Below are positions 1 to 64,000 of a stretch of DNA of 64,000 nt, in pieces (the stretch's first letter is position 1; every line of letters starts with the position of its first letter). The stretch covers positions 124,001-188,000 of the forward strand of contig CAIJLZ010000007.1 of NCBI GenBank assembly GCA_903821605.1. The letters run 5' to 3'. A model generated the notes under the pieces. It saw only the letters and a program-made list of their open reading frames with translations, was not told the DNA's origin and made no database searches. A program made the translations under genes and the position numbers. The stretch comes from an uncultured Sphingomonadales bacterium. Lineage in GTDB: Bacteria > Pseudomonadota > Alphaproteobacteria > Sphingomonadales > Sphingomonadaceae.

Positions 1-249
1 GCAACCATAGGCCATGGCTTCCATGATGATCGCGGCTTCAAGCCGGCCAAGGCCGATCCCGCCAGCGGCTTCCGATACATAGATGCCGCCAAAGCCGAGT
101 TCGGCGGCAGCCTTGATCACATCGCGCGGGAAATGATGTTCCTCGTCCCATTTCGCCGCAAAGGGCGTGATCGCATCGGCCGTGAACTTCTGCGCCATTT
201 CCTGAATGGCAAGCTGATCTTCGGTCAGATCATATTGGTTGGTCATCAT
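1..249 (-). CDS. Acyl-CoA dehydrogenase, N-terminal part (cut by window edge)
   Basis: Only the first 83 codons are inside the window. The translation (MTNQYDLTEDQLAIQEMAQK, later GFGGIYVSEAAGG and GLGRLEAAIIMEA) matches the N-terminal helical domain of acyl-CoA dehydrogenases, flavoenzymes that oxidise acyl-CoA to enoyl-CoA. The wording resembles the isobutyryl/short-branched-chain group used in valine breakdown, but the active-site half is missing, so the substrate is open. Two ATG codons lie side by side (249 and 246) behind a GGTGAG ribosome site; either may be used. A terminator separates it from the aldehyde dehydrogenase upstream, so it probably has its own promoter in the short gap that holds TGCA palindromes. 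Confidence 0.85.
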   Translation of the reverse strand, partial: MMTNQYDLTEDQLAIQEMAQKFTADAITPFAAKWDEEHHFPRDVIKAAAELGFGGIYVSEAAGGIGLGRLEAAIIMEAMAYGC

Positions 250-261
250 CTCACCCTATCT

Positions 262-290
262 GATGCACCTGCATCGATTGTGCATTGTGC
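262..290. promoter_or_regulatory. TGCA-rich palindrome upstream of the acyl-CoA dehydrogenase
   Basis: GATGCA-CC-TGCATC (262-275) is a perfect 6-bp dyad, followed by TGCATTGTGC (281-290). It lies 13-41 nt before the acyl-CoA dehydrogenase start. TGCAT/ATGCA arms also occur in the palindromes at the LysR gene (2015-2026), so the same regulator might act here. This is inference from similarity only. Confidence 0.35.
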
Positions 291-304
291 CGCCTGATAC
301 ACGA

Positions 305-339
305 AAACGCCCGCAACGGCTGCACCGTCACGGGCGTTT
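305..339 (-). terminator. Rho-independent terminator after the aldehyde dehydrogenase
   Basis: AAACGCCCG (305-313) pairs with CGGGCGTTT (331-339). Read on the minus strand the hairpin ends in GTTTTCGT. It follows the stop codon of the aldehyde dehydrogenase gene at 372. Confidence 0.7.
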
Positions 340-371
340 CCATGATTACGCGTGGTCGTTCACGGCCAAGG

Positions 372-1802
372 TCAGTTGGCCAGCTTCTGGATCACGTTCC
401 CGAACAGCTCGTCGTCGCTCGGGATCGTCTTGGCGACGGCCAGCGGCTTCGAGACCCAGGTCTCGTTGATCAGGTCACGCCATGTGATGTTGTTGTTGGT
501 GCCATTGCCGCCCCAGCTACCGCAGCCAAGCGAGAAGGTCTGGCGCATGCCGTTCCACAAATTGCCCGAGTTGGACGGGGCCTGCGGCTGGTTGACCATG
601 ACGCGCGAGGTTTTGGTTGCCTTGGCAAGTCGCAGGATGTTGTCATCCGAGTTTGAATAAATGCCGCAGCTATGGCCCTGGCCCTGATAGGACTGGATAT
701 TGTTGGTCAGCGCGATGGCTTCATCAATGTCCTTGGCACGGTACAGCGCCATCACGACCGACAGCTTCTCGCCCGAGAACGGGTATTCCGGGCCGTAGCC
801 GGTTTCCGGCACGATGAAGAAGCGCTTGCCTTCCGGCAGGCCGATGCCCGCCATGCCGGCGATTTTTTCGGCCGGCTGGGCGACGATCCCGGTGTTGAGA
901 TGACCATCGACCCAGATGGTGTTCTGGAGCTTCACCTTTTCTTCCGGGGTGACGACATAGCCGCCTTGATGTTCGAGCTTGGCAAGCATCTCGTCATAGA
1001 TCGCGTCGAACAGCACGACGCTATTGTCCGACGAGCACGACGCCGCGAGATCGAGGGTCTTGGAGATGCGGATCTTTTCGGCTGCATCGTCAAGGTCGGC
1101 GGTGTCATCGACGGTGATGACGGCATTGCCGACGCCGACGCCCAATGCCGGGGTGCCCGACGAATAAGCGGCGGTGACCATCGCGCTGCCGCCGGTGGCG
1201 AGCACACGGTCGCACTGGCGCATCAGTTCGTTGGTCTTTTCGACCGACGGGGTGTCGATGCTGATGACGAGGTCAGCCGGGGCGCCCAGCTTGACGAGCG
1301 CGGCGCGCATCAGGTCGCAGATCAGCTTGTTGGTCAGCTTGGCGCGGGGGTGCGGCGCGATGATGATCGAGTTACGGCCCTTAACGGCCGAAATGCCCTT
1401 GATCACCGGGGTCGCTTCCGGGTTGGTCGACGGCGACAGCGCGCCGATGACGCCAACCGGCTTGGCGATCTTGATGATATTGCGGACGGGATCTTCCTCG
1501 ATCACGCCGACCGACTTGTCGTCGATGATGTCGAGCAGGGCGGCGCGGGTCTTGCGGAAAATCTTGAGATATTTGCCGTCATAATTGCCAAGCTGGCTTT
1601 CATCGACTGTGTGCTGGGCGATCATTTCGGCGACGTCTTCCTTGGCGACAGCCCACACCATGCCACGGATCAGCTCATCGACCTGTTCCTGGGTGTAGTT
1701 GGCGATCTGCTCCTGCGCAGCGCGCGAGCGTGCGACGAGCGCAGCAATCTCGGCGTAGTCGGGGCGTTCTTCTGAAGACGGGATGGAAGCAGCCTGGGCC
1801 AT
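372..1802 (-). CDS. CoA-acylating aldehyde dehydrogenase (sulfoacetaldehyde dehydrogenase/EutE-like)
   Basis: A 476-residue member of the short, CoA-dependent aldehyde dehydrogenase family, which turns an aldehyde plus CoA and NAD(P) into an acyl-CoA. The NAD-binding region includes KPVGVIGALSPSTNP (about 114-128), and the likely catalytic Cys is Cys256 in LAASCSSDN. The C-terminus with GNLWNGMRQTFSLGCGSWGG resembles SauS-type acylating sulfoacetaldehyde dehydrogenases; acetaldehyde or another short aldehyde is equally possible. The start MAQAAS is chosen because GGAG sits 7 nt upstream; an in-frame extension to 1940 lacks such a site. A LysR gene is divergent, a common arrangement for an inducible catabolic gene. 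No sulfonate transporter or sulfoacetyl-CoA enzyme is visible nearby. Confidence 0.8.
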   Translation of the reverse strand: MAQAASIPSSEERPDYAEIAALVARSRAAQEQIANYTQEQVDELIRGMVWAVAKEDVAEMIAQHTVDESQLGNYDGKYLKIFRKTRAALLDIIDDKSVGVIEEDPVRNIIKIAKPVGVIGALSPSTNPEATPVIKGISAVKGRNSIIIAPHPRAKLTNKLICDLMRAALVKLGAPADLVISIDTPSVEKTNELMRQCDRVLATGGSAMVTAAYSSGTPALGVGVGNAVITVDDTADLDDAAEKIRISKTLDLAASCSSDNSVVLFDAIYDEMLAKLEHQGGYVVTPEEKVKLQNTIWVDGHLNTGIVAQPAEKIAGMAGIGLPEGKRFFIVPETGYGPEYPFSGEKLSVVMALYRAKDIDEAIALTNNIQSYQGQGHSCGIYSNSDDNILRLAKATKTSRVMVNQPQAPSNSGNLWNGMRQTFSLGCGSWGGNGTNNNITWRDLINETWVSKPLAVAKTIPSDDELFGNVIQKLAN

Positions 1803-1949
1803 GATGAACTCCGCATTCTGGTGCGTCGCCTGACCGGTAAAAGACCCGCCCAACGACTCGTTTCCGCAGGCCCTGTGCCACTCGCCGGAAGGAACCTGCC
1901 CATCTGGGACGACGATTCCGGTGCTTGGCCGTTTGGGCATGCAACATAT

Positions 1950-1971
1950 GAGGCTCCGGACTCGGAGCCTC
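1950..1971. promoter_or_regulatory. Perfect 9-bp hairpin in the aldehyde dehydrogenase/LysR intergenic region
   Basis: GAGGCTCCG-GACT-CGGAGCCTC. The stem is perfect with a 4-nt loop. Neither side is followed by a T run, so it is not a typical terminator. It may be an operator or a leader hairpin of the minus-strand transcript, about 150 nt before the aldehyde dehydrogenase start. Confidence 0.45.
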
Positions 1972-2014
1972 GGTGACGCTGCCCTATGACTTATTGTGAA
2001 AATGCCCGCAAGAG

Positions 2015-2048
2015 TGCATCAATGCATGATGATACTGCAATTTTGCAG
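2015..2048. promoter_or_regulatory. Two palindromes 21 bp apart before the LysR gene
   Basis: TGCAT-CA-ATGCA (2015-2026) and CTGCAA-TT-TTGCAG (2035-2048) have centres 21 bp apart, two helical turns, so they face the same side of the DNA. They lie 13-46 nt before the LysR start. LysR-type regulators often bind such paired sites to control themselves and the divergent gene. Confidence 0.5.
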
Positions 2049-2060
2049 CAAGGAGTTGAG

Positions 2061-2951
2061 ATGTTCGATTGGGATGACCTGCGTATTTTCCTTGCCGTCG
2101 CGCGGACCCGCACATTGTCGGAAGCGGCGCGGCAGCTCGACCTTGACGCGACCACGGTTGGCCGCCGTTTGGCGCGCTTGGGTGAGGCGCTTGGCACCGA
2201 ATTGTTCGAGCAGGTCGGCAGCGGTCGGCGACCGACCGAAGCAGGCCATGCCTTGTTCCGTCATGCCGAAGCGGTGGAGAGCGCGGCCCTGTCGGCAGTG
2301 GCGCATGTGACGGGCGAATCCCATAGTCTCGCCGGGCAGGTGCGGCTGTCGGTAGCCGAAGGGTTCGGGACATGGGTGCTGGCCCCGGCGATGCGCGACT
2401 TCCACCATCATCATCCGCGCATCCGGCTCGATATCATCACCGCGTCCGGCTTCTTGAACCCCTCCAAGCGCGAGGCGGACATGGCGGTGATGTTGGCCCG
2501 GCCACAGCGCGGGCGGCTGGTGGTGCAATTGCTGGGTGACTATCGCCTGCACCTTTATGCCTCGCGGGGCTATCTCGCGCAGCAAGGGACGCCGCATCAT
2601 CCGGTCGATTTACGCCGTCATGCGCTGGTCGGTTATATCCCCGAACTGATCTATGCCCCGGAGCTGGATTATCTGGGCGAAGTCCTCGCCGGGCTCGAAG
2701 CCGTGCTGCGCAGCACGAGCATCAATGTGCAACACCAGATGATCGCCCATGGCGCGGGCGTTGGCGTGCTGCCCGATTTCATCGGCGACCGCGACCCGGG
2801 GCTGGAACGCATCCTGCCAGACCATGTGGAATTGACCCGCGACCTGTGGTTGGTGACGCATGGCGATCTGGCCAATCTCCCCCGCGTCCGCGCCGTCGCA
2901 CAATGGCTGCGCCACCGGGTGCAGGCGCTGCACGACCAGATTACCGGCTGA
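2061..2951 (+). CDS. LysR-family transcriptional regulator
   Basis: A 296-residue regulator. Residues 1-60 form the winged-helix domain (WDDLRIFLAVARTRTLSEAARQ, then TVGRRLARLGEALGTELFE), followed by the substrate-binding domain (from about 85 to the end). Start MFDWDD is preferred because AAGGAG lies 6 nt upstream; a longer in-frame ORF from 1986 has no site. It is divergent from the CoA-acylating aldehyde dehydrogenase and probably controls it. Two phased palindromes sit directly upstream. The effector is unknown; a short aldehyde or related acid would fit. Confidence 0.9.
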   Translation: MFDWDDLRIFLAVARTRTLSEAARQLDLDATTVGRRLARLGEALGTELFEQVGSGRRPTEAGHALFRHAEAVESAALSAVAHVTGESHSLAGQVRLSVAEGFGTWVLAPAMRDFHHHHPRIRLDIITASGFLNPSKREADMAVMLARPQRGRLVVQLLGDYRLHLYASRGYLAQQGTPHHPVDLRRHALVGYIPELIYAPELDYLGEVLAGLEAVLRSTSINVQHQMIAHGAGVGVLPDFIGDRDPGLERILPDHVELTRDLWLVTHGDLANLPRVRAVAQWLRHRVQALHDQITG

Positions 2952-2985
2952 ACAAGGGGGGCTGCGCTGCGGTCTCCCCCTCTGT

Positions 2986-4884
2986 TCAGCGCGCCAGTTG
3001 CGACAGCGATAGCAGCATTGCGCCTGATGCCATGGTCGTGCCGCCCACCGGGGTGATCATCGCGCATTCAAGGCAACGCACCTGCATCGCCGGGCCATTC
3101 AGCACCAACTGCGCGTCCTGCGTGGCACGGGCCAGCAGCATTGACGGCCGCCGGGCAAGGCGGGTCCATGGATCGTTTCGTGCGGCGGTGCGGTTGACAC
3201 GAGCACCCTGTTCGGCACCGGGCAGCGTGCCCGCGAGCAGGTCTTCGATGAACGAACGATGGGGTTGGATGAAGTTCAATTGCACGGTCTTGGGGTCAAG
3301 CTTTGCGGCGGTGGCCGCTGCCGCAATGGCATCATCCAACGTGCCGAACCGATCCACAAGGCCCAGTTGACGCGCGCTTGCCCCGGTCCAGACCCGGCCT
3401 TGCGCGATCTGATCAACCCGGGAGGGGGTTAAATGGCGGGATTGCGACACTAGCCCGATAAAACGACGATAAATATCCTCCACCCCGGTTTGGATGATCG
3501 CCGCCATTTCCGGCGAGGGGCCATGATAAAGATCCGGCTCGCCACTCAACGGGGTGGTTTTGACCCCGTCGGCATGCAGGCCAAGCTTGGCCATGGCGCC
3601 TTCGAATGTCGGAAAAATCCCAAATACACCGATGGAGCCAGTGATCGTCCCCGGATCGGCGATGATCTGGTCGGCGGCGGTTGCGACCCAATAGCCTCCG
3701 GATGCCGCGACGCCCCCCATGGACGCGATGATCGGGATTTTTTGTTCCTTTGCTTCGATCACGGCGCGCCGGATTTGTTCGGAGGCGAGGACCGATCCGC
3801 CCGGGCTATCGATGCGGACCACCAGCGCCTTGAGATGCCCCTTGGCGATTGCCTCGCGGATCATCGGCGCAATCGTATCGCCACCGGCCGTGCCGGGCCG
3901 CGCTTCGCCATCGACGATGTTGCCGGCCACGGTGACGATGCCGATCTCGCCATGGTCATGGGTTTCATTATTGGCCGCGACCCAATTGGCGAGTTCGATC
4001 GCCTTGAACTGGTCGGGATGCGCATCATCCTGCGCCCCGGCGAGTTCGACCAATCGGCGGTTCCATTCGGTGCGGGTGCCGATACGGTCGATGAGCTGAT
4101 AACGCCGCGCCAGCGTTGCCATATCACTGCCGGGGGTGCGGACGACCGTGGCGAGATCGCGGACATAATCGGGGACGCGCGCCTTGGGTCGGCCCGTGTG
4201 GATGGCACCCAGCCAGTTTTGCCACAGTCCATCGACCATGGCCTGTGCGGCCTGCTTGGCTTCGGGCGATGCTTCGGTCCGGGTAAATGGTTCGACCGCC
4301 GCCTTATAGGTGCCGACCCGGAAGACGCGCGCCTCAATCCCGAGCTTGTCCATCAACCCGCGATAATAAAGCTGTTGCCCACCGGGGCCGGTGATGACCA
4401 CCCCGCCCATCGGATCGACCCAGCTTTCACTGGCATGGGCGGCGAGGCGGTAGCTGTCATCGGCATAGCCGGTGGCAAAGGCAATGACAGGCTTGCCCGC
4501 GCCGCGAACACTGTCGAGTGCGGTTGTGATCTCGGCCAATGCGGCGGGCTGTGCGCCGAGAAAACCGTCGAGATCCAGCGCCACCGCCTTGACGCGCGGA
4601 TCGGTGGCGGCAGCCTTGAGTGCGAGCACGACATCACGCAGCCTGATTTCCTGCGCCATGCCGTCCGCTGTGCCGCTGAGCAATGCCGCCGGGCTGGCGG
4701 CGGCCGGCTGTTCGACAATGGTGCCATTGAGTTCGACCAGCAACGCGCCTGCCGATGGGACGACGGGGCTCGGGATAGCGTGCAGCATCGCATAGAGCGT
4801 GCCGAAGAATAGCAGGAGGAACAGCAACACCAGTATATTCTTGACGCCCATCAGGATGCGCCAGACCCAGCGGATAATGTTCAC
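2986..4884 (-). CDS. sppA: Signal peptide peptidase SppA, long (67 kDa) type
   Basis: Membrane-anchored serine protease that degrades cleaved signal peptides. An N-terminal membrane segment (NILVLLFLLLFFGTLYAM) is followed by two S49 domains, as in E. coli SppA. Counting from the upstream GTG at 4890, the Ser/Lys dyad is Lys196 in GTYKAAVEPF and Ser397 in MGGVAASGGYW. Length (about 632) is normal for the tandem-domain form. The GTG at 4884 is chosen because AAGGAG lies 5 nt before it; a GTG at 4890 abuts that site. It stands alone, with the M23 gene and its terminator upstream. Confidence 0.93.
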   Translation of the reverse strand: MNIIRWVWRILMGVKNILVLLFLLLFFGTLYAMLHAIPSPVVPSAGALLVELNGTIVEQPAAASPAALLSGTADGMAQEIRLRDVVLALKAAATDPRVKAVALDLDGFLGAQPAALAEITTALDSVRGAGKPVIAFATGYADDSYRLAAHASESWVDPMGGVVITGPGGQQLYYRGLMDKLGIEARVFRVGTYKAAVEPFTRTEASPEAKQAAQAMVDGLWQNWLGAIHTGRPKARVPDYVRDLATVVRTPGSDMATLARRYQLIDRIGTRTEWNRRLVELAGAQDDAHPDQFKAIELANWVAANNETHDHGEIGIVTVAGNIVDGEARPGTAGGDTIAPMIREAIAKGHLKALVVRIDSPGGSVLASEQIRRAVIEAKEQKIPIIASMGGVAASGGYWVATAADQIIADPGTITGSIGVFGIFPTFEGAMAKLGLHADGVKTTPLSGEPDLYHGPSPEMAAIIQTGVEDIYRRFIGLVSQSRHLTPSRVDQIAQGRVWTGASARQLGLVDRFGTLDDAIAAAATAAKLDPKTVQLNFIQPHRSFIEDLLAGTLPGAEQGARVNRTAARNDPWTRLARRPSMLLARATQDAQLVLNGPAMQVRCLECAMITPVGGTTMASGAMLLSLSQLAR

Positions 4885-4995
4885 GCTCACTCCTTCACGA
4901 ACAGATCATTGAGCTTAGCTAGCCTGACCTTTTGATCGGGTAAACACCCATGCACCCAGCACCGGCTGGCGGCGGTGACCCATGACCCAAAGAAA

Positions 4996-5026
4996 AGCCT
5001 GCCACCGGACAGGCCGGCGGCAGGCT
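4996..5026 (-). terminator. Terminator after the M23 peptidase gene
   Basis: AGCCTGCC (4996-5003) pairs with GGCAGGCT (5019-5026). On the minus strand the stem is followed by TTTCTTTGG, about 30 nt after the stop at 5058. Confidence 0.75.
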
Positions 5027-5057
5027 AACATATCCTCTCCAGGATATCGAATGCAGT

Positions 5058-5774
5058 TTAGCGCTTGGGACCACCCATGGCCGTGCCCGACAAGGAGTCA
5101 GACGAATGGGCCTGCAGGTTCACCAGATAATCGGTCGATTGCAGGAACGGCAGCGGGTTGACCGCGCGCCCGTCGATGCGGACCTCGTAATGAAGGTGGT
5201 TGCCGGTCGAACGACCGGTCGAGCCCATCAGCCCGATCAGGTCACCGCGCTTGACGCGGGTCATCGGTTCGACGAGCAGCTTGGACAGATGGCCGTAACG
5301 GGTCTGGATACCCTTGCCATGTTCGACTTCGACCAGATTGCCATAGCCATTCGCCCATTGGGCGCGGCCAACAATGCCGTCGGCGGTGGCATAGATCGGG
5401 GTGCCGGCCGCACCGGAAATATCGAGCCCAGCATGCATGGCACGACCGCCACGAAACGGATCGGTGCGTTCACCAAAGCTGGACGTCAGCACCATGGTGC
5501 GCACCGGCTTGGCAGATGGAATCGCAATCACGCCAGTTTCAATCTGGTCGAGCTTCTTCCACGATTGGAACAGCGCCTTGAAAGCGGGATCGGCACGGCC
5601 GGTGATCGCCTCGAACGGACCGCCCACGGCCGATGGTGCGGCAGCTGCTGCGGTGGTGGTGGTAGCGGAAAAAGCGACGGCAATCATGGCGCAGGCAGCG
5701 GCGGCCTGAACACCCTGACGGGTCCAGCGGCGCAAGCGCATCGATACAGTCTTGAAGCTGTCGATTACCAACAT
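5058..5774 (-). CDS. Exported M23 (LytM) family metallopeptidase
   Basis: A 238-residue peptidoglycan endopeptidase of the lysostaphin type. An N-terminal Ala-rich signal segment (about 21-47) directs export. The zinc site is complete: His114 and Asp118 in HAGLD, His162 in YGHLS and His195 in HLHYE. The domain ends with the usual VNPLPFL. Start at 5774 is supported by AAGGG 6 nt upstream. It probably cuts stem-peptide cross-links during growth or division. A terminator follows and the upstream gap (5775-5986) holds only a possible promoter. Confidence 0.9.
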   Translation of the reverse strand: MLVIDSFKTVSMRLRRWTRQGVQAAAACAMIAVAFSATTTTAAAAAPSAVGGPFEAITGRADPAFKALFQSWKKLDQIETGVIAIPSAKPVRTMVLTSSFGERTDPFRGGRAMHAGLDISGAAGTPIYATADGIVGRAQWANGYGNLVEVEHGKGIQTRYGHLSKLLVEPMTRVKRGDLIGLMGSTGRSTGNHLHYEVRIDGRAVNPLPFLQSTDYLVNLQAHSSDSLSGTAMGGPKR

Positions 5775-5986
5775 GTGCGACCCTTATCAGAACCCGTTAT
5801 TGCCAACCTGTAACCCGCCCTGCCGCTTGTCGCGGATCTCAGGCTCATTCCGGGAACGGTTCCGACCTCCGATAGGGGGCGATGGAACCTGTTGTCTTCC
5901 CGAAACTTGTTACCGGTGTCGACCTGAAATCTGCCCATTGGGGCCCCCATTCAGGCGAGGCATACTCATGTCGACTGATTCCCGAA
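5775..5986. other. Noncoding gap between M23 and DUF455 genes
   Basis: No convincing ORF or RNA. A GGAAC-G-GTTCC dyad lies at 5853-5863. CTGATTC-CC-GAATCAG (5975-5990) overlaps the DUF455 stop codon and contains two GANTC sites, the target of the CcrM methylase of alphaproteobacteria. The M23 promoter must be here but I cannot place it. Confidence 0.4.
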
Positions 5987-6787
5987 TCAGCAACCCACTA
6001 AGTAGAAGTCACGGGACAGACCGGCCCTTTGGCGCGCTGAGTCGTTGAATGGTGGCTTAAGCTGTCCTCGAAAATGCCGTTTCACCATGTTTTGCCAATG
6101 ATCGAGGGGGCTGCGATCCTCGCGTGCACAACAATGGTGAAACCAGCGAAGTCCGGCACGGACATGGCCGATTTCGTCGTCCAGAATGCGCTGTAGCATG
6201 GCTGCGCTGCGGGCGTCGCCCAAGGCGGTGAAGCGATCAATCATCGCCGGGGTGACATCCAGCCCGCGCGCTTCCAACACCATCGGCACCACGGCGAGCC
6301 GGGCGCTAATATCGTGGCGGGTGTCGCTTGCCGCCTCCCACAGACCGTCATGGGCCGGAAGGTCGCCATAATCCGCACCCAGCGACCGGAGCCGCCGCCG
6401 GACCAGCGCAAAGTGCATCGCTTCCTCGCTGGCGATGGTCAGCCAGTCATCGGTGAAGCCGGTCGGCATCTCGCCGCCGAAGCGGCCGACCAGATCAAGC
6501 GCGAGGTCAATGGCGACGAATTCGATATGGGCGAGCGCGTGGAGCAGTGCGATTTTCGCCCGGTCCGAGCCTGCTTTTTTGCGCTTTGGCATCAGCCTTG
6601 GCGGCAGCAGTTCGGGCCGGTCGGGCCGAGCCGGGGCGTCGGGCATCGCCACGTCATATCGGGCTGCAAGCCGCCCCAGCCGCCAGTCGCGCGCGATTTT
6701 GCGCGTGGCCATGACCTTTGCCCGGGGATCGGCGGTCAGCAACGTCGCGCGAATGGCTTGCGCGACCGAAGCCAGACCGCCCGTCAT
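5987..6787 (-). CDS. DUF455 ferritin-like protein
   Basis: About 266 residues with the ferritin-like four-helix pattern: Glu/His pairs in HALAHIEFVAIDLALD, IASEEAMHF, MVLEARGLDVTP and DDEIGHVRAG are likely di-iron ligands. DUF455 proteins are distantly related to the tRNA hydroxylase MiaE, but the substrate is unknown. It is the third gene of glnE-bcp-DUF455. The ATG at 6787 starts the conserved N-terminus (MTGGLASVAQA); a GTG at 6799 overlaps the bcp stop as GTGA and could be used by translational coupling. Confidence 0.8.
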   Translation of the reverse strand: MTGGLASVAQAIRATLLTADPRAKVMATRKIARDWRLGRLAARYDVAMPDAPARPDRPELLPPRLMPKRKKAGSDRAKIALLHALAHIEFVAIDLALDLVGRFGGEMPTGFTDDWLTIASEEAMHFALVRRRLRSLGADYGDLPAHDGLWEAASDTRHDISARLAVVPMVLEARGLDVTPAMIDRFTALGDARSAAMLQRILDDEIGHVRAGLRWFHHCCAREDRSPLDHWQNMVKRHFRGQLKPPFNDSARQRAGLSRDFYLVGC

Positions 6788-6795
6788 TGGTGGAT

Positions 6796-7263
6796 TCACG
6801 CCAGCGCCTTTGCGGCCTCCAGCACCGCTTCGGCATGGCCCTTGACCTTGACCTTGCGCCAGACCTGCGTGATCTGGCCATCGCGGCCGATCAGGAAGGT
6901 CGCCCGGTCGATGCCCATATATTTCCGGCCATAAAGCGATTTTTCGATCCAAGTGCCCCATGCCTCGCACACGCGATCATCGGTGTCGGAGACAAGCTGA
7001 AGCTTGAGCTCGTGCTTGGCCGCGAATTTCGCATGGCGCGCGGGCGGGTCTTTGGAAACGCCGATCACCAGCGCATCGGTGGCCGCGAATTGATCGGCCA
7101 GCGCCGAAAAATCCTTTGCTTCGGTGGTGCAGCCGGGGGTGTCGTCTTTCGGGTAGAAATAGACCACGAGCTTGCGGCCCTGCGCGTCCGCTGGGCGCCA
7201 GCTACCGCCATCCACCGTCGTCATGGCCACATCGGGTGCCCGTTCGCCAATATCCGCCATCAT
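6796..7263 (-). CDS. bcp: Thioredoxin-dependent peroxiredoxin, Bcp/PrxQ type
   Basis: A 155-residue thiol peroxidase that reduces hydrogen peroxide and organic peroxides using thioredoxin. The peroxidatic Cys is in YPKDDTPGCTTEAKDF, the PrxQ signature; that stretch has no second Cys five residues on, so it looks like the form without the local resolving Cys (another Cys is in DDRVCEAWG). Two ATGs (7263, 7260) overlap the glnE stop, so it is translationally coupled to glnE. Full length. Confidence 0.93.
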   Translation of the reverse strand: MMADIGERAPDVAMTTVDGGSWRPADAQGRKLVVYFYPKDDTPGCTTEAKDFSALADQFAATDALVIGVSKDPPARHAKFAAKHELKLQLVSDTDDRVCEAWGTWIEKSLYGRKYMGIDRATFLIGRDGQITQVWRKVKVKGHAEAVLEAAKALA

Positions 7264-9962
7264 GCCTGTTCCTGTGATTCGGGTTCCTGATCGACAAATC
7301 CCTGCCAGATCGCTGCCACGCTTTGCCGCGCCTCGTCATAATCGGCAAGCAGGCTTTCCCAGTCCGGCTTGTCGCAGGCGCGCGCGACGACCGGTTTGGC
7401 CGCCGCTGGCACATTGTTGCTATCGGGGGCGATCAGCCGCAGCGTGACCAGCATCCGCGCCAGCAGTCGATGCTGGCCGATGATTGTTGTGGGCAGTAGC
7501 CCGGCCCCGACCAGCGCGGCGAGCGCTTGCCCCAATATCGGGTTGATGCCGGTGCGGTGCGTCAGTTGCAGCAGATGGATGATGAATTCGAGATCGACCA
7601 GACCGCCCGGAATCAGCTTGACGTCGAGATCGCCCTTGGCGGGCTTGTGCTTCGCCATTTCGCGCCGCATGTTGACGATATCGGCCCGCAATTTCAGCGG
7701 GTCACGCGCCTGTTCCAGCGTCTGGTCGATGATCGCCTGCAACGCGGCACGGGCTGCTGGCGCACCGAAGATCGGCCGGGCGCGGCACAGCGCCATATGT
7801 TCCCACGTCCAGGCCTGATGCAGTTGATAGTCCCTGAAACTGTCGAACGTGACCGCCAGCAGACCCTGCGCGCCATTGGGCCGCAGCCGGGTGTCGACTT
7901 CATAAAGCGGGCCGGATGCGGTGTGCACCGACATGGCGCCGATGATCCGTTGCGATAACCGGTTGAAATATTGCGTTGCGCCGAGCGGCTTGCGGCCATC
8001 TGATTCGACCATGTGATCGCCGGTAAACAGGAAGACGAGGTCGAGATCGGATGCATGGGTCAGCGCCCCGCCGCCCAGCCGTCCAAGTGCGAGAATGACC
8101 AGTTCCCCGCCCGGCACCTTGCCATGCAGCGTCTCGAACTCGGCGATGGTGGCGGTGGCGAGCACCTGCAACGCGGCCTCTGCAATCCGGCTATAGCCTT
8201 GCGCCACCTCCATCGGATCGGATGCGCCTTCGACCAGTTGGACGCCAAGGGCGAAGCGTTCATCGCCGACTTGCTGGCGAACGCGGTCGAGCAGTTGTTG
8301 GTAATCCTCGTCTTTTTCGCCACTATCGCGGAACTTGGTGATGAGGTCGGCGCGCGAGGCGGTCGGTTCAAAGGCGCGGGCATCGATCAGCCCTTCCAGC
8401 AAGGCCGGACGCCGCGCCAGATCTTCAGCCAATGCGGGCGCCAGCCCAAGGATGTTGGCGAGCAGCTTGGCGAGCGCCGGGCGGGCCTCCAGCAGGCGGA
8501 ACAGATTGATCGCCGTTGGGATACGGGCGAGCAGATTGTCGAAACGGTTGATGGCCGCCGTCGGGTCTGGTGCTTTGGCCAGCGCAGCGAGGAGGTTCGG
8601 CAGCATCGCCTCGAACGCCGCCCGCCCGGCCGGGCTGCGCAAACAGCGGATGCGGTCGGTGCGCCAACTGGTGATGCGCGCGCGCGCGGCCTCGGGATCG
8701 GGAAAGCCCAATTCGGTGCAGCGGTCGAGCATCAGCTCCGGATCTTGGGTGAAACCGCCGTTGCCGTCATCGCTCAGGCTGTCATAAATCTGCCCCACCT
8801 GCCGGATGTGCGGCAATAATGAACCGAGCAGCGCGGCTTGATCCGGCAGGCCATGGAGCTTTGCCACATTGTCGAGCGCCTCGGCGCTGTCGGGCAGGCT
8901 ATGGGTCTGGCGATCATCCACCATCTGCAACCGATGTTCGATGGTGCGATAATAGAGATAGGCGTTGCGCAGCGTCGCCGCCTCTTCCGCCGGGATCCAC
9001 CCCTTTTCGGCCAGCGCCGCCAGCGCATCAATCGTCGCCGGGGTGCGCAGCACAGGGTCGCGCCCACCGTGAATCATCTGGTGGATCTGGGCGAAGAATT
9101 CGCATTCACGAATGCCGCCACGCCCGCGCTTCAGATCATAGCCGGGGCCGAATTGCTGACCCTGTGCATAATGGTCGCGGATGCGGTGAGAGATGCCCCT
9201 GATCTCGCTAATCGCCCCGAAATCGAGCGACCGTCGCCAGATGAACGGGCGCAATTGATCGAGGAAATACTGCCCGAGTTGCCGGTCGCCTGCGGCCGGT
9301 CGCGATCGGATGAATGCCGCGCGCTCCCATGGCAGGGCCATGGATTCATAATAATTGATCGCCGCTTCGACCGGCAGCGCGATCGGCGTGGCCTCTGGCG
9401 AGGGCCGTAGGCGCAAATCGACGCGAAACGCATAGCCATCGCCGGTGCGGGTCTGAAGCAGGTCGATCACCCGCTTGCCCAGCCGGACGGCGGCTTCCAC
9501 CGGCTCGTCGCGGTCGCGCCGGGGCAGGGTTTCCGGATCGAACAGGAAGATCGGGTCGATGTCGGACGAATAGTTCAGTTCGCGGCTACCATGTTTACCC
9601 AGCCCGATGATGGCGAAGCCGCGCGGCGCTTCGCCCGGCGTGCGCTCATGAAAGGCGCGGGTGAGGGCCTTGTCGAGCGCATGATCGGCGAAATCGGACA
9701 GGGTGTGGGTAATATCCTCAAAGCTTAACGCCCCGCCCAAATCGCCAATCGCGACGCATAAGGCGACCGTATCGCGCTCGCGTCGGAGCGAGACACCGAC
9801 ATCCTCAATCTCTGCTGCCTTGTCGCGCCCAAAGGCGAGCGCGCCCCAGATATCGCCGCTGGCCAGCCGGTCGGTCACCTCGGGCTGTTTTTCCATCAGG
9901 CGGCGGAGGAAGGGCGAATGGGCATCGGCGCGCTGAAGCGCGTTGGCAATATCGATGGTCAT
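7260..9962 (-). CDS. glnE: Bifunctional glutamine synthetase adenylyltransferase/adenylyl-removase
   Basis: A 900-residue enzyme that adds AMP to, or removes it from, glutamine synthetase in response to PII and glutamine. Both nucleotidyltransferase domains are visible: GLGKHGSRELNYSSDIDP (N-terminal, adenylyl-removing) and ALGRLGGGALTHASDLD (C-terminal, adenylylating), each followed by the GlnD-type regulatory helices. It is first in a glnE-bcp-DUF455 operon with overlapping starts, an unusual coupling of nitrogen control with a peroxidase. Divergent from hisN with only 51 nt between them. Confidence 0.95.
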   Translation of the reverse strand: MTIDIANALQRADAHSPFLRRLMEKQPEVTDRLASGDIWGALAFGRDKAAEIEDVGVSLRRERDTVALCVAIGDLGGALSFEDITHTLSDFADHALDKALTRAFHERTPGEAPRGFAIIGLGKHGSRELNYSSDIDPIFLFDPETLPRRDRDEPVEAAVRLGKRVIDLLQTRTGDGYAFRVDLRLRPSPEATPIALPVEAAINYYESMALPWERAAFIRSRPAAGDRQLGQYFLDQLRPFIWRRSLDFGAISEIRGISHRIRDHYAQGQQFGPGYDLKRGRGGIRECEFFAQIHQMIHGGRDPVLRTPATIDALAALAEKGWIPAEEAATLRNAYLYYRTIEHRLQMVDDRQTHSLPDSAEALDNVAKLHGLPDQAALLGSLLPHIRQVGQIYDSLSDDGNGGFTQDPELMLDRCTELGFPDPEAARARITSWRTDRIRCLRSPAGRAAFEAMLPNLLAALAKAPDPTAAINRFDNLLARIPTAINLFRLLEARPALAKLLANILGLAPALAEDLARRPALLEGLIDARAFEPTASRADLITKFRDSGEKDEDYQQLLDRVRQQVGDERFALGVQLVEGASDPMEVAQGYSRIAEAALQVLATATIAEFETLHGKVPGGELVILALGRLGGGALTHASDLDLVFLFTGDHMVESDGRKPLGATQYFNRLSQRIIGAMSVHTASGPLYEVDTRLRPNGAQGLLAVTFDSFRDYQLHQAWTWEHMALCRARPIFGAPAARAALQAIIDQTLEQARDPLKLRADIVNMRREMAKHKPAKGDLDVKLIPGGLVDLEFIIHLLQLTHRTGINPILGQALAALVGAGLLPTTIIGQHRLLARMLVTLRLIAPDSNNVPAAAKPVVARACDKPDWESLLADYDEARQSVAAIWQGFVDQEPESQEQA

Positions 9963-10013
9963 AGCTATGGCTTAGCGCAAATCATCTCCGATCAGAACAG
10001 GCTTTCATCCTTC

Positions 10014-10790
10014 ATGCGCCCCGAACACGATGCCGAACTCGCCCGCCAACTCGCCGATGCCGCCGGTGCTGCGATTCGTCCTTTCTTCCGTGCCCCGTTC
10101 GATCAGGAGCATAAGGACGACGCTTCGCCCGTGACCGAGGCTGATCGCGCTTCCGAACTGGCGATGCGCGCGATCATCGAACGCGAGCGCCCGAATGATG
10201 GCATTATCGGCGAGGAATATGGCGAAAAGCCCGGCACATCGGGGCGCATCTGGGTGCTCGACCCGATTGATGGCACCCGTAGCTTCATTGCCGGGCGGCC
10301 GATCTTCGGCACCTTGGTTGCCTTGTTGCAGGATGGTTGGCCGGTGTTGGGCGTGATCGATCAACCGATCTCGGGCGAACGCTGGCTTGGCCAGATGGGC
10401 AAGCCGACCCTGTTCAATGGCCAGCCGGCCAAGACTCGGCGCTGCCGCGATCTCAAGGACGCCATTCTGGCCACCACCGGCCCGCAATATTTCAGCCAGC
10501 ACAAGGCCGAGCATTTCTCGCAAATGGCGATGGGGTGCCGCGACACGGTCTGGGGCGGCGATTGCTATAATTACGCGCTGCTCGCCTCAGGCCATATCGA
10601 TCTGGTCGTCGAATCCGGGCTCAAGCTCCATGACATCGCGGCGCTGGTGCCGGTGGTTGAAGGCGCGGGCGGGTTGATGTGCGATTGGCAGGGCCACCCG
10701 CTAACGCAAGACAGCGAAGGCGACGTGATCGCCCTTGGTGACCCGGCGCGCCTCGATGATGTGCTGGAGGCGCTGGCCTGCGGTCACTGA
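10014..10790 (+). CDS. hisN: Inositol-monophosphatase family, histidinol-phosphatase type
   Basis: A 258-residue Mg-dependent phosphatase. Motifs: GEEYG (66-70), DPIDGTRSFIAG (83-94) and WGGDCYNYALLASGHIDLVVE, where the Asp of GGDCY completes the metal site. The GGDCYNY version is typical of HisN-like histidinol-phosphate phosphatases, the last phosphatase step of histidine synthesis, rather than SuhB. Start MRPEHD is chosen because the longer ORF from 9918 overlaps glnE and its extension is not family-like; no strong ribosome site is present. Confidence 0.85.
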   Translation: MRPEHDAELARQLADAAGAAIRPFFRAPFDQEHKDDASPVTEADRASELAMRAIIERERPNDGIIGEEYGEKPGTSGRIWVLDPIDGTRSFIAGRPIFGTLVALLQDGWPVLGVIDQPISGERWLGQMGKPTLFNGQPAKTRRCRDLKDAILATTGPQYFSQHKAEHFSQMAMGCRDTVWGGDCYNYALLASGHIDLVVESGLKLHDIAALVPVVEGAGGLMCDWQGHPLTQDSEGDVIALGDPARLDDVLEALACGH

Positions 10791-10800
10791 GCCAGGCGGC

Positions 10801-11541
10801 TCAAGACACCCGCATCGGCGACAGATCAACGCCGGGGCCACTGGCTTCGCGCCAGAAGAAGCGGTCGAACGTTTCTTGCGTCGCGGTGGCGATGTGGCTG
10901 GCATCATCGGCGACGAATTTCTTCATCATCTGATCGGCCTCCTGCACCGCCGGGCGGGCCTCGATCCGATCCATCCAGCCCCGCAAATGTGGCAGCTCGG
11001 CCCAGTCCATGCCGTGCCGCTCGCCATAAAGCGTCCATGGATAGGTCGCGATGTCGGCGATGGAATAGCCATAATCCGCCAGCCATTCGCGCTTGGCCAG
11101 TTCGGCATCGAGCAGGCGATAGAGCCGCGCCGCCTGTTCGCGATAGCGCTTGCCGGCGTAGCTTTGGGCATGTTCGGGGGTGATCAGAAAGTGATTATGC
11201 TGGCCGAAGATCGGGCCGATATTGCCCATTTGCAGCATCAGCCATTTCATCACCTGATACCGACCCGGGCCATGGGTCGGGAGCAGATCCGGACGGCCAT
11301 AGGCTTCCGCCAGATAGATGAGGATGGCGCCCGATTCGAAGATCGGGTCGCCCTTTGCGGGGCCTTCCGGGTCGACCAGCACCGGCACGCGGCCGAGCGG
11401 GTTCAAGGCGAGAAATGCGGGTTCGAACTGCGCGCCGTTCAGCACCGCAACGTAATGCTGGCTATAGGGCAGATCGAGTTCCGCCAGCAGGATCGCGACC
11501 TTGCGTACATTAGGGCTACCGCAGCCATAGAGTTCGATCAT
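10801..11541 (-). CDS. Glutathione S-transferase family protein
   Basis: 246 residues: thioredoxin-fold N-terminal domain (IELYGCGSPNVRKVAILLAE, NPLGRVPVL, ESGAILIYLAE) and an all-helical C-terminal domain. The pattern resembles YfcG/Ure2p-like disulfide-bond oxidoreductases, using a backbone or Ser/Asn rather than Tyr for glutathione. Start MIELYG is set by GGAAG 5 nt upstream. Convergent with hisN (10-nt gap) and divergent from queC. The substrate is unknown. Confidence 0.85.
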   Translation of the reverse strand: MIELYGCGSPNVRKVAILLAELDLPYSQHYVAVLNGAQFEPAFLALNPLGRVPVLVDPEGPAKGDPIFESGAILIYLAEAYGRPDLLPTHGPGRYQVMKWLMLQMGNIGPIFGQHNHFLITPEHAQSYAGKRYREQAARLYRLLDAELAKREWLADYGYSIADIATYPWTLYGERHGMDWAELPHLRGWMDRIEARPAVQEADQMMKKFVADDASHIATATQETFDRFFWREASGPGVDLSPMRVS

Positions 11542-11685
11542 GTCGCTTCCATTCTCCATCCCGTTTTGCTTGGGGGCCAATGCACAACTTGTGGTGCGCC
11601 GGGTCAAGCTGCCCAAGCTGTCAGGTGGGATGTGGCCGGCGGGCAAAAACTTGCCTCGCCCGGCCAATCGGTCTAGCGGCCCGGC
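11542..11685. other. Divergent promoter region GST/queC
   Basis: 144 nt. An imperfect GC-rich hairpin (GGCCGGCGGGCAA against TTGCCTCGCCCGGCC, about 11631-11667) lies in the queC leader. It does not look to me like a known preQ1 riboswitch. Confidence 0.3.
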
Positions 11686-12369
11686 ATGAGCAAGAAAGCG
11701 GTCATTCTCCTGTCAGGCGGCCTCGATTCGCTGGTGGTCGGTGGGCTCGCGCGCGAGGCGGGCTATTCGCTGCTGGCCTTGTCGGTGGCCTATGGCCAGC
11801 GCCACGCCTGTGAACTAGACGCGGCCAGCCGGGTCGCAGCGCATCTCGGGGTCGAGCGGCACATCGTTCTGCCGATGGACCTGCGCGGCTTTGGTGGCTC
11901 GGCGCTGACCGATGACATCGACGTGCCCAAGACTGGGGTCGAAGACGGGGCGATCCCCGTGACCTATGTCCCGGCGCGCAACACGATCTTCCTCTCGCTT
12001 TGTCTCGGCTGGGCCGAGGCGGCGGGGGCGCGTGACTTGTTCATCGGTGTCAATGCGCTCGATTATTCGGGCTATCCCGATTGCCGCCCGGCTTTTGTCG
12101 AGGCGTTCGAGCAGCTCGCCAATATCGCCACCAAGGCGGGGGTCGAGGGTGATCGCTTCACCCTGCATGCCCCGCTGCTCCATCTCGGCAAGGCGGAAAT
12201 CGTGCGTGAAGGCGCGCGACTCGGGCTCGACATGGGGCTGAGCTGGTCTTGCTATGATCCGACGCCTGAGGGCGAACATTGCGGCCTGTGCGACAGTTGC
12301 CGCCTGCGCCATCAGGGTTTTCTGGATGCGGGCGTGCCCGATCCGACGCGTTACAAGTTGCTGCCATGA
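11686..12369 (+). CDS. queC: 7-cyano-7-deazaguanine synthase
   Basis: 227 residues. QueC makes preQ0 from 7-carboxy-7-deazaguanine, ammonia and ATP on the queuosine path. The PP-loop SGGLDS (10-15) binds ATP, and the C-terminal cysteines [10 protein letters not shown] together with an upstream Cys bind zinc. Its stop overlaps the start of queE (ATGA), forming a two-gene operon. queD and queF are not in the window. Confidence 0.95.
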
Positions 12370-12998
12370 CCTATGCCGTCAAAGAGATTTTCCTCACCCT
12401 TCAGGGCGAGGGGCGGCAGGCGGGGCGGCGCGCGGTGTTCCTGCGCTTTGCCGGCTGTAATTTATGGACCGGGCGGGAAGCGGATCGGGCCAAGGCGGTT
12501 TGCCAGTTTTGCGACACGGATTTCGTCGGCACCGATGGCGAGGGCGGGGGCAAATTTGCCTCGGCCGAGGCGCTGGCCGACCGGGTCGCGACCCTATGGG
12601 GCGACGGCGAGGATTATCGCCTGATCGTGATCACCGGGGGCGAACCGCTGCTCCAGTTGGATGCGCCGTTGATCGAGGCGCTGCACGCGCGCGGCTTTCA
12701 GGTCGCGGTGGAGAGCAATGGCACGATTGCCGCCCCGCCCGGTATCGACTGGCTGTGCATCAGCCCCAAGGCGGGTTCCGATATCGTCCAGCGCACCGGC
12801 GATGAATTGAAGCTGGTCTGGCCGCAAGCGGGCATCGACCCCGCCGATATCGAACAATGGGGCTTTGTCCATTTCCTCGTCCAGCCGATGGATGGGCCGG
12901 ATCGCAAGGTCTCTGAACAGGCCGCGATCGAGCTTGTCATGGTGCGGCCGCGCTGGCGGCTAACCACCCAGACCCACAAGATGCTGGGCTTGCAATAA
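12366..12998 (+). CDS. queE: 7-carboxy-7-deazaguanine synthase (radical SAM)
   Basis: 210 residues. QueE makes the deazaguanine ring from carboxytetrahydropterin, one step before QueC. The cluster motif is C-x14-C-x2-C (FAGCNLWTG...[10 protein letters not shown]), the extended spacing known in some QueE enzymes instead of the classic CxxxCxx[11 protein letters not shown] is the SAM-binding GGE motif. The start ATG at 12366 overlaps the queC stop. Confidence 0.95.
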
Positions 12999-13002
12999 GC
13001 GG

Positions 13003-13881
13003 TCAGGGCGCGGCCGTCATCGGTGGCAATAGCATCTGCGGGTCGATCCGCTCGTCTTGCCATTTCATGCCCCAATGGAGATGTGGCCCGGTCGAGCGCC
13101 CACTGGTGCCGATTGCGCCTAGCACCTGCCCGCGCGTCACATGGTCCCCGACTTTCACATCGATGCGGGAGAGGTGGAGAAAGGCCGAGGTCAGGCCCAT
13201 GCCATGGTCGATCATCAGCAAATGGCCCTCCAATGTGAAGGGCGTATCGACCGCCGCGAGGATCACGACGCCGTCAGCCGGGGCGGCGATCATTGTGCCG
13301 GTCGGCCGGGCGATATCGACCCCGCCATGATAACTGCCTGCCACGCCCTGATAGATGCGCTGCGAGCCGAAAACGCCGCTGATCCGGCCGGTGACGGGCC
13401 ACATCAAGGGTTGCCGCCAGCCATTGCTGCTGGGTCGGATCGCGCGGGCGGCCTCAATCTGCTGGAGTTCGCCAGCACGGATGCGCTGATAATCCTCGTC
13501 GGGAATCGCGGGTGGGCGCATCGGCGTGTCGACCTGTTCGATCCGCCATTGATGCGGCGCGATGGTCAGGACTTTGGTGATGTGCCGCCCGTCTGCCAGC
13601 GTCGCGATCAGCATGGCCTCAGCCGGGGCATCGCGACCAAAGCCGATCAGGAAGCGACCATCAGGGGCGATATCGACCGGCTTGCCGTCAAGCATGAGGC
13701 TGAGCGTCCCACTGGGCACGGTGCCGGTGGCCGTGCCGCCTTGTTCGATCCGGCCAGTGAGCAACATGTCGCTCAAGGCTATTTCGGATGGTGCGGGTGG
13801 CACCATGGGCGCGGCCAGACAGGGGCTGATCAGCAGCAGCGGCAACAGGGCAAAGACCCGGTGCCACATGCCGTCGATCAC
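13003..13881 (-). CDS. Exported M23 family metallopeptidase
   Basis: 292 residues with a cleavable signal peptide (about 1-24, ALLPLLLISPCLAAP), a middle beta-rich domain and a C-terminal LytM domain. Zinc ligands: HGGVD, FLHLS and HLHWG. It probably trims peptidoglycan. Last gene of xseA-DUF2093-M23; the GTG start overlaps the DUF2093 stop as GTGA, with an ATG 12 nt further in as alternative. The 4-nt gap to the queE stop leaves no room for a terminator. Confidence 0.9.
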   Translation of the reverse strand: MIDGMWHRVFALLPLLLISPCLAAPMVPPAPSEIALSDMLLTGRIEQGGTATGTVPSGTLSLMLDGKPVDIAPDGRFLIGFGRDAPAEAMLIATLADGRHITKVLTIAPHQWRIEQVDTPMRPPAIPDEDYQRIRAGELQQIEAARAIRPSSNGWRQPLMWPVTGRISGVFGSQRIYQGVAGSYHGGVDIARPTGTMIAAPADGVVILAAVDTPFTLEGHLLMIDHGMGLTSAFLHLSRIDVKVGDHVTRGQVLGAIGTSGRSTGPHLHWGMKWQDERIDPQMLLPPMTAAP

Positions 13882-14078
13882 AGGCCGAGCGCTGCCTTGG
13901 TTGCGAGTTCGGGCGAAGCATATGGCTCTTGCTTCGCCACGCTCCAGTAGCGCAGGTCTTCCAGCGCAATCGGTTCGCCCGATACGGCGCAGACAACATG
14001 GTCGCCATGGCTGAGCAGTCGGAAATTATTGGCCATATAATGGACCTTGGCAGGGCGGGATTCAGCGGACATCAGCAT
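13878..14078 (-). CDS. DUF2093 small protein
   Basis: 66 residues, matching the short alphaproteobacterial DUF2093 family (VHYMANNFRLLSHGDHVVCAVSGEPIALEDLRYWS). The look of a small beta-rich domain with one Cys suggests ligand or nucleic-acid binding, but no function is known to me. It lies between xseA (39 nt away) and the M23 gene (4-nt overlap). Neither ATG (14078, 14072) has a good ribosome site. Confidence 0.8.
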   Translation of the reverse strand: MLMSAESRPAKVHYMANNFRLLSHGDHVVCAVSGEPIALEDLRYWSVAKQEPYASPELATKAALGL

Positions 14079-14117
14079 GGGAGGGGGAAACCTGTGCAGG
14101 AGAAACGGAAGTTGGAC

Positions 14118-15557
14118 CTAGAATAGCGACGGCTGTTCGGCTTTTCCAGTCCCGCCGGATTTGCCACCCGGTTGATCGGTGCGGACATCGACCGCGCCGT
14201 CCGCGAAATGTAGCTTCATCCGGCCCGCCTTTTTCGCCTGTGCGGCGGTGGTGACGGCATGGCCGTCCGGCCCTTCGACCCGCGCATAGCCGCGCTCCAG
14301 CACGCGGTCGGGGCTGAGCGAAGTGGCCAGTCGCCACAGCGCGTCAAGCCGCTGGCGATCGCGGTCGATGCGCTGGATCAGGGCCTGTGGCTTGGGCGAG
14401 GTGGCCGCAAGCCGGGTCTGGGCCTGATCGATCCGGGCATGCAGCAAGGCGGGGCGGAGTGCGCCTGCCAGCCGGTCGAGTTCGCCCTTGGCCCGCAGCG
14501 TGCGGTTATGCAGGGCGCGCGGCAAGCGGTCGGCCAGATCGTCGAGCCGCTGCTGTTTCTGTTCAATCACCCGTTCGGGCGGTGGCAACAGGCGCGATAA
14601 TGCGGCGAGCCGTTCCCGCGCCCGTTCTTGATCGCGCCAGATCGCCCGGCTGGCACGCAGGCCCAGCTCGCGGGTCAGGGCGGAAAGTTCGGCCAGCACC
14701 GGCACCGCGATTTCGGCGGCTGCGGTGGGTGTCGGCGCACGCACATCGGCGGCAAAATCGCACAAGGTCGTGTCGGTTTCATGCCCGACGGCGGAAATGG
14801 TCGGGATTTCGCTATCCGCCACGGCGCGGACGACGATTTCCTCGTTGAACGCCCACAGGTCTTCAATTGATCCGCCGCCGCGCGCGACGATCAACAGATC
14901 CGGGCGCGAGATTGGCCCGCCGGGCGCCAGTTCGTTGAAACCGCGCACCGCCGCCGCCACTTGCGCCGCCGCCCCTTCGCCCTGCACCAGCACCGGCCAG
15001 ACGATCACCCGGGTCGGGCAGCGATCGGCCAAGCGATGAAGAATATCGCGGATCACCGCTCCGGTGGGCGACGTTACGACGCCGATGACGCGGGGCAGAT
15101 AGGGCAAGACCTGTTTGCGTTCGGGCGCGAATAGCCCTTCGGCGGCCAACTGGCGCTTGCGCTGTTCCAGCAGTGCCATCAGCGCGCCGGCGCCTGCAAT
15201 TTCCATCCGGTCGGCGACGATTTGATATTTGGAACGGCCGGGATAGGTGGTGAGCTTGCCGGTCGCGACGACTTCCAGCCCGTCTTCGGGGCGGAACGGC
15301 AGGCGGGACACATTGCCCTTCCACATCACGCCGTCGAGCAGCGCATTCTCATCCTTGAGCGCGAAATAAAAATGACCCGAGGCGGCGCGCTTCACGCCCG
15401 ATAATTCGCCGCGCACGCGGACGAGGCCGAAACGATCCTCGACGCTGCGCTTAAGCGCGAACGACAATTCCGAAACGCTGAGCGCGGGTGCGTTGTCCCC
15501 GGGCGCGGCTTCGGCTAACAGCCGTCCGGGTTCCTCATTGTCAGAAAGATCGTTCAT
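14118..15557 (-). CDS. xseA: Exodeoxyribonuclease VII large subunit
   Basis: 479 residues. XseA with XseB cuts single-stranded DNA from both ends in repair. The N-terminal OB-fold ([29 protein letters not shown]) precedes the catalytic domain ([61 protein letters not shown]) and a long coiled-coil region. The C-terminal tail is Lys/Gly-rich. Its start codon overlaps that of divergent purD by 2 nt; AGGA lies 5 nt upstream, inside purD. Confidence 0.95.
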
Positions 15558-16839
15558 GAATGTCCTGCTGATCGGATCGGGTGGCCGCGAACATGCGCTG
15601 GCATGGAAGCTGGCGCAATCCCCGATGCTCGATACCCTCTATGCTGCGCCGGGCAACCCCGGAATTGCGGATTTTGCCACTTTGTCCGATCTCGACGTGA
15701 CAAACCACCGGGCGGTGATCGATTTTTGCGCCACCCATCAGATCGGCCTTGTCATGGTCGGGCCAGAAGCGCCGTTGGTCGATGGCCTGGGCGATTCGCT
15801 GCGCGCGGCGAATGTGCCGGTGTTTGGCCCGGGCAAGCTTGCGGCGCAGCTTGAAGGCTCCAAGGGCTTCACCAAGGATCTTTGCACCCGCGCCGATATT
15901 CCGACCGCAGGCTATGCCCGTCATGACAATAAGGCAGCGGCGCTGGCCGACCTCGTACGTTTCGGCGTGCCCGTCGTGATCAAGGCCGATGGTCTGGCCG
16001 CTGGCAAGGGCGTGATCATCGCCGAGACCCACGCAGAGGCGGTGGACGCGATTGAGGATATGTTCGGCGGCGGCTTTGGCACGGCGGGCGCATCGGTTGT
16101 GATCGAGGAATTCATGACTGGCGAGGAAGCGAGCTTCTTTGCACTGACGGACGGGACCAACGTGCTGGCCTTCGGCTCGGCACAGGATCACAAGCGGGTG
16201 GGTGACGGCGATGTCGGCCCAAATACCGGCGGCATGGGGGCCTATAGCCCGGCCCGTGTGCTGACGGTAGACCTTGAAGCGCAGGTGATGGACCGCATCA
16301 TCCGCCCGACGGTCAGCACGCTTGCCGCCGAGGGCATGCCCTATGTCGGCGTGTTGTTCGCGGGGTTGATGCTGACCGCGCAGGGACCGAAGCTAATCGA
16401 ATATAATGCGCGGTTTGGCGATCCCGAATGCCAGGTGCTGATGCTGCGGTTGACCGACGACCTGCTGCCGATCCTGCTGGCGGCGGCCAAGGGCGAACTC
16501 GACCGTATCGCGCCGCTGCAGTTCGACCCGCGCGTCGCGCTCACCGTCGTGATGGCGGCGAAGGGCTATCCCGGCACGCCGGAAAAAGGCGGGGCGATTA
16601 ACGGCCTTGATGCCGTCAGCGGCGATGACCTTGTGGTTTTTCATGCGGGCACGGCGCTGAACAACGGGCAATTGGTCGCCAATGGCGGGCGGGTGTTGAA
16701 CGTCACGGCACGCGCGGCCAGTGTCTGTGCGGCGCAGGCGGCGGCTTATGCGGCGGTCGATGGCCTCGACTTCGCCACCGGCTTCTGCCGCCGCGATATC
16801 GGCTGGCGGGAAGTCGCACGCGAACGCGGCGAGGGGTAA
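15556..16839 (+). CDS. purD: Phosphoribosylamine-glycine ligase
   Basis: 427 residues, ATP-grasp enzyme for step two of purine synthesis (phosphoribosylamine plus glycine to GAR). The N-terminal [19 protein letters not shown], the ATP-grasp loop ([18 protein letters not shown]) and [12 protein letters not shown] are all typical. The start ATG at 15556 shares two bases with the xseA start on the other strand. Only a weak AGAAAGA precedes it. Confidence 0.96.
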
Positions 16840-16878
16840 GGGCCTCGGGGAATGGCCTGTGCTGGGGAGTGGCAGGCT

Positions 16879-16997
16879 GGACCCTGAAACAAGTTCAGGG
16901 TGACGAATGAGGGGCCGGGGAGGCTTGCGCTGTCCGCTCGCACTTCGTCACCTACCCCCATTCTTGCCCTCGTCACCCTGAACTTGTTTCAGGGTCC
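16879..16997. repeat. Nested 27-nt inverted repeat pair
   Basis: A 27-nt unit at 16879-16905 and its exact reverse complement at 16971-16997, separated by 65 nt. Each unit is itself a dyad: ACCCTGAA-5 nt-TTCAGGGT (16881-16901 and 16975-16995). I recall this sequence as a recurrent intergenic repeat in sphingomonads. It lies between the convergent purD and GST genes and may fold into a large cruciform or RNA hairpin that protects or ends both messages. Confidence 0.8.
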
Positions 16998-17034
16998 CTT
17001 GTCAAATAGCATGGCATGACGAGGGGAGCAGCCG

Positions 17035-17646
17035 TCAACTCAGCGGAATCATCACCAGTTCGGCATAGCCGGGCCGTGCACGCAGCCGATCATACCATGC
17101 GCGGACATGGGGGGTGTCGGGCCGATCTATTGGCAGCGTGAACCACGTATAGGCATAAACCCCCATCGGCACGTCGAACACGCCGAAATCATCGCCTGAC
17201 AGCCATGGTTTCTGGGCCAGCGCTGCGTCGAGAATCCCCATCATCTGCCCTGTCGTCGTCGATGAGCGGGCGATTTTGGCAGGGTCGCGGTCACCTTCGG
17301 CCTTGCGGATGAGGTGGAGAAAGGCGTGGCGCTGGGCATCGGCGAAGCTAAACTGCCAGTCCATCCATTTGTCGCCCTCGGCCCGTGCCCGAGCATCCAA
17401 CGGCCAGAAACCCGCACCCCCATGGCGGGCGGCGAGATAGCGCAGGATCGCGTTCGATTCCCACAATATCAGCCCATCGTCCTCGATCGTCGGGATCAGG
17501 GCGTTGGGATTTTTCGCGAGATAGGCAGCGTCCATGCCAAACTTGCCACCGACGTCGTGGCGGACGAAATCAAGGTCCAGTTCGCGGGCGAACCATGCGA
17601 CTTTCTTCACATTATGCGAATTCAACCGGCCCCAGATCGTCAGCAT
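17035..17646 (-). CDS. Glutathione S-transferase family protein
   Basis: 203 residues with the thioredoxin-like domain (MLTIWGRLNSHNVKKVAWFARELDL, NPNALIPTIEDDG, WESNAILRYLA) and helical domain. SHNVKK replaces the usual Ser-Pro-x-Cys active-site region, as in YfcG-like members. It begins 5 nt after the argJ stop, so it is co-transcribed with bdhA-argJ. The role in that operon is not evident. Confidence 0.85.
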   Translation of the reverse strand: MLTIWGRLNSHNVKKVAWFARELDLDFVRHDVGGKFGMDAAYLAKNPNALIPTIEDDGLILWESNAILRYLAARHGGAGFWPLDARARAEGDKWMDWQFSFADAQRHAFLHLIRKAEGDRDPAKIARSSTTTGQMMGILDAALAQKPWLSGDDFGVFDVPMGVYAYTWFTLPIDRPDTPHVRAWYDRLRARPGYAELVMIPLS

Positions 17647-17651
17647 GGCGT

Positions 17652-18884
17652 TTAGCTCCGATAATCGGCGTTGATGCTGATATAGCCATGGGTGAGGTCG
17701 CAGGTCCACACCGTGGCATGGCCATTGCCAAGGCCGAGATCGACCGCAATGTCGATGTCCTGTCCCTTGAGATGGGCGGCGACCGGGGCTTCATCATAGC
17801 CTTCGACCGCCAGCCCGCCCTCGGCGACGACCGTGGTGCCAAAGCGGATCGAGAGTCTGTCGCGCTCGGCCGGTTCGCCAGCCTTGCCGACGGCCATCAC
17901 GACCCGGCCCCAATTCGCGTCCTCGCCGGCGATGGCGGTTTTGACCAGCGGGCTGTTGGCGATGGAGAGCGCGATGCGGTGCGCGCTCGCATCATCGACC
18001 GCACCTGCGACATCAATGCGGATGAACTTGCTCGCGCCCTCGCCATCCTTGACGACGAGTTGGGCAAGCTGGAGGCAAAGATCGGTCAGCGCCGCCTGAA
18101 AGGCGTCGGCGCCCCTATCATCCATGCGCGCGAGCGGAGCATTGCCCGCCGTACCCGTCGCAAAGGCCAGCACCGTGTCCGAGGTTGAGGTGTCGCTGTC
18201 GACCGTGATGCAGGAGAAGCTCTTGCTGTTCGCGGCGGACAGCATTTGCTGGAGCAGCGCGGGTTCAACCGCCGCATCGGTGAAGACATAGCCAAGCATC
18301 GTCGCCATGTCGGGCGCGATCATGCCCGAGCCTTTGATGATGCCGACGAGGTTGACGGTCTGATCGCCGATCACGGCCTTGGTCACCGCCGCCTTGGCGA
18401 AGGTGTCGGTGGTCATGATCGTCTCAGCCGCCGCTTCCCAACCACAGGCTTCGGCCGCTAGCGCATTGTCGATCCCGGCCATCGCCTTGTCGATGGGCAG
18501 CGGTACGCCGATCACGCCCGTGGACGACACGAAAATTTGCGCTGTCGGGCAGCCCAGTTCCTGCGCGATGCGGCCGGTGATGGCCTCGACCGCCGCGCGG
18601 CCGCGATGGCCGGTGAAGGCGTTGGAGTTGCCCGCATTGACGATCAGCGCGCGCGCCTTGCCCTGTCCGGCGACCAATGCCGAACGGCACCATTCCACCT
18701 CGGGTGAGGGGCATTTGCTGGTTGTCGTAACGCCCGCCGCGCTGGTCCCGTCCGCCAGCGTGACGAAGGTCAGATCGCAGCGGTCCCAGTTTTTATAGCG
18801 GGCGCGGGCGACGCGCAGCGTCACGCCCGCAATCATGGGCAGGTCGGGAAAAGCAGCAGGGGCCAGCGGCGAGCGTTCGGACAT
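17652..18884 (-). CDS. argJ: Bifunctional glutamate N-acetyltransferase/amino-acid acetyltransferase
   Basis: 410-residue OAT-family enzyme that moves acetyl from N-acetylornithine to glutamate in the cyclic arginine pathway. It self-cleaves; the conserved KGSGMIAPDMATMLGYVFTDA contains the nucleophilic Thr of MATML. VNAGNSNAFTG is another signature. It lies 33 nt after the 3-hydroxybutyrate dehydrogenase and 5 nt before a GST gene, apparently one operon. Confidence 0.95.
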   Translation of the reverse strand: MSERSPLAPAAFPDLPMIAGVTLRVARARYKNWDRCDLTFVTLADGTSAAGVTTTSKCPSPEVEWCRSALVAGQGKARALIVNAGNSNAFTGHRGRAAVEAITGRIAQELGCPTAQIFVSSTGVIGVPLPIDKAMAGIDNALAAEACGWEAAAETIMTTDTFAKAAVTKAVIGDQTVNLVGIIKGSGMIAPDMATMLGYVFTDAAVEPALLQQMLSAANSKSFSCITVDSDTSTSDTVLAFATGTAGNAPLARMDDRGADAFQAALTDLCLQLAQLVVKDGEGASKFIRIDVAGAVDDASAHRIALSIANSPLVKTAIAGEDANWGRVVMAVGKAGEPAERDRLSIRFGTTVVAEGGLAVEGYDEAPVAAHLKGQDIDIAVDLGLGNGHATVWTCDLTHGYISINADYRS

Positions 18885-18917
18885 GGTCGATCTTTCAGGT
18901 CGGTATTCGGTTGTCGT

Positions 18918-19703
18918 TTACTGGGCGGTCCAGCCGCCATCGACGGAATAATTCGCCCCCGTAATCGACTTGGCCTCGTCGCGGCAGAGGAAAAGTGCAA
19001 GCGCGGCGATTTCTTCCGGCATCGCCATCGAGCGCTGCGGGCTGGAGGCGAGCAGCACGTCGTTGAGCACCTGTTCGCGCGTCATGTTGCGGGTCTTCAT
19101 CGTGTCGGGGATCTGTTTTTCGACCAAAGGGGTCCAGACATAGCCCGGCGAGATGCAGTTGACGGTGATGCCGTCACGCGCCGTTTCGAGTGCCACCGTC
19201 TTGGTCAGGCCGGTCAACCCGTGCTTGGCCGAGACATAGGCCGATTTATTGGGGCTGGCGGTCAGGCTATGGGCCGAGGCGGTGGAAATGATCCGGCCCC
19301 AACCCTTGGCGCGCATCTGTGGCACGACGCCCCGGATGAGGAGGAACGGGGCGGTGAGCATGATCGCGATGATCTGATCCCATTTCTCGACTGGAAATTC
19401 ATCGACCGGGCAGACATGCTGAACGCCTGCATTGTTGATCAGAATATCGACACTGCCCAGTTCGCGCGCGGCATCGTCGAGCATCTGCTGCACGCCCGCC
19501 GGATGGGCGAGATCGGCACTGGTGAAGGCGGCGGTCGTGCCGCTCAAGGCCCGGAGTTCCGCCAGTTGAGCGTCGATTTCCGCCGGGTCGCCAAAGCCGT
19601 TGATCATGACGGCGGCACCATTGCGGGCGAGTTCGGTCGCATAGGCCGCGCCGATGCCAGAGGTGGAACCCGTGATCAGCGCTGTCTTGCCCTTGAGAAA
19701 CAT
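18918..19703 (-). CDS. bdhA: 3-hydroxybutyrate dehydrogenase (SDR family)
   Basis: 261 residues. NAD-dependent oxidation of D-3-hydroxybutyrate, the PHB breakdown product, to acetoacetate. Rossmann motif TGSTSGIGAAYA (11-22), NNAGVQHVCPVDEFP, catalytic Ser in TASAH and YVSAKHG (Tyr-x3-Lys). The HVCPVDEFP and the C-terminal YSVDGGWTAQ are typical of this SDR subfamily. A TGCA-rich motif 42 nt upstream is nearly identical to one upstream of phaZ. Confidence 0.9.
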   Translation of the reverse strand: MFLKGKTALITGSTSGIGAAYATELARNGAAVMINGFGDPAEIDAQLAELRALSGTTAAFTSADLAHPAGVQQMLDDAARELGSVDILINNAGVQHVCPVDEFPVEKWDQIIAIMLTAPFLLIRGVVPQMRAKGWGRIISTASAHSLTASPNKSAYVSAKHGLTGLTKTVALETARDGITVNCISPGYVWTPLVEKQIPDTMKTRNMTREQVLNDVLLASSPQRSMAMPEEIAALALFLCRDEAKSITGANYSVDGGWTAQ

Positions 19704-20018
19704 GAACCCGTTCCTTTTCTACTTGCGCCGGAATCGCGCGATTTACGTTGCAGTGCACTATGGCCGGTGGCGCGCCTGTTCGGCAAGGGGCTTGGACCTG
19801 CCGTGTCCCGCCGAATCTGCCATTGGTGCGACAGGGGACGCCTCATCAAGAGGGTGCGCGATAATGGATCAAGAATCCTCTCGCCCAGTTGATGAATTTG
19901 GGATAGGATGATTCGCTGTCCAAGTGTTTTCAGCTCAGGTCAGCGGGAAGAATGCGGCTAGCTCGACGCAGTTTTCTTTTAAACGATGATTCGGGCGACC
20001 TGGAAAGATTTGACTAGC
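19704..20018. other. Divergent region bdhA/cold-shock gene
   Basis: 315 nt without a convincing ORF. It holds the bdhA upstream motif and, further on, probably the promoter and a long 5' leader of the cold-shock gene (TTTTCTTTTAAACG near 19970), though no clear ribosome site precedes the cold-shock ATG. Confidence 0.5.
19746..19757. promoter_or_regulatory. Putative PHB-regulator site upstream of bdhA
   Basis: CGTTGCAGTGCA, 42 nt before the bdhA start. It matches the 12-mer CGTTGCAATGCA upstream of phaZ (47328-47339) at 11 of 12 positions, in the same orientation. TGC/GCA dyads are known targets of PhaR, the PHB-responsive repressor of Paracoccus and Rhodobacter. The PhaR assignment is inference. 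Confidence 0.5.
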
Positions 20019-20849
20019 ATGGGTTTTGATAGAGGGCGGCGCGGTCAGCGCGGGGGCCGTGATCGGCGCGATGATTTCGGTGGCGAAAGTTTCGACCCGT
20101 TTGGCGGCAGTGGATTCGGTGATCGCGGCGGCTTCGGCGGCGGCTTTGCGGATCGCGGTGGTTTCAACAATGATCGTGGCGGCGGTGGCGGCTTTGGTGC
20201 CGGTCGCGGCGCGGGCGGCGGCGCAGGCGCTGGTGGCGGCGGCTTCGGCGGCGGTCGTGGCGGCTTTGGCGGCGGTCGTGGCGGCGGCGGTGCCGGTGGC
20301 GGCATGCCCCCGCAGGTGATCGGCGAAGGCTCCGGTGTCGTGAAGTTCTTCAATAGCCAGAAGGGCTTCGGCTTCATCGTGCGTGATGATGGTGGCGAGG
20401 ATGTGTTCGTGCACATCAGCGCGGTTGAACAGGCGGGCCTGACCGGTCTGGCTGATGGCCAGCCGCTGCGCTTCACCCTGGTTGATCGCGGCGGCCGCAT
20501 TTCGGCGACCGACCTGCAGATTGACGGCGAACCGATGCCGGTCGAGGAACGCGCACCGCGCGAACCTCGCGAGCAGCGTGAACCGCGTGCGGGTGGTGCT
20601 GGTGGCTTCGAACGTGGCCCGCAGCGTCAGCTGACCGGCGAGCGTGCGTCGGGCACTGTGAAGTTCTTCAACGCCATGAAGGGCTTTGGCTTCATCCAGC
20701 GTGATGATGGCCAGCCTGATGCCTTCGTGCATATTTCGGCCGTCGAACGCGCCGGTCTCGCCTCGCTCAACGAGGGTGACCGTCTTGAATTCGATATCGA
20801 GGTTGATCGTCGCGGCAAGTACGCGGCAGTGAACCTGAATCAGGCCTGA
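20019..20849 (+). CDS. Double cold-shock-domain protein with Gly/Arg-rich N-terminus
   Basis: 276 residues. Residues 1-98 are an RGG/FGG-rich disordered region (repeats such as DRGGFGGG and GGGRGGFGGGRGG). CSD1 (about 105-169) has RNP1 KGFGFI and RNP2 VFVHI; CSD2 (about 210-276) has KGFGFI and AFVHI. An Arg/Glu/Pro linker (APREPREQREPR) joins them. Cold-shock domains bind single-stranded RNA; the RGG region may add RNA binding or drive condensation. Start MGFDRGRR is chosen because the ORF extension from 19986 is not family-like. A strong terminator follows. Confidence 0.88.
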   Translation: MGFDRGRRGQRGGRDRRDDFGGESFDPFGGSGFGDRGGFGGGFADRGGFNNDRGGGGGFGAGRGAGGGAGAGGGGFGGGRGGFGGGRGGGGAGGGMPPQVIGEGSGVVKFFNSQKGFGFIVRDDGGEDVFVHISAVEQAGLTGLADGQPLRFTLVDRGGRISATDLQIDGEPMPVEERAPREPREQREPRAGGAGGFERGPQRQLTGERASGTVKFFNAMKGFGFIQRDDGQPDAFVHISAVERAGLASLNEGDRLEFDIEVDRRGKYAAVNLNQA

Positions 20850-20872
20850 TCTTTTAAAGATCGAAACGAAAT

Positions 20873-20906
20873 GGGGCGCGTCCGGCATGCCGGCGCGCCC
20901 TTTTTT
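20873..20906 (+). terminator. Strong Rho-independent terminator of the cold-shock gene
   Basis: GGGCGCG (20874-20880) pairs with CGCGCCC (20894-20900); an inner CCGGCATGCCGG extends the stem. Six T residues follow (20901-20906). Confidence 0.92.
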
Positions 20907-20968
20907 GTGACCATTTTATATGGACCGCCACCGACCGGGCGGGGGCCGGTCGGATGCTTGGCTGTGCC

Positions 20969-21379
20969 CTAAATCTGGCCGGCGAGGCGCATGCTATGCA
21001 GGGCGCGTTCGGTCAGGATCACATGATCCACCATCTTTAATCCCAAGGCGCGACAGCCCTGCGCCAATTGACGGGTCAGCGCGATGTCGGCGCGACTGGG
21101 CTGCGGATCGCCACTTGGGTGATTATGGGCAAGGGCAAGCCCCGTCGCACCGATCATCAGCGCGTATCGCAGCACATCGGTGGTGCTGAGCGCGACGGTT
21201 TGTTCCAAGCCGTCGCTGAGTTCCCATGCGACCAGCACCTCCTGTGTGGCGCCCAAAAAGAAGACGCGCGCCTGTTCTTGGCTTGCCTCTTGCAATTGAC
21301 GCAGGCCGGTCCACCAGATGTGGGCATCATCGGGAGACACGCGCCCGACGAGGGTTGATTTATACGCTACATTACTCAT
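20969..21379 (-). CDS. RadC-like JAB/MPN domain protein (short form)
   Basis: 136 residues, only the JAB metalloprotease-like domain of the RadC/UPF0758 family. The zinc motif ALAHNHPSGDPQPSRADIALT is complete, with an upstream conserved Glu region. The helix-hairpin-helix N-terminus of full RadC proteins is absent. Such short forms are often found on mobile DNA or near phage genes, but none are visible here. The function is unknown; a role in repair is not proven for the family. Confidence 0.85.
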   Translation of the reverse strand: MSNVAYKSTLVGRVSPDDAHIWWTGLRQLQEASQEQARVFFLGATQEVLVAWELSDGLEQTVALSTTDVLRYALMIGATGLALAHNHPSGDPQPSRADIALTRQLAQGCRALGLKMVDHVILTERALHSMRLAGQI

Positions 21380-21805
21380 GGCTCTGGATCATCCCATGGA
21401 CATGATCATGCGCAAGTTTCGCCTGATCCATTTCGGATCGGAATGAAGAAGACTTGCACCGGATCGGTGCAGATCGATCACAGAAATTTCGCTTTCCCTT
21501 AATGGTCGATGGCCGAGCGCAAGCTTGCGTCTTAGGGGTCAGCGGGATTTTTTCGGCCATCATGTAATTCATGATAGGCATGCTATGAATCCGACAAAAA
21601 ATTGTCTGAGTAATACGCCGCGCAACTCGTAACCTTGATTCATATTCTTTTACATAAATAAAAAATAAAATATCCGGATCGCGCATTGTCATCGGAAAAG
21701 CGAAACAATACGGTTGATATAGAATAAATATATGAAGCCGTTATGGGTTTATTTTTTCTCATTTCGGTTTTATGAGTCCCCTATGGGGCAAGCGAGGCGT
21801 TCATC
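21380..21805. other. AT-rich noncoding region with a cluster of palindromes
   Basis: 426 nt between the RadC-like and AraC genes. Dyads: GATCC-ATTTC-GGATC (21427-21441), TGCACCG-GAT-CGGTGCA (21456-21472), CGCAAGCTTGCG (21519-21530), ATCATG-TAATT-CATGAT (21559-21575) and a nearby ATAGGCATGCTAT. The part after about 21640 is clearly richer in A and T than the surroundings. A minus-strand 106-codon ORF here does not look coding. It is probably the control region of the AraC gene, possibly of foreign origin. Confidence 0.55.
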
Positions 21806-22807
21806 ATGAAACATGGTGAAATAGGGGAATTTCGGGCGGCTAGCTGCGCCGTGATGGGCCAGTTGACTGGATCTTGTCACGCGACCTTCGATCCGGACAT
21901 TCTCTACAGCCGCATTTCGTCTGGTCTGGGCGGCTTGCTCAGTCTGGATATTACCCCTGATGACGAGTTTTGGCATGTCGGGGCCCATGTCATGGTGGGG
22001 GATGTGTCGATCGGCATTGGCGGCCAGTCACCGATTTCGGGCCATTCCCGGGCGCGGGACGATTATGGCATCATCCTGCCGCTCCAGGGCCAAATTCGCT
22101 ATATGGTAGGCCGCAGTGAGCATGTGGTTCGACCGGAAGGCAATCTGTACTGCGTGCATCGCGAAGAGTCGCTTTGGGAGGCGCGGCGTCTCACATCGAT
22201 GACGATCCGGCTGGATAGCGCCCGGCTTCGTGCGACGCATGCGGCGATGCTGGGTCGGCCGGGTGTCGAATTTATCTCGGGCAGCTTCGAAATCGATATG
22301 TCGTCGTCTGTTCAGGCGGCGCGCTACCGGGCGTTGCGTTACGGGATCGCGACGGCGCTGGCGGGACTGGACGACCCGACGCTGATCTCGACGCTACGGC
22401 TTGAAGATCATCTGTTGCGGTCGGCCGCGCTGCTATTCGATGGCACGGCGGCCTATGAGGAAGTCCCCATGGCCCATGATGGTCGTACCCGGGCACATAT
22501 GGCGCGCGACCTGATGGCGTCGGCGCTGAGTCATAAATGGACCCTGACCGAGTTAGAAAGCCTGAGCGGTCTTGGCCGCCGGGCATTGCAACTTCACTTC
22601 CTGCGCGAATTCGGGGTGCCGCCGATGCGTTGGCTGAATGGCTATCGGCTGGAACTGGCGCATGATCTGCTTGCACAGGGGCAGGTCAGTTCCGTGACAG
22701 AGGCGGCCAGTCGGGTGGGAATGGAACATTTGGGTGAGTTCAGCCGTCGTTTCAAATTGCAATATAATTGCCACCCCCGGGATGTGTTGCGCGCTGGCTC
22801 CTATTGA
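21806..22807 (+). CDS. AraC-family transcriptional regulator
   Basis: 333 residues. A C-terminal double helix-turn-helix domain (about 230-328: WTLTELESLSGLGRRALQLHFLREFGVPPMRWLNGYRLELAHDLL and VTEAASRVGMEHLGEFSRRFKLQYNCHP) follows an N-terminal AraC-binding-like beta region (GIILPLQGQIRYMVG). The N-terminal half resembles regulators of the AraC_binding_2 type. The target is unknown; the palindromes upstream suggest self-control. Confidence 0.88.
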   Translation: MKHGEIGEFRAASCAVMGQLTGSCHATFDPDILYSRISSGLGGLLSLDITPDDEFWHVGAHVMVGDVSIGIGGQSPISGHSRARDDYGIILPLQGQIRYMVGRSEHVVRPEGNLYCVHREESLWEARRLTSMTIRLDSARLRATHAAMLGRPGVEFISGSFEIDMSSSVQAARYRALRYGIATALAGLDDPTLISTLRLEDHLLRSAALLFDGTAAYEEVPMAHDGRTRAHMARDLMASALSHKWTLTELESLSGLGRRALQLHFLREFGVPPMRWLNGYRLELAHDLLAQGQVSSVTEAASRVGMEHLGEFSRRFKLQYNCHPRDVLRAGSY

Positions 22808-22829
22808 CGGCGGCAAGCCCAAAACAGAA

Positions 22830-22861
22830 AAACCCCGCCGATCCGAAGACGGGCGGGGTTT
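22830..22861. terminator. Bidirectional terminator between the AraC gene and tRNA-Val
   Basis: AAACCCCGCC (22830-22839) pairs with GGCGGGGTTT (22852-22861). On the minus strand the stem runs into TTTTTCTGTTTT, ending the tRNA transcript; on the plus strand it lies 23 nt after the AraC stop. Confidence 0.85.
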
Positions 22862-22865
22862 GTCA

Positions 22866-22940
22866 TGGTGGGCGTGGCAAGGATTGAACTTGCGACCCCT
22901 GCGATGTCAACACAGTGCTCTACCACTGAGCTACACGCCC
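22866..22940 (-). tRNA. tRNA-Val (anticodon GAC)
   Basis: Cloverleaf read on the minus strand: acceptor GGGCGTG/CACGCCC, D-stem GCTC/GAGC, anticodon stem CTGTG/CGCAG with loop TTGACAT (anticodon GAC), T-stem GCAAG/CTTGC with TTCAATC, discriminator A and an encoded CCA end. It reads GUC and GUU codons. A terminator follows directly. Confidence 0.95.
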
Positions 22941-23000
22941 ACTGTGCGAGCGTCCTTAACGATGAGTCGGCAGACTGGCAAGAGACGTTTGCCGAATTTC

Positions 23001-23378
23001 TCAGAACTGGCCGCTCAGCGTGCCGTGCGCGAACATCTTGTCCACCTCCAACACCAGATCGCGCAGGTGGAATGGCTTGGACAGGATTTTTGCATCGGGC
23101 CGGCGGCTGCCGCCACGGAGCGCGACGGCAGAAAAGCCGGTGATGAACATCACGCGCAGATCGGGCACGATGCTACCGGCTTGCTGGGCGAGTTCGATCC
23201 CGTCCATCCCCGGCATGACGATGTCGGTCAGCAGCAGATCATAATCCGCCTGTTCGAGCAGGCCAACCGCATCCAGACCGGATTCGACCGCATCGACTTC
23301 ATATCCCGCGCGCTCAAGCGCCCGCGTCAGATGGTCGCGCATCACCCGGTCATCTTCTGCCAGCAATATCCGGACCAT
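23001..23378 (-). CDS. cpdR: Single-domain response regulator CpdR
   Basis: 125 residues, receiver domain only. Phosphorylation site Asp52 in LLLTDIVMPGMDG, acidic pair in LLAEDD, Thr in FITGFSAVAL, Lys in ILSKPFHLRDLV. The SKPFHLRDLVLEVDKM tail is the CpdR signature. Unphosphorylated CpdR primes the ClpXP protease to degrade cell-cycle proteins in Caulobacter. Start MVRILLAEDD follows GGAAAGAG; a longer in-frame ORF lacks family similarity. Confidence 0.92.
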   Translation of the reverse strand: MVRILLAEDDRVMRDHLTRALERAGYEVDAVESGLDAVGLLEQADYDLLLTDIVMPGMDGIELAQQAGSIVPDLRVMFITGFSAVALRGGSRRPDAKILSKPFHLRDLVLEVDKMFAHGTLSGQF

Positions 23379-23564
23379 GTGCTCTTTCCATCTGATCACG
23401 CCCAACGCATCATATATCACATGGCGCCGGGCGACGACACGCATCACGCGGTCGCGACCTCTGCCGATTTACGGCGGTGCACCCATCCCGCCAAGGCATA
23501 ATCTGCATCCCGCCGCGGGAAAGTACTTCACCAAGTTGGTGCCGCCCGCTAGGTTCCAAACACG

Positions 23565-24533
23565 ATGGCCAATATCCACCCGCAACAGTCTGCATTGTCG
23601 CCGCGTTCGCCGGTCGCTGCGGATGGCGGGTTGCAGCATCGCCATTTCGTGCCGTTGAGCCTGTGGGATGGGGCGGTGGTGCTCCTCATCAATCTATTAT
23701 GGGGCCTCAATCTGGTGGCGATCAAGATGGCCACCCATTTGGTGGGGCCGCTGACGTCCAGCCTGTTGCGGCAGATCATCGTGATGCTCGTTTGTATCGG
23801 GGCGCTGCGGATCATGCCGGGCCGGATGCGCACCCTGCTTACCCTAGGCGTGCTGACGGGGGGGGTGTTTTATATTGCCTTGAGCTATTCGCTGGCGCTG
23901 GCGGAAAATGTCGCCTCGCTCGCGATTGCAAGCCAGTTGGGGGCACCGATCTCGATCTTGCTGGGTGTTTTCGTATTGAAGGAACATGTCGGGCGCTGGC
24001 GTATCGCGGGCATTGCTTTGGCCTTTATCGGGGTGGCGGTGCTGGTCTTTCATCCCGGCGGCGCAGGCGACATGGATGCGATTGGCCTGACGGTGATCAG
24101 TAGCAGCATCTGGGCCGTCGGCTCGCTGTTGCAGCGCAACCTCTCGGGCGTCCCGGTGTTGACCATCTATGCCTGGATGAGCCTGATCGGCACGTTGGTG
24201 CTGCTCCCGGTCACGATCTGGCAGGAAAGCGACCTGTTGATGCGCTTGCCCGATTTGCCGCTGCGTCATTTTGGCTGGGTTGTCTTTTCGGCGCTCGGTT
24301 CGACCCTGATCGGCCAAGGGGGCATGTCGTGGCTGTTGCAACGTCATCCGCTCAGCACTGTTGCGCCCTTGACCTTGCTCTCCCCGATTGTGGCGGTGAC
24401 ATCAAGTACCATGTATTTTGGTACCGCGCTTTCAACCCAGATGATCGTCGGCGGCATGATTGCGCTTGTCGGGGTGGCGATTGTCACGATCCGCAGCGCA
24501 TGGTGGCGTGACCAAAGTGGACGGACCCGGTGA
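23565..24533 (+). CDS. EamA (DMT) family membrane transporter
   Basis: 322 residues with two tandem EamA repeats and about ten membrane segments (LWDGAVVLLINLLWGLNLVAIK starts the first, DAIGLTVISSSIWAVGSLLQRN the second). The family exports amino acids, metabolites or nucleotide sugars; the substrate cannot be read. A 30-residue hydrophilic N-terminus precedes the first helix. Its stop shares a base with the next gene, so the two are an operon. Confidence 0.88.
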   Translation: MANIHPQQSALSPRSPVAADGGLQHRHFVPLSLWDGAVVLLINLLWGLNLVAIKMATHLVGPLTSSLLRQIIVMLVCIGALRIMPGRMRTLLTLGVLTGGVFYIALSYSLALAENVASLAIASQLGAPISILLGVFVLKEHVGRWRIAGIALAFIGVAVLVFHPGGAGDMDAIGLTVISSSIWAVGSLLQRNLSGVPVLTIYAWMSLIGTLVLLPVTIWQESDLLMRLPDLPLRHFGWVVFSALGSTLIGQGGMSWLLQRHPLSTVAPLTLLSPIVAVTSSTMYFGTALSTQMIVGGMIALVGVAIVTIRSAWWRDQSGRTR

Positions 24534-25243
24534 TGAAACACATATGTGACCTGCCCGGCTTGATCGACTGGCCTTCGCCCAATTTCGACGACCGCAAGTC
24601 GCGGGTCTCGATGTTGGTGCTGCATTATACCGGGATGGAGGATGGCCCGGCGGCGATCCAGCGGTTGGCAGACCCGGAAGCGAAAGTGTCCGCTCATTAT
24701 GTCGTTGAAGAGGACGGCCGCATCATCCGCATGGTGCCCGAAGATAAGCGGGCATGGCATGCCGGCCGGTCTTGGTGGCGCGGGGTGGAGGATATTAATT
24801 CGGCCAGTATCGGCATCGAGGTCGTCAATCCGGGCCATGAATTCGGTTATCGGCCATTTCCGGAGGCGCAAGTCGATGCGTTGATCCCGCTAATTGCCGA
24901 TATTGTCCGTCGCCATGGGCTGACACGCGGCAATGTCGTGGGCCATTCCGATGTCGCGCCCATGCGTAAGCAGGATCCGGGCGAGCTGTTTCCATGGCAC
25001 CGGCTGGCGCGGTTGCGGCTGGCCCTACCGCGCCCGACGCGCAATTTGATGGACCCCTATTGGTCGGACGGCGGCTTCCTGCTGGCGCTTGAACGCTTCG
25101 GCTATGATGTCACCGATCGCGCGGCGGCCGTGCGCGCGTTTCAGCGGCGTTTCCGGCCTGAGTTGATCGACGGCATCATCGACGGCGAGTGTCGGGCGAT
25201 CTTGCTCGCGCTGCTGCTCCCCCGCCCGCAGGGTGATAGCTGA
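24533..25243 (+). CDS. N-acetylmuramoyl-L-alanine amidase (AmiD/AmpD type)
   Basis: 236 residues. Amidase_2 domain: zinc ligands His in VLHYTGM and in VGHSDVAP, with the final Lys/Asp in RKQDPGELFPW; SAHYVVEEDG is conserved. A C-terminal helical segment (about 175-230) looks like a peptidoglycan-binding domain, as in AmiD. No signal peptide is obvious, so it may act on cytosolic anhydromuropeptides in wall recycling. Start ATG 24533 (or GTG 24530) overlaps the EamA stop. Confidence 0.88.
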   Translation: MKHICDLPGLIDWPSPNFDDRKSRVSMLVLHYTGMEDGPAAIQRLADPEAKVSAHYVVEEDGRIIRMVPEDKRAWHAGRSWWRGVEDINSASIGIEVVNPGHEFGYRPFPEAQVDALIPLIADIVRRHGLTRGNVVGHSDVAPMRKQDPGELFPWHRLARLRLALPRPTRNLMDPYWSDGGFLLALERFGYDVTDRAAAVRAFQRRFRPELIDGIIDGECRAILLALLLPRPQGDS

Positions 25244-25299
25244 CGCCGGCTATATGATCCGACTCGCTTTTCCTAAATGGTCGAGCTAGGGCGAAGGCG

Positions 25300-25680
25300 T
25301 CAGAGGGTTGGGCGACCGCTGCTGACGGTGAGAGCCGTCGGGGGAGGAAAGTCCGGGCTTCACGGAAACACGGTGCCGGGTAACGCCCGGCGGGCCGGGA
25401 AGGAATTCCCGGTTCAGGGAAAGTGCCACAGAAAGCAGACCGCCGTTGCTTCGGCACGGTAAGGGCGAAAGGGTGCGGTAAGAGCGCACCGCGTGACTGG
25501 CAACAGTCGCGGCACGGTAAACCCCACCGGAAGCAAAACCGAATAGGGGCGGCACATGGACCTGGTTCCGGTCCGTCGCCCGGGTTGGTTGCTGGAGGGC
25601 GCGGGCAACCGCGCTCCTAGATGAATGGTCGCACAGGGCGGTTCGCCGCCTGGACAAAACCCGGCTTACAGACCCTCTGA
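25300..25680 (+). ncRNA. rnpB: RNase P RNA, bacterial type A
   Basis: Catalytic RNA for tRNA 5' maturation. The P4 signature GAGGAAAGTCCGGGCT is at about 25344, CACAGAAAGCAGACCGCC and GGTAAGAGCGCACCGCG follow, and the 3' end reads CCGGCTTACAGACCCTCT. P1 forms between TCAGAGGGT (from 25300) and ACCCTCTGA (to 25680). Small ORFs on both strands here are chance. It is convergent with rimM. Confidence 0.96.
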
Positions 25681-25707
25681 CATTTTACTGATGGATGGGC
25701 GCGCGTG

Positions 25708-26181
25708 CTATTCGCAGAAGCTGGCGTCGATGGTCAGCTCGTGGGGCGCGATGGTCACCACCTGTATAGGCACCATGAAACGCTTGCCATCCGGTCGTTC
25801 GACTTCGACGACATCGCTGGCACCAAAATTCTCAACCGCGACACAGGTGCCAACCGGTGCCCCTGCGTCATTGCGACAGGGTAAGCCGATCAGGTCGGTA
25901 AAATAATATTCACCCTCACCCAAGGGCGGCAGGGCATTGCGCGGGACGGTCAATTCGGCACCGCGTAGCGCTTCCGCGCCATTGCGGTCCGAGACCTCCG
26001 CAAAGCGGGCGATGGCTCCGTTCGAGCCATCGCGCAGCGCCTTGAGCGTCAACCGGCCATTGCTGAACCGGCCATGTGATCGCAGGCTTTCCAAGCTGTC
26101 CGTGAACAGCTTGAGTCGGACTTCGCCCGCCACGCCATGCGCGCCGATGACGACCGCGAGGGTGACGGGCTTGTCTTGCAA
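25708..26181 (-). CDS. rimM: Ribosome maturation factor RimM
   Basis: 157 residues. 16S rRNA processing factor that binds S19 in the 30S head. N-terminal RimM beta-barrel (VTLAVVIGAHGVAGEVRLKLFTD) and C-terminal PRC-barrel (EGEYYFTDLIGLPC, DVVEVERPDGKRFMVPI). It starts 2 nt after the rpsP stop. trmD and rplS, which usually follow, are absent: rnpB lies there on the opposite strand. Confidence 0.95.
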   Translation of the reverse strand: MQDKPVTLAVVIGAHGVAGEVRLKLFTDSLESLRSHGRFSNGRLTLKALRDGSNGAIARFAEVSDRNGAEALRGAELTVPRNALPPLGEGEYYFTDLIGLPCRNDAGAPVGTCVAVENFGASDVVEVERPDGKRFMVPIQVVTIAPHELTIDASFCE

Positions 26182-26183
26182 GA

Positions 26184-26660
26184 TCAGCCTTCCGCTGATT
26201 CTTCAGCGGCAGCTTCTTCAGCCGGGGCTTCAGCAGCCGGGGCTTCTTCAGCAGCAACTTCTTCAACCGCAGCTTCTTCGACAGCCGGTGCGGCCGCAGC
26301 AGCCTTGGCGGCTTCTTCTGCTTCAGCCAGCTTCGCGGCCTTTTCTTCAGCGCGTTCCTTGGCCTTTTCGCCCGGTTCGGCCTTCTTCGGGTTGGCGCGG
26401 ACAGCGCGTTCCTTGATACCTGCGGTATCGAGGAAACGGGCAACGCGGTCGGTCGGCTGCGCGCCGACGCTCAGCCAATGCTTGATCCGGTCACCGTTCA
26501 GCACGACGCGGTTGGCGTCGTCCTTGGCGAGCATCGGGTTGTAGGTGCCGACCTTCTCAATGAAATTGCCGTCACGCGGGGCGCGGGCATCGGCCACGAC
26601 GACGCGATAATAGGGACGCTTCTTGGAGCCGCCGCGCGACAGACGAATGGAAACAGCCAT
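26184..26660 (-). CDS. rpsP: Ribosomal protein S16 with Ala/Glu-rich C-terminal extension
   Basis: 158 residues; residues 1-82 are the S16 fold ([24 protein letters not shown]). The rest is a Lys/Glu-rich helix ([22 protein letters not shown]) and then an Ala/Glu/Pro low-complexity tail encoded by a degenerate GCTTCTTCAGC-type DNA repeat. Extended S16 is known in alphaproteobacteria, but this tail nearly doubles the protein. Between ffh and rimM. Confidence 0.96.
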
Positions 26661-26704
26661 GACTTAACTTCCTTTCTGATTGATCTCTTGATCAGTGGTT
26701 CTGG

Positions 26705-28162
26705 TTACTTCTTTAAAAACTTGTCGAAACCCGGGGGCATGTTGAACGGAGCGCCACCGGCACCGGGCATGCCGCCCATACCGCCGCCCATGCCGCCAAG
26801 CAGGCCGCCAAGGCCACCCTTGCCGCCCCCGCCGAGCATGCCGGCCAGCCCCTTCAGGCCGCCCATTTTCTTGATCTTCTTCATCGCTGTGGACATCTCC
26901 TGGTGCATCTTCAGGAGCTTGTTCACGTCCTGCACGGTCGTGCCGGAGCCTTTGGCGATGCGAATCTTGCGCTTGGCATTGATCAGTTCGGGTTTTACCC
27001 GTTCCTTCGGGGTCATCGAACCGACCATCGCTTCCATGCGGATCAGGGTCTTGTCGCCGATCCCGCTCTGCGACATTGCCGCTTGTGCCTTTTTCAGGCC
27101 CGGCAGCATCCCAGCGAGCGCACCAAGGCCGCCCATACGGCGCATTTGCGCCAACTGGTTGCGCAGGTCGTTCATGTCGAACTGGCCCTTGGCCATTTTC
27201 GCCGCCAGCGCCTCGGCCTCATCGGCCTGGATCGTCTCTGCGGCGCGTTCGACCAGCGAGACCACGTCGCCCATGCCAAGGATACGGCCAGCGACGCGCT
27301 GCGGGTGGAAGGCTTCAAGCCCATCGAGCTTTTCGCCGGTGCCGACGAACTTGATCGGCTGGCCGGTGACGGCACGCATCGACAGGGCGGCACCCCCACG
27401 GGCATCGCCGTCCATCCGGGTCAGCACCACACCGGTCAGCTTGACCTGTTCGCTGAACGACTTGGCGACGTTGACCGCATCCTGACCGGTCAGGCTGTCG
27501 ACAACGAGCAAGGTTTCGGCCGGGTCGGATACTTTTGCGACGGCCTGCATCTCGGCCATCAGTGCCTGATCGACATGGAGGCGACCGGCGGTGTCGAGCA
27601 TCAGCACGTCAAAGCCCTGAAGCTTGGCAGCTTGAAGGGCGCGCCGCGCGATATCGACCGGCTGCTGGCCCGCAATGATCGGCAGGGTCGCGACATCAAT
27701 CTGCTGACCAAGCACCGCAAGCTGTTCCTGCGCGGCGGGCCGGTTGACGTCGAGCGACGCCATCAAGACCTTTTTGCGCTCTTTTTCCGTCAGGCGCTTG
27801 GCGATCTTGGCGGTTGTCGTGGTTTTACCCGAGCCTTGCAGACCGACCATCATGATGATTGCGGGCGGGGCAGTGTTGAGGTTCAGTTCAGCAGTTTCCG
27901 CGCCGAGCATGTCGACCAGCGCGTCATGGACGATTTTGACGACCTGCTGGCCCGGCGTAACCGACTTGAGCACCGTATGGCCAACAGCCACTTCGGTAGC
28001 CTTATCGACAAATTCACGGGCGACGGGAAGGGCAACATCGGCTTCAAGCAGCGCAACGCGCACTTCGCGCATCGCGGCACGGACATCATCTTCCGAAAGC
28101 GCGCCACGACCGCGCAGCCGGTCAAAGACCCCGCTTAGCCGATCGGACAGACTGTCAAACAT
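26705..28162 (-). CDS. ffh: Signal recognition particle protein
   Basis: 485 residues: N domain (from MFDSLSDRLSG), GTPase G domain (P-loop GLQGSGKTTTTAKIA, DVNRPAAQEQL, LDTAGRLHVD, LTRMDGDARGG) and Met-rich M domain ending in a Gly/Met tail (about 450-485). It binds 4.5S RNA and signal sequences for membrane targeting. Start MFDSL lies 8 nt after AGAGG; a longer in-frame ORF is ignored. Leads the ffh-rpsP-rimM cluster. Confidence 0.96.
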   Translation of the reverse strand: MFDSLSDRLSGVFDRLRGRGALSEDDVRAAMREVRVALLEADVALPVAREFVDKATEVAVGHTVLKSVTPGQQVVKIVHDALVDMLGAETAELNLNTAPPAIIMMVGLQGSGKTTTTAKIAKRLTEKERKKVLMASLDVNRPAAQEQLAVLGQQIDVATLPIIAGQQPVDIARRALQAAKLQGFDVLMLDTAGRLHVDQALMAEMQAVAKVSDPAETLLVVDSLTGQDAVNVAKSFSEQVKLTGVVLTRMDGDARGGAALSMRAVTGQPIKFVGTGEKLDGLEAFHPQRVAGRILGMGDVVSLVERAAETIQADEAEALAAKMAKGQFDMNDLRNQLAQMRRMGGLGALAGMLPGLKKAQAAMSQSGIGDKTLIRMEAMVGSMTPKERVKPELINAKRKIRIAKGSGTTVQDVNKLLKMHQEMSTAMKKIKKMGGLKGLAGMLGGGGKGGLGGLLGGMGGGMGGMPGAGGAPFNMPPGFDKFLKK

Positions 28163-28333
28163 GTGCGCCTCTTGCTTCGAGTGACGCCAGCAAACAGACC
28201 GATTCGTTCCAAACGAAAAAGCGCCGACGGGCGAAAACTCGCCGGTCAGCGGGTGCACTTGGCACGAATCTGGTCATTCCCTGACGGAAATTCGAGCTTT
28301 CCCTATCCGATCAAGCGCAATTCAACAAGCCGC

Positions 28334-28828
28334 TTATTTGCGGCGGCCGAAATCAACGCTCACGACATTGGAGCCGTCTTCGACCGGTGTGGCGATCGGC
28401 CCTGCCCCATCGGGCGCGTCATTCTCGGCGTGTTCGATGGCCTGCTCGTCATTTTCGTCGAGATCGACATGGAATTGGAGCGCGAAATTCACGGCAGGGT
28501 CGACAAAGGACGAGATGGCCGAGAAGGGGATCACCAGACGACAGGCCTGTTGATTGAAGCTCAGGCCCACTTCGAAACCCTGTTCATCGACCTTGAGATC
28601 CCAGAAGCGGTTCTGGATCACGATTGTCATCTCGTCGGGGAATCGCTGGGTCAAATGGGTCGGAATATCGACCCCCGCAGCATGGGTCTTGAAGGTGATG
28701 TAGAAATGATGTTCGCCGACAAGCCCATGGCGCTCGACTTCGCCCAGCACGCGGCCCACCACGGCGCGCAGCGCATCCTGCACGATTTCATCATAGGGAA
28801 TCAGGCTGTCGATCGTGTCTTCGGTCAT
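28334..28828 (-). CDS. sspB: SspB-alpha family ClpXP adaptor
   Basis: 164 residues. Alpha-type SspB (DUF1321) that tethers ssrA-tagged and other substrates to ClpXP. The SspB fold spans about 1-125 (MTIVIQNRFWDLKVDEQGFEVGLSFN). An acidic linker leads to the C-terminal VVSVDFGRRK, which fits the short ClpX-binding tail of SspB proteins. It lies alone between ffh and the petABC operon. Confidence 0.88.
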   Translation of the reverse strand: MTEDTIDSLIPYDEIVQDALRAVVGRVLGEVERHGLVGEHHFYITFKTHAAGVDIPTHLTQRFPDEMTIVIQNRFWDLKVDEQGFEVGLSFNQQACRLVIPFSAISSFVDPAVNFALQFHVDLDENDEQAIEHAENDAPDGAGPIATPVEDGSNVVSVDFGRRK

Positions 28829-28929
28829 GAGCGTCTAGGTGGACGCGCTTTGCGGACGGGTCAAGCCGATTTGGACGCTTTTTGATGCGATGATGATGGC
28901 ATGGGGAACGGTGTGTTCCCAAAAGTTGA

Positions 28930-28959
28930 GGGCCGCCGCACCTTGCGATGCGACGGCCC
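28930..28959 (-). terminator. Terminator of the petABC operon
   Basis: GGGCCGCCGCA (28930-28940) pairs with TGCGACGGCCC (28949-28959) with one mismatch. On the minus strand TCAACTTTTGGG follows. It is 26 nt after the petC stop. Confidence 0.8.
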
Positions 28960-28985
28960 ATTCCCCCCTATGATCAGGTTAGAGC

Positions 28986-29831
28986 TCAGTGCTTCTTATC
29001 GGCCCAGATGCTCTTGTAGGACATGAACGCCAGACCGGTGGCCATCAGCAGGAAGATCAACACACCCAGACCGGTGCGATGACGATTTTCAAGCTTTGGC
29101 TCTGCCGCCCAGGTCAGGAACGCCGCAACGTCTTTTGACATCTGGTCGACGGTTGGCTTCGGGTTGCCGTCCGCATAGGTCACCTGACCATCGGATGTCA
29201 GCGGCTGCGGCATCGCGAGGTTCAGCGTGGCGAAATACGGGTTGTAGTGAAGGCCGTTCGGGGTCTTGGCTTCCGGGAACTGCTTGAGCAGTTCAGCCGG
29301 CTGAGCCTCATAGCCCGACAGCAGCGAGTAGAGATAGGCCGGGCCTTCGTGACGTGCCTTGGCAATCAGCGACAGATCAGGCGGCAGTGCGTTGTTGTTC
29401 GCAGCGCGCGCAGCCACATCGTTCGGATAGGGGCCAGCGATCTTGTCGGTCGGCAGCGCCTTACGTGTCGCGGCTTCGCCCGTGGCCGGGTCGATCGAGG
29501 CGATCTGGTTGGGCCAGTCGGCAGCGATCTTCTTAACAGCACCTTCGGAATAGCCAATCTGCTGCAAGTCGCGGAAGGCGACCTGAGCGAGGCCGTGGCA
29601 GGCCGAGCAGACTTCCTTGTAGACTTGGAAGCCGCGCTGCAACTGCGCACGATCATATTTGCCGAGCGGACCCTCGAACGAGAATTCCACTTCCTTCGGA
29701 TGCTTGTGGAACAACGATTCTGCCGTCGCGGCAGGCGGTTCCGAGATATAGGCCGTGCCACCAAGCACGGCCGAGACAAGGAGCCAGCCGGAGAAGAACA
29801 GGCCCACGATGGCGGCGATCAGACGTACCAT
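28986..29831 (-). CDS. petC: Cytochrome c1 of the bc1 complex
   Basis: 281 residues. The membrane-anchored haem subunit of complex III. An N-terminal hydrophobic segment (about 5-25) serves as export signal, the haem site is Cys75-Ser-Ala-Cys78-His79, the axial Met is probably in TLNLAMPQPL, and the C-terminal anchor is GLGVLIFLLMATGLAFMSYKSIW. Last gene of petA-petB-petC, 17 nt after petB. Confidence 0.95.
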   Translation of the reverse strand: MVRLIAAIVGLFFSGWLLVSAVLGGTAYISEPPAATAESLFHKHPKEVEFSFEGPLGKYDRAQLQRGFQVYKEVCSACHGLAQVAFRDLQQIGYSEGAVKKIAADWPNQIASIDPATGEAATRKALPTDKIAGPYPNDVAARAANNNALPPDLSLIAKARHEGPAYLYSLLSGYEAQPAELLKQFPEAKTPNGLHYNPYFATLNLAMPQPLTSDGQVTYADGNPKPTVDQMSKDVAAFLTWAAEPKLENRHRTGLGVLIFLLMATGLAFMSYKSIWADKKH

Positions 29832-29848
29832 TTTTCCAATCTCCTCGA

Positions 29849-31105
29849 TTAGGCCTGCTTCGCCAGGACCGCTTCGGTGATCGAGGCAGGCAGCGGGGCT
29901 GGCTTCTCAATCTTCGAAATGATCGGCAAAATGATCAGGAAGTGCGCGAAATAATAGGCCGCGGCCACCTGGCTGATCATGACAAAGGGTTCGGCCGCCG
30001 GGGCACCGCCACAATAGCCAAGGATCAGCACGTCCACGCACAGCACCCAAAAGAACTGGCGGAACAAGGGGCGATAATGGCCCGAACGGACCGGCGAATT
30101 ATCCAGCCATGGCAGGAAGAACAGCAACAGGATCGACGCGAACATCGCGATGACGCCGAGCAGCTTCGCCGGGATGAACAGGAAGTCGACGGTGAAGGCG
30201 CGCAGGATCGCGTAGAATGGCCAGAAATACCATTCAGGGACGATATGCGCCGGCGTCGACATCGGGTTCGCGGGGATATAATTGTCCGGGTGGCCGAGAT
30301 AGTTCGGCGCGAAGAACAGCAAAATGGCGAACACGATCAGGAACACGCCCAATCCGAAGCCATCCTTGGCGGTGTAATAAGGGTGGAACGGCACGGTGTC
30401 CTGTTCCGACTTCACTTCCACGCCGGTCGGGTTCGACGAGCCGGGGATGTGCAGCGCCCAGATGTGCAGGATGATGACCCCCGCAATCACGAACGGCAGC
30501 AGATAGTGGAGCGAGAAGAAGCGGTTCAGCGCGGCATTATCGGGGGCAAAGCCACCGAGCAGCCACGTCTGGATCGGCTCACCCACTAGCGGGATCGCAC
30601 CGAACAGACCGGTGATCACCTTGGCGCCCCAGAAGCTCATCTGACCCCAAGGCAAGACATAGCCCATGAAGGCCGTGGCCATCATCAGTAGGAAGATCAC
30701 AAGCCCCAGCAGCCACACCATTTCGCGCGGCGCCTTGTAGGAGCCGTAGAACAGGCCACGGAAAATATGGAGGTAAACGACGATGAAGAACATCGACGCC
30801 CCGTTGGCATGAGCATAACGCAGCAGCCAACCCGAGTTCACATCGCGCATGATATGCTCGACCGAATCGAACGCGATCGCGCCGTTGGCCGCAAAATGCA
30901 TGGCGAGGATGATGCCGGTGATGATCTGGATGCCAAGCGCGGCGCCCGAAAGCACGCCGAAGTTCCAGAAATAGTTGAGGTTGCGCGGGACAGGATAGCC
31001 CGCACCAACCGCGTTGAACACGAAACGCGGGAGCGGCAAGCGGCTATCCAGCCACTGCATCACCGGGTTTTGCGGCTTATATTCTTTAGCCCAGGGGAAG
31101 CTCAT
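29849..31105 (-). CDS. petB: Cytochrome b of the bc1 complex
   Basis: 418 residues, a full-length alphaproteobacterial cytochrome b. It carries haems bL and bH and the Qo/Qi sites. Visible motifs: [16 protein letters not shown] with one pair of haem ligands, the Qo-site stretch [17 protein letters not shown], and [18 protein letters not shown] containing PEWY. Eight membrane helices. It starts 11 nt after petA. Confidence 0.96.
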
Positions 31106-31116
31106 GATCGTTTACC

Positions 31117-31683
31117 TCAACCAATCTGGACGACAGTGTCGGATTTGAACACATATTCCGGCACCTCGAGGTTTTTCGGGGCCGGACCTTTGCGGATCCG
31201 GGCAGCGGTGTCGTAGAACGAGCCGTGGCACGGGCAGAAATAACCGCCAAACTCGCCTTTCACCTCGCCCTCGCCGGCGCCAAGCGGCACGCAACCGAGA
31301 TGGGTGCAAACACCCTTGGTGATCAGCCAGTTCTTCTTGCCCTCTTTCGTCCGCTGTTCCAGCGTTTCCGGATCACGCAGTGAGGAGGCATCCACCTTCT
31401 CGGCTGCGGCGATTTCTTCCGGCGTCAGGTTGCGGATGAACACGGGCTGCTTGCGCCACATGGTCTTGATCGCCTGACCAGCCTGAATCGCCGAGATGTC
31501 GACCTCAATCGAGGCCAATGCGAGCACGTCTGCGCTCGGGTTCATCTGGTTGACCAGCGGGATCAGGATAGTGCCGGCACCTACGCCGGCGAAACTCACG
31601 GCGGCGATATTGATGAAGTCGCGGCGACGCACGCCTGCTTCACTGATGTCGCCATTTTCTGCACTTGGTTCTAGCGTTGCCAT
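31117..31683 (-). CDS. petA: Ubiquinol-cytochrome c reductase Rieske iron-sulfur subunit
   Basis: 188 residues. A Tat-type N-terminus (RRRDFINIAAVSFAGVGAG, 19-37) forms the membrane anchor. Cluster ligands are in CTHLGC (126-131) and CPCHGS (150-155). Start MATLEPS is chosen because a GAGGG lies upstream and the N-terminus matches the family; a longer ORF reaches 31890. First gene of petABC, divergent from trmL across 209 nt that must hold both promoters. Confidence 0.96.
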   Translation of the reverse strand: MATLEPSAENGDISEAGVRRRDFINIAAVSFAGVGAGTILIPLVNQMNPSADVLALASIEVDISAIQAGQAIKTMWRKQPVFIRNLTPEEIAAAEKVDASSLRDPETLEQRTKEGKKNWLITKGVCTHLGCVPLGAGEGEVKGEFGGYFCPCHGSFYDTAARIRKGPAPKNLEVPEYVFKSDTVVQIG

Positions 31684-31892
31684 CAAAACGGCCCTCGGTT
31701 CGTCAAGAATATCGACCTGCTGAACGAAGCGAATGAGGCGAACAGAAATGTAGCCGCAAACCCCCGAACATGCTCCCGCACCCCAAGATATCCCCGGTGC
31801 AGTTGGCAGGGCTGATAGCCCTAGATGCAACGATTGCCAATAGTTTTTCAGCCCCTTGAGTACGAGGCCAAAACCGGCCAAAGCAGCCACCT

Positions 31893-32342
31893 ATGCGACT
31901 AGCGGTGTATCAACCTGAGATTCCGGGCAATCTGGGCGCGCTTTTGCGCCTGTCGGCGTGCCTCAATGTGGGCGTCGACATTATCGAACCATGCGGATTC
32001 CCGTTTTCGGACAAGGCGCTGCGCCGCTCCGCCATGGATTATATCCACGCGGTTTCCTATGATCGCCATGCCGATTGGGCGGCGTTCCGCGCGGCCCGGC
32101 CCGGTCGGCTGGTATTGATGACGACGCGCGGCGCGGAGTCGCTGTACGACACCAGCTTTGCACCCGATGACATTTTGTTGATGGGTTCGGAGAGCTCCGG
32201 CGTGCCGGATGCGGTTCATGCCGCAGCCGATTTGCGCATCCGTATCCCGATCCGGACCGATTGTCGGTCGCTGAATATTTCTGTGGCTGCCGGCGTCGCG
32301 CTGGCGGAGGCCCTGCGCCAGACGAGAGGATTCCCATGCTGA
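31893..32342 (+). CDS. trmL: tRNA (cytidine/uridine-34 2'-O)-methyltransferase
   Basis: 149-residue minimal SPOUT methyltransferase that modifies the wobble base of leucine tRNAs. It starts MRLAVYQPEIPGNLGALLRL and has the SAM-knot motifs LLMGSESSGVP and IPIRTDCRSLNISVAAGVAL. Its 3' end overlaps hemF by 7 nt. Divergent from petABC. Confidence 0.92.
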   Translation: MRLAVYQPEIPGNLGALLRLSACLNVGVDIIEPCGFPFSDKALRRSAMDYIHAVSYDRHADWAAFRAARPGRLVLMTTRGAESLYDTSFAPDDILLMGSESSGVPDAVHAAADLRIRIPIRTDCRSLNISVAAGVALAEALRQTRGFPC

Positions 32343-33178
32343 CACTTGATGCCCAACAACAGGCCGCCCGTACCTGGTTTGAATCCTTGCGTGACCGTAT
32401 TTGCGCTGCATTCGAGGCTATCGAGCGCGATATGGGATCAGACGCCAGCTTCTCCTTCACCCCGTGGAATCGCGACAATGATCCGGAGGCCAAGGGCGGC
32501 GGCGGCGTGCAGGGCCTGATGAAGGGTAAGATCTTCGAAAAGGTCGGGGTCAATGTCTCGACCGTCGGGGGCGAGTTCGCACCGGAGTTCGCCAAGAGCA
32601 TCCATGGTGCGGGCGAAAATCCGCAATTTTTCGCGACCGGCATCAGTCTGGTCGCCCACATGGCCAATCCGCATGTGCCGGCCGTCCACATGAACACCCG
32701 TTTTCTCTGCACGACGAAGCGTTGGTTCGGTGGTGGGGCGGATCTCAACCCGCCCATTCCCTATGGCGATGATACGGCGGATTTCCATGCCCGGTTGCAG
32801 ACCGCTTGCGACGCCCATGATCCGGCGCATTATCCGCGTTTCAAGGACTGGGCCGATGAATATTTCTATATTCCCCATCGCCAGTGCCATCGTGGCGTGG
32901 GTGGCATTTTCTATGATCATCTCGATGGTGATTATGATGCGAATTTCGCTTTCACCCGTGATGTGGGTGAGGCTTTTCTCGATATTTTCCCGCAATTGGT
33001 GCGGCGGCGGATGGCGATGCCCTTCACGGCTGCAGACAAGCACCAGCAACTGGTTTGGCGCGGACGTTATGCCGAGTTCAACCTGGTCTATGATCGCGGC
33101 ACGCTTTTCGGCTTGAAGACGGGCGGCAATATCGAGGCGATCTTGATGAGCCTACCGCCCGAAGTGGTCTGGGAGTAA
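32336..33178 (+). CDS. hemF: Coproporphyrinogen III oxidase, aerobic
   Basis: 280 residues. Oxygen-dependent decarboxylation of coproporphyrinogen III to protoporphyrinogen IX. Signatures: GGGGVQGLMKGKIFEKVGVN, HMNTRFL, WFGGGADLNP, KDWADEYFYIPHR, FNLVYDRGTLFGLKTGGNIEAILMSLPP. The start is supported by GAGAGGA 5 nt before ATG and overlaps trmL by 7 nt. It supplies haem for, among others, the bc1 complex encoded nearby. Confidence 0.96.
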   Translation: MLTLDAQQQAARTWFESLRDRICAAFEAIERDMGSDASFSFTPWNRDNDPEAKGGGGVQGLMKGKIFEKVGVNVSTVGGEFAPEFAKSIHGAGENPQFFATGISLVAHMANPHVPAVHMNTRFLCTTKRWFGGGADLNPPIPYGDDTADFHARLQTACDAHDPAHYPRFKDWADEYFYIPHRQCHRGVGGIFYDHLDGDYDANFAFTRDVGEAFLDIFPQLVRRRMAMPFTAADKHQQLVWRGRYAEFNLVYDRGTLFGLKTGGNIEAILMSLPPEVVWE

Positions 33179-33182
33179 GCGA

Positions 33183-33779
33183 TTGACACTTCAGCCTGTC
33201 CTGCCCGGCGAACTGGCTGCGGTGGTCACCTATCTTGAAATGCGCAGCCGCCCGCGCCCGCAGCCGATTGAGACCGTGCCGTTCCGGCTCCAGCGCTGGA
33301 ACAACCCCGAGCGTGAGCGCTACCGCACGTTATTTCGGCGGATTGGTGCGCCTTGGCTCTGGTGTTCCCGGCTGATGATGGCGGACGAAGCCCTCGACGC
33401 GATCATCTGCGATCCGGCGAACGAGATTTACGCGCTGGTTGATCTGCGCGGGATCGAGGTCGGGATACTGGAACTGGACTTCCGGGTGTCGGGTCGCTGT
33501 GAATTGGCCTTTTTTGGGCTGATCCCCGATCTGACCGGCAAGGGATTGGGCCGCTGGTTGATGCAGCAGGCGTTGATCATGGCGTGGCGCAAGGGCGTGG
33601 AACTGGTCCATGTCCATAGCTGCACGCTCGATCACCCAGCGGCCATCGGCTTTTACCTGCGCGCGGGCTTTATCCCTGTCCGGTTTGCGGTCGAGACCTT
33701 TGCTGATCCCCGACTGATTGGGGTGCTCCCCGAGGATTGCGCGCCTCAGATCCCGTTGGTGCGGCCCGACAGCCGCTGA
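33183..33779 (+). CDS. GNAT family N-acetyltransferase
   Basis: 198 residues. Acetyl-CoA motif GLIPDLTGKGLGRWLMQQAL and C-terminal HVHSCTLDHPAAIGFYLRAGF are clear. The target is unknown. The TTG start is 4 nt after hemF; no ATG occurs before residue 20, which would cut the fold, so TTG is likely. Its last 34 nt overlap the 3' end of the convergent membrane protein gene. Confidence 0.85.
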   Translation: MTLQPVLPGELAAVVTYLEMRSRPRPQPIETVPFRLQRWNNPERERYRTLFRRIGAPWLWCSRLMMADEALDAIICDPANEIYALVDLRGIEVGILELDFRVSGRCELAFFGLIPDLTGKGLGRWLMQQALIMAWRKGVELVHVHSCTLDHPAAIGFYLRAGFIPVRFAVETFADPRLIGVLPEDCAPQIPLVRPDSR

Positions 33780-34525
33780 TAGATGCTGGCCATGACGATC
33801 GAAAAGGCGGCGAAGAAGCTCGACGCATAAAGTGCGATCAATAGCCGTAGCAGCGTTTCGCCCAGCGCCGGATTGCCAATCAGCCGCCCGAAGATCAACA
33901 GCGTGGAACCCAGTACGGCGGTCAGGGTGAACAACAGGAAAAGATAGACGGTTGATGCCGCCAGCATGATCAAGGCGATCCGCCATGCATGGCCGCGCAC
34001 CAGTCGAAGCGCGCGTCTGACGGCGCTGATGGCGCTTTCATCCGGCCCGCGGCTGACCAGGGCGCTGCTGACCAAGGCGAGACGCGCGCCGATATAGAGC
34101 GAGAAGGGTAGGCCGAAGACCATCGCTTGCACCACGGCTGCTTCGGGCGTGCTTGTCAGCACCACCATGAGCAGGATGCCCAATATCGTCAGGCCGATGA
34201 TCAGGGCCACCATGGATGCCAGCATCACCAGGCACAGGGGTAGAATGTGGCGCAGCGCACATCCCATCGCCTCGCCGACGCTCATCCCCGGAAACAGGCG
34301 CAACGCTGACAAGGCCAGTGCGCCGATGCCTGCGAGCATCGATGTCGGCACAAGCCACCACATCCAATCGCCCGGCGGCAGTTGGCCATTTTGCGCCATC
34401 GGCGGGATCATGGCGCCAAGCAGCAAGACCGACAGGCCAAGCGTGCTGAACGCGACCGGCAGGATCAGGCGATATTCGCGGCGGATGAAGGAGACGGAGT
34501 CTTCAAACGCGGGGTTGAGATCCAT
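33746..34525 (-). CDS. Multi-pass membrane protein of unknown function
   Basis: About 259 residues with about six hydrophobic helices ([59 protein letters not shown] and others). The arrangement resembles the membrane domain found with glycerophosphodiesterase-like proteins, but I see no catalytic motif. Start MDLNPAF follows AGAGG closely. Convergent with, and overlapping, the GNAT gene; divergent from lipB across 67 nt. Confidence 0.75.
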
Positions 34526-34592
34526 GCACCTCTTTCCTTCTTGGCCTGTCAAAAGCTTGCCTTTATCGAGCGGCTGTCCTTATAGCCTGCGC

Positions 34593-35258
34593 ATGATCCA
34601 AGGCCATCCCGAAATTGAATGGCGCGTGTCGCCGGGGCAAATGCCCTATGAAACGGCACTGGCGGAGATGGAAGCGCGTGCCGCCGCAATCCGCGATGGA
34701 ACTGCGCGCGAGTTGATCTGGTTGCTTGAACATCCGCCACTGTACACGGCCGGGACCAGCGCCAGTCCTGCGGAACTACTCGAACCGGAACGCTTTCCCG
34801 TGTTCGTCGCCGGGCGCGGCGGCAAATATACCTATCATGGGCCGGGCCAGCGGATCGTCTATATCCTGCTCGATCTCGAAAAACGTGGCAAGGATGTGCG
34901 CCGCTTTGTGCACTCGGTCGAATCTTGGGTGATTGATGTGCTGGACCACTTCGGCATTGCTTCCTTCCGCGCGGCTGGCCGGGTGGGGATCTGGACGACC
35001 CAAGGTGGGCAAGAGGCCAAGATCGGTGCGATCGGTGTCCGGGTCCGCCGTTGGGTCAGCTTCCATGGCTTGGCGCTCAACGTGCATCCTGACCTGTCGC
35101 ATTTTGGCGGCATCGTGCCGTGCGGGCTACCGGAATATGCGGTGACCAGCATGGCCGAACTGGGCCTTGATCCAGGGATAGAGCCAGTGGACCGGGCATT
35201 TGCGGCGACGGCCCCGAACTTTCTCGCAAGGCTTGAGCAGCCGTGCGGCTGCGCGTAA
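34593..35258 (+). CDS. lipB: Octanoyltransferase
   Basis: 221 residues. LipB moves octanoyl from acyl-carrier protein to lipoyl domains, before LipA. Signatures: [13 protein letters not shown], the Lys in [14 protein letters not shown] and the nucleophile Cys in [16 protein letters not shown]. The start is placed at [11 protein letters not shown], where family similarity begins; a longer ORF extends into the neighbouring antisense gene. Confidence 0.95.
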
Positions 35259-35289
35259 ACTCGATCGCATTGAGGGAGCCTGTTCGACC

Positions 35290-35631
35290 ATGAAGTCCAT
35301 CCGTTCAACCGTTACCCCTGCCGCCATTCTTCTCCTGTTGAGCCTCGCCGGATGCGGCAGCAGCGAGCCGGTGTCTGACATCGCCAACAGCGAGATGGTT
35401 GATATCAACACGACAGATGTTGATCCCGGCACTGTCGGCGATGCCTCTGCGGTTGAGGCCATGGGGCAGGGGGATGTGGATATGACGGGTCGCCCGGTTG
35501 CCGCGCCGAGTACGCCGAAGCCCAGCGCAACGGTTGCCGAGCCGGAATCCGGTAATGGTCAGCAAGCCGCGGTTCAGGATCGGGGCGACAAAAGCGCAGT
35601 CGCGGGCGGAAATACCGCGAGTGCGGACTAA
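35290..35631 (+). CDS. Small predicted lipoprotein
   Basis: 113 residues with a signal peptide ending in LLLSLAGCGSS, a clear lipobox (lipidated Cys at about 22). The mature part is polar, rich in Ser, Thr, Pro, Ala and Asp, and probably disordered. No known domain. It starts 32 nt after lipB. Confidence 0.75.
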   Translation: MKSIRSTVTPAAILLLLSLAGCGSSEPVSDIANSEMVDINTTDVDPGTVGDASAVEAMGQGDVDMTGRPVAAPSTPKPSATVAEPESGNGQQAAVQDRGDKSAVAGGNTASAD

Positions 35632-35669
35632 GTATCGGCGTGCATGAATACAGACCAGGGGTGAAGTTG

Positions 35670-36320
35670 ATGATCCAATCGCCGATTCGCCAGATGGGGA
35701 TGTTGATGACGCTGTTGCTTGGGCTGGCTGGCCCGGTGCAGGCCCAAGTGTTCTGGTATCCGCCGCAATATCCGTCGGTCCCGATTTCGGGCGCGGATAG
35801 CCTGGCGGGCCTGCCGCTGCCGCAGGCCACGCCGGCCGAACTTGACGCGGGGCTGTTGTGGAATCTGCGCTCTGGCCTGAATGTCGCGGCGCTGAAGTGC
35901 CAGCAATGGACCGGCTTGTTGCTCGTCGACAATTACAATGCGACGCTGGTTCATCATAAAGCCGAGCTGGCCAAGGCGTATTCGACGCTCGAAAATTATT
36001 TTATCCGGGTCAACAAGACCGGCGGTGCTCGCAAATTCGACGATTATTCGACCCGAACCTATAACGGCTTTTCCAGCTCGATGGGGCAGCGGAGCTTCTG
36101 TCATGTCGCGGGGAAGATCGGCCGGGAGGCGCTGAGCACCCCCAAGGGCCAGATGCTCTCGGTCGCGCGGACGCAATTGCGTGAGCTGCGGCTGAGCCTG
36201 CAAGGCTATTCCGATCCGTTCATGTTGGGGGCCGATCCGCGGCGTCTGTTTGTCGTCCTGCCGTCGTTCGACCACAAATGCTGGAAGCGCGATACCTACA
36301 AGCCGCAGAAATGCGGCTGA
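35670..36320 (+). CDS. Secreted protein of unknown function
   Basis: 216 residues with a signal peptide (MTLLLGLAGPVQAQ, cleavage near residue 27). The mature part is helical with four Cys (LKCQQW, SFCHVAG, HKCWKRD, QKCG), enough for two disulfides. I do not recognise a family. ATG 35670 is preferred (AGGGG 8 nt upstream) to one at 35640. It follows the lipoprotein and precedes the Tim44-like gene. Confidence 0.75.
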   Translation: MIQSPIRQMGMLMTLLLGLAGPVQAQVFWYPPQYPSVPISGADSLAGLPLPQATPAELDAGLLWNLRSGLNVAALKCQQWTGLLLVDNYNATLVHHKAELAKAYSTLENYFIRVNKTGGARKFDDYSTRTYNGFSSSMGQRSFCHVAGKIGREALSTPKGQMLSVARTQLRELRLSLQGYSDPFMLGADPRRLFVVLPSFDHKCWKRDTYKPQKCG

Positions 36321-36424
36321 GCGCCGTCGGGCGGCGACAGAAGTTTGTGGTCCGGGTTTGAAAAAATAGCGGTTCATCGCTATGTAGGATGAACGGGTGC
36401 GACCATGCACACGCGGGAGGTCAA

Positions 36425-37081
36425 GTGACGGAAATTATCATCTTCGCCATGGTGGCTTTGTTTGTTGGTCTGCGGCTCTATAATGTGCTCGGCCAACGCA
36501 CCGGCCATGAGCAGCGGCCAATGGCCGACGTGGCCGAGTCGGCACCACTTCCCAAGGTAGGTTTTCCTGCTGAACAACGCGAAACCGCGACCAGTGCCGA
36601 GCCCGGCTTTACGGGTCATATCGGCAGTTCGGCGATTGATGGCTTGCGCGCTATTGTGTCGGCCGATCCCCAATTCGACAGTGCCCATTTTCTCGACGGG
36701 GCGCGGTCAGCCTATGGCATGATCCTTGATGCCTTTTGGCGCGGGGACGAACGGGCGCTGGCGGAATTGGCCAATCCTGATGTCTGCGCCGCCTTTACCG
36801 ATGCAATCCATGCGCGCGAAGCGGATGGCCTGATTCTGGAAAACCGGCTTGTCCGGATCGACCGTTCGGTCATCGAAGCCGCGTCGATTGAAAACCGCAT
36901 CGCCCGCATCACGATCCGTTTCGAGGCCGATATTGCCGGTGTGACTCGCGACCGCGACGGCCAGATCGTGGCCGGTTCGCTCAGCGATGCCGTGCCGACC
37001 CGCGACCTTTGGACGTTCAGCCGGAATGTACGCGATAGCAATCCCAACTGGATGCTGGTCGAGACCGACGAAGCGGCCTGA
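36425..37081 (+). CDS. Tim44/TimA-like domain protein
   Basis: 218 residues: one N-terminal membrane helix (IIIFAMVALFVGLRLYNVLG), a variable linker, then a Tim44-like domain (about 75-215: FLDGARSAYGMILDAFWRGDERALAELANPDVCAAF, DLWTFSRNVRDSNPNWML). In alphaproteobacteria such proteins are relatives of mitochondrial Tim44 and sit at the inner membrane; their role is unsettled. GTG start is set by GGGAGG 5 nt upstream. It ends 4 nt before mltA. Confidence 0.9.
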   Translation: MTEIIIFAMVALFVGLRLYNVLGQRTGHEQRPMADVAESAPLPKVGFPAEQRETATSAEPGFTGHIGSSAIDGLRAIVSADPQFDSAHFLDGARSAYGMILDAFWRGDERALAELANPDVCAAFTDAIHAREADGLILENRLVRIDRSVIEAASIENRIARITIRFEADIAGVTRDRDGQIVAGSLSDAVPTRDLWTFSRNVRDSNPNWMLVETDEAA

Positions 37082-37085
37082 GCCC

Positions 37086-38351
37086 ATGCGCCGGATCATT
37101 CCCGCCCTGTCGGCAGCCTTGCTGTTGTCCGCTTGTGCCGGGGCGATCGTACCCAAGGCCCGACCGAAATCCGCGCCGCCACCTAAGGTGGTTGCGCCCC
37201 TGCTGCCGCGCCCGGTGATCCGTCCGCCTGTCGCGCCGTCGGCGCCGGTGGTGCTGCCGAAGGACAATGCCCGCTCGGCCGGAGTGCGCGCTGGTGCGCC
37301 GATTGCGGGTCTCGACATCACGGATCGCGATGCTCGTGCGGCGCTTGTCGCGTTGCGGGCGAACTGCCCCTCGCTATTGCGGCGCACCGATCAGACAGGG
37401 TTGACCCGGCAGGCTGATTGGCAACTCGTTTGCTCGGCTGTCACCAGCTGGCCGGATGGGGAGGCGCGCAACTTCTTCGCCCGCTATTTTGAAACGGTGG
37501 TGGTGGGCGACGGCAATGCCTTTGCGACGGGCTATTATGAGCCTGAAATCGCTGGCTCCCGCGTGCGCGCACCCGGCTATAACGTGCCCGTCTATCGCCG
37601 CCCGCCAGAATTGGCAGAGGTTGATCTTGGCCAATTCTCCGATACGCTCAAGGGCAAGAAAATCCGTGGCCGGGTGTCCGGTAACAGTTTCGTGCCCTTT
37701 CCGGAACGCGCAGAGATTGTGCGCGGCGCATTGGCGAACCGCAGTCTGGAACTGGCATGGGCGGCGGACGAGGTCGCCTTCTTCTTCTTGCAAGTGCAGG
37801 GTTCCGGGCGGCTCCGCCTGCCGGATGGTTCGGTCATGCGGATCGGTTATGACAGCCAGAATGGCCGTGACTATACCGGCATCGGTAAGTTGATGAAGGA
37901 TCGCGGGCTGCTGGGCCCTAGCCAATCCAGCATGCAGGGCATTGTCGCTTGGTTGCACGCCAATCCAGAGCAGGCCCACGCGATCATGAACGAGAATCGT
38001 AGCTTTGTCTTTTTCCGCGAAATTACCGGTCCGGGACCGGTGGGGGCGCTGGGCGTGCCGGTGACGGGTCGGACATCGCTGGCGGTGGACCCTGCTTATG
38101 TCCCACTTGGTGCGCCCGTGTGGCTGACGCTGGATCGCGCCGAGGCCAGTGGCCTGTGGGTGTCGCAGGATACCGGTGGCGCGATCAAGGGCGCAAACCG
38201 CTTCGACACCTTCTGGGGCGCGGGTAATGAAGCCGAACGCATTGCCGGGGGCATGTCTGGTCGTGGCCAAGCCATGATCATGGTGCCGATCGGCACGTTA
38301 TCGCGAATCGCATCTGGCGCGGCGATGAGCAATGCGCCGGCTCAGCGTTGA
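37086..38351 (+). CDS. mltA: Membrane-bound lytic murein transglycosylase A
   Basis: 421 residues. Lipoprotein signal with lipobox LLLSACAG (Cys17), Pro-rich linker, MltA domain (ATGYYEPEIAGSR, VPVYRRPPEL) and C-terminal 3D domain (LAVDPAYVPLGAPVWL, SQDTGGAIKGANRFDTFWGAG) with the catalytic Asp. It cuts glycan strands to 1,6-anhydromuropeptides at the outer membrane. Its end overlaps the Smr gene by 20 nt. Confidence 0.95.
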   Translation: MRRIIPALSAALLLSACAGAIVPKARPKSAPPPKVVAPLLPRPVIRPPVAPSAPVVLPKDNARSAGVRAGAPIAGLDITDRDARAALVALRANCPSLLRRTDQTGLTRQADWQLVCSAVTSWPDGEARNFFARYFETVVVGDGNAFATGYYEPEIAGSRVRAPGYNVPVYRRPPELAEVDLGQFSDTLKGKKIRGRVSGNSFVPFPERAEIVRGALANRSLELAWAADEVAFFFLQVQGSGRLRLPDGSVMRIGYDSQNGRDYTGIGKLMKDRGLLGPSQSSMQGIVAWLHANPEQAHAIMNENRSFVFFREITGPGPVGALGVPVTGRTSLAVDPAYVPLGAPVWLTLDRAEASGLWVSQDTGGAIKGANRFDTFWGAGNEAERIAGGMSGRGQAMIMVPIGTLSRIASGAAMSNAPAQR

Positions 38352-38883
38352 AGAGCAGCAATTATGGGACCGTCTCGCGCAGACGGTGAACCCCATGCAC
38401 GCCCGCCCGGTATTGCGGCCACAGCCCTTTTCCGGTGCGCCCAGAGCTGCGGTTGAAGCGCCGGTCGTCGCACGTCCCAAGGGCCGGGTGCCCGAGACGC
38501 GCCCCCTTGTGCCGCCGCCAAAGCCGCCCGCCCCGGTGATCGCCAACACGCTTGATGGCGCGTGGGACCGGCGGCTGGGGAACGGACGGGCGGCACCGGA
38601 TTATGTGATCGACCTGCACGGCCACACCCTTGATTCCGCTTGGCGCTATCTTGACCATGGTCTGGAACGGGCGCTGCGGCAGCAGGCGCGTTTGGTGCTG
38701 CTGATCACCGGCAAGCCACGCAGCGCCGAACGGGTGGGCGATGATCGACGCGGGATCATTCGTGCCAAGATCGCCGATTGGCTGACCAGTTCACGCTTCG
38801 CACGCCAAATTGCGGCCGTGCGCAACGCCCATCCCCGCCATGGCGGCACTGGCGCACTTTATCTGGTCCTGCGCCGTCATTAA
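38332..38883 (+). CDS. Stand-alone Smr domain protein
   Basis: 183 residues. N-terminal helix (LSVEEQQLWDRLAQTVNP), Pro-rich linker (about 25-70) and Smr domain with DLHGHTLDSAWRYLDHGLERAL and LLITGKP. Smr domains nick DNA or cleave RNA; in other bacteria they act on stalled ribosomes or in repair, and this one is undetermined. Overlaps mltA by 20 nt and ends the Tim44-mltA-smr unit. Confidence 0.9.
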   Translation: MRRLSVEEQQLWDRLAQTVNPMHARPVLRPQPFSGAPRAAVEAPVVARPKGRVPETRPLVPPPKPPAPVIANTLDGAWDRRLGNGRAAPDYVIDLHGHTLDSAWRYLDHGLERALRQQARLVLLITGKPRSAERVGDDRRGIIRAKIADWLTSSRFARQIAAVRNAHPRHGGTGALYLVLRRH

Positions 38884-38891
38884 GAGGCGGA

Positions 38892-39314
38892 TCAGCCTTC
38901 GATGACTGCGGTGCCGGGATGGCGCTTGTCGAGGAACTTGCCCAATAGGCGCAGATTTCTTGTGTTGGAGCGGAAGAAATAGTCGGGGATCGCGCCCAAT
39001 AAAGGAATGGCGCTGAACAGCGTATCAAGCGCGACATTGCTTGCCATGCGCGCCATCAGCCATTTCGATGCTCCGAGATTGCGCGCTTCCCACACGATCC
39101 ATGCCCCCATGAGGGTGGCGATGGTTGGCCCTGCGAACGGGATGAAGTCGAGCAACACATCAAGACCGATCCGCTTATTGGTGCCGGGAATGGTGATCAG
39201 CCCTTCAAGCAGTCGCTCCATGCCCTCTACCCGTCGGCGCACTGCCGCGGGGGAGCGGGAAATGCCGGGCATATTGTCTGCAAGTCGATCAAAGTGATCG
39301 GGGCGCACCGCCAT
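38892..39314 (-). CDS. DUF4112 membrane protein
   Basis: 140 residues. The core (KRIGLDVLLDFIPFAGPTIATLMGAWIVWEA, ALDTLFSAIPLLGAIPDYFFRSN) is the DUF4112 pattern with two Pro-broken hydrophobic segments. The function is unknown. ATG 39314 has GGAG 8 nt upstream; a TTG lies one codon earlier. Convergent with the Smr gene. Confidence 0.85.
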   Translation of the reverse strand: MAVRPDHFDRLADNMPGISRSPAAVRRRVEGMERLLEGLITIPGTNKRIGLDVLLDFIPFAGPTIATLMGAWIVWEARNLGASKWLMARMASNVALDTLFSAIPLLGAIPDYFFRSNTRNLRLLGKFLDKRHPGTAVIEG

Positions 39315-39380
39315 CAAGCTTCTCCAAGGGCATGATTGCCCTGTGTCACTGCACGTGAAATGGGGCCGGAAGTGGCTGGT

Positions 39381-40859
39381 TCAAGGGCGGGCGCGGCCAA
39401 ATCTGATCAGATCAATCGGATGGATCGCCCGCCCATTGGGGGTGAATCCATCGAGCGTCGGGGCGACCAGCGACCAGCGGATGGGCCGGAACAGCGGGAT
39501 GAACGGTGTGGTGTCATTATAGGATGACGCGGCGGTCCGCAGGGCGTCGATGCGCTGTTCGGGGGTTGCGGCATCCTTCGCCTCGATCAGTTTACCATCG
39601 GCGAAATGGTCGCATATCCGGCCCGGTACGCACATGAATTGGCGCAAATACCAACTTGCCGTGTCGGCGGGCGCCACCATGTCGATCAGCCATAAATCGG
39701 CGTCGGCAGCATTGCCGCGCTCAATCGGTACACCGATCCGTGCCCATTGTGTGCGCAAATGGCGAAATAGCAGGTCGCTGCCATGGCCCGATGGCAGGGC
39801 GAGACGAAGGGTGGGGATTTCATGGCCTGACGCCGTCCATTCGGCCAATTGTGCGCGGGCGAATGCTTCGCGCTCATCTTGCCCCATGGTGATCCACGTG
39901 CTGGCCGGTGCGTCGGGTAAGTCCGCGAGCCGGGGCGGGAGCAAGCTTTCCTGCGCCATATCCCGCGCGAGATCAAAGCTATGAAGCAGGGCAGGGCGAT
40001 CAATCGCCATGGCCAGCGCCCGGCGGATGGCCGGTTCCTGCAAAAATGTCTGTTTGCTGCCGATTGCCAGTCCGAACAGCCCGTTTGTGGGGTCGACTTG
40101 CAACTGGCGGTCGTTGATCCGGGCAGCGGCGACAAGCGGCAGATCCTGCAACTGGCCATTCAGGACAAGATGGGTCCAGCCACGCGCGAAGCGCGCTACG
40201 GCGAGTGGGGCCTTTTCGGCGCGGATCTTCACGCTCGTCAACGTCTTGCCATCCACCGCGGCAAGCGACTTGCCATCAATGTCGACCGGGACCAGCACCC
40301 AGCCCTGTTCCGTCTGCTTGACGATTTTCAGCGGCCCCGTCCCGCGTAATGAGCGGCCGAATAGCAGCCCGGCCTCAGGTTGGGCCAAGGCCGTCAATAA
40401 TTCGGGTCGCGCACTGGTCAGCCGGATCTCGATCACCTGTGGCGTCACGGCGCGGATGGATTCGACCGCGTTAAACTGCGGCGAAAGGGGGTTGGCCGGA
40501 TTGTTGACCAGCGACCGTCTCAGCCGCTCGGCGATGGCACGCGCACTCAACCAGTCCGGGCGAGGGCCTTCACTATTGCCGTCGGTCAGGCGAAAAATCA
40601 GGCTGCGTCCCTGATCGACAATCGCCCAGCGGCTGGCGAGTCCCGGCTGGACCTGTGCGGCGGCATCGAAACGGACCAAGCCCTGTGCAGTCGCCGCGAG
40701 CATGACCGCGCGAGCGGGATCGACAGGCTGGATCGCCGGGTCTTTAACCGTCAACTGGTCGCCGATGACCGAGATGTCGAGCTGCTCTTGCTGCTCGTCA
40801 CCACAGCCAGCAAGCAAGGCAAGCAGGCAGAGGGGAAGGGCAATCCGCTTGAGCGTCAT
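39381..40859 (-). CDS. Oligopeptide-binding-type lipoprotein (SBP family 5)
   Basis: 492 residues, extracellular solute-binding protein family 5. Lipobox LLALLAGCGDE (Cys19). It has the general fold (GLVRFDAAAQVQPGLASRW, AIRRALAMAIDRPALL) but is more divergent than its neighbour. The start overlaps the stop of the second SBP gene (ATGA). No ABC permease or ATPase is in the window, so it may pair with a distant transporter or act otherwise, for instance in wall-peptide uptake. Confidence 0.85.
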   Translation of the reverse strand: MTLKRIALPLCLLALLAGCGDEQQEQLDISVIGDQLTVKDPAIQPVDPARAVMLAATAQGLVRFDAAAQVQPGLASRWAIVDQGRSLIFRLTDGNSEGPRPDWLSARAIAERLRRSLVNNPANPLSPQFNAVESIRAVTPQVIEIRLTSARPELLTALAQPEAGLLFGRSLRGTGPLKIVKQTEQGWVLVPVDIDGKSLAAVDGKTLTSVKIRAEKAPLAVARFARGWTHLVLNGQLQDLPLVAAARINDRQLQVDPTNGLFGLAIGSKQTFLQEPAIRRALAMAIDRPALLHSFDLARDMAQESLLPPRLADLPDAPASTWITMGQDEREAFARAQLAEWTASGHEIPTLRLALPSGHGSDLLFRHLRTQWARIGVPIERGNAADADLWLIDMVAPADTASWYLRQFMCVPGRICDHFADGKLIEAKDAATPEQRIDALRTAASSYNDTTPFIPLFRPIRWSLVAPTLDGFTPNGRAIHPIDLIRFGRARP

Positions 40860-42424
40860 GATGAGGTCAGATCTCCGGCAGCGATGCTCAGCGTGCGGCT
40901 AGGATGAATGTTGAGGGCATTATCCTGCCACCCCCGCACGCGCGGGGCAACAAGGCTCCGTCCCGCATAGAAATAAATCGGCATGATCGGGCTGTCCGCC
41001 AATAATTGTTCCTCCGCGACGCGCATCAATTGCGCGCGCGCTGCCGGATCAGCAGTGCCCTGTGCCCGTGACAGCGCCGCATCGAAGGCGGGGCTGTCAT
41101 AACCGGAATAGTTTAGCCCCTTGGCGGTCGAACGGTGGACACCAAGCAGATTTTCGGGCGTCGGCATGTCGGCGACCCAGCCCGCGCGCGCCATTTCGAA
41201 ATCGCCGCGCCGCATGGCTGCAAAATGCAGCCCGGCCTCGGTGTTAAACAGCGATAATTGGACGCCAAGCGGTGCCCACATGGCGGCAATGGCGGTGGCA
41301 ACGCGGCGATGATCTCGGTCGCTGTTGAAGCGTAGCGTGAACCGCAGTGGCCGGTCGTGATCATAGCCCGCCTGCATCAGCAACTGCCGGGCCAGCGCCT
41401 GTCGCTTGGCCATCGGCCAGTCTGCCCATTTCGGCCGCAACGTTGGCGAGGCAATGCCGGGCGGCACGAGTCCCCAGGCAGGCGTTGTGCCGGTGCGGAT
41501 CAGGCGATTCGCGATCCACTCGCGGTCAATTGTCATGCTGAGGGCTTGGCGGATGCGGGGGTCGTTGAACGGCGGATGGCGGGTATTGAAGACATAATAA
41601 TAGCTAGCGAGCAGCGGCATGACATGCACGCTGGCGCCAAGTTCGCGGCGCAGTTGATCCACCCGGGTCGGGGGGAAATCAGCCGTGGTATCAGCCTGAC
41701 CGGTCTCGAAACGGCGCAGTGCCGTCAGCTTGTCGGGTACCGGCAACCACCGCACATGCGGCACCGGTGGCGCGCCTTCATGCCAATGGGGATTGGGCTC
41801 CAACAGCATATGGTCATTCAATTGCCATTCTCGCAGGCGATATGCCCCCGATGTGACCAGCGGGCGTTCGGCGGTCCAGCCATCCCCAAGCGATCTGATC
41901 CGGTGCATCGGTAATGCGACCATCGCGCGTTGGGCGAGAAGATCGGGCAGTGCCGGATCAGGTTGGCGCAGTTGCACCTCCACCACCTTCGGGCCTTTGG
42001 CTGTGACATGTTGGATGCCGTCGAACAATTCCTTGGTCGGGGCGGCGGTCGCAGTGGCATAGAGCCGGGCAAAGCCATCGGCGAAGACCTGCGCGTCAAT
42101 CGGCGTGCCATCCGAAAAACGGACGCCGGGCTTTAAGTAGAACGTCCAGATCAGCCCGTCCGCCGAGCTTGTCCAGCGTTGCGCAATCCCCGGCTCCGCC
42201 TTGCCCGCACCATTGAACCGGGTCAGCCCCTCGAACATATCAATCGAGACCCGACTGGACGATACATCGGATAGTTTTTGCGGATCGATGGTCTTGGCGT
42301 CATCTTCCGACAGGCGGACCAGCGTATCAGTCGGCAGCGGAGCGGTGTGGCGCGATCCCGGGTCACAGGCGGCGACCGCCAGTGACAGCATAAGCGTGAG
42401 AACGCGGACCGCCGCTCTTGTCAT
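40856..42424 (-). CDS. Oligopeptide-binding-type lipoprotein (SBP family 5)
   Basis: 522 residues. Lipobox LSLAVAACDPG (Cys20). Typical features: LSDVSSSRVSIDMFEGLTRFN, GIAQRWTSSADGLIWTFYLKPGVRFSDG, DPRIRQALSMTIDREWIANRL. It shares an ATGA overlap with nadE upstream and another with the next SBP gene, giving a coupled nadE-sbp-sbp operon. The ligand is unknown; no transporter partners are present. Confidence 0.88.
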   Translation of the reverse strand: MTRAAVRVLTLMLSLAVAACDPGSRHTAPLPTDTLVRLSEDDAKTIDPQKLSDVSSSRVSIDMFEGLTRFNGAGKAEPGIAQRWTSSADGLIWTFYLKPGVRFSDGTPIDAQVFADGFARLYATATAAPTKELFDGIQHVTAKGPKVVEVQLRQPDPALPDLLAQRAMVALPMHRIRSLGDGWTAERPLVTSGAYRLREWQLNDHMLLEPNPHWHEGAPPVPHVRWLPVPDKLTALRRFETGQADTTADFPPTRVDQLRRELGASVHVMPLLASYYYVFNTRHPPFNDPRIRQALSMTIDREWIANRLIRTGTTPAWGLVPPGIASPTLRPKWADWPMAKRQALARQLLMQAGYDHDRPLRFTLRFNSDRDHRRVATAIAAMWAPLGVQLSLFNTEAGLHFAAMRRGDFEMARAGWVADMPTPENLLGVHRSTAKGLNYSGYDSPAFDAALSRAQGTADPAARAQLMRVAEEQLLADSPIMPIYFYAGRSLVAPRVRGWQDNALNIHPSRTLSIAAGDLTSS

Positions 42425-44076
42425 GCAGTGCGGAACCCGTTGGTGATGGGGTAGCGCCGGTCGCGGCCGAAGTTGCGACGGCCAAGCTTGACCCCCGGCG
42501 GGGCCTGTCGCCGCTTATATTCGGCGAGGCAGAGCAGGCGCTCCATCCGCGCCACCACATCACGTTCAAAGCCGCGTGCCGTTACCTCGTCGACCGACAG
42601 TTCCTCTTCGACCAGCCCATGCAGAATCTGGTCGAGAATGTCATAAGGCGGCAAGCTGTCTTCGTCCTTCTGATCTGGCCGCAATTCCGCGCTGGGCGGT
42701 TTGGTGATCACGCGATCCGGCATGACCGGCCCGTCGGGACCAAGGGCGAGACGCGGCTTATGCGCATTGCGCCAGCGGCAAAGGTCGAACACCGTCAGCT
42801 TATACGCATCCTTGAGGACATTATAGCCGCCCGCCATGTCGCCATAAATAGTGGCATAGCCGACCGACATCTCGCTTTTGTTGCCGGTGGTCAGCAGCAT
42901 ATGGCCGAATTTGTTGGAGATACCCATCAGCGTCACACCACGGATGCGCGACTGGATATTTTCTTCGGTCAGGTCTTGGTCCCGGCCGGTGAAGATATCG
43001 GTCAGCATCGTGCCGAATGCGTTGACGGCCGGTTCAATAGCGACCGTGTCGAGTCGACAGCCCAACATTGCGGCACAACCTGCCGCATCGTCGAGCGACT
43101 CTTGCGAGGTGAAGCGCGAGGGCAGCATCACGCACCATACCCGGTCCGATCCGAGCGCATCGACCGCGACCGCCGCCGACAGCGCCGAATCGATGCCGCC
43201 CGACAGGCCAAGCACCACGCCGGGGAAGCGGTTGGTGTTCACATAATCGCGCAAGCCAATCATCATGGCGTGATAAATATCGGCCGGCGTAGGATCGAGG
43301 GTCGCCACGGTGCCGGTGGCGCAGCGCCAGCCGGTGGTGGTGCGGTGCCATGTCGCGACGGTGACGGTTTCTTCCCAGTCAGGCAACTGAACGGCGATGC
43401 TGCCGTCCGGGTTGGTGACAAAGGATGAACCGTCGAACACGACCTCGTCTTGTCCGCCGACGCGGTTGAGATAGACGAGGGGCAGGCCGGTCTCGCGCAC
43501 GCGCTCGGCGACCAGTTCGCGGCGTAGTTCGTCCTTGCCGATTTCGAACGGACTGCCATTGGGCACCAGCAGCAGTTCCGCGCCACATGCGCGTAAATGG
43601 GCCGCGACCGCCGGCGACCAGATATCTTCGCAGATGGGTAGTCCCAGCTTCACGCCACGAAAGTCCACTGGTTCCGGCAGGGGGCCGGGTTCGAACAGGC
43701 GCTTTTCATCGAACGTACCGTAATTCGGCAGTTGATGTTTGATCCGCGTCGCCGCGATCTTGCCGCCGTCAAGCAGGCAGATGACGTTGTGCAGACGTCC
43801 TGCGTCCATCATCACCGAGCCGACGAGCATCGCAGGGCCGCCATCTGCGGTGTCCTGCGCTAGCTGTTCCATCAACGCGGCGGCGCGGGCGATCAGTGCC
43901 GGTTTCATCACCAGATCCTCTGGCGGATAGCCGATGAGCTGCATCTCTGGATACAGGATCAGGTCGGCATCGCCATGGTCGGCGCGCACCCGGCGAATCG
44001 CCTCCATGTTGGCCGAAAGGTCGCCAACGCGTTGGGAGAGCTGCGCAAGCACGAGGGTAAGCTGATTTGTCATCAT
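42421..44076 (-). CDS. nadE: Glutamine-dependent NAD+ synthetase
   Basis: About 551 residues: N-terminal carbon-nitrogen hydrolase domain (Glu in YPEMQLIGYPPEDL, Lys in KHQLPNYGTFDE, Cys in GLPICEDIWS) supplying ammonia, and C-terminal synthetase domain with PP-loop LGLSGGIDSALSAA and TTGNKSEMSVGYATIYGDMAGG. Last step of NAD synthesis. Two ATGs (44076, 44073) without a clear ribosome site. Divergent from prs, which supplies the PRPP used earlier in the pathway. Confidence 0.95.
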   Translation of the reverse strand: MMTNQLTLVLAQLSQRVGDLSANMEAIRRVRADHGDADLILYPEMQLIGYPPEDLVMKPALIARAAALMEQLAQDTADGGPAMLVGSVMMDAGRLHNVICLLDGGKIAATRIKHQLPNYGTFDEKRLFEPGPLPEPVDFRGVKLGLPICEDIWSPAVAAHLRACGAELLLVPNGSPFEIGKDELRRELVAERVRETGLPLVYLNRVGGQDEVVFDGSSFVTNPDGSIAVQLPDWEETVTVATWHRTTTGWRCATGTVATLDPTPADIYHAMMIGLRDYVNTNRFPGVVLGLSGGIDSALSAAVAVDALGSDRVWCVMLPSRFTSQESLDDAAGCAAMLGCRLDTVAIEPAVNAFGTMLTDIFTGRDQDLTEENIQSRIRGVTLMGISNKFGHMLLTTGNKSEMSVGYATIYGDMAGGYNVLKDAYKLTVFDLCRWRNAHKPRLALGPDGPVMPDRVITKPPSAELRPDQKDEDSLPPYDILDQILHGLVEEELSVDEVTARGFERDVVARMERLLCLAEYKRRQAPPGVKLGRRNFGRDRRYPITNGFRTA

Positions 44077-44177
44077 AAAAGCTTTAGCATTTACGCTCCA
44101 TCGGGCAACCACCCCCTTTCCCCCGACGGTCATGATGGCTAAGGAGGCCCGGACATTTCCGCGCGGGGGCAAACTGC

Positions 44178-45113
44178 ATGAAACTTCTCACCGGCAACTC
44201 CAATCTGCCGCTGGCCAAGGCCATCAGCGATTATCTTGAAATTCCGCTGACTGATGCGTCTGTTCGTCGCTTTGCCGATGAAGAGGTATTCGTCGAAATT
44301 CATGAGAATGTACGTGGCGAGGACGTATTTGTCCTGCAGTCGACGGCCTTCCCCGCCAATGACAATCTGATGGAGCTGCTGATCTGCATTGATGCGCTGA
44401 AGCGCGCATCGGCGCGCCGCATTACGGCGGTTCTTCCCTATTTCGGCTATGCGCGCCAGGACCGGAAACCCGGCCCGCGCACCCCGATTTCGGCCAAGCT
44501 GGTGGCCAATCTGATCACCGTTGCAGGTGCCAATCGCGTGCTCTCGGTTGATCTGCATGCCGGTCAGATTCAGGGCTTTTTCGATATCCCGACCGACAAT
44601 CTCTATGCCGCGCCGGTGATGGCCGCGGATATTGAAGCGCGCTTTGGCGGACGCAATATCATGGTGGTGTCGCCGGACGTTGGTGGCGTGGTGCGCGCGC
44701 GTGCGCTGGCCAAGCGACTCAATAACGCCCCATTGGCTATCGTCGACAAGCGTCGCGAGCGGGCTGGCGAATCGGAAGTGATGAACATCATTGGCGATGT
44801 GACGGGACGCTTCTGTGTCCTGATCGACGATATCGTCGATTCGGCTGGCACCTTGTGCAACGCGGCGGCGGCGCTCAAGGCTGCTGGTGCGGAAGAAGTG
44901 GTGGCCTATTGCACCCATGGCGTCTTGTCTGGTGGTGCGGTTGCCCGCGTGGCCGGATCGCAACTCAGCGAACTGGTGATTACCGATTCGATTGGGGCCA
45001 ATCCGGCGGTGGCCGAGGCAGCGAATATTCGCCAACTGACGATTGCCCCGCTGCTTGGCGAGGCGATCAAGCGCATTGCGGACGAGACATCGGTCTCCAG
45101 CCTGTTCGACTGA
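44178..45113 (+). CDS. prs: Ribose-phosphate pyrophosphokinase
   Basis: 311 residues. Makes PRPP from ribose 5-phosphate and ATP for purines, pyrimidines, NAD, His and Trp. Signatures: [55 protein letters not shown] and the PRPP loop [17 protein letters not shown]. Full length. The 101-nt gap to nadE contains both promoters. Confidence 0.96.
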
Positions 45114-45120
45114 TTGGTTG

Positions 45121-45924
45121 ATGATGGAGGCTGCCCAGTTCGACGCCTATCTGGTCCGGCTCGGACTGGGGTATCTCCCCGACGTGGACGAACATGGGCT
45201 GGCGCTTTTACAGCGCGCTCACCGGCTGGCGATTCCGTTCGAAAATTTCGATATCCGGCTTGGTCGCGGCATCAGCATTGCGCTTGATCATGTGGTCGAC
45301 AAGCTCGTCACGCGCAAGCGCGGTGGCTATTGCTTCGAACATAATGCGCTGTTCTCAGCCGCATTGGCTCGGCTCGGTTTCGACGTGCGGCCGGTTCTGG
45401 CGCGTGTATGGTTGGTGGCTGCGCCCGGCGTGGTGCCGCCGCGGACCCATGTCCTGTCGCTGGTGACGATCCAAGGCCGGCCGTGGATCGCGGATGCGGG
45501 CTTTGGCGGCAGCTATGCCCTGCCTATGCCGCTGGAGCCTGAACGCGTGGTTGAAGGGCCAGATGGGGCGCGGCATCGGTTGATTGCCGATACCGATCAT
45601 GGCTGGATGCTGGAACGCGACGGCGGCGATGGCTGGCGGCCGCAGTTCAGCTTCACGCTTGCGCATGTTTTCGACAGCGACTTGGCGATGAGTAATCATT
45701 GGACCTCGACCTCGCCTGAGTCGCGCTTTGTTCGCCATTGTATCGCCAGCGCCGTTCTGCCGCATGGCATGGCCGCACTCCAAGACCTGCGTTACACGCG
45801 GTCCAGCCTGACCGATCGCGTGGAAAGCGAGATCACCAGCGGGCGAATGCTGCAAATGCGGCTGAGTTTGGTATTTGGCATCGATCTGCAACGCGACGAG
45901 ATCGAGGCGCTGGGCCTTTTCTGA
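45121..45924 (+). CDS. nat: Arylamine N-acetyltransferase
   Basis: 267 residues. Moves acetyl from acetyl-CoA to arylamines and hydrazines. The catalytic triad is visible: Cys71 in RGGYCFEHN, His110 in PPRTHVLSLV, Asp125 in IADAGFGG. It follows prs by 7 nt and may be co-transcribed. The start is one of two adjacent ATGs (45121, 45124); an upstream in-frame extension overlaps prs and is ignored. Confidence 0.92.
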   Translation: MMEAAQFDAYLVRLGLGYLPDVDEHGLALLQRAHRLAIPFENFDIRLGRGISIALDHVVDKLVTRKRGGYCFEHNALFSAALARLGFDVRPVLARVWLVAAPGVVPPRTHVLSLVTIQGRPWIADAGFGGSYALPMPLEPERVVEGPDGARHRLIADTDHGWMLERDGGDGWRPQFSFTLAHVFDSDLAMSNHWTSTSPESRFVRHCIASAVLPHGMAALQDLRYTRSSLTDRVESEITSGRMLQMRLSLVFGIDLQRDEIEALGLF

Positions 45925-45940
45925 TCGTCACACGTTGAAA

Positions 45941-45966
45941 TGCCCGACCCCATTTAGGGCCGGGCA
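45941..45966 (-). terminator. Terminator after phaZ
   Basis: TGCCCG-A-CCC (45941-45950) pairs with GGG-C-CGGGCA (45957-45966) around a 6-nt loop. On the minus strand it ends TTTC and follows phaZ; it could also serve the nat transcript on the plus strand. Confidence 0.7.
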
Positions 45967-45977
45967 AGAGCAACATT

Positions 45978-47246
45978 TCAGGCCTTGGGCTTGCGGGTCC
46001 GAACGACGGGCGCAGGCGTTTGGGTCTTGGCATGGTGGTCGGAGATCCATTGCTCCACGACCGGGGCAATATCTTCGCGCCAACGCCGGCCATTGAAGAT
46101 GCCGTAATGGCCGACATGCTCGGCAATCAGATATTTCTTCATCTCTTCCGGCAAGTTGCTGCTGATCGTCAGTGCCGATTTGGTCTGGCCAAGGCCCGAA
46201 ATATCATCTCGTTCCCCTTCGATGGCGAGCAAGGCGGTGCGGGTGATCGCCTTGGTATCGACCAGCGTGTCGCGGTGCATCAATTCGCCCTTGGGGAGCT
46301 TATGATTCTGGAACACGGCATCAATCGTCTGAAGGTAGAATTCGGCGGACATGTCGCACACCGCGCGATATTCATCGTAAAAGGCCTTGGTTGCATCGGC
46401 GCTCTCGTCGTCACCGGCGACGAGATGCTTGAACATCTCCCAATGGCTCATCAGGTGATTGCCCAGATTCATCGACATGAACCCGGCCAACTGCATAAAC
46501 CCCGGATAAACGCGGCGGCCTGCCCCCGGATAGCCCTGCGGCACGGTGGCAACCACATTGTGTTCGAACCAGCTCAATGGCCGTTGGGTGGCCAGCTCAT
46601 TGACAACGGTCGGGCTTTCACGCGTGTCGACCGGCCCGCCCATCATCGTGAGTGTGACAGGCGCGCATGGATCGTTCGTCGCATTCATCAACGCTGTCGC
46701 GGCAAGGGCTGGCACCGTCGGCTGGCAAACGGCGAGCAAATGCGTGCCCGGGCCGATATGGCGCAGGAATTCGATGACATAATCAATATAGTCATCAAGA
46801 TCGAAGCGGCCTTCGCTCAGCGGGACACTGCGGGCGTCACGCCAATCGGTGATATAGACGTCTTGGCTATGGAGCAGGCGCTCCACCGTGCCGCGCAGCA
46901 AGGTGGCGTAATGGCCCGACATCGGGGCGACGATCAACAGCCGGGGCTGGCCGGTCACGCCGGGCTTACGGAAATGCTTAAGCTGGCCGAACGGTTTGCG
47001 CAGCACGATCTCCTCGGAAATCGGGACGGCCTGTCCATCGACGACTGTTTCATGGAAACCGAAAGCGGGTTTGCCGCGCGGCGCGGCGGCATGAGCAAAG
47101 ACATCAAGGCCCGATGCGACCAGCGGTCCCATTGCGGTATATCCAAACGGATTAGCCGGGTTGAGGAGCCATTTGGCGCCAATATTGGCAAGCGTGCTGG
47201 CCCCTGCCATGAGATTCTTCTGCGCTTCATAAGCGGTGTAAAGCAT
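45978..47246 (-). CDS. phaZ: Intracellular polyhydroxybutyrate depolymerase
   Basis: 422 residues. Hydrolyses native PHB granules. The alpha/beta-hydrolase core has the nucleophile Cys174 in LLAVCQPTVPAL (a Cys instead of the usual Ser, typical of this PhaZ class), the QDVYITDWRDAR strand and a late His (EHVGHYGIF). The Arg/Lys-rich tail (VVRTRKPKA) may help granule contact. A TGCA-rich dyad lies upstream, as at bdhA. No PHB synthase or phasin is in the window. Confidence 0.93.
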   Translation of the reverse strand: MLYTAYEAQKNLMAGASTLANIGAKWLLNPANPFGYTAMGPLVASGLDVFAHAAAPRGKPAFGFHETVVDGQAVPISEEIVLRKPFGQLKHFRKPGVTGQPRLLIVAPMSGHYATLLRGTVERLLHSQDVYITDWRDARSVPLSEGRFDLDDYIDYVIEFLRHIGPGTHLLAVCQPTVPALAATALMNATNDPCAPVTLTMMGGPVDTRESPTVVNELATQRPLSWFEHNVVATVPQGYPGAGRRVYPGFMQLAGFMSMNLGNHLMSHWEMFKHLVAGDDESADATKAFYDEYRAVCDMSAEFYLQTIDAVFQNHKLPKGELMHRDTLVDTKAITRTALLAIEGERDDISGLGQTKSALTISSNLPEEMKKYLIAEHVGHYGIFNGRRWREDIAPVVEQWISDHHAKTQTPAPVVRTRKPKA

Positions 47247-47327
47247 GTGTTGCGACCTTGAAAAGGTGGAGGCTGGCCGCCTCCCGGCAAATGAGAAGTT
47301 AGCGATATAATCCTACATAATGAGTTT

Positions 47328-47345
47328 CGTTGCAATGCAGCATTG
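47328..47345. promoter_or_regulatory. Putative PHB-regulator site upstream of phaZ
   Basis: CGTTGCAATGCA (47328-47339) is embedded in the dyad CAATGC-A-GCATTG (47333-47345), 81 nt before phaZ. It matches the bdhA upstream 12-mer (19746-19757) except one base. It also lies between phaZ and the divergent SDR gene. Confidence 0.5.
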
Positions 47346-47438
47346 TAGTGACCCTCATTTTTGAGAGGCATCAGGGCGACGCTCGGAAATTGGGGTGAAG
47401 GCTTGAACCTGCACCCGGCTGCTGCCAGACAGGCGGGC

Positions 47439-48254
47439 ATGAGTGGCACCATGTTCATCTTCGGCCTCGGATATTGCACCAGCCATCTGCGGCGCCATCT
47501 CGCTACTGCGGGCTGGTCTGTGACGGGGACCCGGCGCGCGGCGGATGACGCGGCGCTTGCCTTCGATGATCGGCGTGCGGTCGAGGCGGCGCTGGCACAG
47601 GCAAGCCATGTGATCTCTTCGGTGCCGCCCGATGCTGGGGGTGACCCGGTGCTGGCCGCTTATGGTGATGCCTTGCGGGCGTCCCCTTCCGTTTGGATCG
47701 GCTATCTCTCTTCAACCGGGGTTTATGGCGACTGTGGCGGCGCATGGGTGGATGAGACCGCACCCATCGGCACGGGACGCCGGAAGGAGCGCGCACAGGC
47801 CGATGCAGCATGGCTTGAGCTAGATCCCACCCGCGTCCGTTCATTCCGCCTACCCGGCATCTATGGTCCCGGTCGATCGCCGCTGGACCGTGCGAGGGAT
47901 GGCAATATCCAATGTGTTGACGTGCCGGGTCAGATATTCAGCCGGGTTCACGTCGCTGATATTGTCGCGGCCATTGTCGCCAGCTTCGAACGTGGCGGGG
48001 CCGGCGCCTTTAATATCGCCGATGATCTGCCTGCGCCTCAGGCCGAGGTGAATGCATATGCCTGTCGGCTTGTCGGGCGAGAGCCTCCTGCCGCCATCGG
48101 CCTTGACGATGCGCGCTTGTCGCCTGCTGCTCGCGCGTTTTATGCGGAAAACCGGCGGGTTGCGAATGGCAAGGCAAAGCGTGTACTCGGCTGGAGCCCT
48201 TATTATCCCGATTATCGGGCCGGGTTTCAGTCGCTGCTGCAAGAGGGAATTTAG
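47439..48254 (+). CDS. NAD(P)-dependent epimerase-like (extended SDR, YeeZ-like)
   Basis: About 271 residues. It starts FIFGLGYCTSHLRRHL (Rossmann Gly motif), then VIGT-like TGTRRAADD, LSSTGVYGDCGG (Ser-Thr-x-Tyr region) and LPGIYGPGRSPLDR. The YGDCGGAWVDE pattern and short length resemble YeeZ-type proteins whose substrate is unknown. Starts at 47439 or 47451 are possible. The next gene begins 3 nt after it. Confidence 0.8.
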   Translation: MSGTMFIFGLGYCTSHLRRHLATAGWSVTGTRRAADDAALAFDDRRAVEAALAQASHVISSVPPDAGGDPVLAAYGDALRASPSVWIGYLSSTGVYGDCGGAWVDETAPIGTGRRKERAQADAAWLELDPTRVRSFRLPGIYGPGRSPLDRARDGNIQCVDVPGQIFSRVHVADIVAAIVASFERGGAGAFNIADDLPAPQAEVNAYACRLVGREPPAAIGLDDARLSPAARAFYAENRRVANGKAKRVLGWSPYYPDYRAGFQSLLQEGI

Positions 48255-48257
48255 GTC

Positions 48258-49226
48258 ATGGCGTCCGGTTTGATTGCATTGCTTGATGATGTCGCGGCGA
48301 TTGCCAAGCTGGCGGCTGCCACCGTTGATGATGTGGCTGCGGCGTCTGCCAAGGCTGGCACCAAGGCGGCGGGCGTTGTCATCGATGACGCGGCTGTGAC
48401 CCCCGGTTATGTCGTCGGTCTGACGCCCGACCGCGAACTGCCGATTATTGGTAAGATCACGCTAGGATCATTGCGAAACAAGCTGCTGATCCTGCTGCCG
48501 GCAGCCCTGCTGATGAGCACCTTTGCGCCATGGCTATTGACACCATTGCTGATGATTGGCGGTAGTTATCTGTGTTTCGAAGCTGCGGAAAAGCTGTGGG
48601 AGGCGCTGACTGGCCATGGTGGCGATGCCGATCTCCATGTCGCGACAACGGATCCGGTCACGCTCGAACATGAACAGGTAACCGGGGCGATCCGTACCGA
48701 TTTTATCCTCTCGGGCGAAATCATGGCTATCGCCCTTGCCGAAGTGGCCGAACAAAGCACCATCAATCAGGGGTTGATCCTCGCGATTGTTGCCGTGGTG
48801 ATCACGGTCGGGGTTTATGGCGCTGTCGCCCTGATCGTGAAGATGGATGATATTGGGTTGCATCTCATCCGTCAGGGTGGTCGCATCAATCAGTTGGTGG
48901 GCAATTTGCTCGTCTCCGGGATGACGCGGCTGCTCGCCATATTGTCGGTGGTCGGCACGGCTGCCATGGCCTGGGTCGGTGGCGGGATCGTGTTGCATGG
49001 CATGGAGCAATCAGGCTTGGCCAGCCTGCCCCATGCGCTTCACCATTTTGCCGAATTGGTTGGTCACGCAGTCCCGCTTGCAGAAACGGTGCTGAGCTGG
49101 CTTGCCGGCGCTGTCCTTTCCGGAATCTTCGGGGTTTTACTGGGCGCGGCCATCGTCGCGATCCATCATGCCGTCATCTATGTCCGCCGCGCCGGGCTGG
49201 CGGTTGAACCACAGCCCCCAGTTTGA
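48258..49226 (+). CDS. DUF808 (YedI-like) membrane protein
   Basis: 322 residues. It starts MASGLIALLDDVAAIAKLAA, the hallmark of DUF808, with Ala-rich helices then about six membrane segments. LRNKLLILLPAALLM and EIMAIALAEVAEQST are conserved. The function is unknown. It follows the SDR gene directly, suggesting an operon. Confidence 0.92.
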   Translation: MASGLIALLDDVAAIAKLAAATVDDVAAASAKAGTKAAGVVIDDAAVTPGYVVGLTPDRELPIIGKITLGSLRNKLLILLPAALLMSTFAPWLLTPLLMIGGSYLCFEAAEKLWEALTGHGGDADLHVATTDPVTLEHEQVTGAIRTDFILSGEIMAIALAEVAEQSTINQGLILAIVAVVITVGVYGAVALIVKMDDIGLHLIRQGGRINQLVGNLLVSGMTRLLAILSVVGTAAMAWVGGGIVLHGMEQSGLASLPHALHHFAELVGHAVPLAETVLSWLAGAVLSGIFGVLLGAAIVAIHHAVIYVRRAGLAVEPQPPV

Positions 49227-49383
49227 AGTCGCTCGCATCGGCCAAAGGCATGGGATGACCTTATTTCAGTGTTGCGGCATCACCTTATAAATACTGGGTT
49301 CAGCTTATATTTTTGCGGCCCACTGAATTCTCTTTGACAGCGTACAGGCGGGAGAAAAACCTGCCTGATTACGCGAGCCGCCC

Positions 49384-49412
49384 TTGAATTCATCCCAAAT
49401 GAGTCATATGTT
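49384..49412 (+). promoter_or_regulatory. Candidate promoter of the small RNA
   Basis: TTGAAT (49384-49389), 17 nt, TATGTT (49407-49412). It places a start near 49419. A second TTGACA at 49334-49339 has no good -10 partner. Confidence 0.45.
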
Positions 49413-49418
49413 TGCTTC

Positions 49419-49528
49419 AGCACGGGTGCATGCCCCCCCCTTTCATGCATCGTGCGGCATGCCTTCGGGCATGCTTCCTCCCTGAACCTTGGCCACCTCG
49501 TGCTCCTATGAACACGAGGTGGTTCTTT
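49419..49528 (+). ncRNA. Putative trans-acting small RNA with anti-Shine-Dalgarno loops
   Basis: About 108 nt in a gap with no ORF. Hairpin 1 (49420-49455): GCACG and TGCATG pair with CATGCA and CGTGC, leaving an 11-nt loop of eight C and three T. Hairpin 2 (49457-49474): GCATGCC-TTCG-GGCATGC. A single-stranded TTCCTCCCTGAACC follows (49475-49488). Hairpin 3 is a terminator (49493-49522). The C-rich segments are complementary to ribosome sites. This shape recalls the alphaproteobacterial alpha-r14/suhB small RNA family, which may be what this is; without a search the family is uncertain. Confidence 0.6.
49493..49528 (+). terminator. Terminator of the small RNA
   Basis: CCACCTCGTG (49493-49502) pairs perfectly with CACGAGGTGG (49513-49522), then TTCTTT. 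It points towards the plus strand although no plus-strand gene precedes it within 260 nt, which is the main evidence for a small RNA. Confidence 0.88.
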
Positions 49529-50417
49529 ATTCAGCGGCCTGTGCGGTTGTCAGGCCCCAACCGATGTCGGCCAGCGTGTCACAGAGCTGACGGAGCAGCA
49601 GGCGCAGGTCTTGCACCTTGGTGATCATCATTTCACCCGTATCATCGAGATAGAGCGCGCGATCGAATTCCAGCTGAATCGCATGGAAATGCTGGCTTGG
49701 GCGGCCGTGGCGGGCAAGGGTGTAGGCACCTGCATAGGGCCGATTCCGGTCGGCGGCCAGGCCAGCCTTGCGCGATAATGTCACCGCGCACCCGGCGAGA
49801 CTCGTATCACAACTCTGTCCATGGCGATCCCCCACTACTAGCCGCAGCCCATGTCCAGACTGGCCTCTTGGGATGCTGGGCATGGAATGAAGATCGACCA
49901 GAATGGCGACGCCATGGGCGACCCACGCCGCGTGCATCGCCTGTTCGATGCCTTGGTGCCAGACCGTATGCACCGTGGCGACTCGAGCGTGAATGTCGTT
50001 GAGGGTAAGACGTTCACGATAAATATCGCCGATTCGGGGAACGCGACTCGGCAACAGCCCAAGTCCCGCACGGGTCTTTGAAGGATCGCAGGCGCGGGCT
50101 TCTAGCCGAGCTTGCGCGAGACCGGGATCGTTGCGGGCGATCATTGCTGGGTCAATTTCGCGCGGGTCGCGATTGAGGTCGATCCAAGCACGTGCTGTTT
50201 CGGCCACCAGTAGCTGATGGGGGCTATCGTGTAGGTCGCCGACGAGCGCATCTGCGAAGCGGTCTTCCAGCAGGGCCAATTGCTCTGGCGTCAGGCGGGA
50301 CTGGGTCAATAAGGCGGGAGGATAAAACCGACCTGCATGCGGCACGGCCACGACAACCGGCGAGGGGACCGGAAAATTGGGTGTGCCCCCACCCTTATCT
50401 GCCCCCGAATCGTGCAA
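49527..50417 (-). CDS. N-formylglutamate amidohydrolase family protein
   Basis: 296 residues of the FGase/HutG family. VVAVPHAGRFYPP, AWIDLNRDPREID, ILVDLHSMPS and VGDRHGQSCD are the conserved stretches that bind the metal. True HutG removes formate from N-formylglutamate in histidine breakdown; no hut genes are near, so the substrate may differ. Divergent from the antiporter gene. Confidence 0.85.
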   Translation of the reverse strand: MHDSGADKGGGTPNFPVPSPVVVAVPHAGRFYPPALLTQSRLTPEQLALLEDRFADALVGDLHDSPHQLLVAETARAWIDLNRDPREIDPAMIARNDPGLAQARLEARACDPSKTRAGLGLLPSRVPRIGDIYRERLTLNDIHARVATVHTVWHQGIEQAMHAAWVAHGVAILVDLHSMPSIPRGQSGHGLRLVVGDRHGQSCDTSLAGCAVTLSRKAGLAADRNRPYAGAYTLARHGRPSQHFHAIQLEFDRALYLDDTGEMMITKVQDLRLLLRQLCDTLADIGWGLTTAQAAE

Positions 50418-50478
50418 AACTTCGTCCCTATGCAGTTAAGGGCTGACATTGTGCCGGGTTCACGCGAAGATACAAGCC

Positions 50479-52296
50479 ATGGTGGCAGGCGTAGCAGTAA
50501 CCGAAACGGCCTTGGTGGTAGGCAGCACCGGCATGCGCGAGATTTTGGTCGTGCTTGGCGCGGCCGGACTCGTCATCCCCGCTTTCGCGCGGCTGCGGAT
50601 CACGCCGGTGATCGGGTTTATCCTTGTCGGCATTTTGGTCGGCCCGGCGGGACTGGGGGAATGGGTCCGCGACTATCCGTGGCTGCGACATGTCACGATT
50701 ACCAATCGGCATATGATCGAGCCATTTGCGGAATTCGGCATTATCCTCCTGCTATTTTCGATCGGGCTGGAACTCAGTTTCAAACGCCTTTGGCAGATGC
50801 GTAAATTGATCGTCGGCCTTGGGGGGACCGAGATGCTGGCCTGCGCGGCGGTCATCGCGATTGGGCTGATCTTCTTTGGGCAGCGCTGGCAAGGCGCGAT
50901 TGGCCTCGGTATGGCGTTGGCGCTCTCCTCGACGGCGCTGGTTCTGCCACTTGTTGGCACCTCGGGCCCGGTCGGCCAGCGCGCCTTTGCGATGCTATTG
51001 TTCGAGGACCTTGCACTGGTTCCGATCATTTTTATCCTTGGTGCGATGGCACCCCATGCGGGTGACACGGGTTGGGAAGGCCTGTTGCAGACAGCCGCAT
51101 GGTCCGTCGTTGTCGTGCCCATCATGCTGTTCACGGGCCGCCTGATCCTGCCGCTGCTGTTTGCACAGGCGGCACGGACCAAGAGCCCGGAACTGTTCAT
51201 GGCGACCAGCCTATTGGCGGTCATCGGGGCCAGCCTGATCACCACCGGAATCGGTCTGTCGCCGATTGTCGGCGCGCTGCTGGCGGGCGTGCTGATTGCC
51301 GAGACCGATTATGATACCGAGGTTGAGGCGATGATGGCGCCGTTCAAGGGGTTGGCGCTGGGGGTGTTTCTGATCTCGGTCGGCATGGCCATCGATATGG
51401 TGGAACTGGTCGAGAGATGGTCATCATTGTTGGTCGCTGTGGTGGCGGTGCTCGTCGCTAAGACAGTGATCACCGGGATGATGCTCCGGATTGGGGGGAG
51501 TAAGCGGTCGGTCGCCGCCGAGACTTCCCTGCTGATGGCTAGCCCGTCCGAGACGACGCTGATCGTGCTCAGCGCGGCGTCCAGTGCGAATCTAATCAGC
51601 CACCACACGTCGAGCTTCTGGCAGATGGTGACGGCGATTGGTCTGACGGTGACGCCGTTGCTTGCGATGCTGGGGCGCGTGGCTGGGCGTTATCTCTCGC
51701 ATCGTGAAATCATACCGACCATCGATCTGCCAAGTGAGCCGAAGGCTGCGGTTATTCTTGGTTTTGGCCGCGTGGGGCATATGGTGGCGCAGATGCTTGA
51801 TGTTCATGGTCGGCCCTATCGTGCAATTGACGCCGATCCCGAGCGGGTCGCGGTGGCGCGGGAACAAGGGTTCAAGGTGATCTATGGCGATGTGTCGCGT
51901 CAGCAGGTGCTGGACCGATTGGTGGATATTGATCCCGCTGGGACTGTTATCCTGACGATGGACGACCCAGTCCAAAATGTCCGCCTGACAGAGAAGCTAC
52001 GCGCCCGCTATCCAGATCTGACCATTATTTCCCGTGCGCGGGATGCCCGACATGCTGCCGAACTTTATCGCGCGGGGGCGAGTGATGCCGTCCCGGAGAC
52101 GCTGGAGAGCTCGTTGCAGCTTTCAGAAGCGGTGCTGGTTGATCTTGGCGTGGCAATGGGACCGGTCATCGCCTCCATCCATGAGAAGCGGGCGGCGCTG
52201 CGGGATGAAATCAAGGCGCATGGGGAAACGCTCCGCGAACCGCCGATCCATCGACGGCGGTTGCGGGAAGCAAAAGACGAATTGAACGCTGGTTAA
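50479..52296 (+). CDS. CPA2-family cation/proton antiporter (KefB-like) with RCK domain
   Basis: About 605 residues. Twelve or so membrane helices (about 10-390) form the Na/H exchanger domain (IPAFARLRITPVIGFILVGILVGPAGL, ALALSSTALVLPLVG). An RCK/TrkA-N domain follows (AAVILGFGRVGHMVAQML, IDADPERV) that senses NAD(H). It may export K+ or exchange Na+. A TTG at 50449 would add 10 residues; ATG 50479 is preferred. Confidence 0.9.
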   Translation: MVAGVAVTETALVVGSTGMREILVVLGAAGLVIPAFARLRITPVIGFILVGILVGPAGLGEWVRDYPWLRHVTITNRHMIEPFAEFGIILLLFSIGLELSFKRLWQMRKLIVGLGGTEMLACAAVIAIGLIFFGQRWQGAIGLGMALALSSTALVLPLVGTSGPVGQRAFAMLLFEDLALVPIIFILGAMAPHAGDTGWEGLLQTAAWSVVVVPIMLFTGRLILPLLFAQAARTKSPELFMATSLLAVIGASLITTGIGLSPIVGALLAGVLIAETDYDTEVEAMMAPFKGLALGVFLISVGMAIDMVELVERWSSLLVAVVAVLVAKTVITGMMLRIGGSKRSVAAETSLLMASPSETTLIVLSAASSANLISHHTSSFWQMVTAIGLTVTPLLAMLGRVAGRYLSHREIIPTIDLPSEPKAAVILGFGRVGHMVAQMLDVHGRPYRAIDADPERVAVAREQGFKVIYGDVSRQQVLDRLVDIDPAGTVILTMDDPVQNVRLTEKLRARYPDLTIISRARDARHAAELYRAGASDAVPETLESSLQLSEAVLVDLGVAMGPVIASIHEKRAALRDEIKAHGETLREPPIHRRRLREAKDELNAG

Positions 52297-52314
52297 GCCC
52301 AGAAGGTCTGAGCC

Positions 52315-54963
52315 TCAGCCGATCAACAGACCCTTGACGGCATCCAGTGCAGTGGGGGCACTGGCGGCATCCGGGCCACCGCCCTGCGCCATGTCCGGCC
52401 GACCACCGCCGCCTTGACCGCCCAGCGCCGCCACGGCGGTCTTGACGATATCCACCGCGCTGATCCGGTTGATCAGGTCATCCGTCACGCCAGCGGCGAC
52501 ACTCGCCTTGCCGTCGTTCAGGGCAATGATCACGGAGATGATCGAGCCATGCGCTTTTTTGGCGTCGTCGATGGTGCCGCGCAATTGCTTGGGATCAAGG
52601 CCATCAACGATCTGGCCAAGGAACGGCAAGCCATTGATCATTTCCGGTCCTGCCGGGGCTGCACCACCGGTGCCGCCACCCATGGCGAGCGCCTTTTTGG
52701 TATCAGCCAGTTCACGCTCCAGCTTGCGGACCTGTTCGACCAGCGCCGTGACGCGGGCCGGGACTTCATCCGGCGAGGTTTTCAGCGTGGTGGCGATCCC
52801 ACGCAATTGCTCTTCGCGGCCGGTCAGCCACAGCCGGGCAGCTTCGCCGGTTAGGGCTTCGACCCGGCGGACACCGGAAGACACGGCGCTTTCCGAAACG
52901 ATGCGGACCAGACCAATGTCGCCGAGGGCGCGGACATGGGTGCCGCCGCACAGCTCGACCGAATAGTTTTGCGTATCCGCCCGGCCCATGGACAGTACGC
53001 GGACCTCGTCGCCATATTTTTCACCGAACAGTGCCATCGCGCCTGCGGCAATGGCTTCGTCTGGGGTCATCAGCCGGGTCGTCACCGCGTCGTTCAAGCG
53101 GACCTGCGCGTTTACCTCGGCTTCGATCGCCGCGATATCTTCGGCACTCAGCGCCTTGGGGTGCGAAAAGTCGAAGCGCAGCCGGTCTTCCGACACCATG
53201 CTGCCCTTTTGGCTAACATGGTCGCCAAGACGGTGGCGCAACGCCGCGTGCAACAAGTGGGTTGCGGAGTGATTGGAACGGATGCGGTCGCGGCGGCCAC
53301 TGTCGATCGCCAAGTGCACCGGTTCGCCGACCGTGATCGTGCCGGTTTCGACCTTGCCCTGATGGGCATGGAGGCGGCCAAGCGGTTTCAGCGTGTCACT
53401 GACCGTGATCCGAAGGCCTTTGTCATGGCTGATGACGCCCGCATCGCCTTTCTGGCCACCGCTTTCGCCATAGAAGGGGGTCTGGTTGGTCAGCACCACG
53501 ATCTCGTCGCCCGCGGATGCGCTTTGCACCTGCTGGCCGTCCTTGATCAGGGCCAGCACCTGACCTTCGCCGCTGTCAGACACATAGCCGGTGAACTCGG
53601 TCGTGCCATGTTCCTCGGAAAGGTCGAACCAGATTTCGTCCGATGCCTTTTCGCCAGACCCCTTCCATGCCGCACGGGCGGCCGCCTTTTGTGCGGCCAT
53701 GGCGGCGTCAAAGCCTGCCCGGTCGACGGCCAGACCCTGGGTGCGCAGCGCGTCCTCGGTCAGGTCGTAAGGGAAGCCAAAGGTGTCGTAGAGCTTGAAC
53801 GCGGTTTCACCCGGCAGCACACCACCCTCGTTCATGCCAGCAGTGGCTTCGTCAAGCAGCTTCAGCCCCTTGTCGAGCGTCTGGCGGAAACGGATTTCCT
53901 CATGGCGCAGGGTTTCTTCGATCAGCGGCTGGGCGCGGATCAGTTCCGGATATGCTTGGCCCATTTCGCTGACCAGCGCCGGGACAAGCCGGTGCATCAA
54001 CGGATCTTTCGCACCGAGCAGATGCGCATGACGCATGGCACGTCGCATGATCCGGCGCAGCACATAGCCACGTCCCTCGTTGCTGGGCAGGACGCCATCG
54101 GCGACAAGGAAGCCTGCGGAGCGCAGATGGTCGGAGATCACGCGGTGCGAGGCCTTCATCAGGCCGGACGGGTCATTTTTCGTCAACTCGCCAGAGGCGG
54201 CGATCAGCGTTTTGAACGTGTCGGTGTCGTAATTGTCATGCACACCCTGCAAGACAGCCGACACACGCTCCAGCCCCATGCCGGTGTCAATCGACGGCTT
54301 GGGCAGATCGAGCCGGGTAGCGGCATCGACTTGCTCATATTGCATGAACACGAGGTTCCAGATTTCGACGAAGCGGTCACCATCTTCGGTCGGGCTGCCC
54401 GGCGGGCCACCGAAGATATGTTCGCCATGATCCCAGAAAATTTCCGAGCATGGCCCGCAAGGGCCGGTATCGCCCATTGACCAGAAATTATCAGAGGTCG
54501 GGATGCGGATGATCTTGTGATCGGGCAGGCCCGCGATTTTCTTCCACAGGTCGAACGCCTCGTCATCGGTGTGATAGACGGTGACGCAAAGTCGATCCTT
54601 GTCGAGCCCCCAGCCGCGTGTCAGCAGGTCCCATGCCAAGGTGATCGCCTGCTCCTTGAAATAATCGCCGAACGAGAAGTTCCCGAGCATTTCGAAGAAG
54701 GTATGGTGGCGTGCTGTATAGCCCACATTGTCGAGATCATTGTGCTTGCCGCCCGCGCGTACGCACTTCTGTGACGAGGTGGCTGTCACATAAGGGCGCT
54801 TTTCGAGGCCAGTGAAGACATTCTTGAACGGGACCATGCCCGCGTTCGTGAACATCAGGGTCGGGTCGTTGTGCGGCACAAGCGGGGCCGACGGCACGAC
54901 TTCGTGACCAGCAGCAGCGAAATGATCCAGAAAGGACCGGCGGATGTCATCGGTGGAGCTCAT
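52315..54963 (-). CDS. alaS: Alanyl-tRNA synthetase
   Basis: 882 residues, full length. Class II catalytic core ([42 protein letters not shown]), a binding domain, the editing domain with zinc ligands [15 protein letters not shown] and [12 protein letters not shown], and the C-Ala dimerisation domain with a Gly-rich tail. Convergent with the antiporter (18-nt gap). No recA is next to it, unlike some alphaproteobacteria. Confidence 0.96.
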
Positions 54964-55021
54964 GGCTCTTTCGCTTAGGCGAGGATTTGTCTGCGCTCAA
55001 GCGTGACTTGGACAGGATCGG

Positions 55022-55678
55022 CTATTTCACAAGAATCGGGAAAATTTCCTTGAGCGCCGCAACCTTGGGAGCATCCCATCGCCGGATGTAGGGATGGTTG
55101 GGATGGCGCTGCATGAAGTCTTGATGTTCCGGCTCGGCTGGGAAGAATCGGCCATGTTCGATCCGCGTGACGATTGGCCGGTTGAAACGGCGCGATTCGG
55201 TCAGTTGCGCGATGTAATGGCGGGCGACCTGCGCCTGCTCCGGGGTCTGGGCGAAGATCGCTGAGCGGTAGCTTGGGCCACGATCCGGGCCTTGTCGATC
55301 AAGCTGGGTCGGATCATGTGCGACCGCGAAAAACACACGCAACAATGTGCCATAGCTGATGCGGCGTGGGTCGTAGATGATTCGGATGGCTTCCGCATGG
55401 CGGGTTGTTTCCGTAGAGACCTGCGCATAGGTCGCAGTCGCAGCGGTGCCGCCGGCATAGCCGGAGGTTACAGAGTTGACCCCCGAGAGTCGTTCGAAGA
55501 CAGCCTCCATCCCCCAAAAACAGCCACCCGCCAACACGGCGACGGCCTGACCGATCGGCACGCCCTCGTCATGCACGGGCGCCGGTAAAGACTGGGGATG
55601 TTCGGCCTCGCTGCTGACCGACAGCAGGAACACGAGGACAGCGAATGCGGCTCCACCGCTCAGGAGGATGCGCCTCAT
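55022..55678 (-). CDS. msrA: Peptide methionine sulfoxide reductase A, exported
   Basis: 218 residues. Reduces S-methionine sulfoxide; catalytic Cys53 in LAGGCFWGMEAVFE. An N-terminal hydrophobic segment (LLSGGAAFAVLVFLLSVSS) suggests export or a membrane anchor, unlike cytosolic MsrA. PNHPYI and EPEHQDF near the end are typical. Its start overlaps the msrB stop as ATGA. The pair would repair periplasmic proteins. Confidence 0.93.
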   Translation of the reverse strand: MRRILLSGGAAFAVLVFLLSVSSEAEHPQSLPAPVHDEGVPIGQAVAVLAGGCFWGMEAVFERLSGVNSVTSGYAGGTAATATYAQVSTETTRHAEAIRIIYDPRRISYGTLLRVFFAVAHDPTQLDRQGPDRGPSYRSAIFAQTPEQAQVARHYIAQLTESRRFNRPIVTRIEHGRFFPAEPEHQDFMQRHPNHPYIRRWDAPKVAALKEIFPILVK

Positions 55679-56229
55679 CCTCGTTCTGCCGCATGAAAGC
55701 GCAGGGCGACGCCATTAATGCAATAGCGTTTGCCAGTCGGTGGCGGCCCATCATCGAAAACATGGCCAAGATGGCCACCACAGCGCCGGCAATGGACCTC
55801 GGTGCGGGCACGGGTGAGTTGGTGGTCGAGGCGCATGCCAATGGCGCGGGCCAGCGGCTGCCAAAAACTTGGCCAGCCTGTCCGGCTGTCATATTTTGCG
55901 GCAGATGCGAAAAGCGGCAGATCGCAGCCAGCGCAATGATAGGTGCCCCGGCGCTTTTCGCGATGGAGAGGACTAGAAAACGGCCGCTCCGTGGCCTCAT
56001 GGCGCAAGGTCGCATAGGCGGCGGGGGAGAGGCGTTGCCGCCACGCCTGATCGCTCAGGACAAGTTCAAAACGGCTCGCCGCGTGCGATAGGCTTGGCGG
56101 AAAAAAACAGGCTGTTGCCGCGCCCAATAGAAAAAAGCGCCGCGATGCTCTGCCGCCGGAAGGCGCAGCATCGCGGCCAGCTTGGCTTTGCCTATTGCGG
56201 CAGATGGGAGGCGAGGGACGGCTGATCAT
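55675..56229 (-). CDS. msrB: Peptide methionine sulfoxide reductase B, Tat-exported
   Basis: 184 residues from the first ATG. Zinc cysteines CAGC and CRRC; catalytic Cys in KRYCINGVALRF. A twin-arginine signal (RASRRFFLLGAATACFFPPSLSHA, about 28-51) precedes the domain, so it is periplasmic. The start is uncertain: ATG 56229 overlaps the lemA 3' end and a strong terminator lies inside this N-terminal part; an in-frame TTG at the second Leu of FFLLG would miss the Arg pair. Confidence 0.85.
   Translation of the reverse strand: MISRPSPPICRNRQSQAGRDAAPSGGRASRRFFLLGAATACFFPPSLSHAASRFELVLSDQAWRQRLSPAAYATLRHEATERPFSSPLHREKRRGTYHCAGCDLPLFASAAKYDSRTGWPSFWQPLARAIGMRLDHQLTRARTEVHCRRCGGHLGHVFDDGPPPTGKRYCINGVALRFHAAERG
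56131..56177 (-). terminator. Strong terminator of lemA lying within the msrB start region
   Basis: GCCGCGATGCT (56139-56149) pairs perfectly with AGCATCGCGGC (56167-56177), 11 bp. On the minus strand CGCTTTTTTCT follows. It begins 15 nt after the lemA stop at 56192, but it is also inside the msrB reading frame that starts at 56229. Confidence 0.9.
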
Positions 56230-56722
56230 AGCTTATCGGCTTGAACCCGAGCATGCTCGCAAATAACACGCCGGGGAAGGCATCGCAGGCACATTCATAT
56301 TCGGCATAGGCCCGGCGCCGTGAACGGCGCGCAGTTGTCAGCCGGGCATCCGCAATCAGTAGTTCACGGCGTGCGGACATATAGCCAACGTCGCTGTGAA
56401 GTGCCGGGTCAGCAGAGGCCAGTTCCACGAGATGTTCGATGGCGCTGGCGAGTTGGCCTTCCTCGAAGGAAAAGCGGTCGGGAGATGCGGCTTGCACGGC
56501 CTGTTCGCTTGCCGTCTCGACAGCCGCCCGGGCGGTCGTGGCGGTGCCGGCCGAGATCGTTTGCAGCAAAATATCAATGGCATTGGCGCGCAACTGCAAC
56601 TGGTCGCGATAGGCGGCTTCGGCGCGCCCGCATTCGCGTTGGCGTGCGACCAGACCGATATACACCATGGCAAGTGCCAACAAGATAAAGCCCACAGGGC
56701 CCAGGACCATGAACAAGCCCAT
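56192..56722 (-). CDS. LemA family protein
   Basis: 176 residues: N-terminal membrane helix (MVLGPVGFILLALAMVYIGLVA) and an all-helical LemA domain ending DAFPGVLFASMLGFKPISY, the family's terminal signature. The function is unknown in bacteria. Start MGLFMVLG follows GGGAG by 7 nt. Its stop lies 38 nt inside the msrB ORF and it has its own terminator. Confidence 0.88.
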   Translation of the reverse strand: MGLFMVLGPVGFILLALAMVYIGLVARQRECGRAEAAYRDQLQLRANAIDILLQTISAGTATTARAAVETASEQAVQAASPDRFSFEEGQLASAIEHLVELASADPALHSDVGYMSARRELLIADARLTTARRSRRRAYAEYECACDAFPGVLFASMLGFKPISYDQPSLASHLPQ

Positions 56723-56810
56723 CCATCTTCTCCCAAATGATATTGTATTTTGACGTAAGGCTATCATGGATCGGTTTTGATGCAATACCAATCGCATCAA
56801 CACGACAATA

Positions 56811-56839
56811 GACCGGCCGCCCGATGGGGCTGGCCGGTC
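56811..56839. terminator. Hairpin between aspartate aminotransferase and lemA
   Basis: GACCGGCC (56811-56818) pairs with GGCCGGTC (56832-56839). On the plus strand TTTCTTT follows; on the minus strand only TATTG. It probably ends the aminotransferase transcript, although the better T run faces the other way. Confidence 0.55.
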
Positions 56840-56884
56840 TTTCTTTATCGCCTGTCACTTTGCTGGCCCGCAGGCCCGTTGTGC

Positions 56885-58138
<1,254 letters not shown>

Positions 58139-58198
58139 CTATGACCGCAAACGAGCCGCCCTATATCGCCGGTCATCGGGACAGGCAATGGGCCTGTC

Positions 58199-59317
58199 TC
58201 ATTGCACGATGCGGTGGTCGAGCAGCGGGATATCCCATGCTACCCCAAAGGGGCGGGCACGAAAACGATCCGGGCTGATCCCTGCCTGCCTCAGCGCGCG
58301 CTTGAGCAGATAGGGTGGGGTATTGCGCGCTTCAAAGCTCAGTCGGAACGTGCCCCAGTGGATAGCGAGCGCATGGGCGGCCCCGAGCTTGCGATAGATG
58401 GCCACGGCTTCATACGGGCCGATGTGGCTGTCGGTCGTCATTTCACCCGGCGCAAAGCGGAATGCGCCGATCGGTAGCATGGCGAAGCGGATCGGGCCGT
58501 ATCGTGCGGCCTCGCTGGGCCAGCGCATGTCACCTGCCCCGGTGTCGCCTGCAAAAAAGATGTTACCGGCGGGCGTCGTCACGACAAAGCTTGACCATAA
58601 GGCCCGGTTGCGGTCGGTAAACCAGCGGCTGCTCCAGTGGTGGTTGCGGGTGGCGATTACATCCACGCCGGGCTTCACCGTCAGCCTGTGCCCCCATTCG
58701 AGCGCGCGTGACGGGATGTTGCCTGCGGCACGAATGATCATATCGTTGCCTAGGCTGGTCACGATCAATGGCCGGTCGCGGTCCCAAAGGCGTTTCAGCG
58801 TGGGTTGGTCAAGGTGATCATAGTGATTGTGACTAACCAGTACGAGGTCGATCTTCGGCAGGTCGTCAAACCGGACGCCCGGCGCTGCGACACGCTTTGG
58901 CCCGCTCCGGCCGAATGGGCCGGCGCGCTCGCTCCATATCGGGTCGGTCAGGATGTTCAGGCCCTGTGTCTGTATCAACACTGTCGAATGACCGACCCAA
59001 TGCACGACCATCCGATCACCCGCGATCCGGTCGGCGGGGCGGACAGGTGTCACCGGGACTTGATCGGGCCAAGGGGGGCGCCCTTCGCCAAGGATCATGC
59101 GGAGAAAGAAGTCGCCCCGATTGCGGTTCCCGCCGGGCAGGCGCAACGGATATTGTTGATCGGGGTTGAAAAAGCGCTCCCCGTCAAAATGTCCGCTTTC
59201 GAGGCCTTCATAATAGATACGGTCGAGGAAGGGCGGCAGCATGACGATGGTGAGCGAGATGAGAATGACCAATCCAGCCAATAGTCGGCCTAGCCAGCCT
59301 GCCCATCTCCACACCAT
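58199..59317 (-). CDS. Metallo-beta-lactamase-fold hydrolase (NAPE-PLD-like), membrane-anchored
   Basis: 372 residues. An N-terminal helix (LAGLVILISLTIVML) anchors it. MBL motif VSHNHYDHLD, HWVGHSTVLIQTQG, NHHWSSRW, FAGDTG and HWGTFRLS resemble the N-acyl-phosphatidylethanolamine phospholipase D/RomA type. It may act on lipids in the periplasm. ATG 59317 follows GGAAGGG; a TTG lies one codon earlier. 41 nt after cysK's C-terminal side on the same strand. Confidence 0.85.
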   Translation of the reverse strand: MVWRWAGWLGRLLAGLVILISLTIVMLPPFLDRIYYEGLESGHFDGERFFNPDQQYPLRLPGGNRNRGDFFLRMILGEGRPPWPDQVPVTPVRPADRIAGDRMVVHWVGHSTVLIQTQGLNILTDPIWSERAGPFGRSGPKRVAAPGVRFDDLPKIDLVLVSHNHYDHLDQPTLKRLWDRDRPLIVTSLGNDMIIRAAGNIPSRALEWGHRLTVKPGVDVIATRNHHWSSRWFTDRNRALWSSFVVTTPAGNIFFAGDTGAGDMRWPSEAARYGPIRFAMLPIGAFRFAPGEMTTDSHIGPYEAVAIYRKLGAAHALAIHWGTFRLSFEARNTPPYLLKRALRQAGISPDRFRARPFGVAWDIPLLDHRIVQ

Positions 59318-59358
59318 CAATTACGCCCTTCCAATCAACTGAGCCAATTGCTTGCAGA

Positions 59359-60279
59359 TCACGCTTCCGGCAGGAAGTCGGGAACTGACAGGTAACGCTC
59401 GCCGGTATCATAGTTGAAGCCGAGGACGCGGCTGCCTGCGGGCAGTTCCTCTAGCTTCTGGGCAATGGCGGCGAGCGTCGCACCGGACGAGATGCCGACC
59501 AACATGCCTTCTTCGCGGGCGGCGCGGCGGGCATATTCCTTGGCATCGTTCGGATCGACCTGAATCACGCCGTCAAGCAGTTGGGTATGCAGGTTAGTCG
59601 GCACGAAACCCGCGCCGATGCCCTGAATCGGATGGGGGCCGGGTGCGCCGCCGCTGATGACCGGCGAGAGCGTCGGTTCGACGGCATAGACTTTGAGTGC
59701 CGGCCACGCCTTTTTCAGTACTTCCGCCGTGCCGGTGATATGGCCGCCTGTCCCAACTCCCGTGATCAACACGTCGATCGGGCTGTCGGCGAAGTCGGCG
59801 AGAATTTCCTGCGCCGTTGTCCGTTCATGGACCGAGATGTTGGCGGGGTTCTCGAACTGCTGCGGCATCCATGCGCCGGGCGTCTGTTCGACCAGTTCGA
59901 GCGCCCGTTCGATGGCGCCCTTCATCCCTTTTTCGCGCGGGGTGAGGTCGAAGCTTGCACCATAGGCCAGCATCAGGCGCCGACGTTCCAGCGACATGCT
60001 TTCGGGCATGACAAGGACCAGTCGATAGCCTTTGACCGCGGCGACCATAGCAAGGCCGATGCCGGTGTTGCCCGATGTCGGTTCGATGATCGTACCGCCG
60101 GGTGTGAGCGCGCCGGAGGCTTCGGCGGTCTCGATCATGGCCAGTGCGATCCGGTCCTTGATCGAGCCGCCCGGATTGCTCCGTTCCGACTTGATCCAGA
60201 CTTCAGCCGATCCGAACAGCCGCTGCACACGAATATGCGGGGTGTTGCCGATGGTGTCCAAGATGGAATTTGCTTTCAT
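59359..60279 (-). CDS. cysK: Cysteine synthase A
   Basis: 306 residues. O-acetylserine plus sulfide to cysteine. PLP Lys41 in [28 protein letters not shown], the phosphate loop VGTGGHITG and the final [11 protein letters not shown] are canonical. The start overlaps the stop of an MFS transporter gene (ATGA), implying coupled expression. Confidence 0.95.
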
Positions 60280-61574
60280 CCAACTGTCTCCTTTGCAGCG
60301 TCATTCTTGCCAGGCGGATCGAATGTCCGAGCATGGCGAAGTTCAGGGAAAAGCCTGGCCCAGAGGACCGTGACGAGGATCGCGCCGATGCCGCCTGCCA
60401 CAACGGCGGCGACTGGTCCGATCAGGGCAGCGAGTAGCCCGCTCTCCGCCTCGCCCAATTCATTGGAACCAGAGATGAACATGATCGACACCGCGCCGAC
60501 GCGGCCGCGCATTTCATCCGGCGTATGGATCTGGACCAGCGTCTGACGGACATAGACCGATACCATGTCGAGCGCGCCCAGACCGGCCAGCGCGCCTAGC
60601 GCGATGATCATCGGCTCCGATGGGAAAATAAGATGGGACAGGCCGAAAATAACGGTGACCACGCCGAACAGCGCCACTGCCGCCAGCATTTTTACACCGA
60701 CATTATAGGCCAGCGGCCGGAAGCCGAACCAGATGGCCACTGCGGCGGCGCCAAAGGCCGGGGCGGCCCGCAAATGGCCGAGACCTTCGGCGCCGACATG
60801 GAGAATGTCGCGCGCATAGACCGGCAGCATGGCAGTGGCACCGGCCAGCAGTACCGCGACGAAATCGAGCGAAATCGAGCCGAGCACCAGCCGGTTGCGA
60901 CGGACATAATGCAGGCCGTCGATCATTTGCCGCCACGGGCTTTGTTCGGACGACATGCTTTTACGCGGAAAGGGTCGGATCAGGTGCAGCGCCAACAAGG
61001 CTACCGCAAATAGAAAAGCCGCCAGCGCATAGGGGGCGGAGGCATGGGCGGCGTAGAGATAGCCACCCACGGCCGGGCCGATAATCGCCCCCAATTGCCA
61101 TGCCATTGAACTATAGGCGATGGCCGTGGGCATGAGTTTGGTGGGCACGATATTGGGGGTGATGCCCTGCAATGCAGGCCCGGCAAAGGCGCGCGCGACA
61201 CCCAGCATGGCCGCCGCGAAAAACAGGATTGGCAGCGAGGTCGTGCCTTGCCATGTCGTGAACGCGAGCAGGCCGGCGCAGGCGATTTCGAGCAGAATGG
61301 CAAATTGCGCGACTCGCCGCCGGTCGTACCGGTCGGCGATCCAGCCCGCATAAAGCCCGAAGGCGAGTAGCGGCGCAAATTGGGCAAGGCCGACCAGACC
61401 GAGCTGGAACGCGGCGGCCTTGAGCCCCATGGTCTGGCGCGCAAGGTCGTAGACCTGCCAGCCAATAACCACGACCAGCGCCATCTGGGCAAGGATCGCC
61501 AACGACCGTGCCAGCCAGTAATAGCGGAAGTCGCGGATAGCGAAAGGGTGGCTCGGCTGGTGCTCGGAGGTCAT
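60276..61574 (-). CDS. MFS transporter (EntS/MFS_3-like)
   Basis: 432 residues with twelve predicted membrane helices. [15 protein letters not shown] is the MFS loop-2 motif. The MFS_3 group exports siderophores and other compounds. It is placed directly before cysK with an ATGA overlap, so it may handle a sulfur compound such as cysteine or O-acetylserine; this is inference. Confidence 0.88.
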
Positions 61575-61638
61575 GATGTGCCCACCCTAGTCAGCCGGGA
61601 CAGGGCTGGCAATTCACGCCTTTCTTTTCACGACCATA

Positions 61639-61652
61639 GCCCCACTTGGGGC
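61639..61652 (-). terminator. Weak hairpin after sodC
   Basis: GCCCC-ACTT-GGGGC, with CAT/ATG extending the stem, 22 nt after the sodC stop. No T run follows on the minus strand, so it may only be a stabilising hairpin. Confidence 0.35.
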
Positions 61653-61673
61653 GATGGCTCCCGCCTCATGCGG

Positions 61674-62231
61674 TCAGCGGATCACGGCGCAGGCAATCCG
61701 GGCGCCGCTATTGCCGGCCGGGTCGGTGCGGTAATCGTCCTGCGTGGCATGGATCACGACCGCTGCACCATCAGCATCCAGCAGGGGCTGTTCGTCACCC
61801 GACAGGTGCAGCCCCTGTAACCGGATGGTCGCGTTGACGCGCCCGGCGGCGTTGGCGGATATCATTGGCAGGTCGCCACGATGGGCCGTGTCGGCGCCCG
61901 GTTGTCCATGATGCTGAGCCGACGGATTCCAGTGGCCGCCTGCATCCTTGAAATCGGGGATGGTGCAATTGCCGACCGCATGGAGATGGGCGCCGTGTAG
62001 GCCTGTGCTGACATGCTTTGCCTTGATCTTCATGACGACATCGCCGCCCTGTTGGCGCAGCGTCACAGTGCCGATTTTCTCGCCCGCACCATTGATGATA
62101 TCCCCCTTGGCGGCTGTCGGGGCGGCGCGACCATATCCATCGCCAGCATAGGCGACCGATGCCCCACTTGTGATGAGCAGCGCGAGCGGAAGCATGAAGT
62201 GAGGCTTAGTGAACCGGTCGAAAACAGCCAT
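61674..62231 (-). CDS. sodC: Copper/zinc superoxide dismutase family, periplasmic
   Basis: 185 residues with a signal peptide (about 1-29, LALLITSGASVAYAG). SodC pattern: Cu ligands in LHGAHLHAVGNC, bridging and Zn His in GGHWNPSAQHHGQP and TAHRGDLP, later VVIHATQDDY and GARIACAVI. HGAHLH replaces the usual HGFHVH, and the disulfide cysteines are kept. It removes superoxide in the periplasm. Confidence 0.9.
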   Translation of the reverse strand: MAVFDRFTKPHFMLPLALLITSGASVAYAGDGYGRAAPTAAKGDIINGAGEKIGTVTLRQQGGDVVMKIKAKHVSTGLHGAHLHAVGNCTIPDFKDAGGHWNPSAQHHGQPGADTAHRGDLPMISANAAGRVNATIRLQGLHLSGDEQPLLDADGAAVVIHATQDDYRTDPAGNSGARIACAVIR

Positions 62232-62307
62232 GTCGCTTTCCTTTCATCAGGGGACTATTCCAGATAGGGAAGCCCTCCCTGTCGGTACAGCCCCGCGAGT
62301 GTGAATT

Positions 62308-63120
62308 ATGCCTGAACTGCCCGAAGTCGAAACGACCATCCGCGGCCTGCGTCCCTGCCTTGAAGGGGAGGTGTTGACGCTGGTGGAACCCCGTCGTGCC
62401 GATCTTCGGCGGCCCATTCCGGCGGATTTGCGTCAGCGCCTGACCGGCGCGCGGGTGATCGGCCTCTCGCGCCGGGCTAAATATGGGCTGATCCACACCG
62501 ACCGAGAGGATACGTTGATTTTTCACCTCGGCATGTCGGGGCGCTGGCGCATCGCACCGGCGCAGTTGGACAAGCACGACCATCTCATCATCGAGACAGC
62601 CAGCGGCAAGCGATTGGTGCTCAACGATCCTCGCCGTTTCGGCTCGCTTGATCTTATGCCAACGGTTGACGTCGCAGCGTTCGATCCCTTCACCCGTATG
62701 GGGCCGGAGCCGCTGGGTGATGATTTCACCCCTGCCGTATTGGCCCAAGCGCTAAAGGGCCGAGTGGGGCCGATCAAGTTGTTGCTGCTGGATCAAAAGG
62801 TCGTCGCGGGGCTTGGGAATATCTATGTCTGCGAAGCGCTCAACATGGCGGGCATCAGCCCGATACGGCCAGGAGGAAACGTCTCCCGCGCCGCGATTAA
62901 CCGGCTGGTGCCCGCGATCAAGCAGGTGCTAGCCGCGGCGATCGAGGCAGGTGGATCTACGTTGCGCGACTATGCCCGACCGGATGGAGAACTGGGCTAT
63001 TTCTTCAAGCAGTGGCGGGTATATGGCCGCGAGGGTGAGCCTTGCGTCTGTGGCGGCACCGTTCAACGACGGACCGATGGTGGGCGATCCACCTTCTTTT
63101 GTCCGGCTTGCCAGAAATAG
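62308..63120 (+). CDS. mutM: Formamidopyrimidine-DNA glycosylase
   Basis: 270 residues. Removes oxidised guanine. Catalytic Pro in MPELPEVET, Lys in the HLGMSGRW region nearby, and the C-terminal zinc finger PCVCGGTVQRR..FFCPACQK. Full length. It is followed by crcB after 55 nt and lies opposite sodC, an oxidative-stress pairing. Confidence 0.95.
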   Translation: MPELPEVETTIRGLRPCLEGEVLTLVEPRRADLRRPIPADLRQRLTGARVIGLSRRAKYGLIHTDREDTLIFHLGMSGRWRIAPAQLDKHDHLIIETASGKRLVLNDPRRFGSLDLMPTVDVAAFDPFTRMGPEPLGDDFTPAVLAQALKGRVGPIKLLLLDQKVVAGLGNIYVCEALNMAGISPIRPGGNVSRAAINRLVPAIKQVLAAAIEAGGSTLRDYARPDGELGYFFKQWRVYGREGEPCVCGGTVQRRTDGGRSTFFCPACQK

Positions 63121-63175
63121 CGCCCGTTGGGCCGTGCCTGTTCCCTTATCGGGGCTTTCCCTCTACAGGGCGGAC

Positions 63176-63550
63176 ATGAACGCCCTCATCCTCGTCATGT
63201 CGGGCGGTGCCATCGGTGCCGCTGGACGCTATCTCGTTGGCAATGCCGCGCGCGCCTTATGGGGCGGCGGTTGGCCATGGGGTACGCTGACCGTCAATAT
63301 TGTTGGCGGTTTCGTGATGGGTTTGGTGGCGGCGTTGTTCGCTGCGCGCGTCATTAATGAGCCGACCCGATTGTTGCTCGCCACCGGTGTGCTGGGTGGC
63401 TTCACCACCTTTTCGGCCTTTAGCCTCGAAGTGGTAACGATGATTGAGGCCGGGCGCAGCATGGGCGCGCTTGGCTATGCGTTGGCGTCGGTCGCAGGAT
63501 CGGTACTGGCATTGTGGTGCGGCATGATGGTCGCAAGGGGAATCGCATGA
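63176..63550 (+). CDS. crcB: Fluoride channel/exporter CrcB (Fluc)
   Basis: 124 residues with four membrane helices; GNAARALWGGGWPWGTLTVNIVGGF and GVLGGFTTFSAFSLE are the Fluc pore signatures. It lowers cytosolic fluoride. The 55-nt leader does not fold like the fluoride riboswitch as I read it. Its stop overlaps the next start by 4 nt (ATGA). Confidence 0.93.
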   Translation: MNALILVMSGGAIGAAGRYLVGNAARALWGGGWPWGTLTVNIVGGFVMGLVAALFAARVINEPTRLLLATGVLGGFTTFSAFSLEVVTMIEAGRSMGALGYALASVAGSVLALWCGMMVARGIA

Positions 63551-64000
63551 CCGACAAGACTATGGGCGGCGCACAGCGTCTCTTCACCATCGACGCCGAA
63601 GACGACGGCATCCGGCTGGATCGCTGGATTAAACGGCACCTGCCCGATGTCAGCTTCAACCTTGCCTCGCGCTGGGCGCGTACCGGACAGTTGCGTCTCG
63701 ACGGCAAGCGCGCGGAGCCGAGCGACCGGGTCGTGACCGGCCAGCAATTGCGCCTGCCGCCCAAGGATGTCGAGAAGGCTGCCACCGCTGCCAAGCCGGG
63801 TCGTCCGCCGAAGAAGAGCGGGCCGCCGTTGACCGAGGAAGAGATTGAATTTGCCCAGAGCCTGGTGATCTATCGCGATGCCCATGCGATTGTGATCAAC
63901 AAGCCGCCCGGCCTCGCGACCCAAGGTGGTACCAAGACTAACGAACATGTCGACCGCCTGCTTGATGCGTTGACCTTCGGCCTGCCGCAGCGGCCGAAGC
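63547..64000 (+). CDS. RluC/RluD-type pseudouridine synthase, N-terminal part (cut by window edge)
   Basis: 151 codons are visible. An S4 RNA-binding domain (DDGIRLDRWIKRHLPDVSFNLASRWARTGQ) is followed by a Lys/Pro-rich linker and the start of the synthase domain (VIYRDAHAIVINKPPGLATQGG). The catalytic HRLD motif lies beyond the edge. It modifies 23S rRNA; which of RluC and RluD cannot be told from this part. Coupled to crcB by ATGA. Confidence 0.9.
   Translation, partial: MTDKTMGGAQRLFTIDAEDDGIRLDRWIKRHLPDVSFNLASRWARTGQLRLDGKRAEPSDRVVTGQQLRLPPKDVEKAATAAKPGRPPKKSGPPLTEEEIEFAQSLVIYRDAHAIVINKPPGLATQGGTKTNEHVDRLLDALTFGLPQRPK

Follow-up and report, generated by a model that had tools for sequence, protein, structure and literature searches.

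The window, a stretch of 64,000 nucleotides, contains a predicted small RNA (sRNA) gene on the + strand, located between a DUF808 gene and a convergent N-formylglutamate amidohydrolase (FGase) gene. DUF808 is encoded on the same strand and ends approximately 270 bases before the sRNA terminator, whose T-tract is overlapped by the FGase stop codon. The features of the locus are as follows.

49384 to 49412 (+): putative promoter; -35 box TTGAAT (49384 to 49389), 17-nt spacer, -10 box TATGTT (49407 to 49412)
49419 to 49528 (+): small RNA gene of about 110 nt; fold z-score of about -5, covariance-model matches family-wide
49420 to 49455 (+): hairpin 1, with a C-rich segment in its loop; seen in the fold, all 9 modelled pairs changed on both sides among 98 homologs
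49433 to 49443 (+): C8T3 loop of hairpin 1 (eight C, three T); mean unpaired probability 0.95
49456 to 49475 (+): hairpin 2, a perfect 8-bp stem with a UUCG loop (TTCG in DNA); all 4 modelled pairs covary
49474 to 49483 (+): core 10-mer CUUCCUCCCU; 9 of 10 positions identical to the published alpha-r8 10-mer UUUCCUCCCU
49475 to 49483 (+): linker TTCCTCCCT, as seen in the sequence
49484 to 49494 (+): GAACCTTGGCC, nearly invariant in homolog alignments, between the core and the terminator stem
49491 to 49531 (+): intrinsic terminator with tail TTCTTTATT; 12 modelled pairs
49527 to 50417 (-): FGase gene; PF05013, E = 3.5e-54

The 5' end of the sRNA was placed from the -10 box, with an uncertainty of a few nucleotides, and the 3' end from the T-tract. 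The terminator stem is a perfect 10-bp helix, CCACCTCGTG/CACGAGGTGG (49493 to 49502 with 49513 to 49522), followed by the tail. A preliminary description of this DNA had proposed the promoter TTGAAT-17-TATGTT, the hairpins, the C-rich loop, the linker, and the terminator, and each of them was recovered in place on the + strand. Generic scans listed neither end of the gene, because the promoter has 8 matching positions out of 12, one short of the scan minimum of 9, and because the terminator loop measures 10 nt where the scan maximum is 8.

Inspection by eye revealed no conserved PhaR-like box in the sRNA promoter. A near-perfect inverted repeat, CAGGCGGG-agaaaaa-CCTGCCTG, spans 49346 to 49368, a short distance upstream of the -35 box, and may be an operator or a former DUF808 terminator. 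A PHB depolymerase gene (PF06850; 45978 to 47246, - strand) is located a few kilobases from the sRNA, possibly by coincidence; the RNA MmgR controls PHB in Sinorhizobium meliloti. Elsewhere in the window, Rfam identifies a bacterial RNase P RNA (25300 to 25684, + strand) and a tRNA (22869 to 22940, - strand), both ordinary.

The locus folds more stably than shuffled sequence. The z-score equals -5.03 for positions 49384 to 49540 (0 of 200 shuffles equal) and -5.3 for the predicted transcript, 49418 to 49531 (0 of 500). Much of this score is supplied by the terminator; the 5' part without it still reaches a z-score of -2.8, equaled by 4 of 500 shuffles.

Conservation and covariation in the Sphingomonadaceae

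A DNA search across 40 relatives detected the sRNA in 18, its own genome included. The sequences of these 18 were aligned with MAFFT and used to build a covariance model, R1, which finds the sRNA in 172 of 200 Sphingomonadaceae genomes, with a single match in each except for one genome with two. Named records carrying it include Sphingomonas, Novosphingobium, Erythrobacter, and other Sphingomonadaceae.

Covariation was assessed in 98 aligned sequences, nearly all from different genomes. Double-sided changes occur in 21 of the 25 pairs, and 95.8% of cells are paired (97.9% for hairpin 2 and 99.4% for the terminator), in an alignment that was fitted to the model structure and is therefore biased toward it. 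The unfitted MAFFT alignment of 18 sequences already displays double changes in 16 of 25 pairs. None of 500 shuffles reaches the observed level, and sliding the pairing partners destroys the signal. Since the element is conserved in 172 of 200 family genomes and covaries in 21 of 25 pairs, it does not reflect chance, and 49419 to 49528 is very likely a real structured RNA gene.

The unpaired segments are conserved as well. Loop 1 contains a run of three to eight C in 98/98 homologs, and in 83 of them the run belongs to the CCCTCAT or CCCTTTC type; CTCCCTG is present in every homolog (98/98), and CTCCCTGAACCTTGGCC is nearly invariant. The preliminary description had suggested a small RNA that exposes anti-Shine-Dalgarno segments, and this is supported by a C-rich loop and a linker that are both conserved and unpaired. 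It had also held that a lack of conserved hairpins and C-rich loops among sphingomonads would count against such an RNA; the family as a whole retains the hairpins together with the C-rich loop and linker.

Upstream of the 98 homologs, a TTGAA-type -35 box and a TAtnTT-type -10 box recur with a spacer of mostly 16 to 17 nt, in a survey that took the best-scoring box pair of each sequence without a shuffle control. Among the homologs, two reading frames remain open, each in roughly 60% of sequences, and none stays open throughout, and homolog lengths differ by non-multiples of three. Together, these observations argue against a conserved peptide.

Probable assignment to the alpha-r8 family

An Rfam search, as proposed in the preliminary description, gave no match at the sRNA locus at the gathering threshold. 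Below it, suhB/mmgR (RF00519) matches over the whole model, scoring 19.2 bits where the cut-off is 41, a level that 0 of 17 homologous loci pass. This threshold is a curation limit rather than a biological feature; at that limit, Rfam would not list the sRNA. When R1 was searched against the class, matches were found in 21 genomes of other alphaproteobacterial families. Eighteen of these loci were inspected, and all 18 hold an Rfam suhB RNA above the cut-off at the same place, 12 of them with an FGase gene. These loci had been picked by R1 itself and are not independent, and the separate check therefore relied on members chosen by Rfam: four suhB RNAs from other families in the order (L020, L021, L023, and L029) match R1 with E <= 2.1e-4.

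In most alphaproteobacteria, alpha-r8 occurs as a single copy next to an FGase gene, and its core 10-mer, UUUCCUCCCU, is single-stranded and located downstream of a hairpin (Vogt and colleagues, PMC12559287). The sRNA displays the corresponding features, namely, an unpaired 10-mer after a hairpin, a Rho-independent terminator, an FGase neighbor, and homology to recognized members. The FGase-linked position that characterizes the main alpha-r8 copy holds across the relatives: of 117 loci, 114 have a convergent FGase gene, separated from the sRNA by a median of 14 nt, and two of the remaining three run off the contig. By the model matches, the FGase locus, and the core 10-mer, the sRNA is likely homologous to alpha-r8. 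Because alpha-r8 is marked in the literature by its FGase linkage and by the core UUUCCUCCCU, the sRNA would be the FGase-linked alpha-r8 RNA of the Sphingomonadaceae, and we are confident in proposing that 49419 to 49528 (+) most probably encodes an independently transcribed, trans-acting sRNA of this kind (a MmgR/SisA homolog). It is a clade-specific, diverged variant of a known family, which the reference Rfam model is too narrow to recognize. In our literature search, sphingomonads yielded no paper describing this RNA, although an earlier description of some copies is possible, and the Zymomonas small-RNA papers showed no link to it.

Three further suhB copies in the same genome pass the Rfam cut-off. 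They are located on contigs C6 and C4 of the genome (G000), at loci other than the FGase one (L259, 233 to 312; L260, 265 to 344 and 495 to 574; all on the - strand), and two of them stand in tandem. Their core is AUCCUCUCC, altered relative to CUUCCUCCCU, and R1 gives no match to them. Conversely, R2, a model of the AUCCUCUCC type, picks up most of the alpha-r8 RNAs from other families but few FGase-linked sphingomonad ones, and does not match the window sRNA. The FGase-linked sphingomonad RNAs and the AUCCUCUCC-type copies look like separate alpha-r8 branches. TTCGCA-TTGCACAA boxes lie upstream of the three copies and are perhaps binding sites of a regulator.

Three other readings were considered. 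As an alpha-r8 homolog, the RNA could have the FGase mRNA, rather than mRNA at ribosome-binding sites, as its main partner: a hypothetical read-through transcript would carry a perfect full complement, and would either sequester the sRNA or be controlled by it. The convergent order and short gap fit this idea, as does a hairpin on the FGase strand that no T-tract follows, and sponging of an alpha-r8 RNA is known in Caulobacter (CrfA; PMC12559287). However, the closeness may simply reflect compact gene order, and mRNA targets elsewhere would suit the conserved, unpaired core equally well, so that we consider this partner improbable. Still less probable is that the element encodes no separate RNA and is a mere 3' end (terminator region) of the transcript from DUF808 or FGase. 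Its location between two convergent genes, overlapping the FGase stop codon, would suit a transcript end. However, adjacency to DUF808 was detected within the genus only, whereas the RNA is family-wide, and the terminator therefore belongs to the sRNA; the FGase-strand hairpin runs into CCAAGGTT instead of a T-tract; and hairpins 1 and 2, like the core, show conservation with covariation downstream of a promoter-like sequence. Finally, the preliminary label "alpha-r14/suhB-like" stands in its suhB part, by homology and gene neighborhood, but membership of alpha-r14 (NfeR1) or alpha-r15 (AbcR) is extremely improbable: although AbcR RNAs likewise combine three stem-loops with two CU-rich anti-Shine-Dalgarno motifs (PMC7143759), neither family gives an Rfam match up to E = 10, the distant R1 matches are all suhB, and the locus is the FGase locus.

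Predicted targets and comparison with known systems

For an alpha-r8 RNA at this locus, a role as an anti-Shine-Dalgarno translation repressor is plausible by analogy. The core CUUCCUCCCU is positioned after hairpin 2, with a mean unpaired probability of 0.77 in the window sRNA, and is the predicted main target-pairing site. It would pair with G-rich ribosome-binding sites (GGGAGG, AGGGG) while Hfq would hold the U-rich 3' end. Hairpin 1 presents a possible second anti-Shine-Dalgarno site in its C-rich loop, which may help the core in pairing or alternate with it. Such pairing would keep a set of mRNAs from being translated, plausibly those of TonB-dependent receptors and other uptake genes, as for SisA in Caulobacter. 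Binding of the core to ribosome-binding sites with Hfq is expected because compensatory mutation proved that the SisA 10-mer pairs with a leader (PMC12559287) and because hfq is encoded in this genome (G000, contig C13, 201881 to 202309, - strand; L297/L298). The latter locus displays two PF17209 matches 240 bases apart, both within a 191-aa open frame, and probably encodes one tandem Hfq protein.

Both motifs are enriched in the start regions of TonB-receptor genes relative to genes of the window (GGGAGG, 7/28 versus 1/52, p = 0.002; AGGGG, 11/28 versus 2/52, p = 1e-4). This signal is confounded, as the ribosome-binding sites of TonB-receptor genes are generally stronger (p = 3e-5), and the start codons in the test were chosen partly by ribosome-binding-site strength. 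The core seed performs weakly better than shuffled seeds (16 of 200 reach the same level), and the loop-1 seed performs no better than its shuffles (110 of 200). We therefore regard the TonB-receptor signal as a lead, not proof. The best predicted pairing involves a receptor gene in L273 with the leader ACAGGGAGGAT (-23.8 kcal/mol). TCAGGGAGG has only four occurrences in the genome, of which one is the complement of the sRNA itself and another lies in an HslU-like ATPase gene leader, and a genome-wide search for a CrfA-like sponge by means of this sequence yielded no candidate. Tentatively, we raise a broader scenario that we hold possible but doubtful: the ancestral FGase-linked alpha-r8 RNA may have become a two-site repressor that uses both core and C-rich loop and whose regulon differs from that of the Rfam-recognized suhB RNAs, and the overlapping FGase transcript may form a built-in antisense sponge.

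An sRNA that ranks among the most widespread in alphaproteobacteria thus appears to be present at the FGase locus across the Sphingomonadaceae yet missed by the standard Rfam model, an annotation gap that a wider covariance model would repair. Members of this family are used for pollutant degradation, and work on sphingomonad "SuhB" may have addressed paralogs. In Sphingopyxis granuli TFA (PMC6563040), SuhB is described in a review as repressing thnR translation with Hfq. The TFA RNA, judged by its description, and the three Rfam-recognized copies are distant homologs of the sRNA within alpha-r8/suhB. In contrast to the sRNA, the three copies carry the core AUCCUCUCC and occupy other loci, and R1 and R2 hardly match each other's members.

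Caulobacter SisA (PMC12559287) shares with the sRNA the FGase neighbor, a hairpin followed by a single-stranded 10-mer (UUUCCUCCCU in SisA, CUUCCUCCCU here), and a Rho-independent terminator. The sRNA differs in that hairpin 2 is a perfect 8-bp stem where SisA has a weak hairpin (compared by description), hairpin 1 carries a C-rich loop, and the Rfam model misses it. A loop-1 C-run of at least four is present in 74 of 98 sphingomonad homologs, compared to 2 of 21 alpha-r8 RNAs of other families, and the possible second anti-Shine-Dalgarno loop represents a testable difference in targeting. A non-sphingomonad alpha-r8 RNA (L065, approximately 1501 to 1615) contains a run of 11 C in its upstream loop; C-rich loops are therefore not strictly confined to the Sphingomonadaceae. 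AbcR (alpha-r15) is similar in its working, with three hairpins and two unpaired CU-rich anti-Shine-Dalgarno motifs, and Rfam searching gives no homology. With S. meliloti MmgR and RF00519, the sRNA shares the core, the terminator, and the order of elements, and it differs from them in a length of about 110 nt instead of 77 and in its score, 19.2 bits versus 41.
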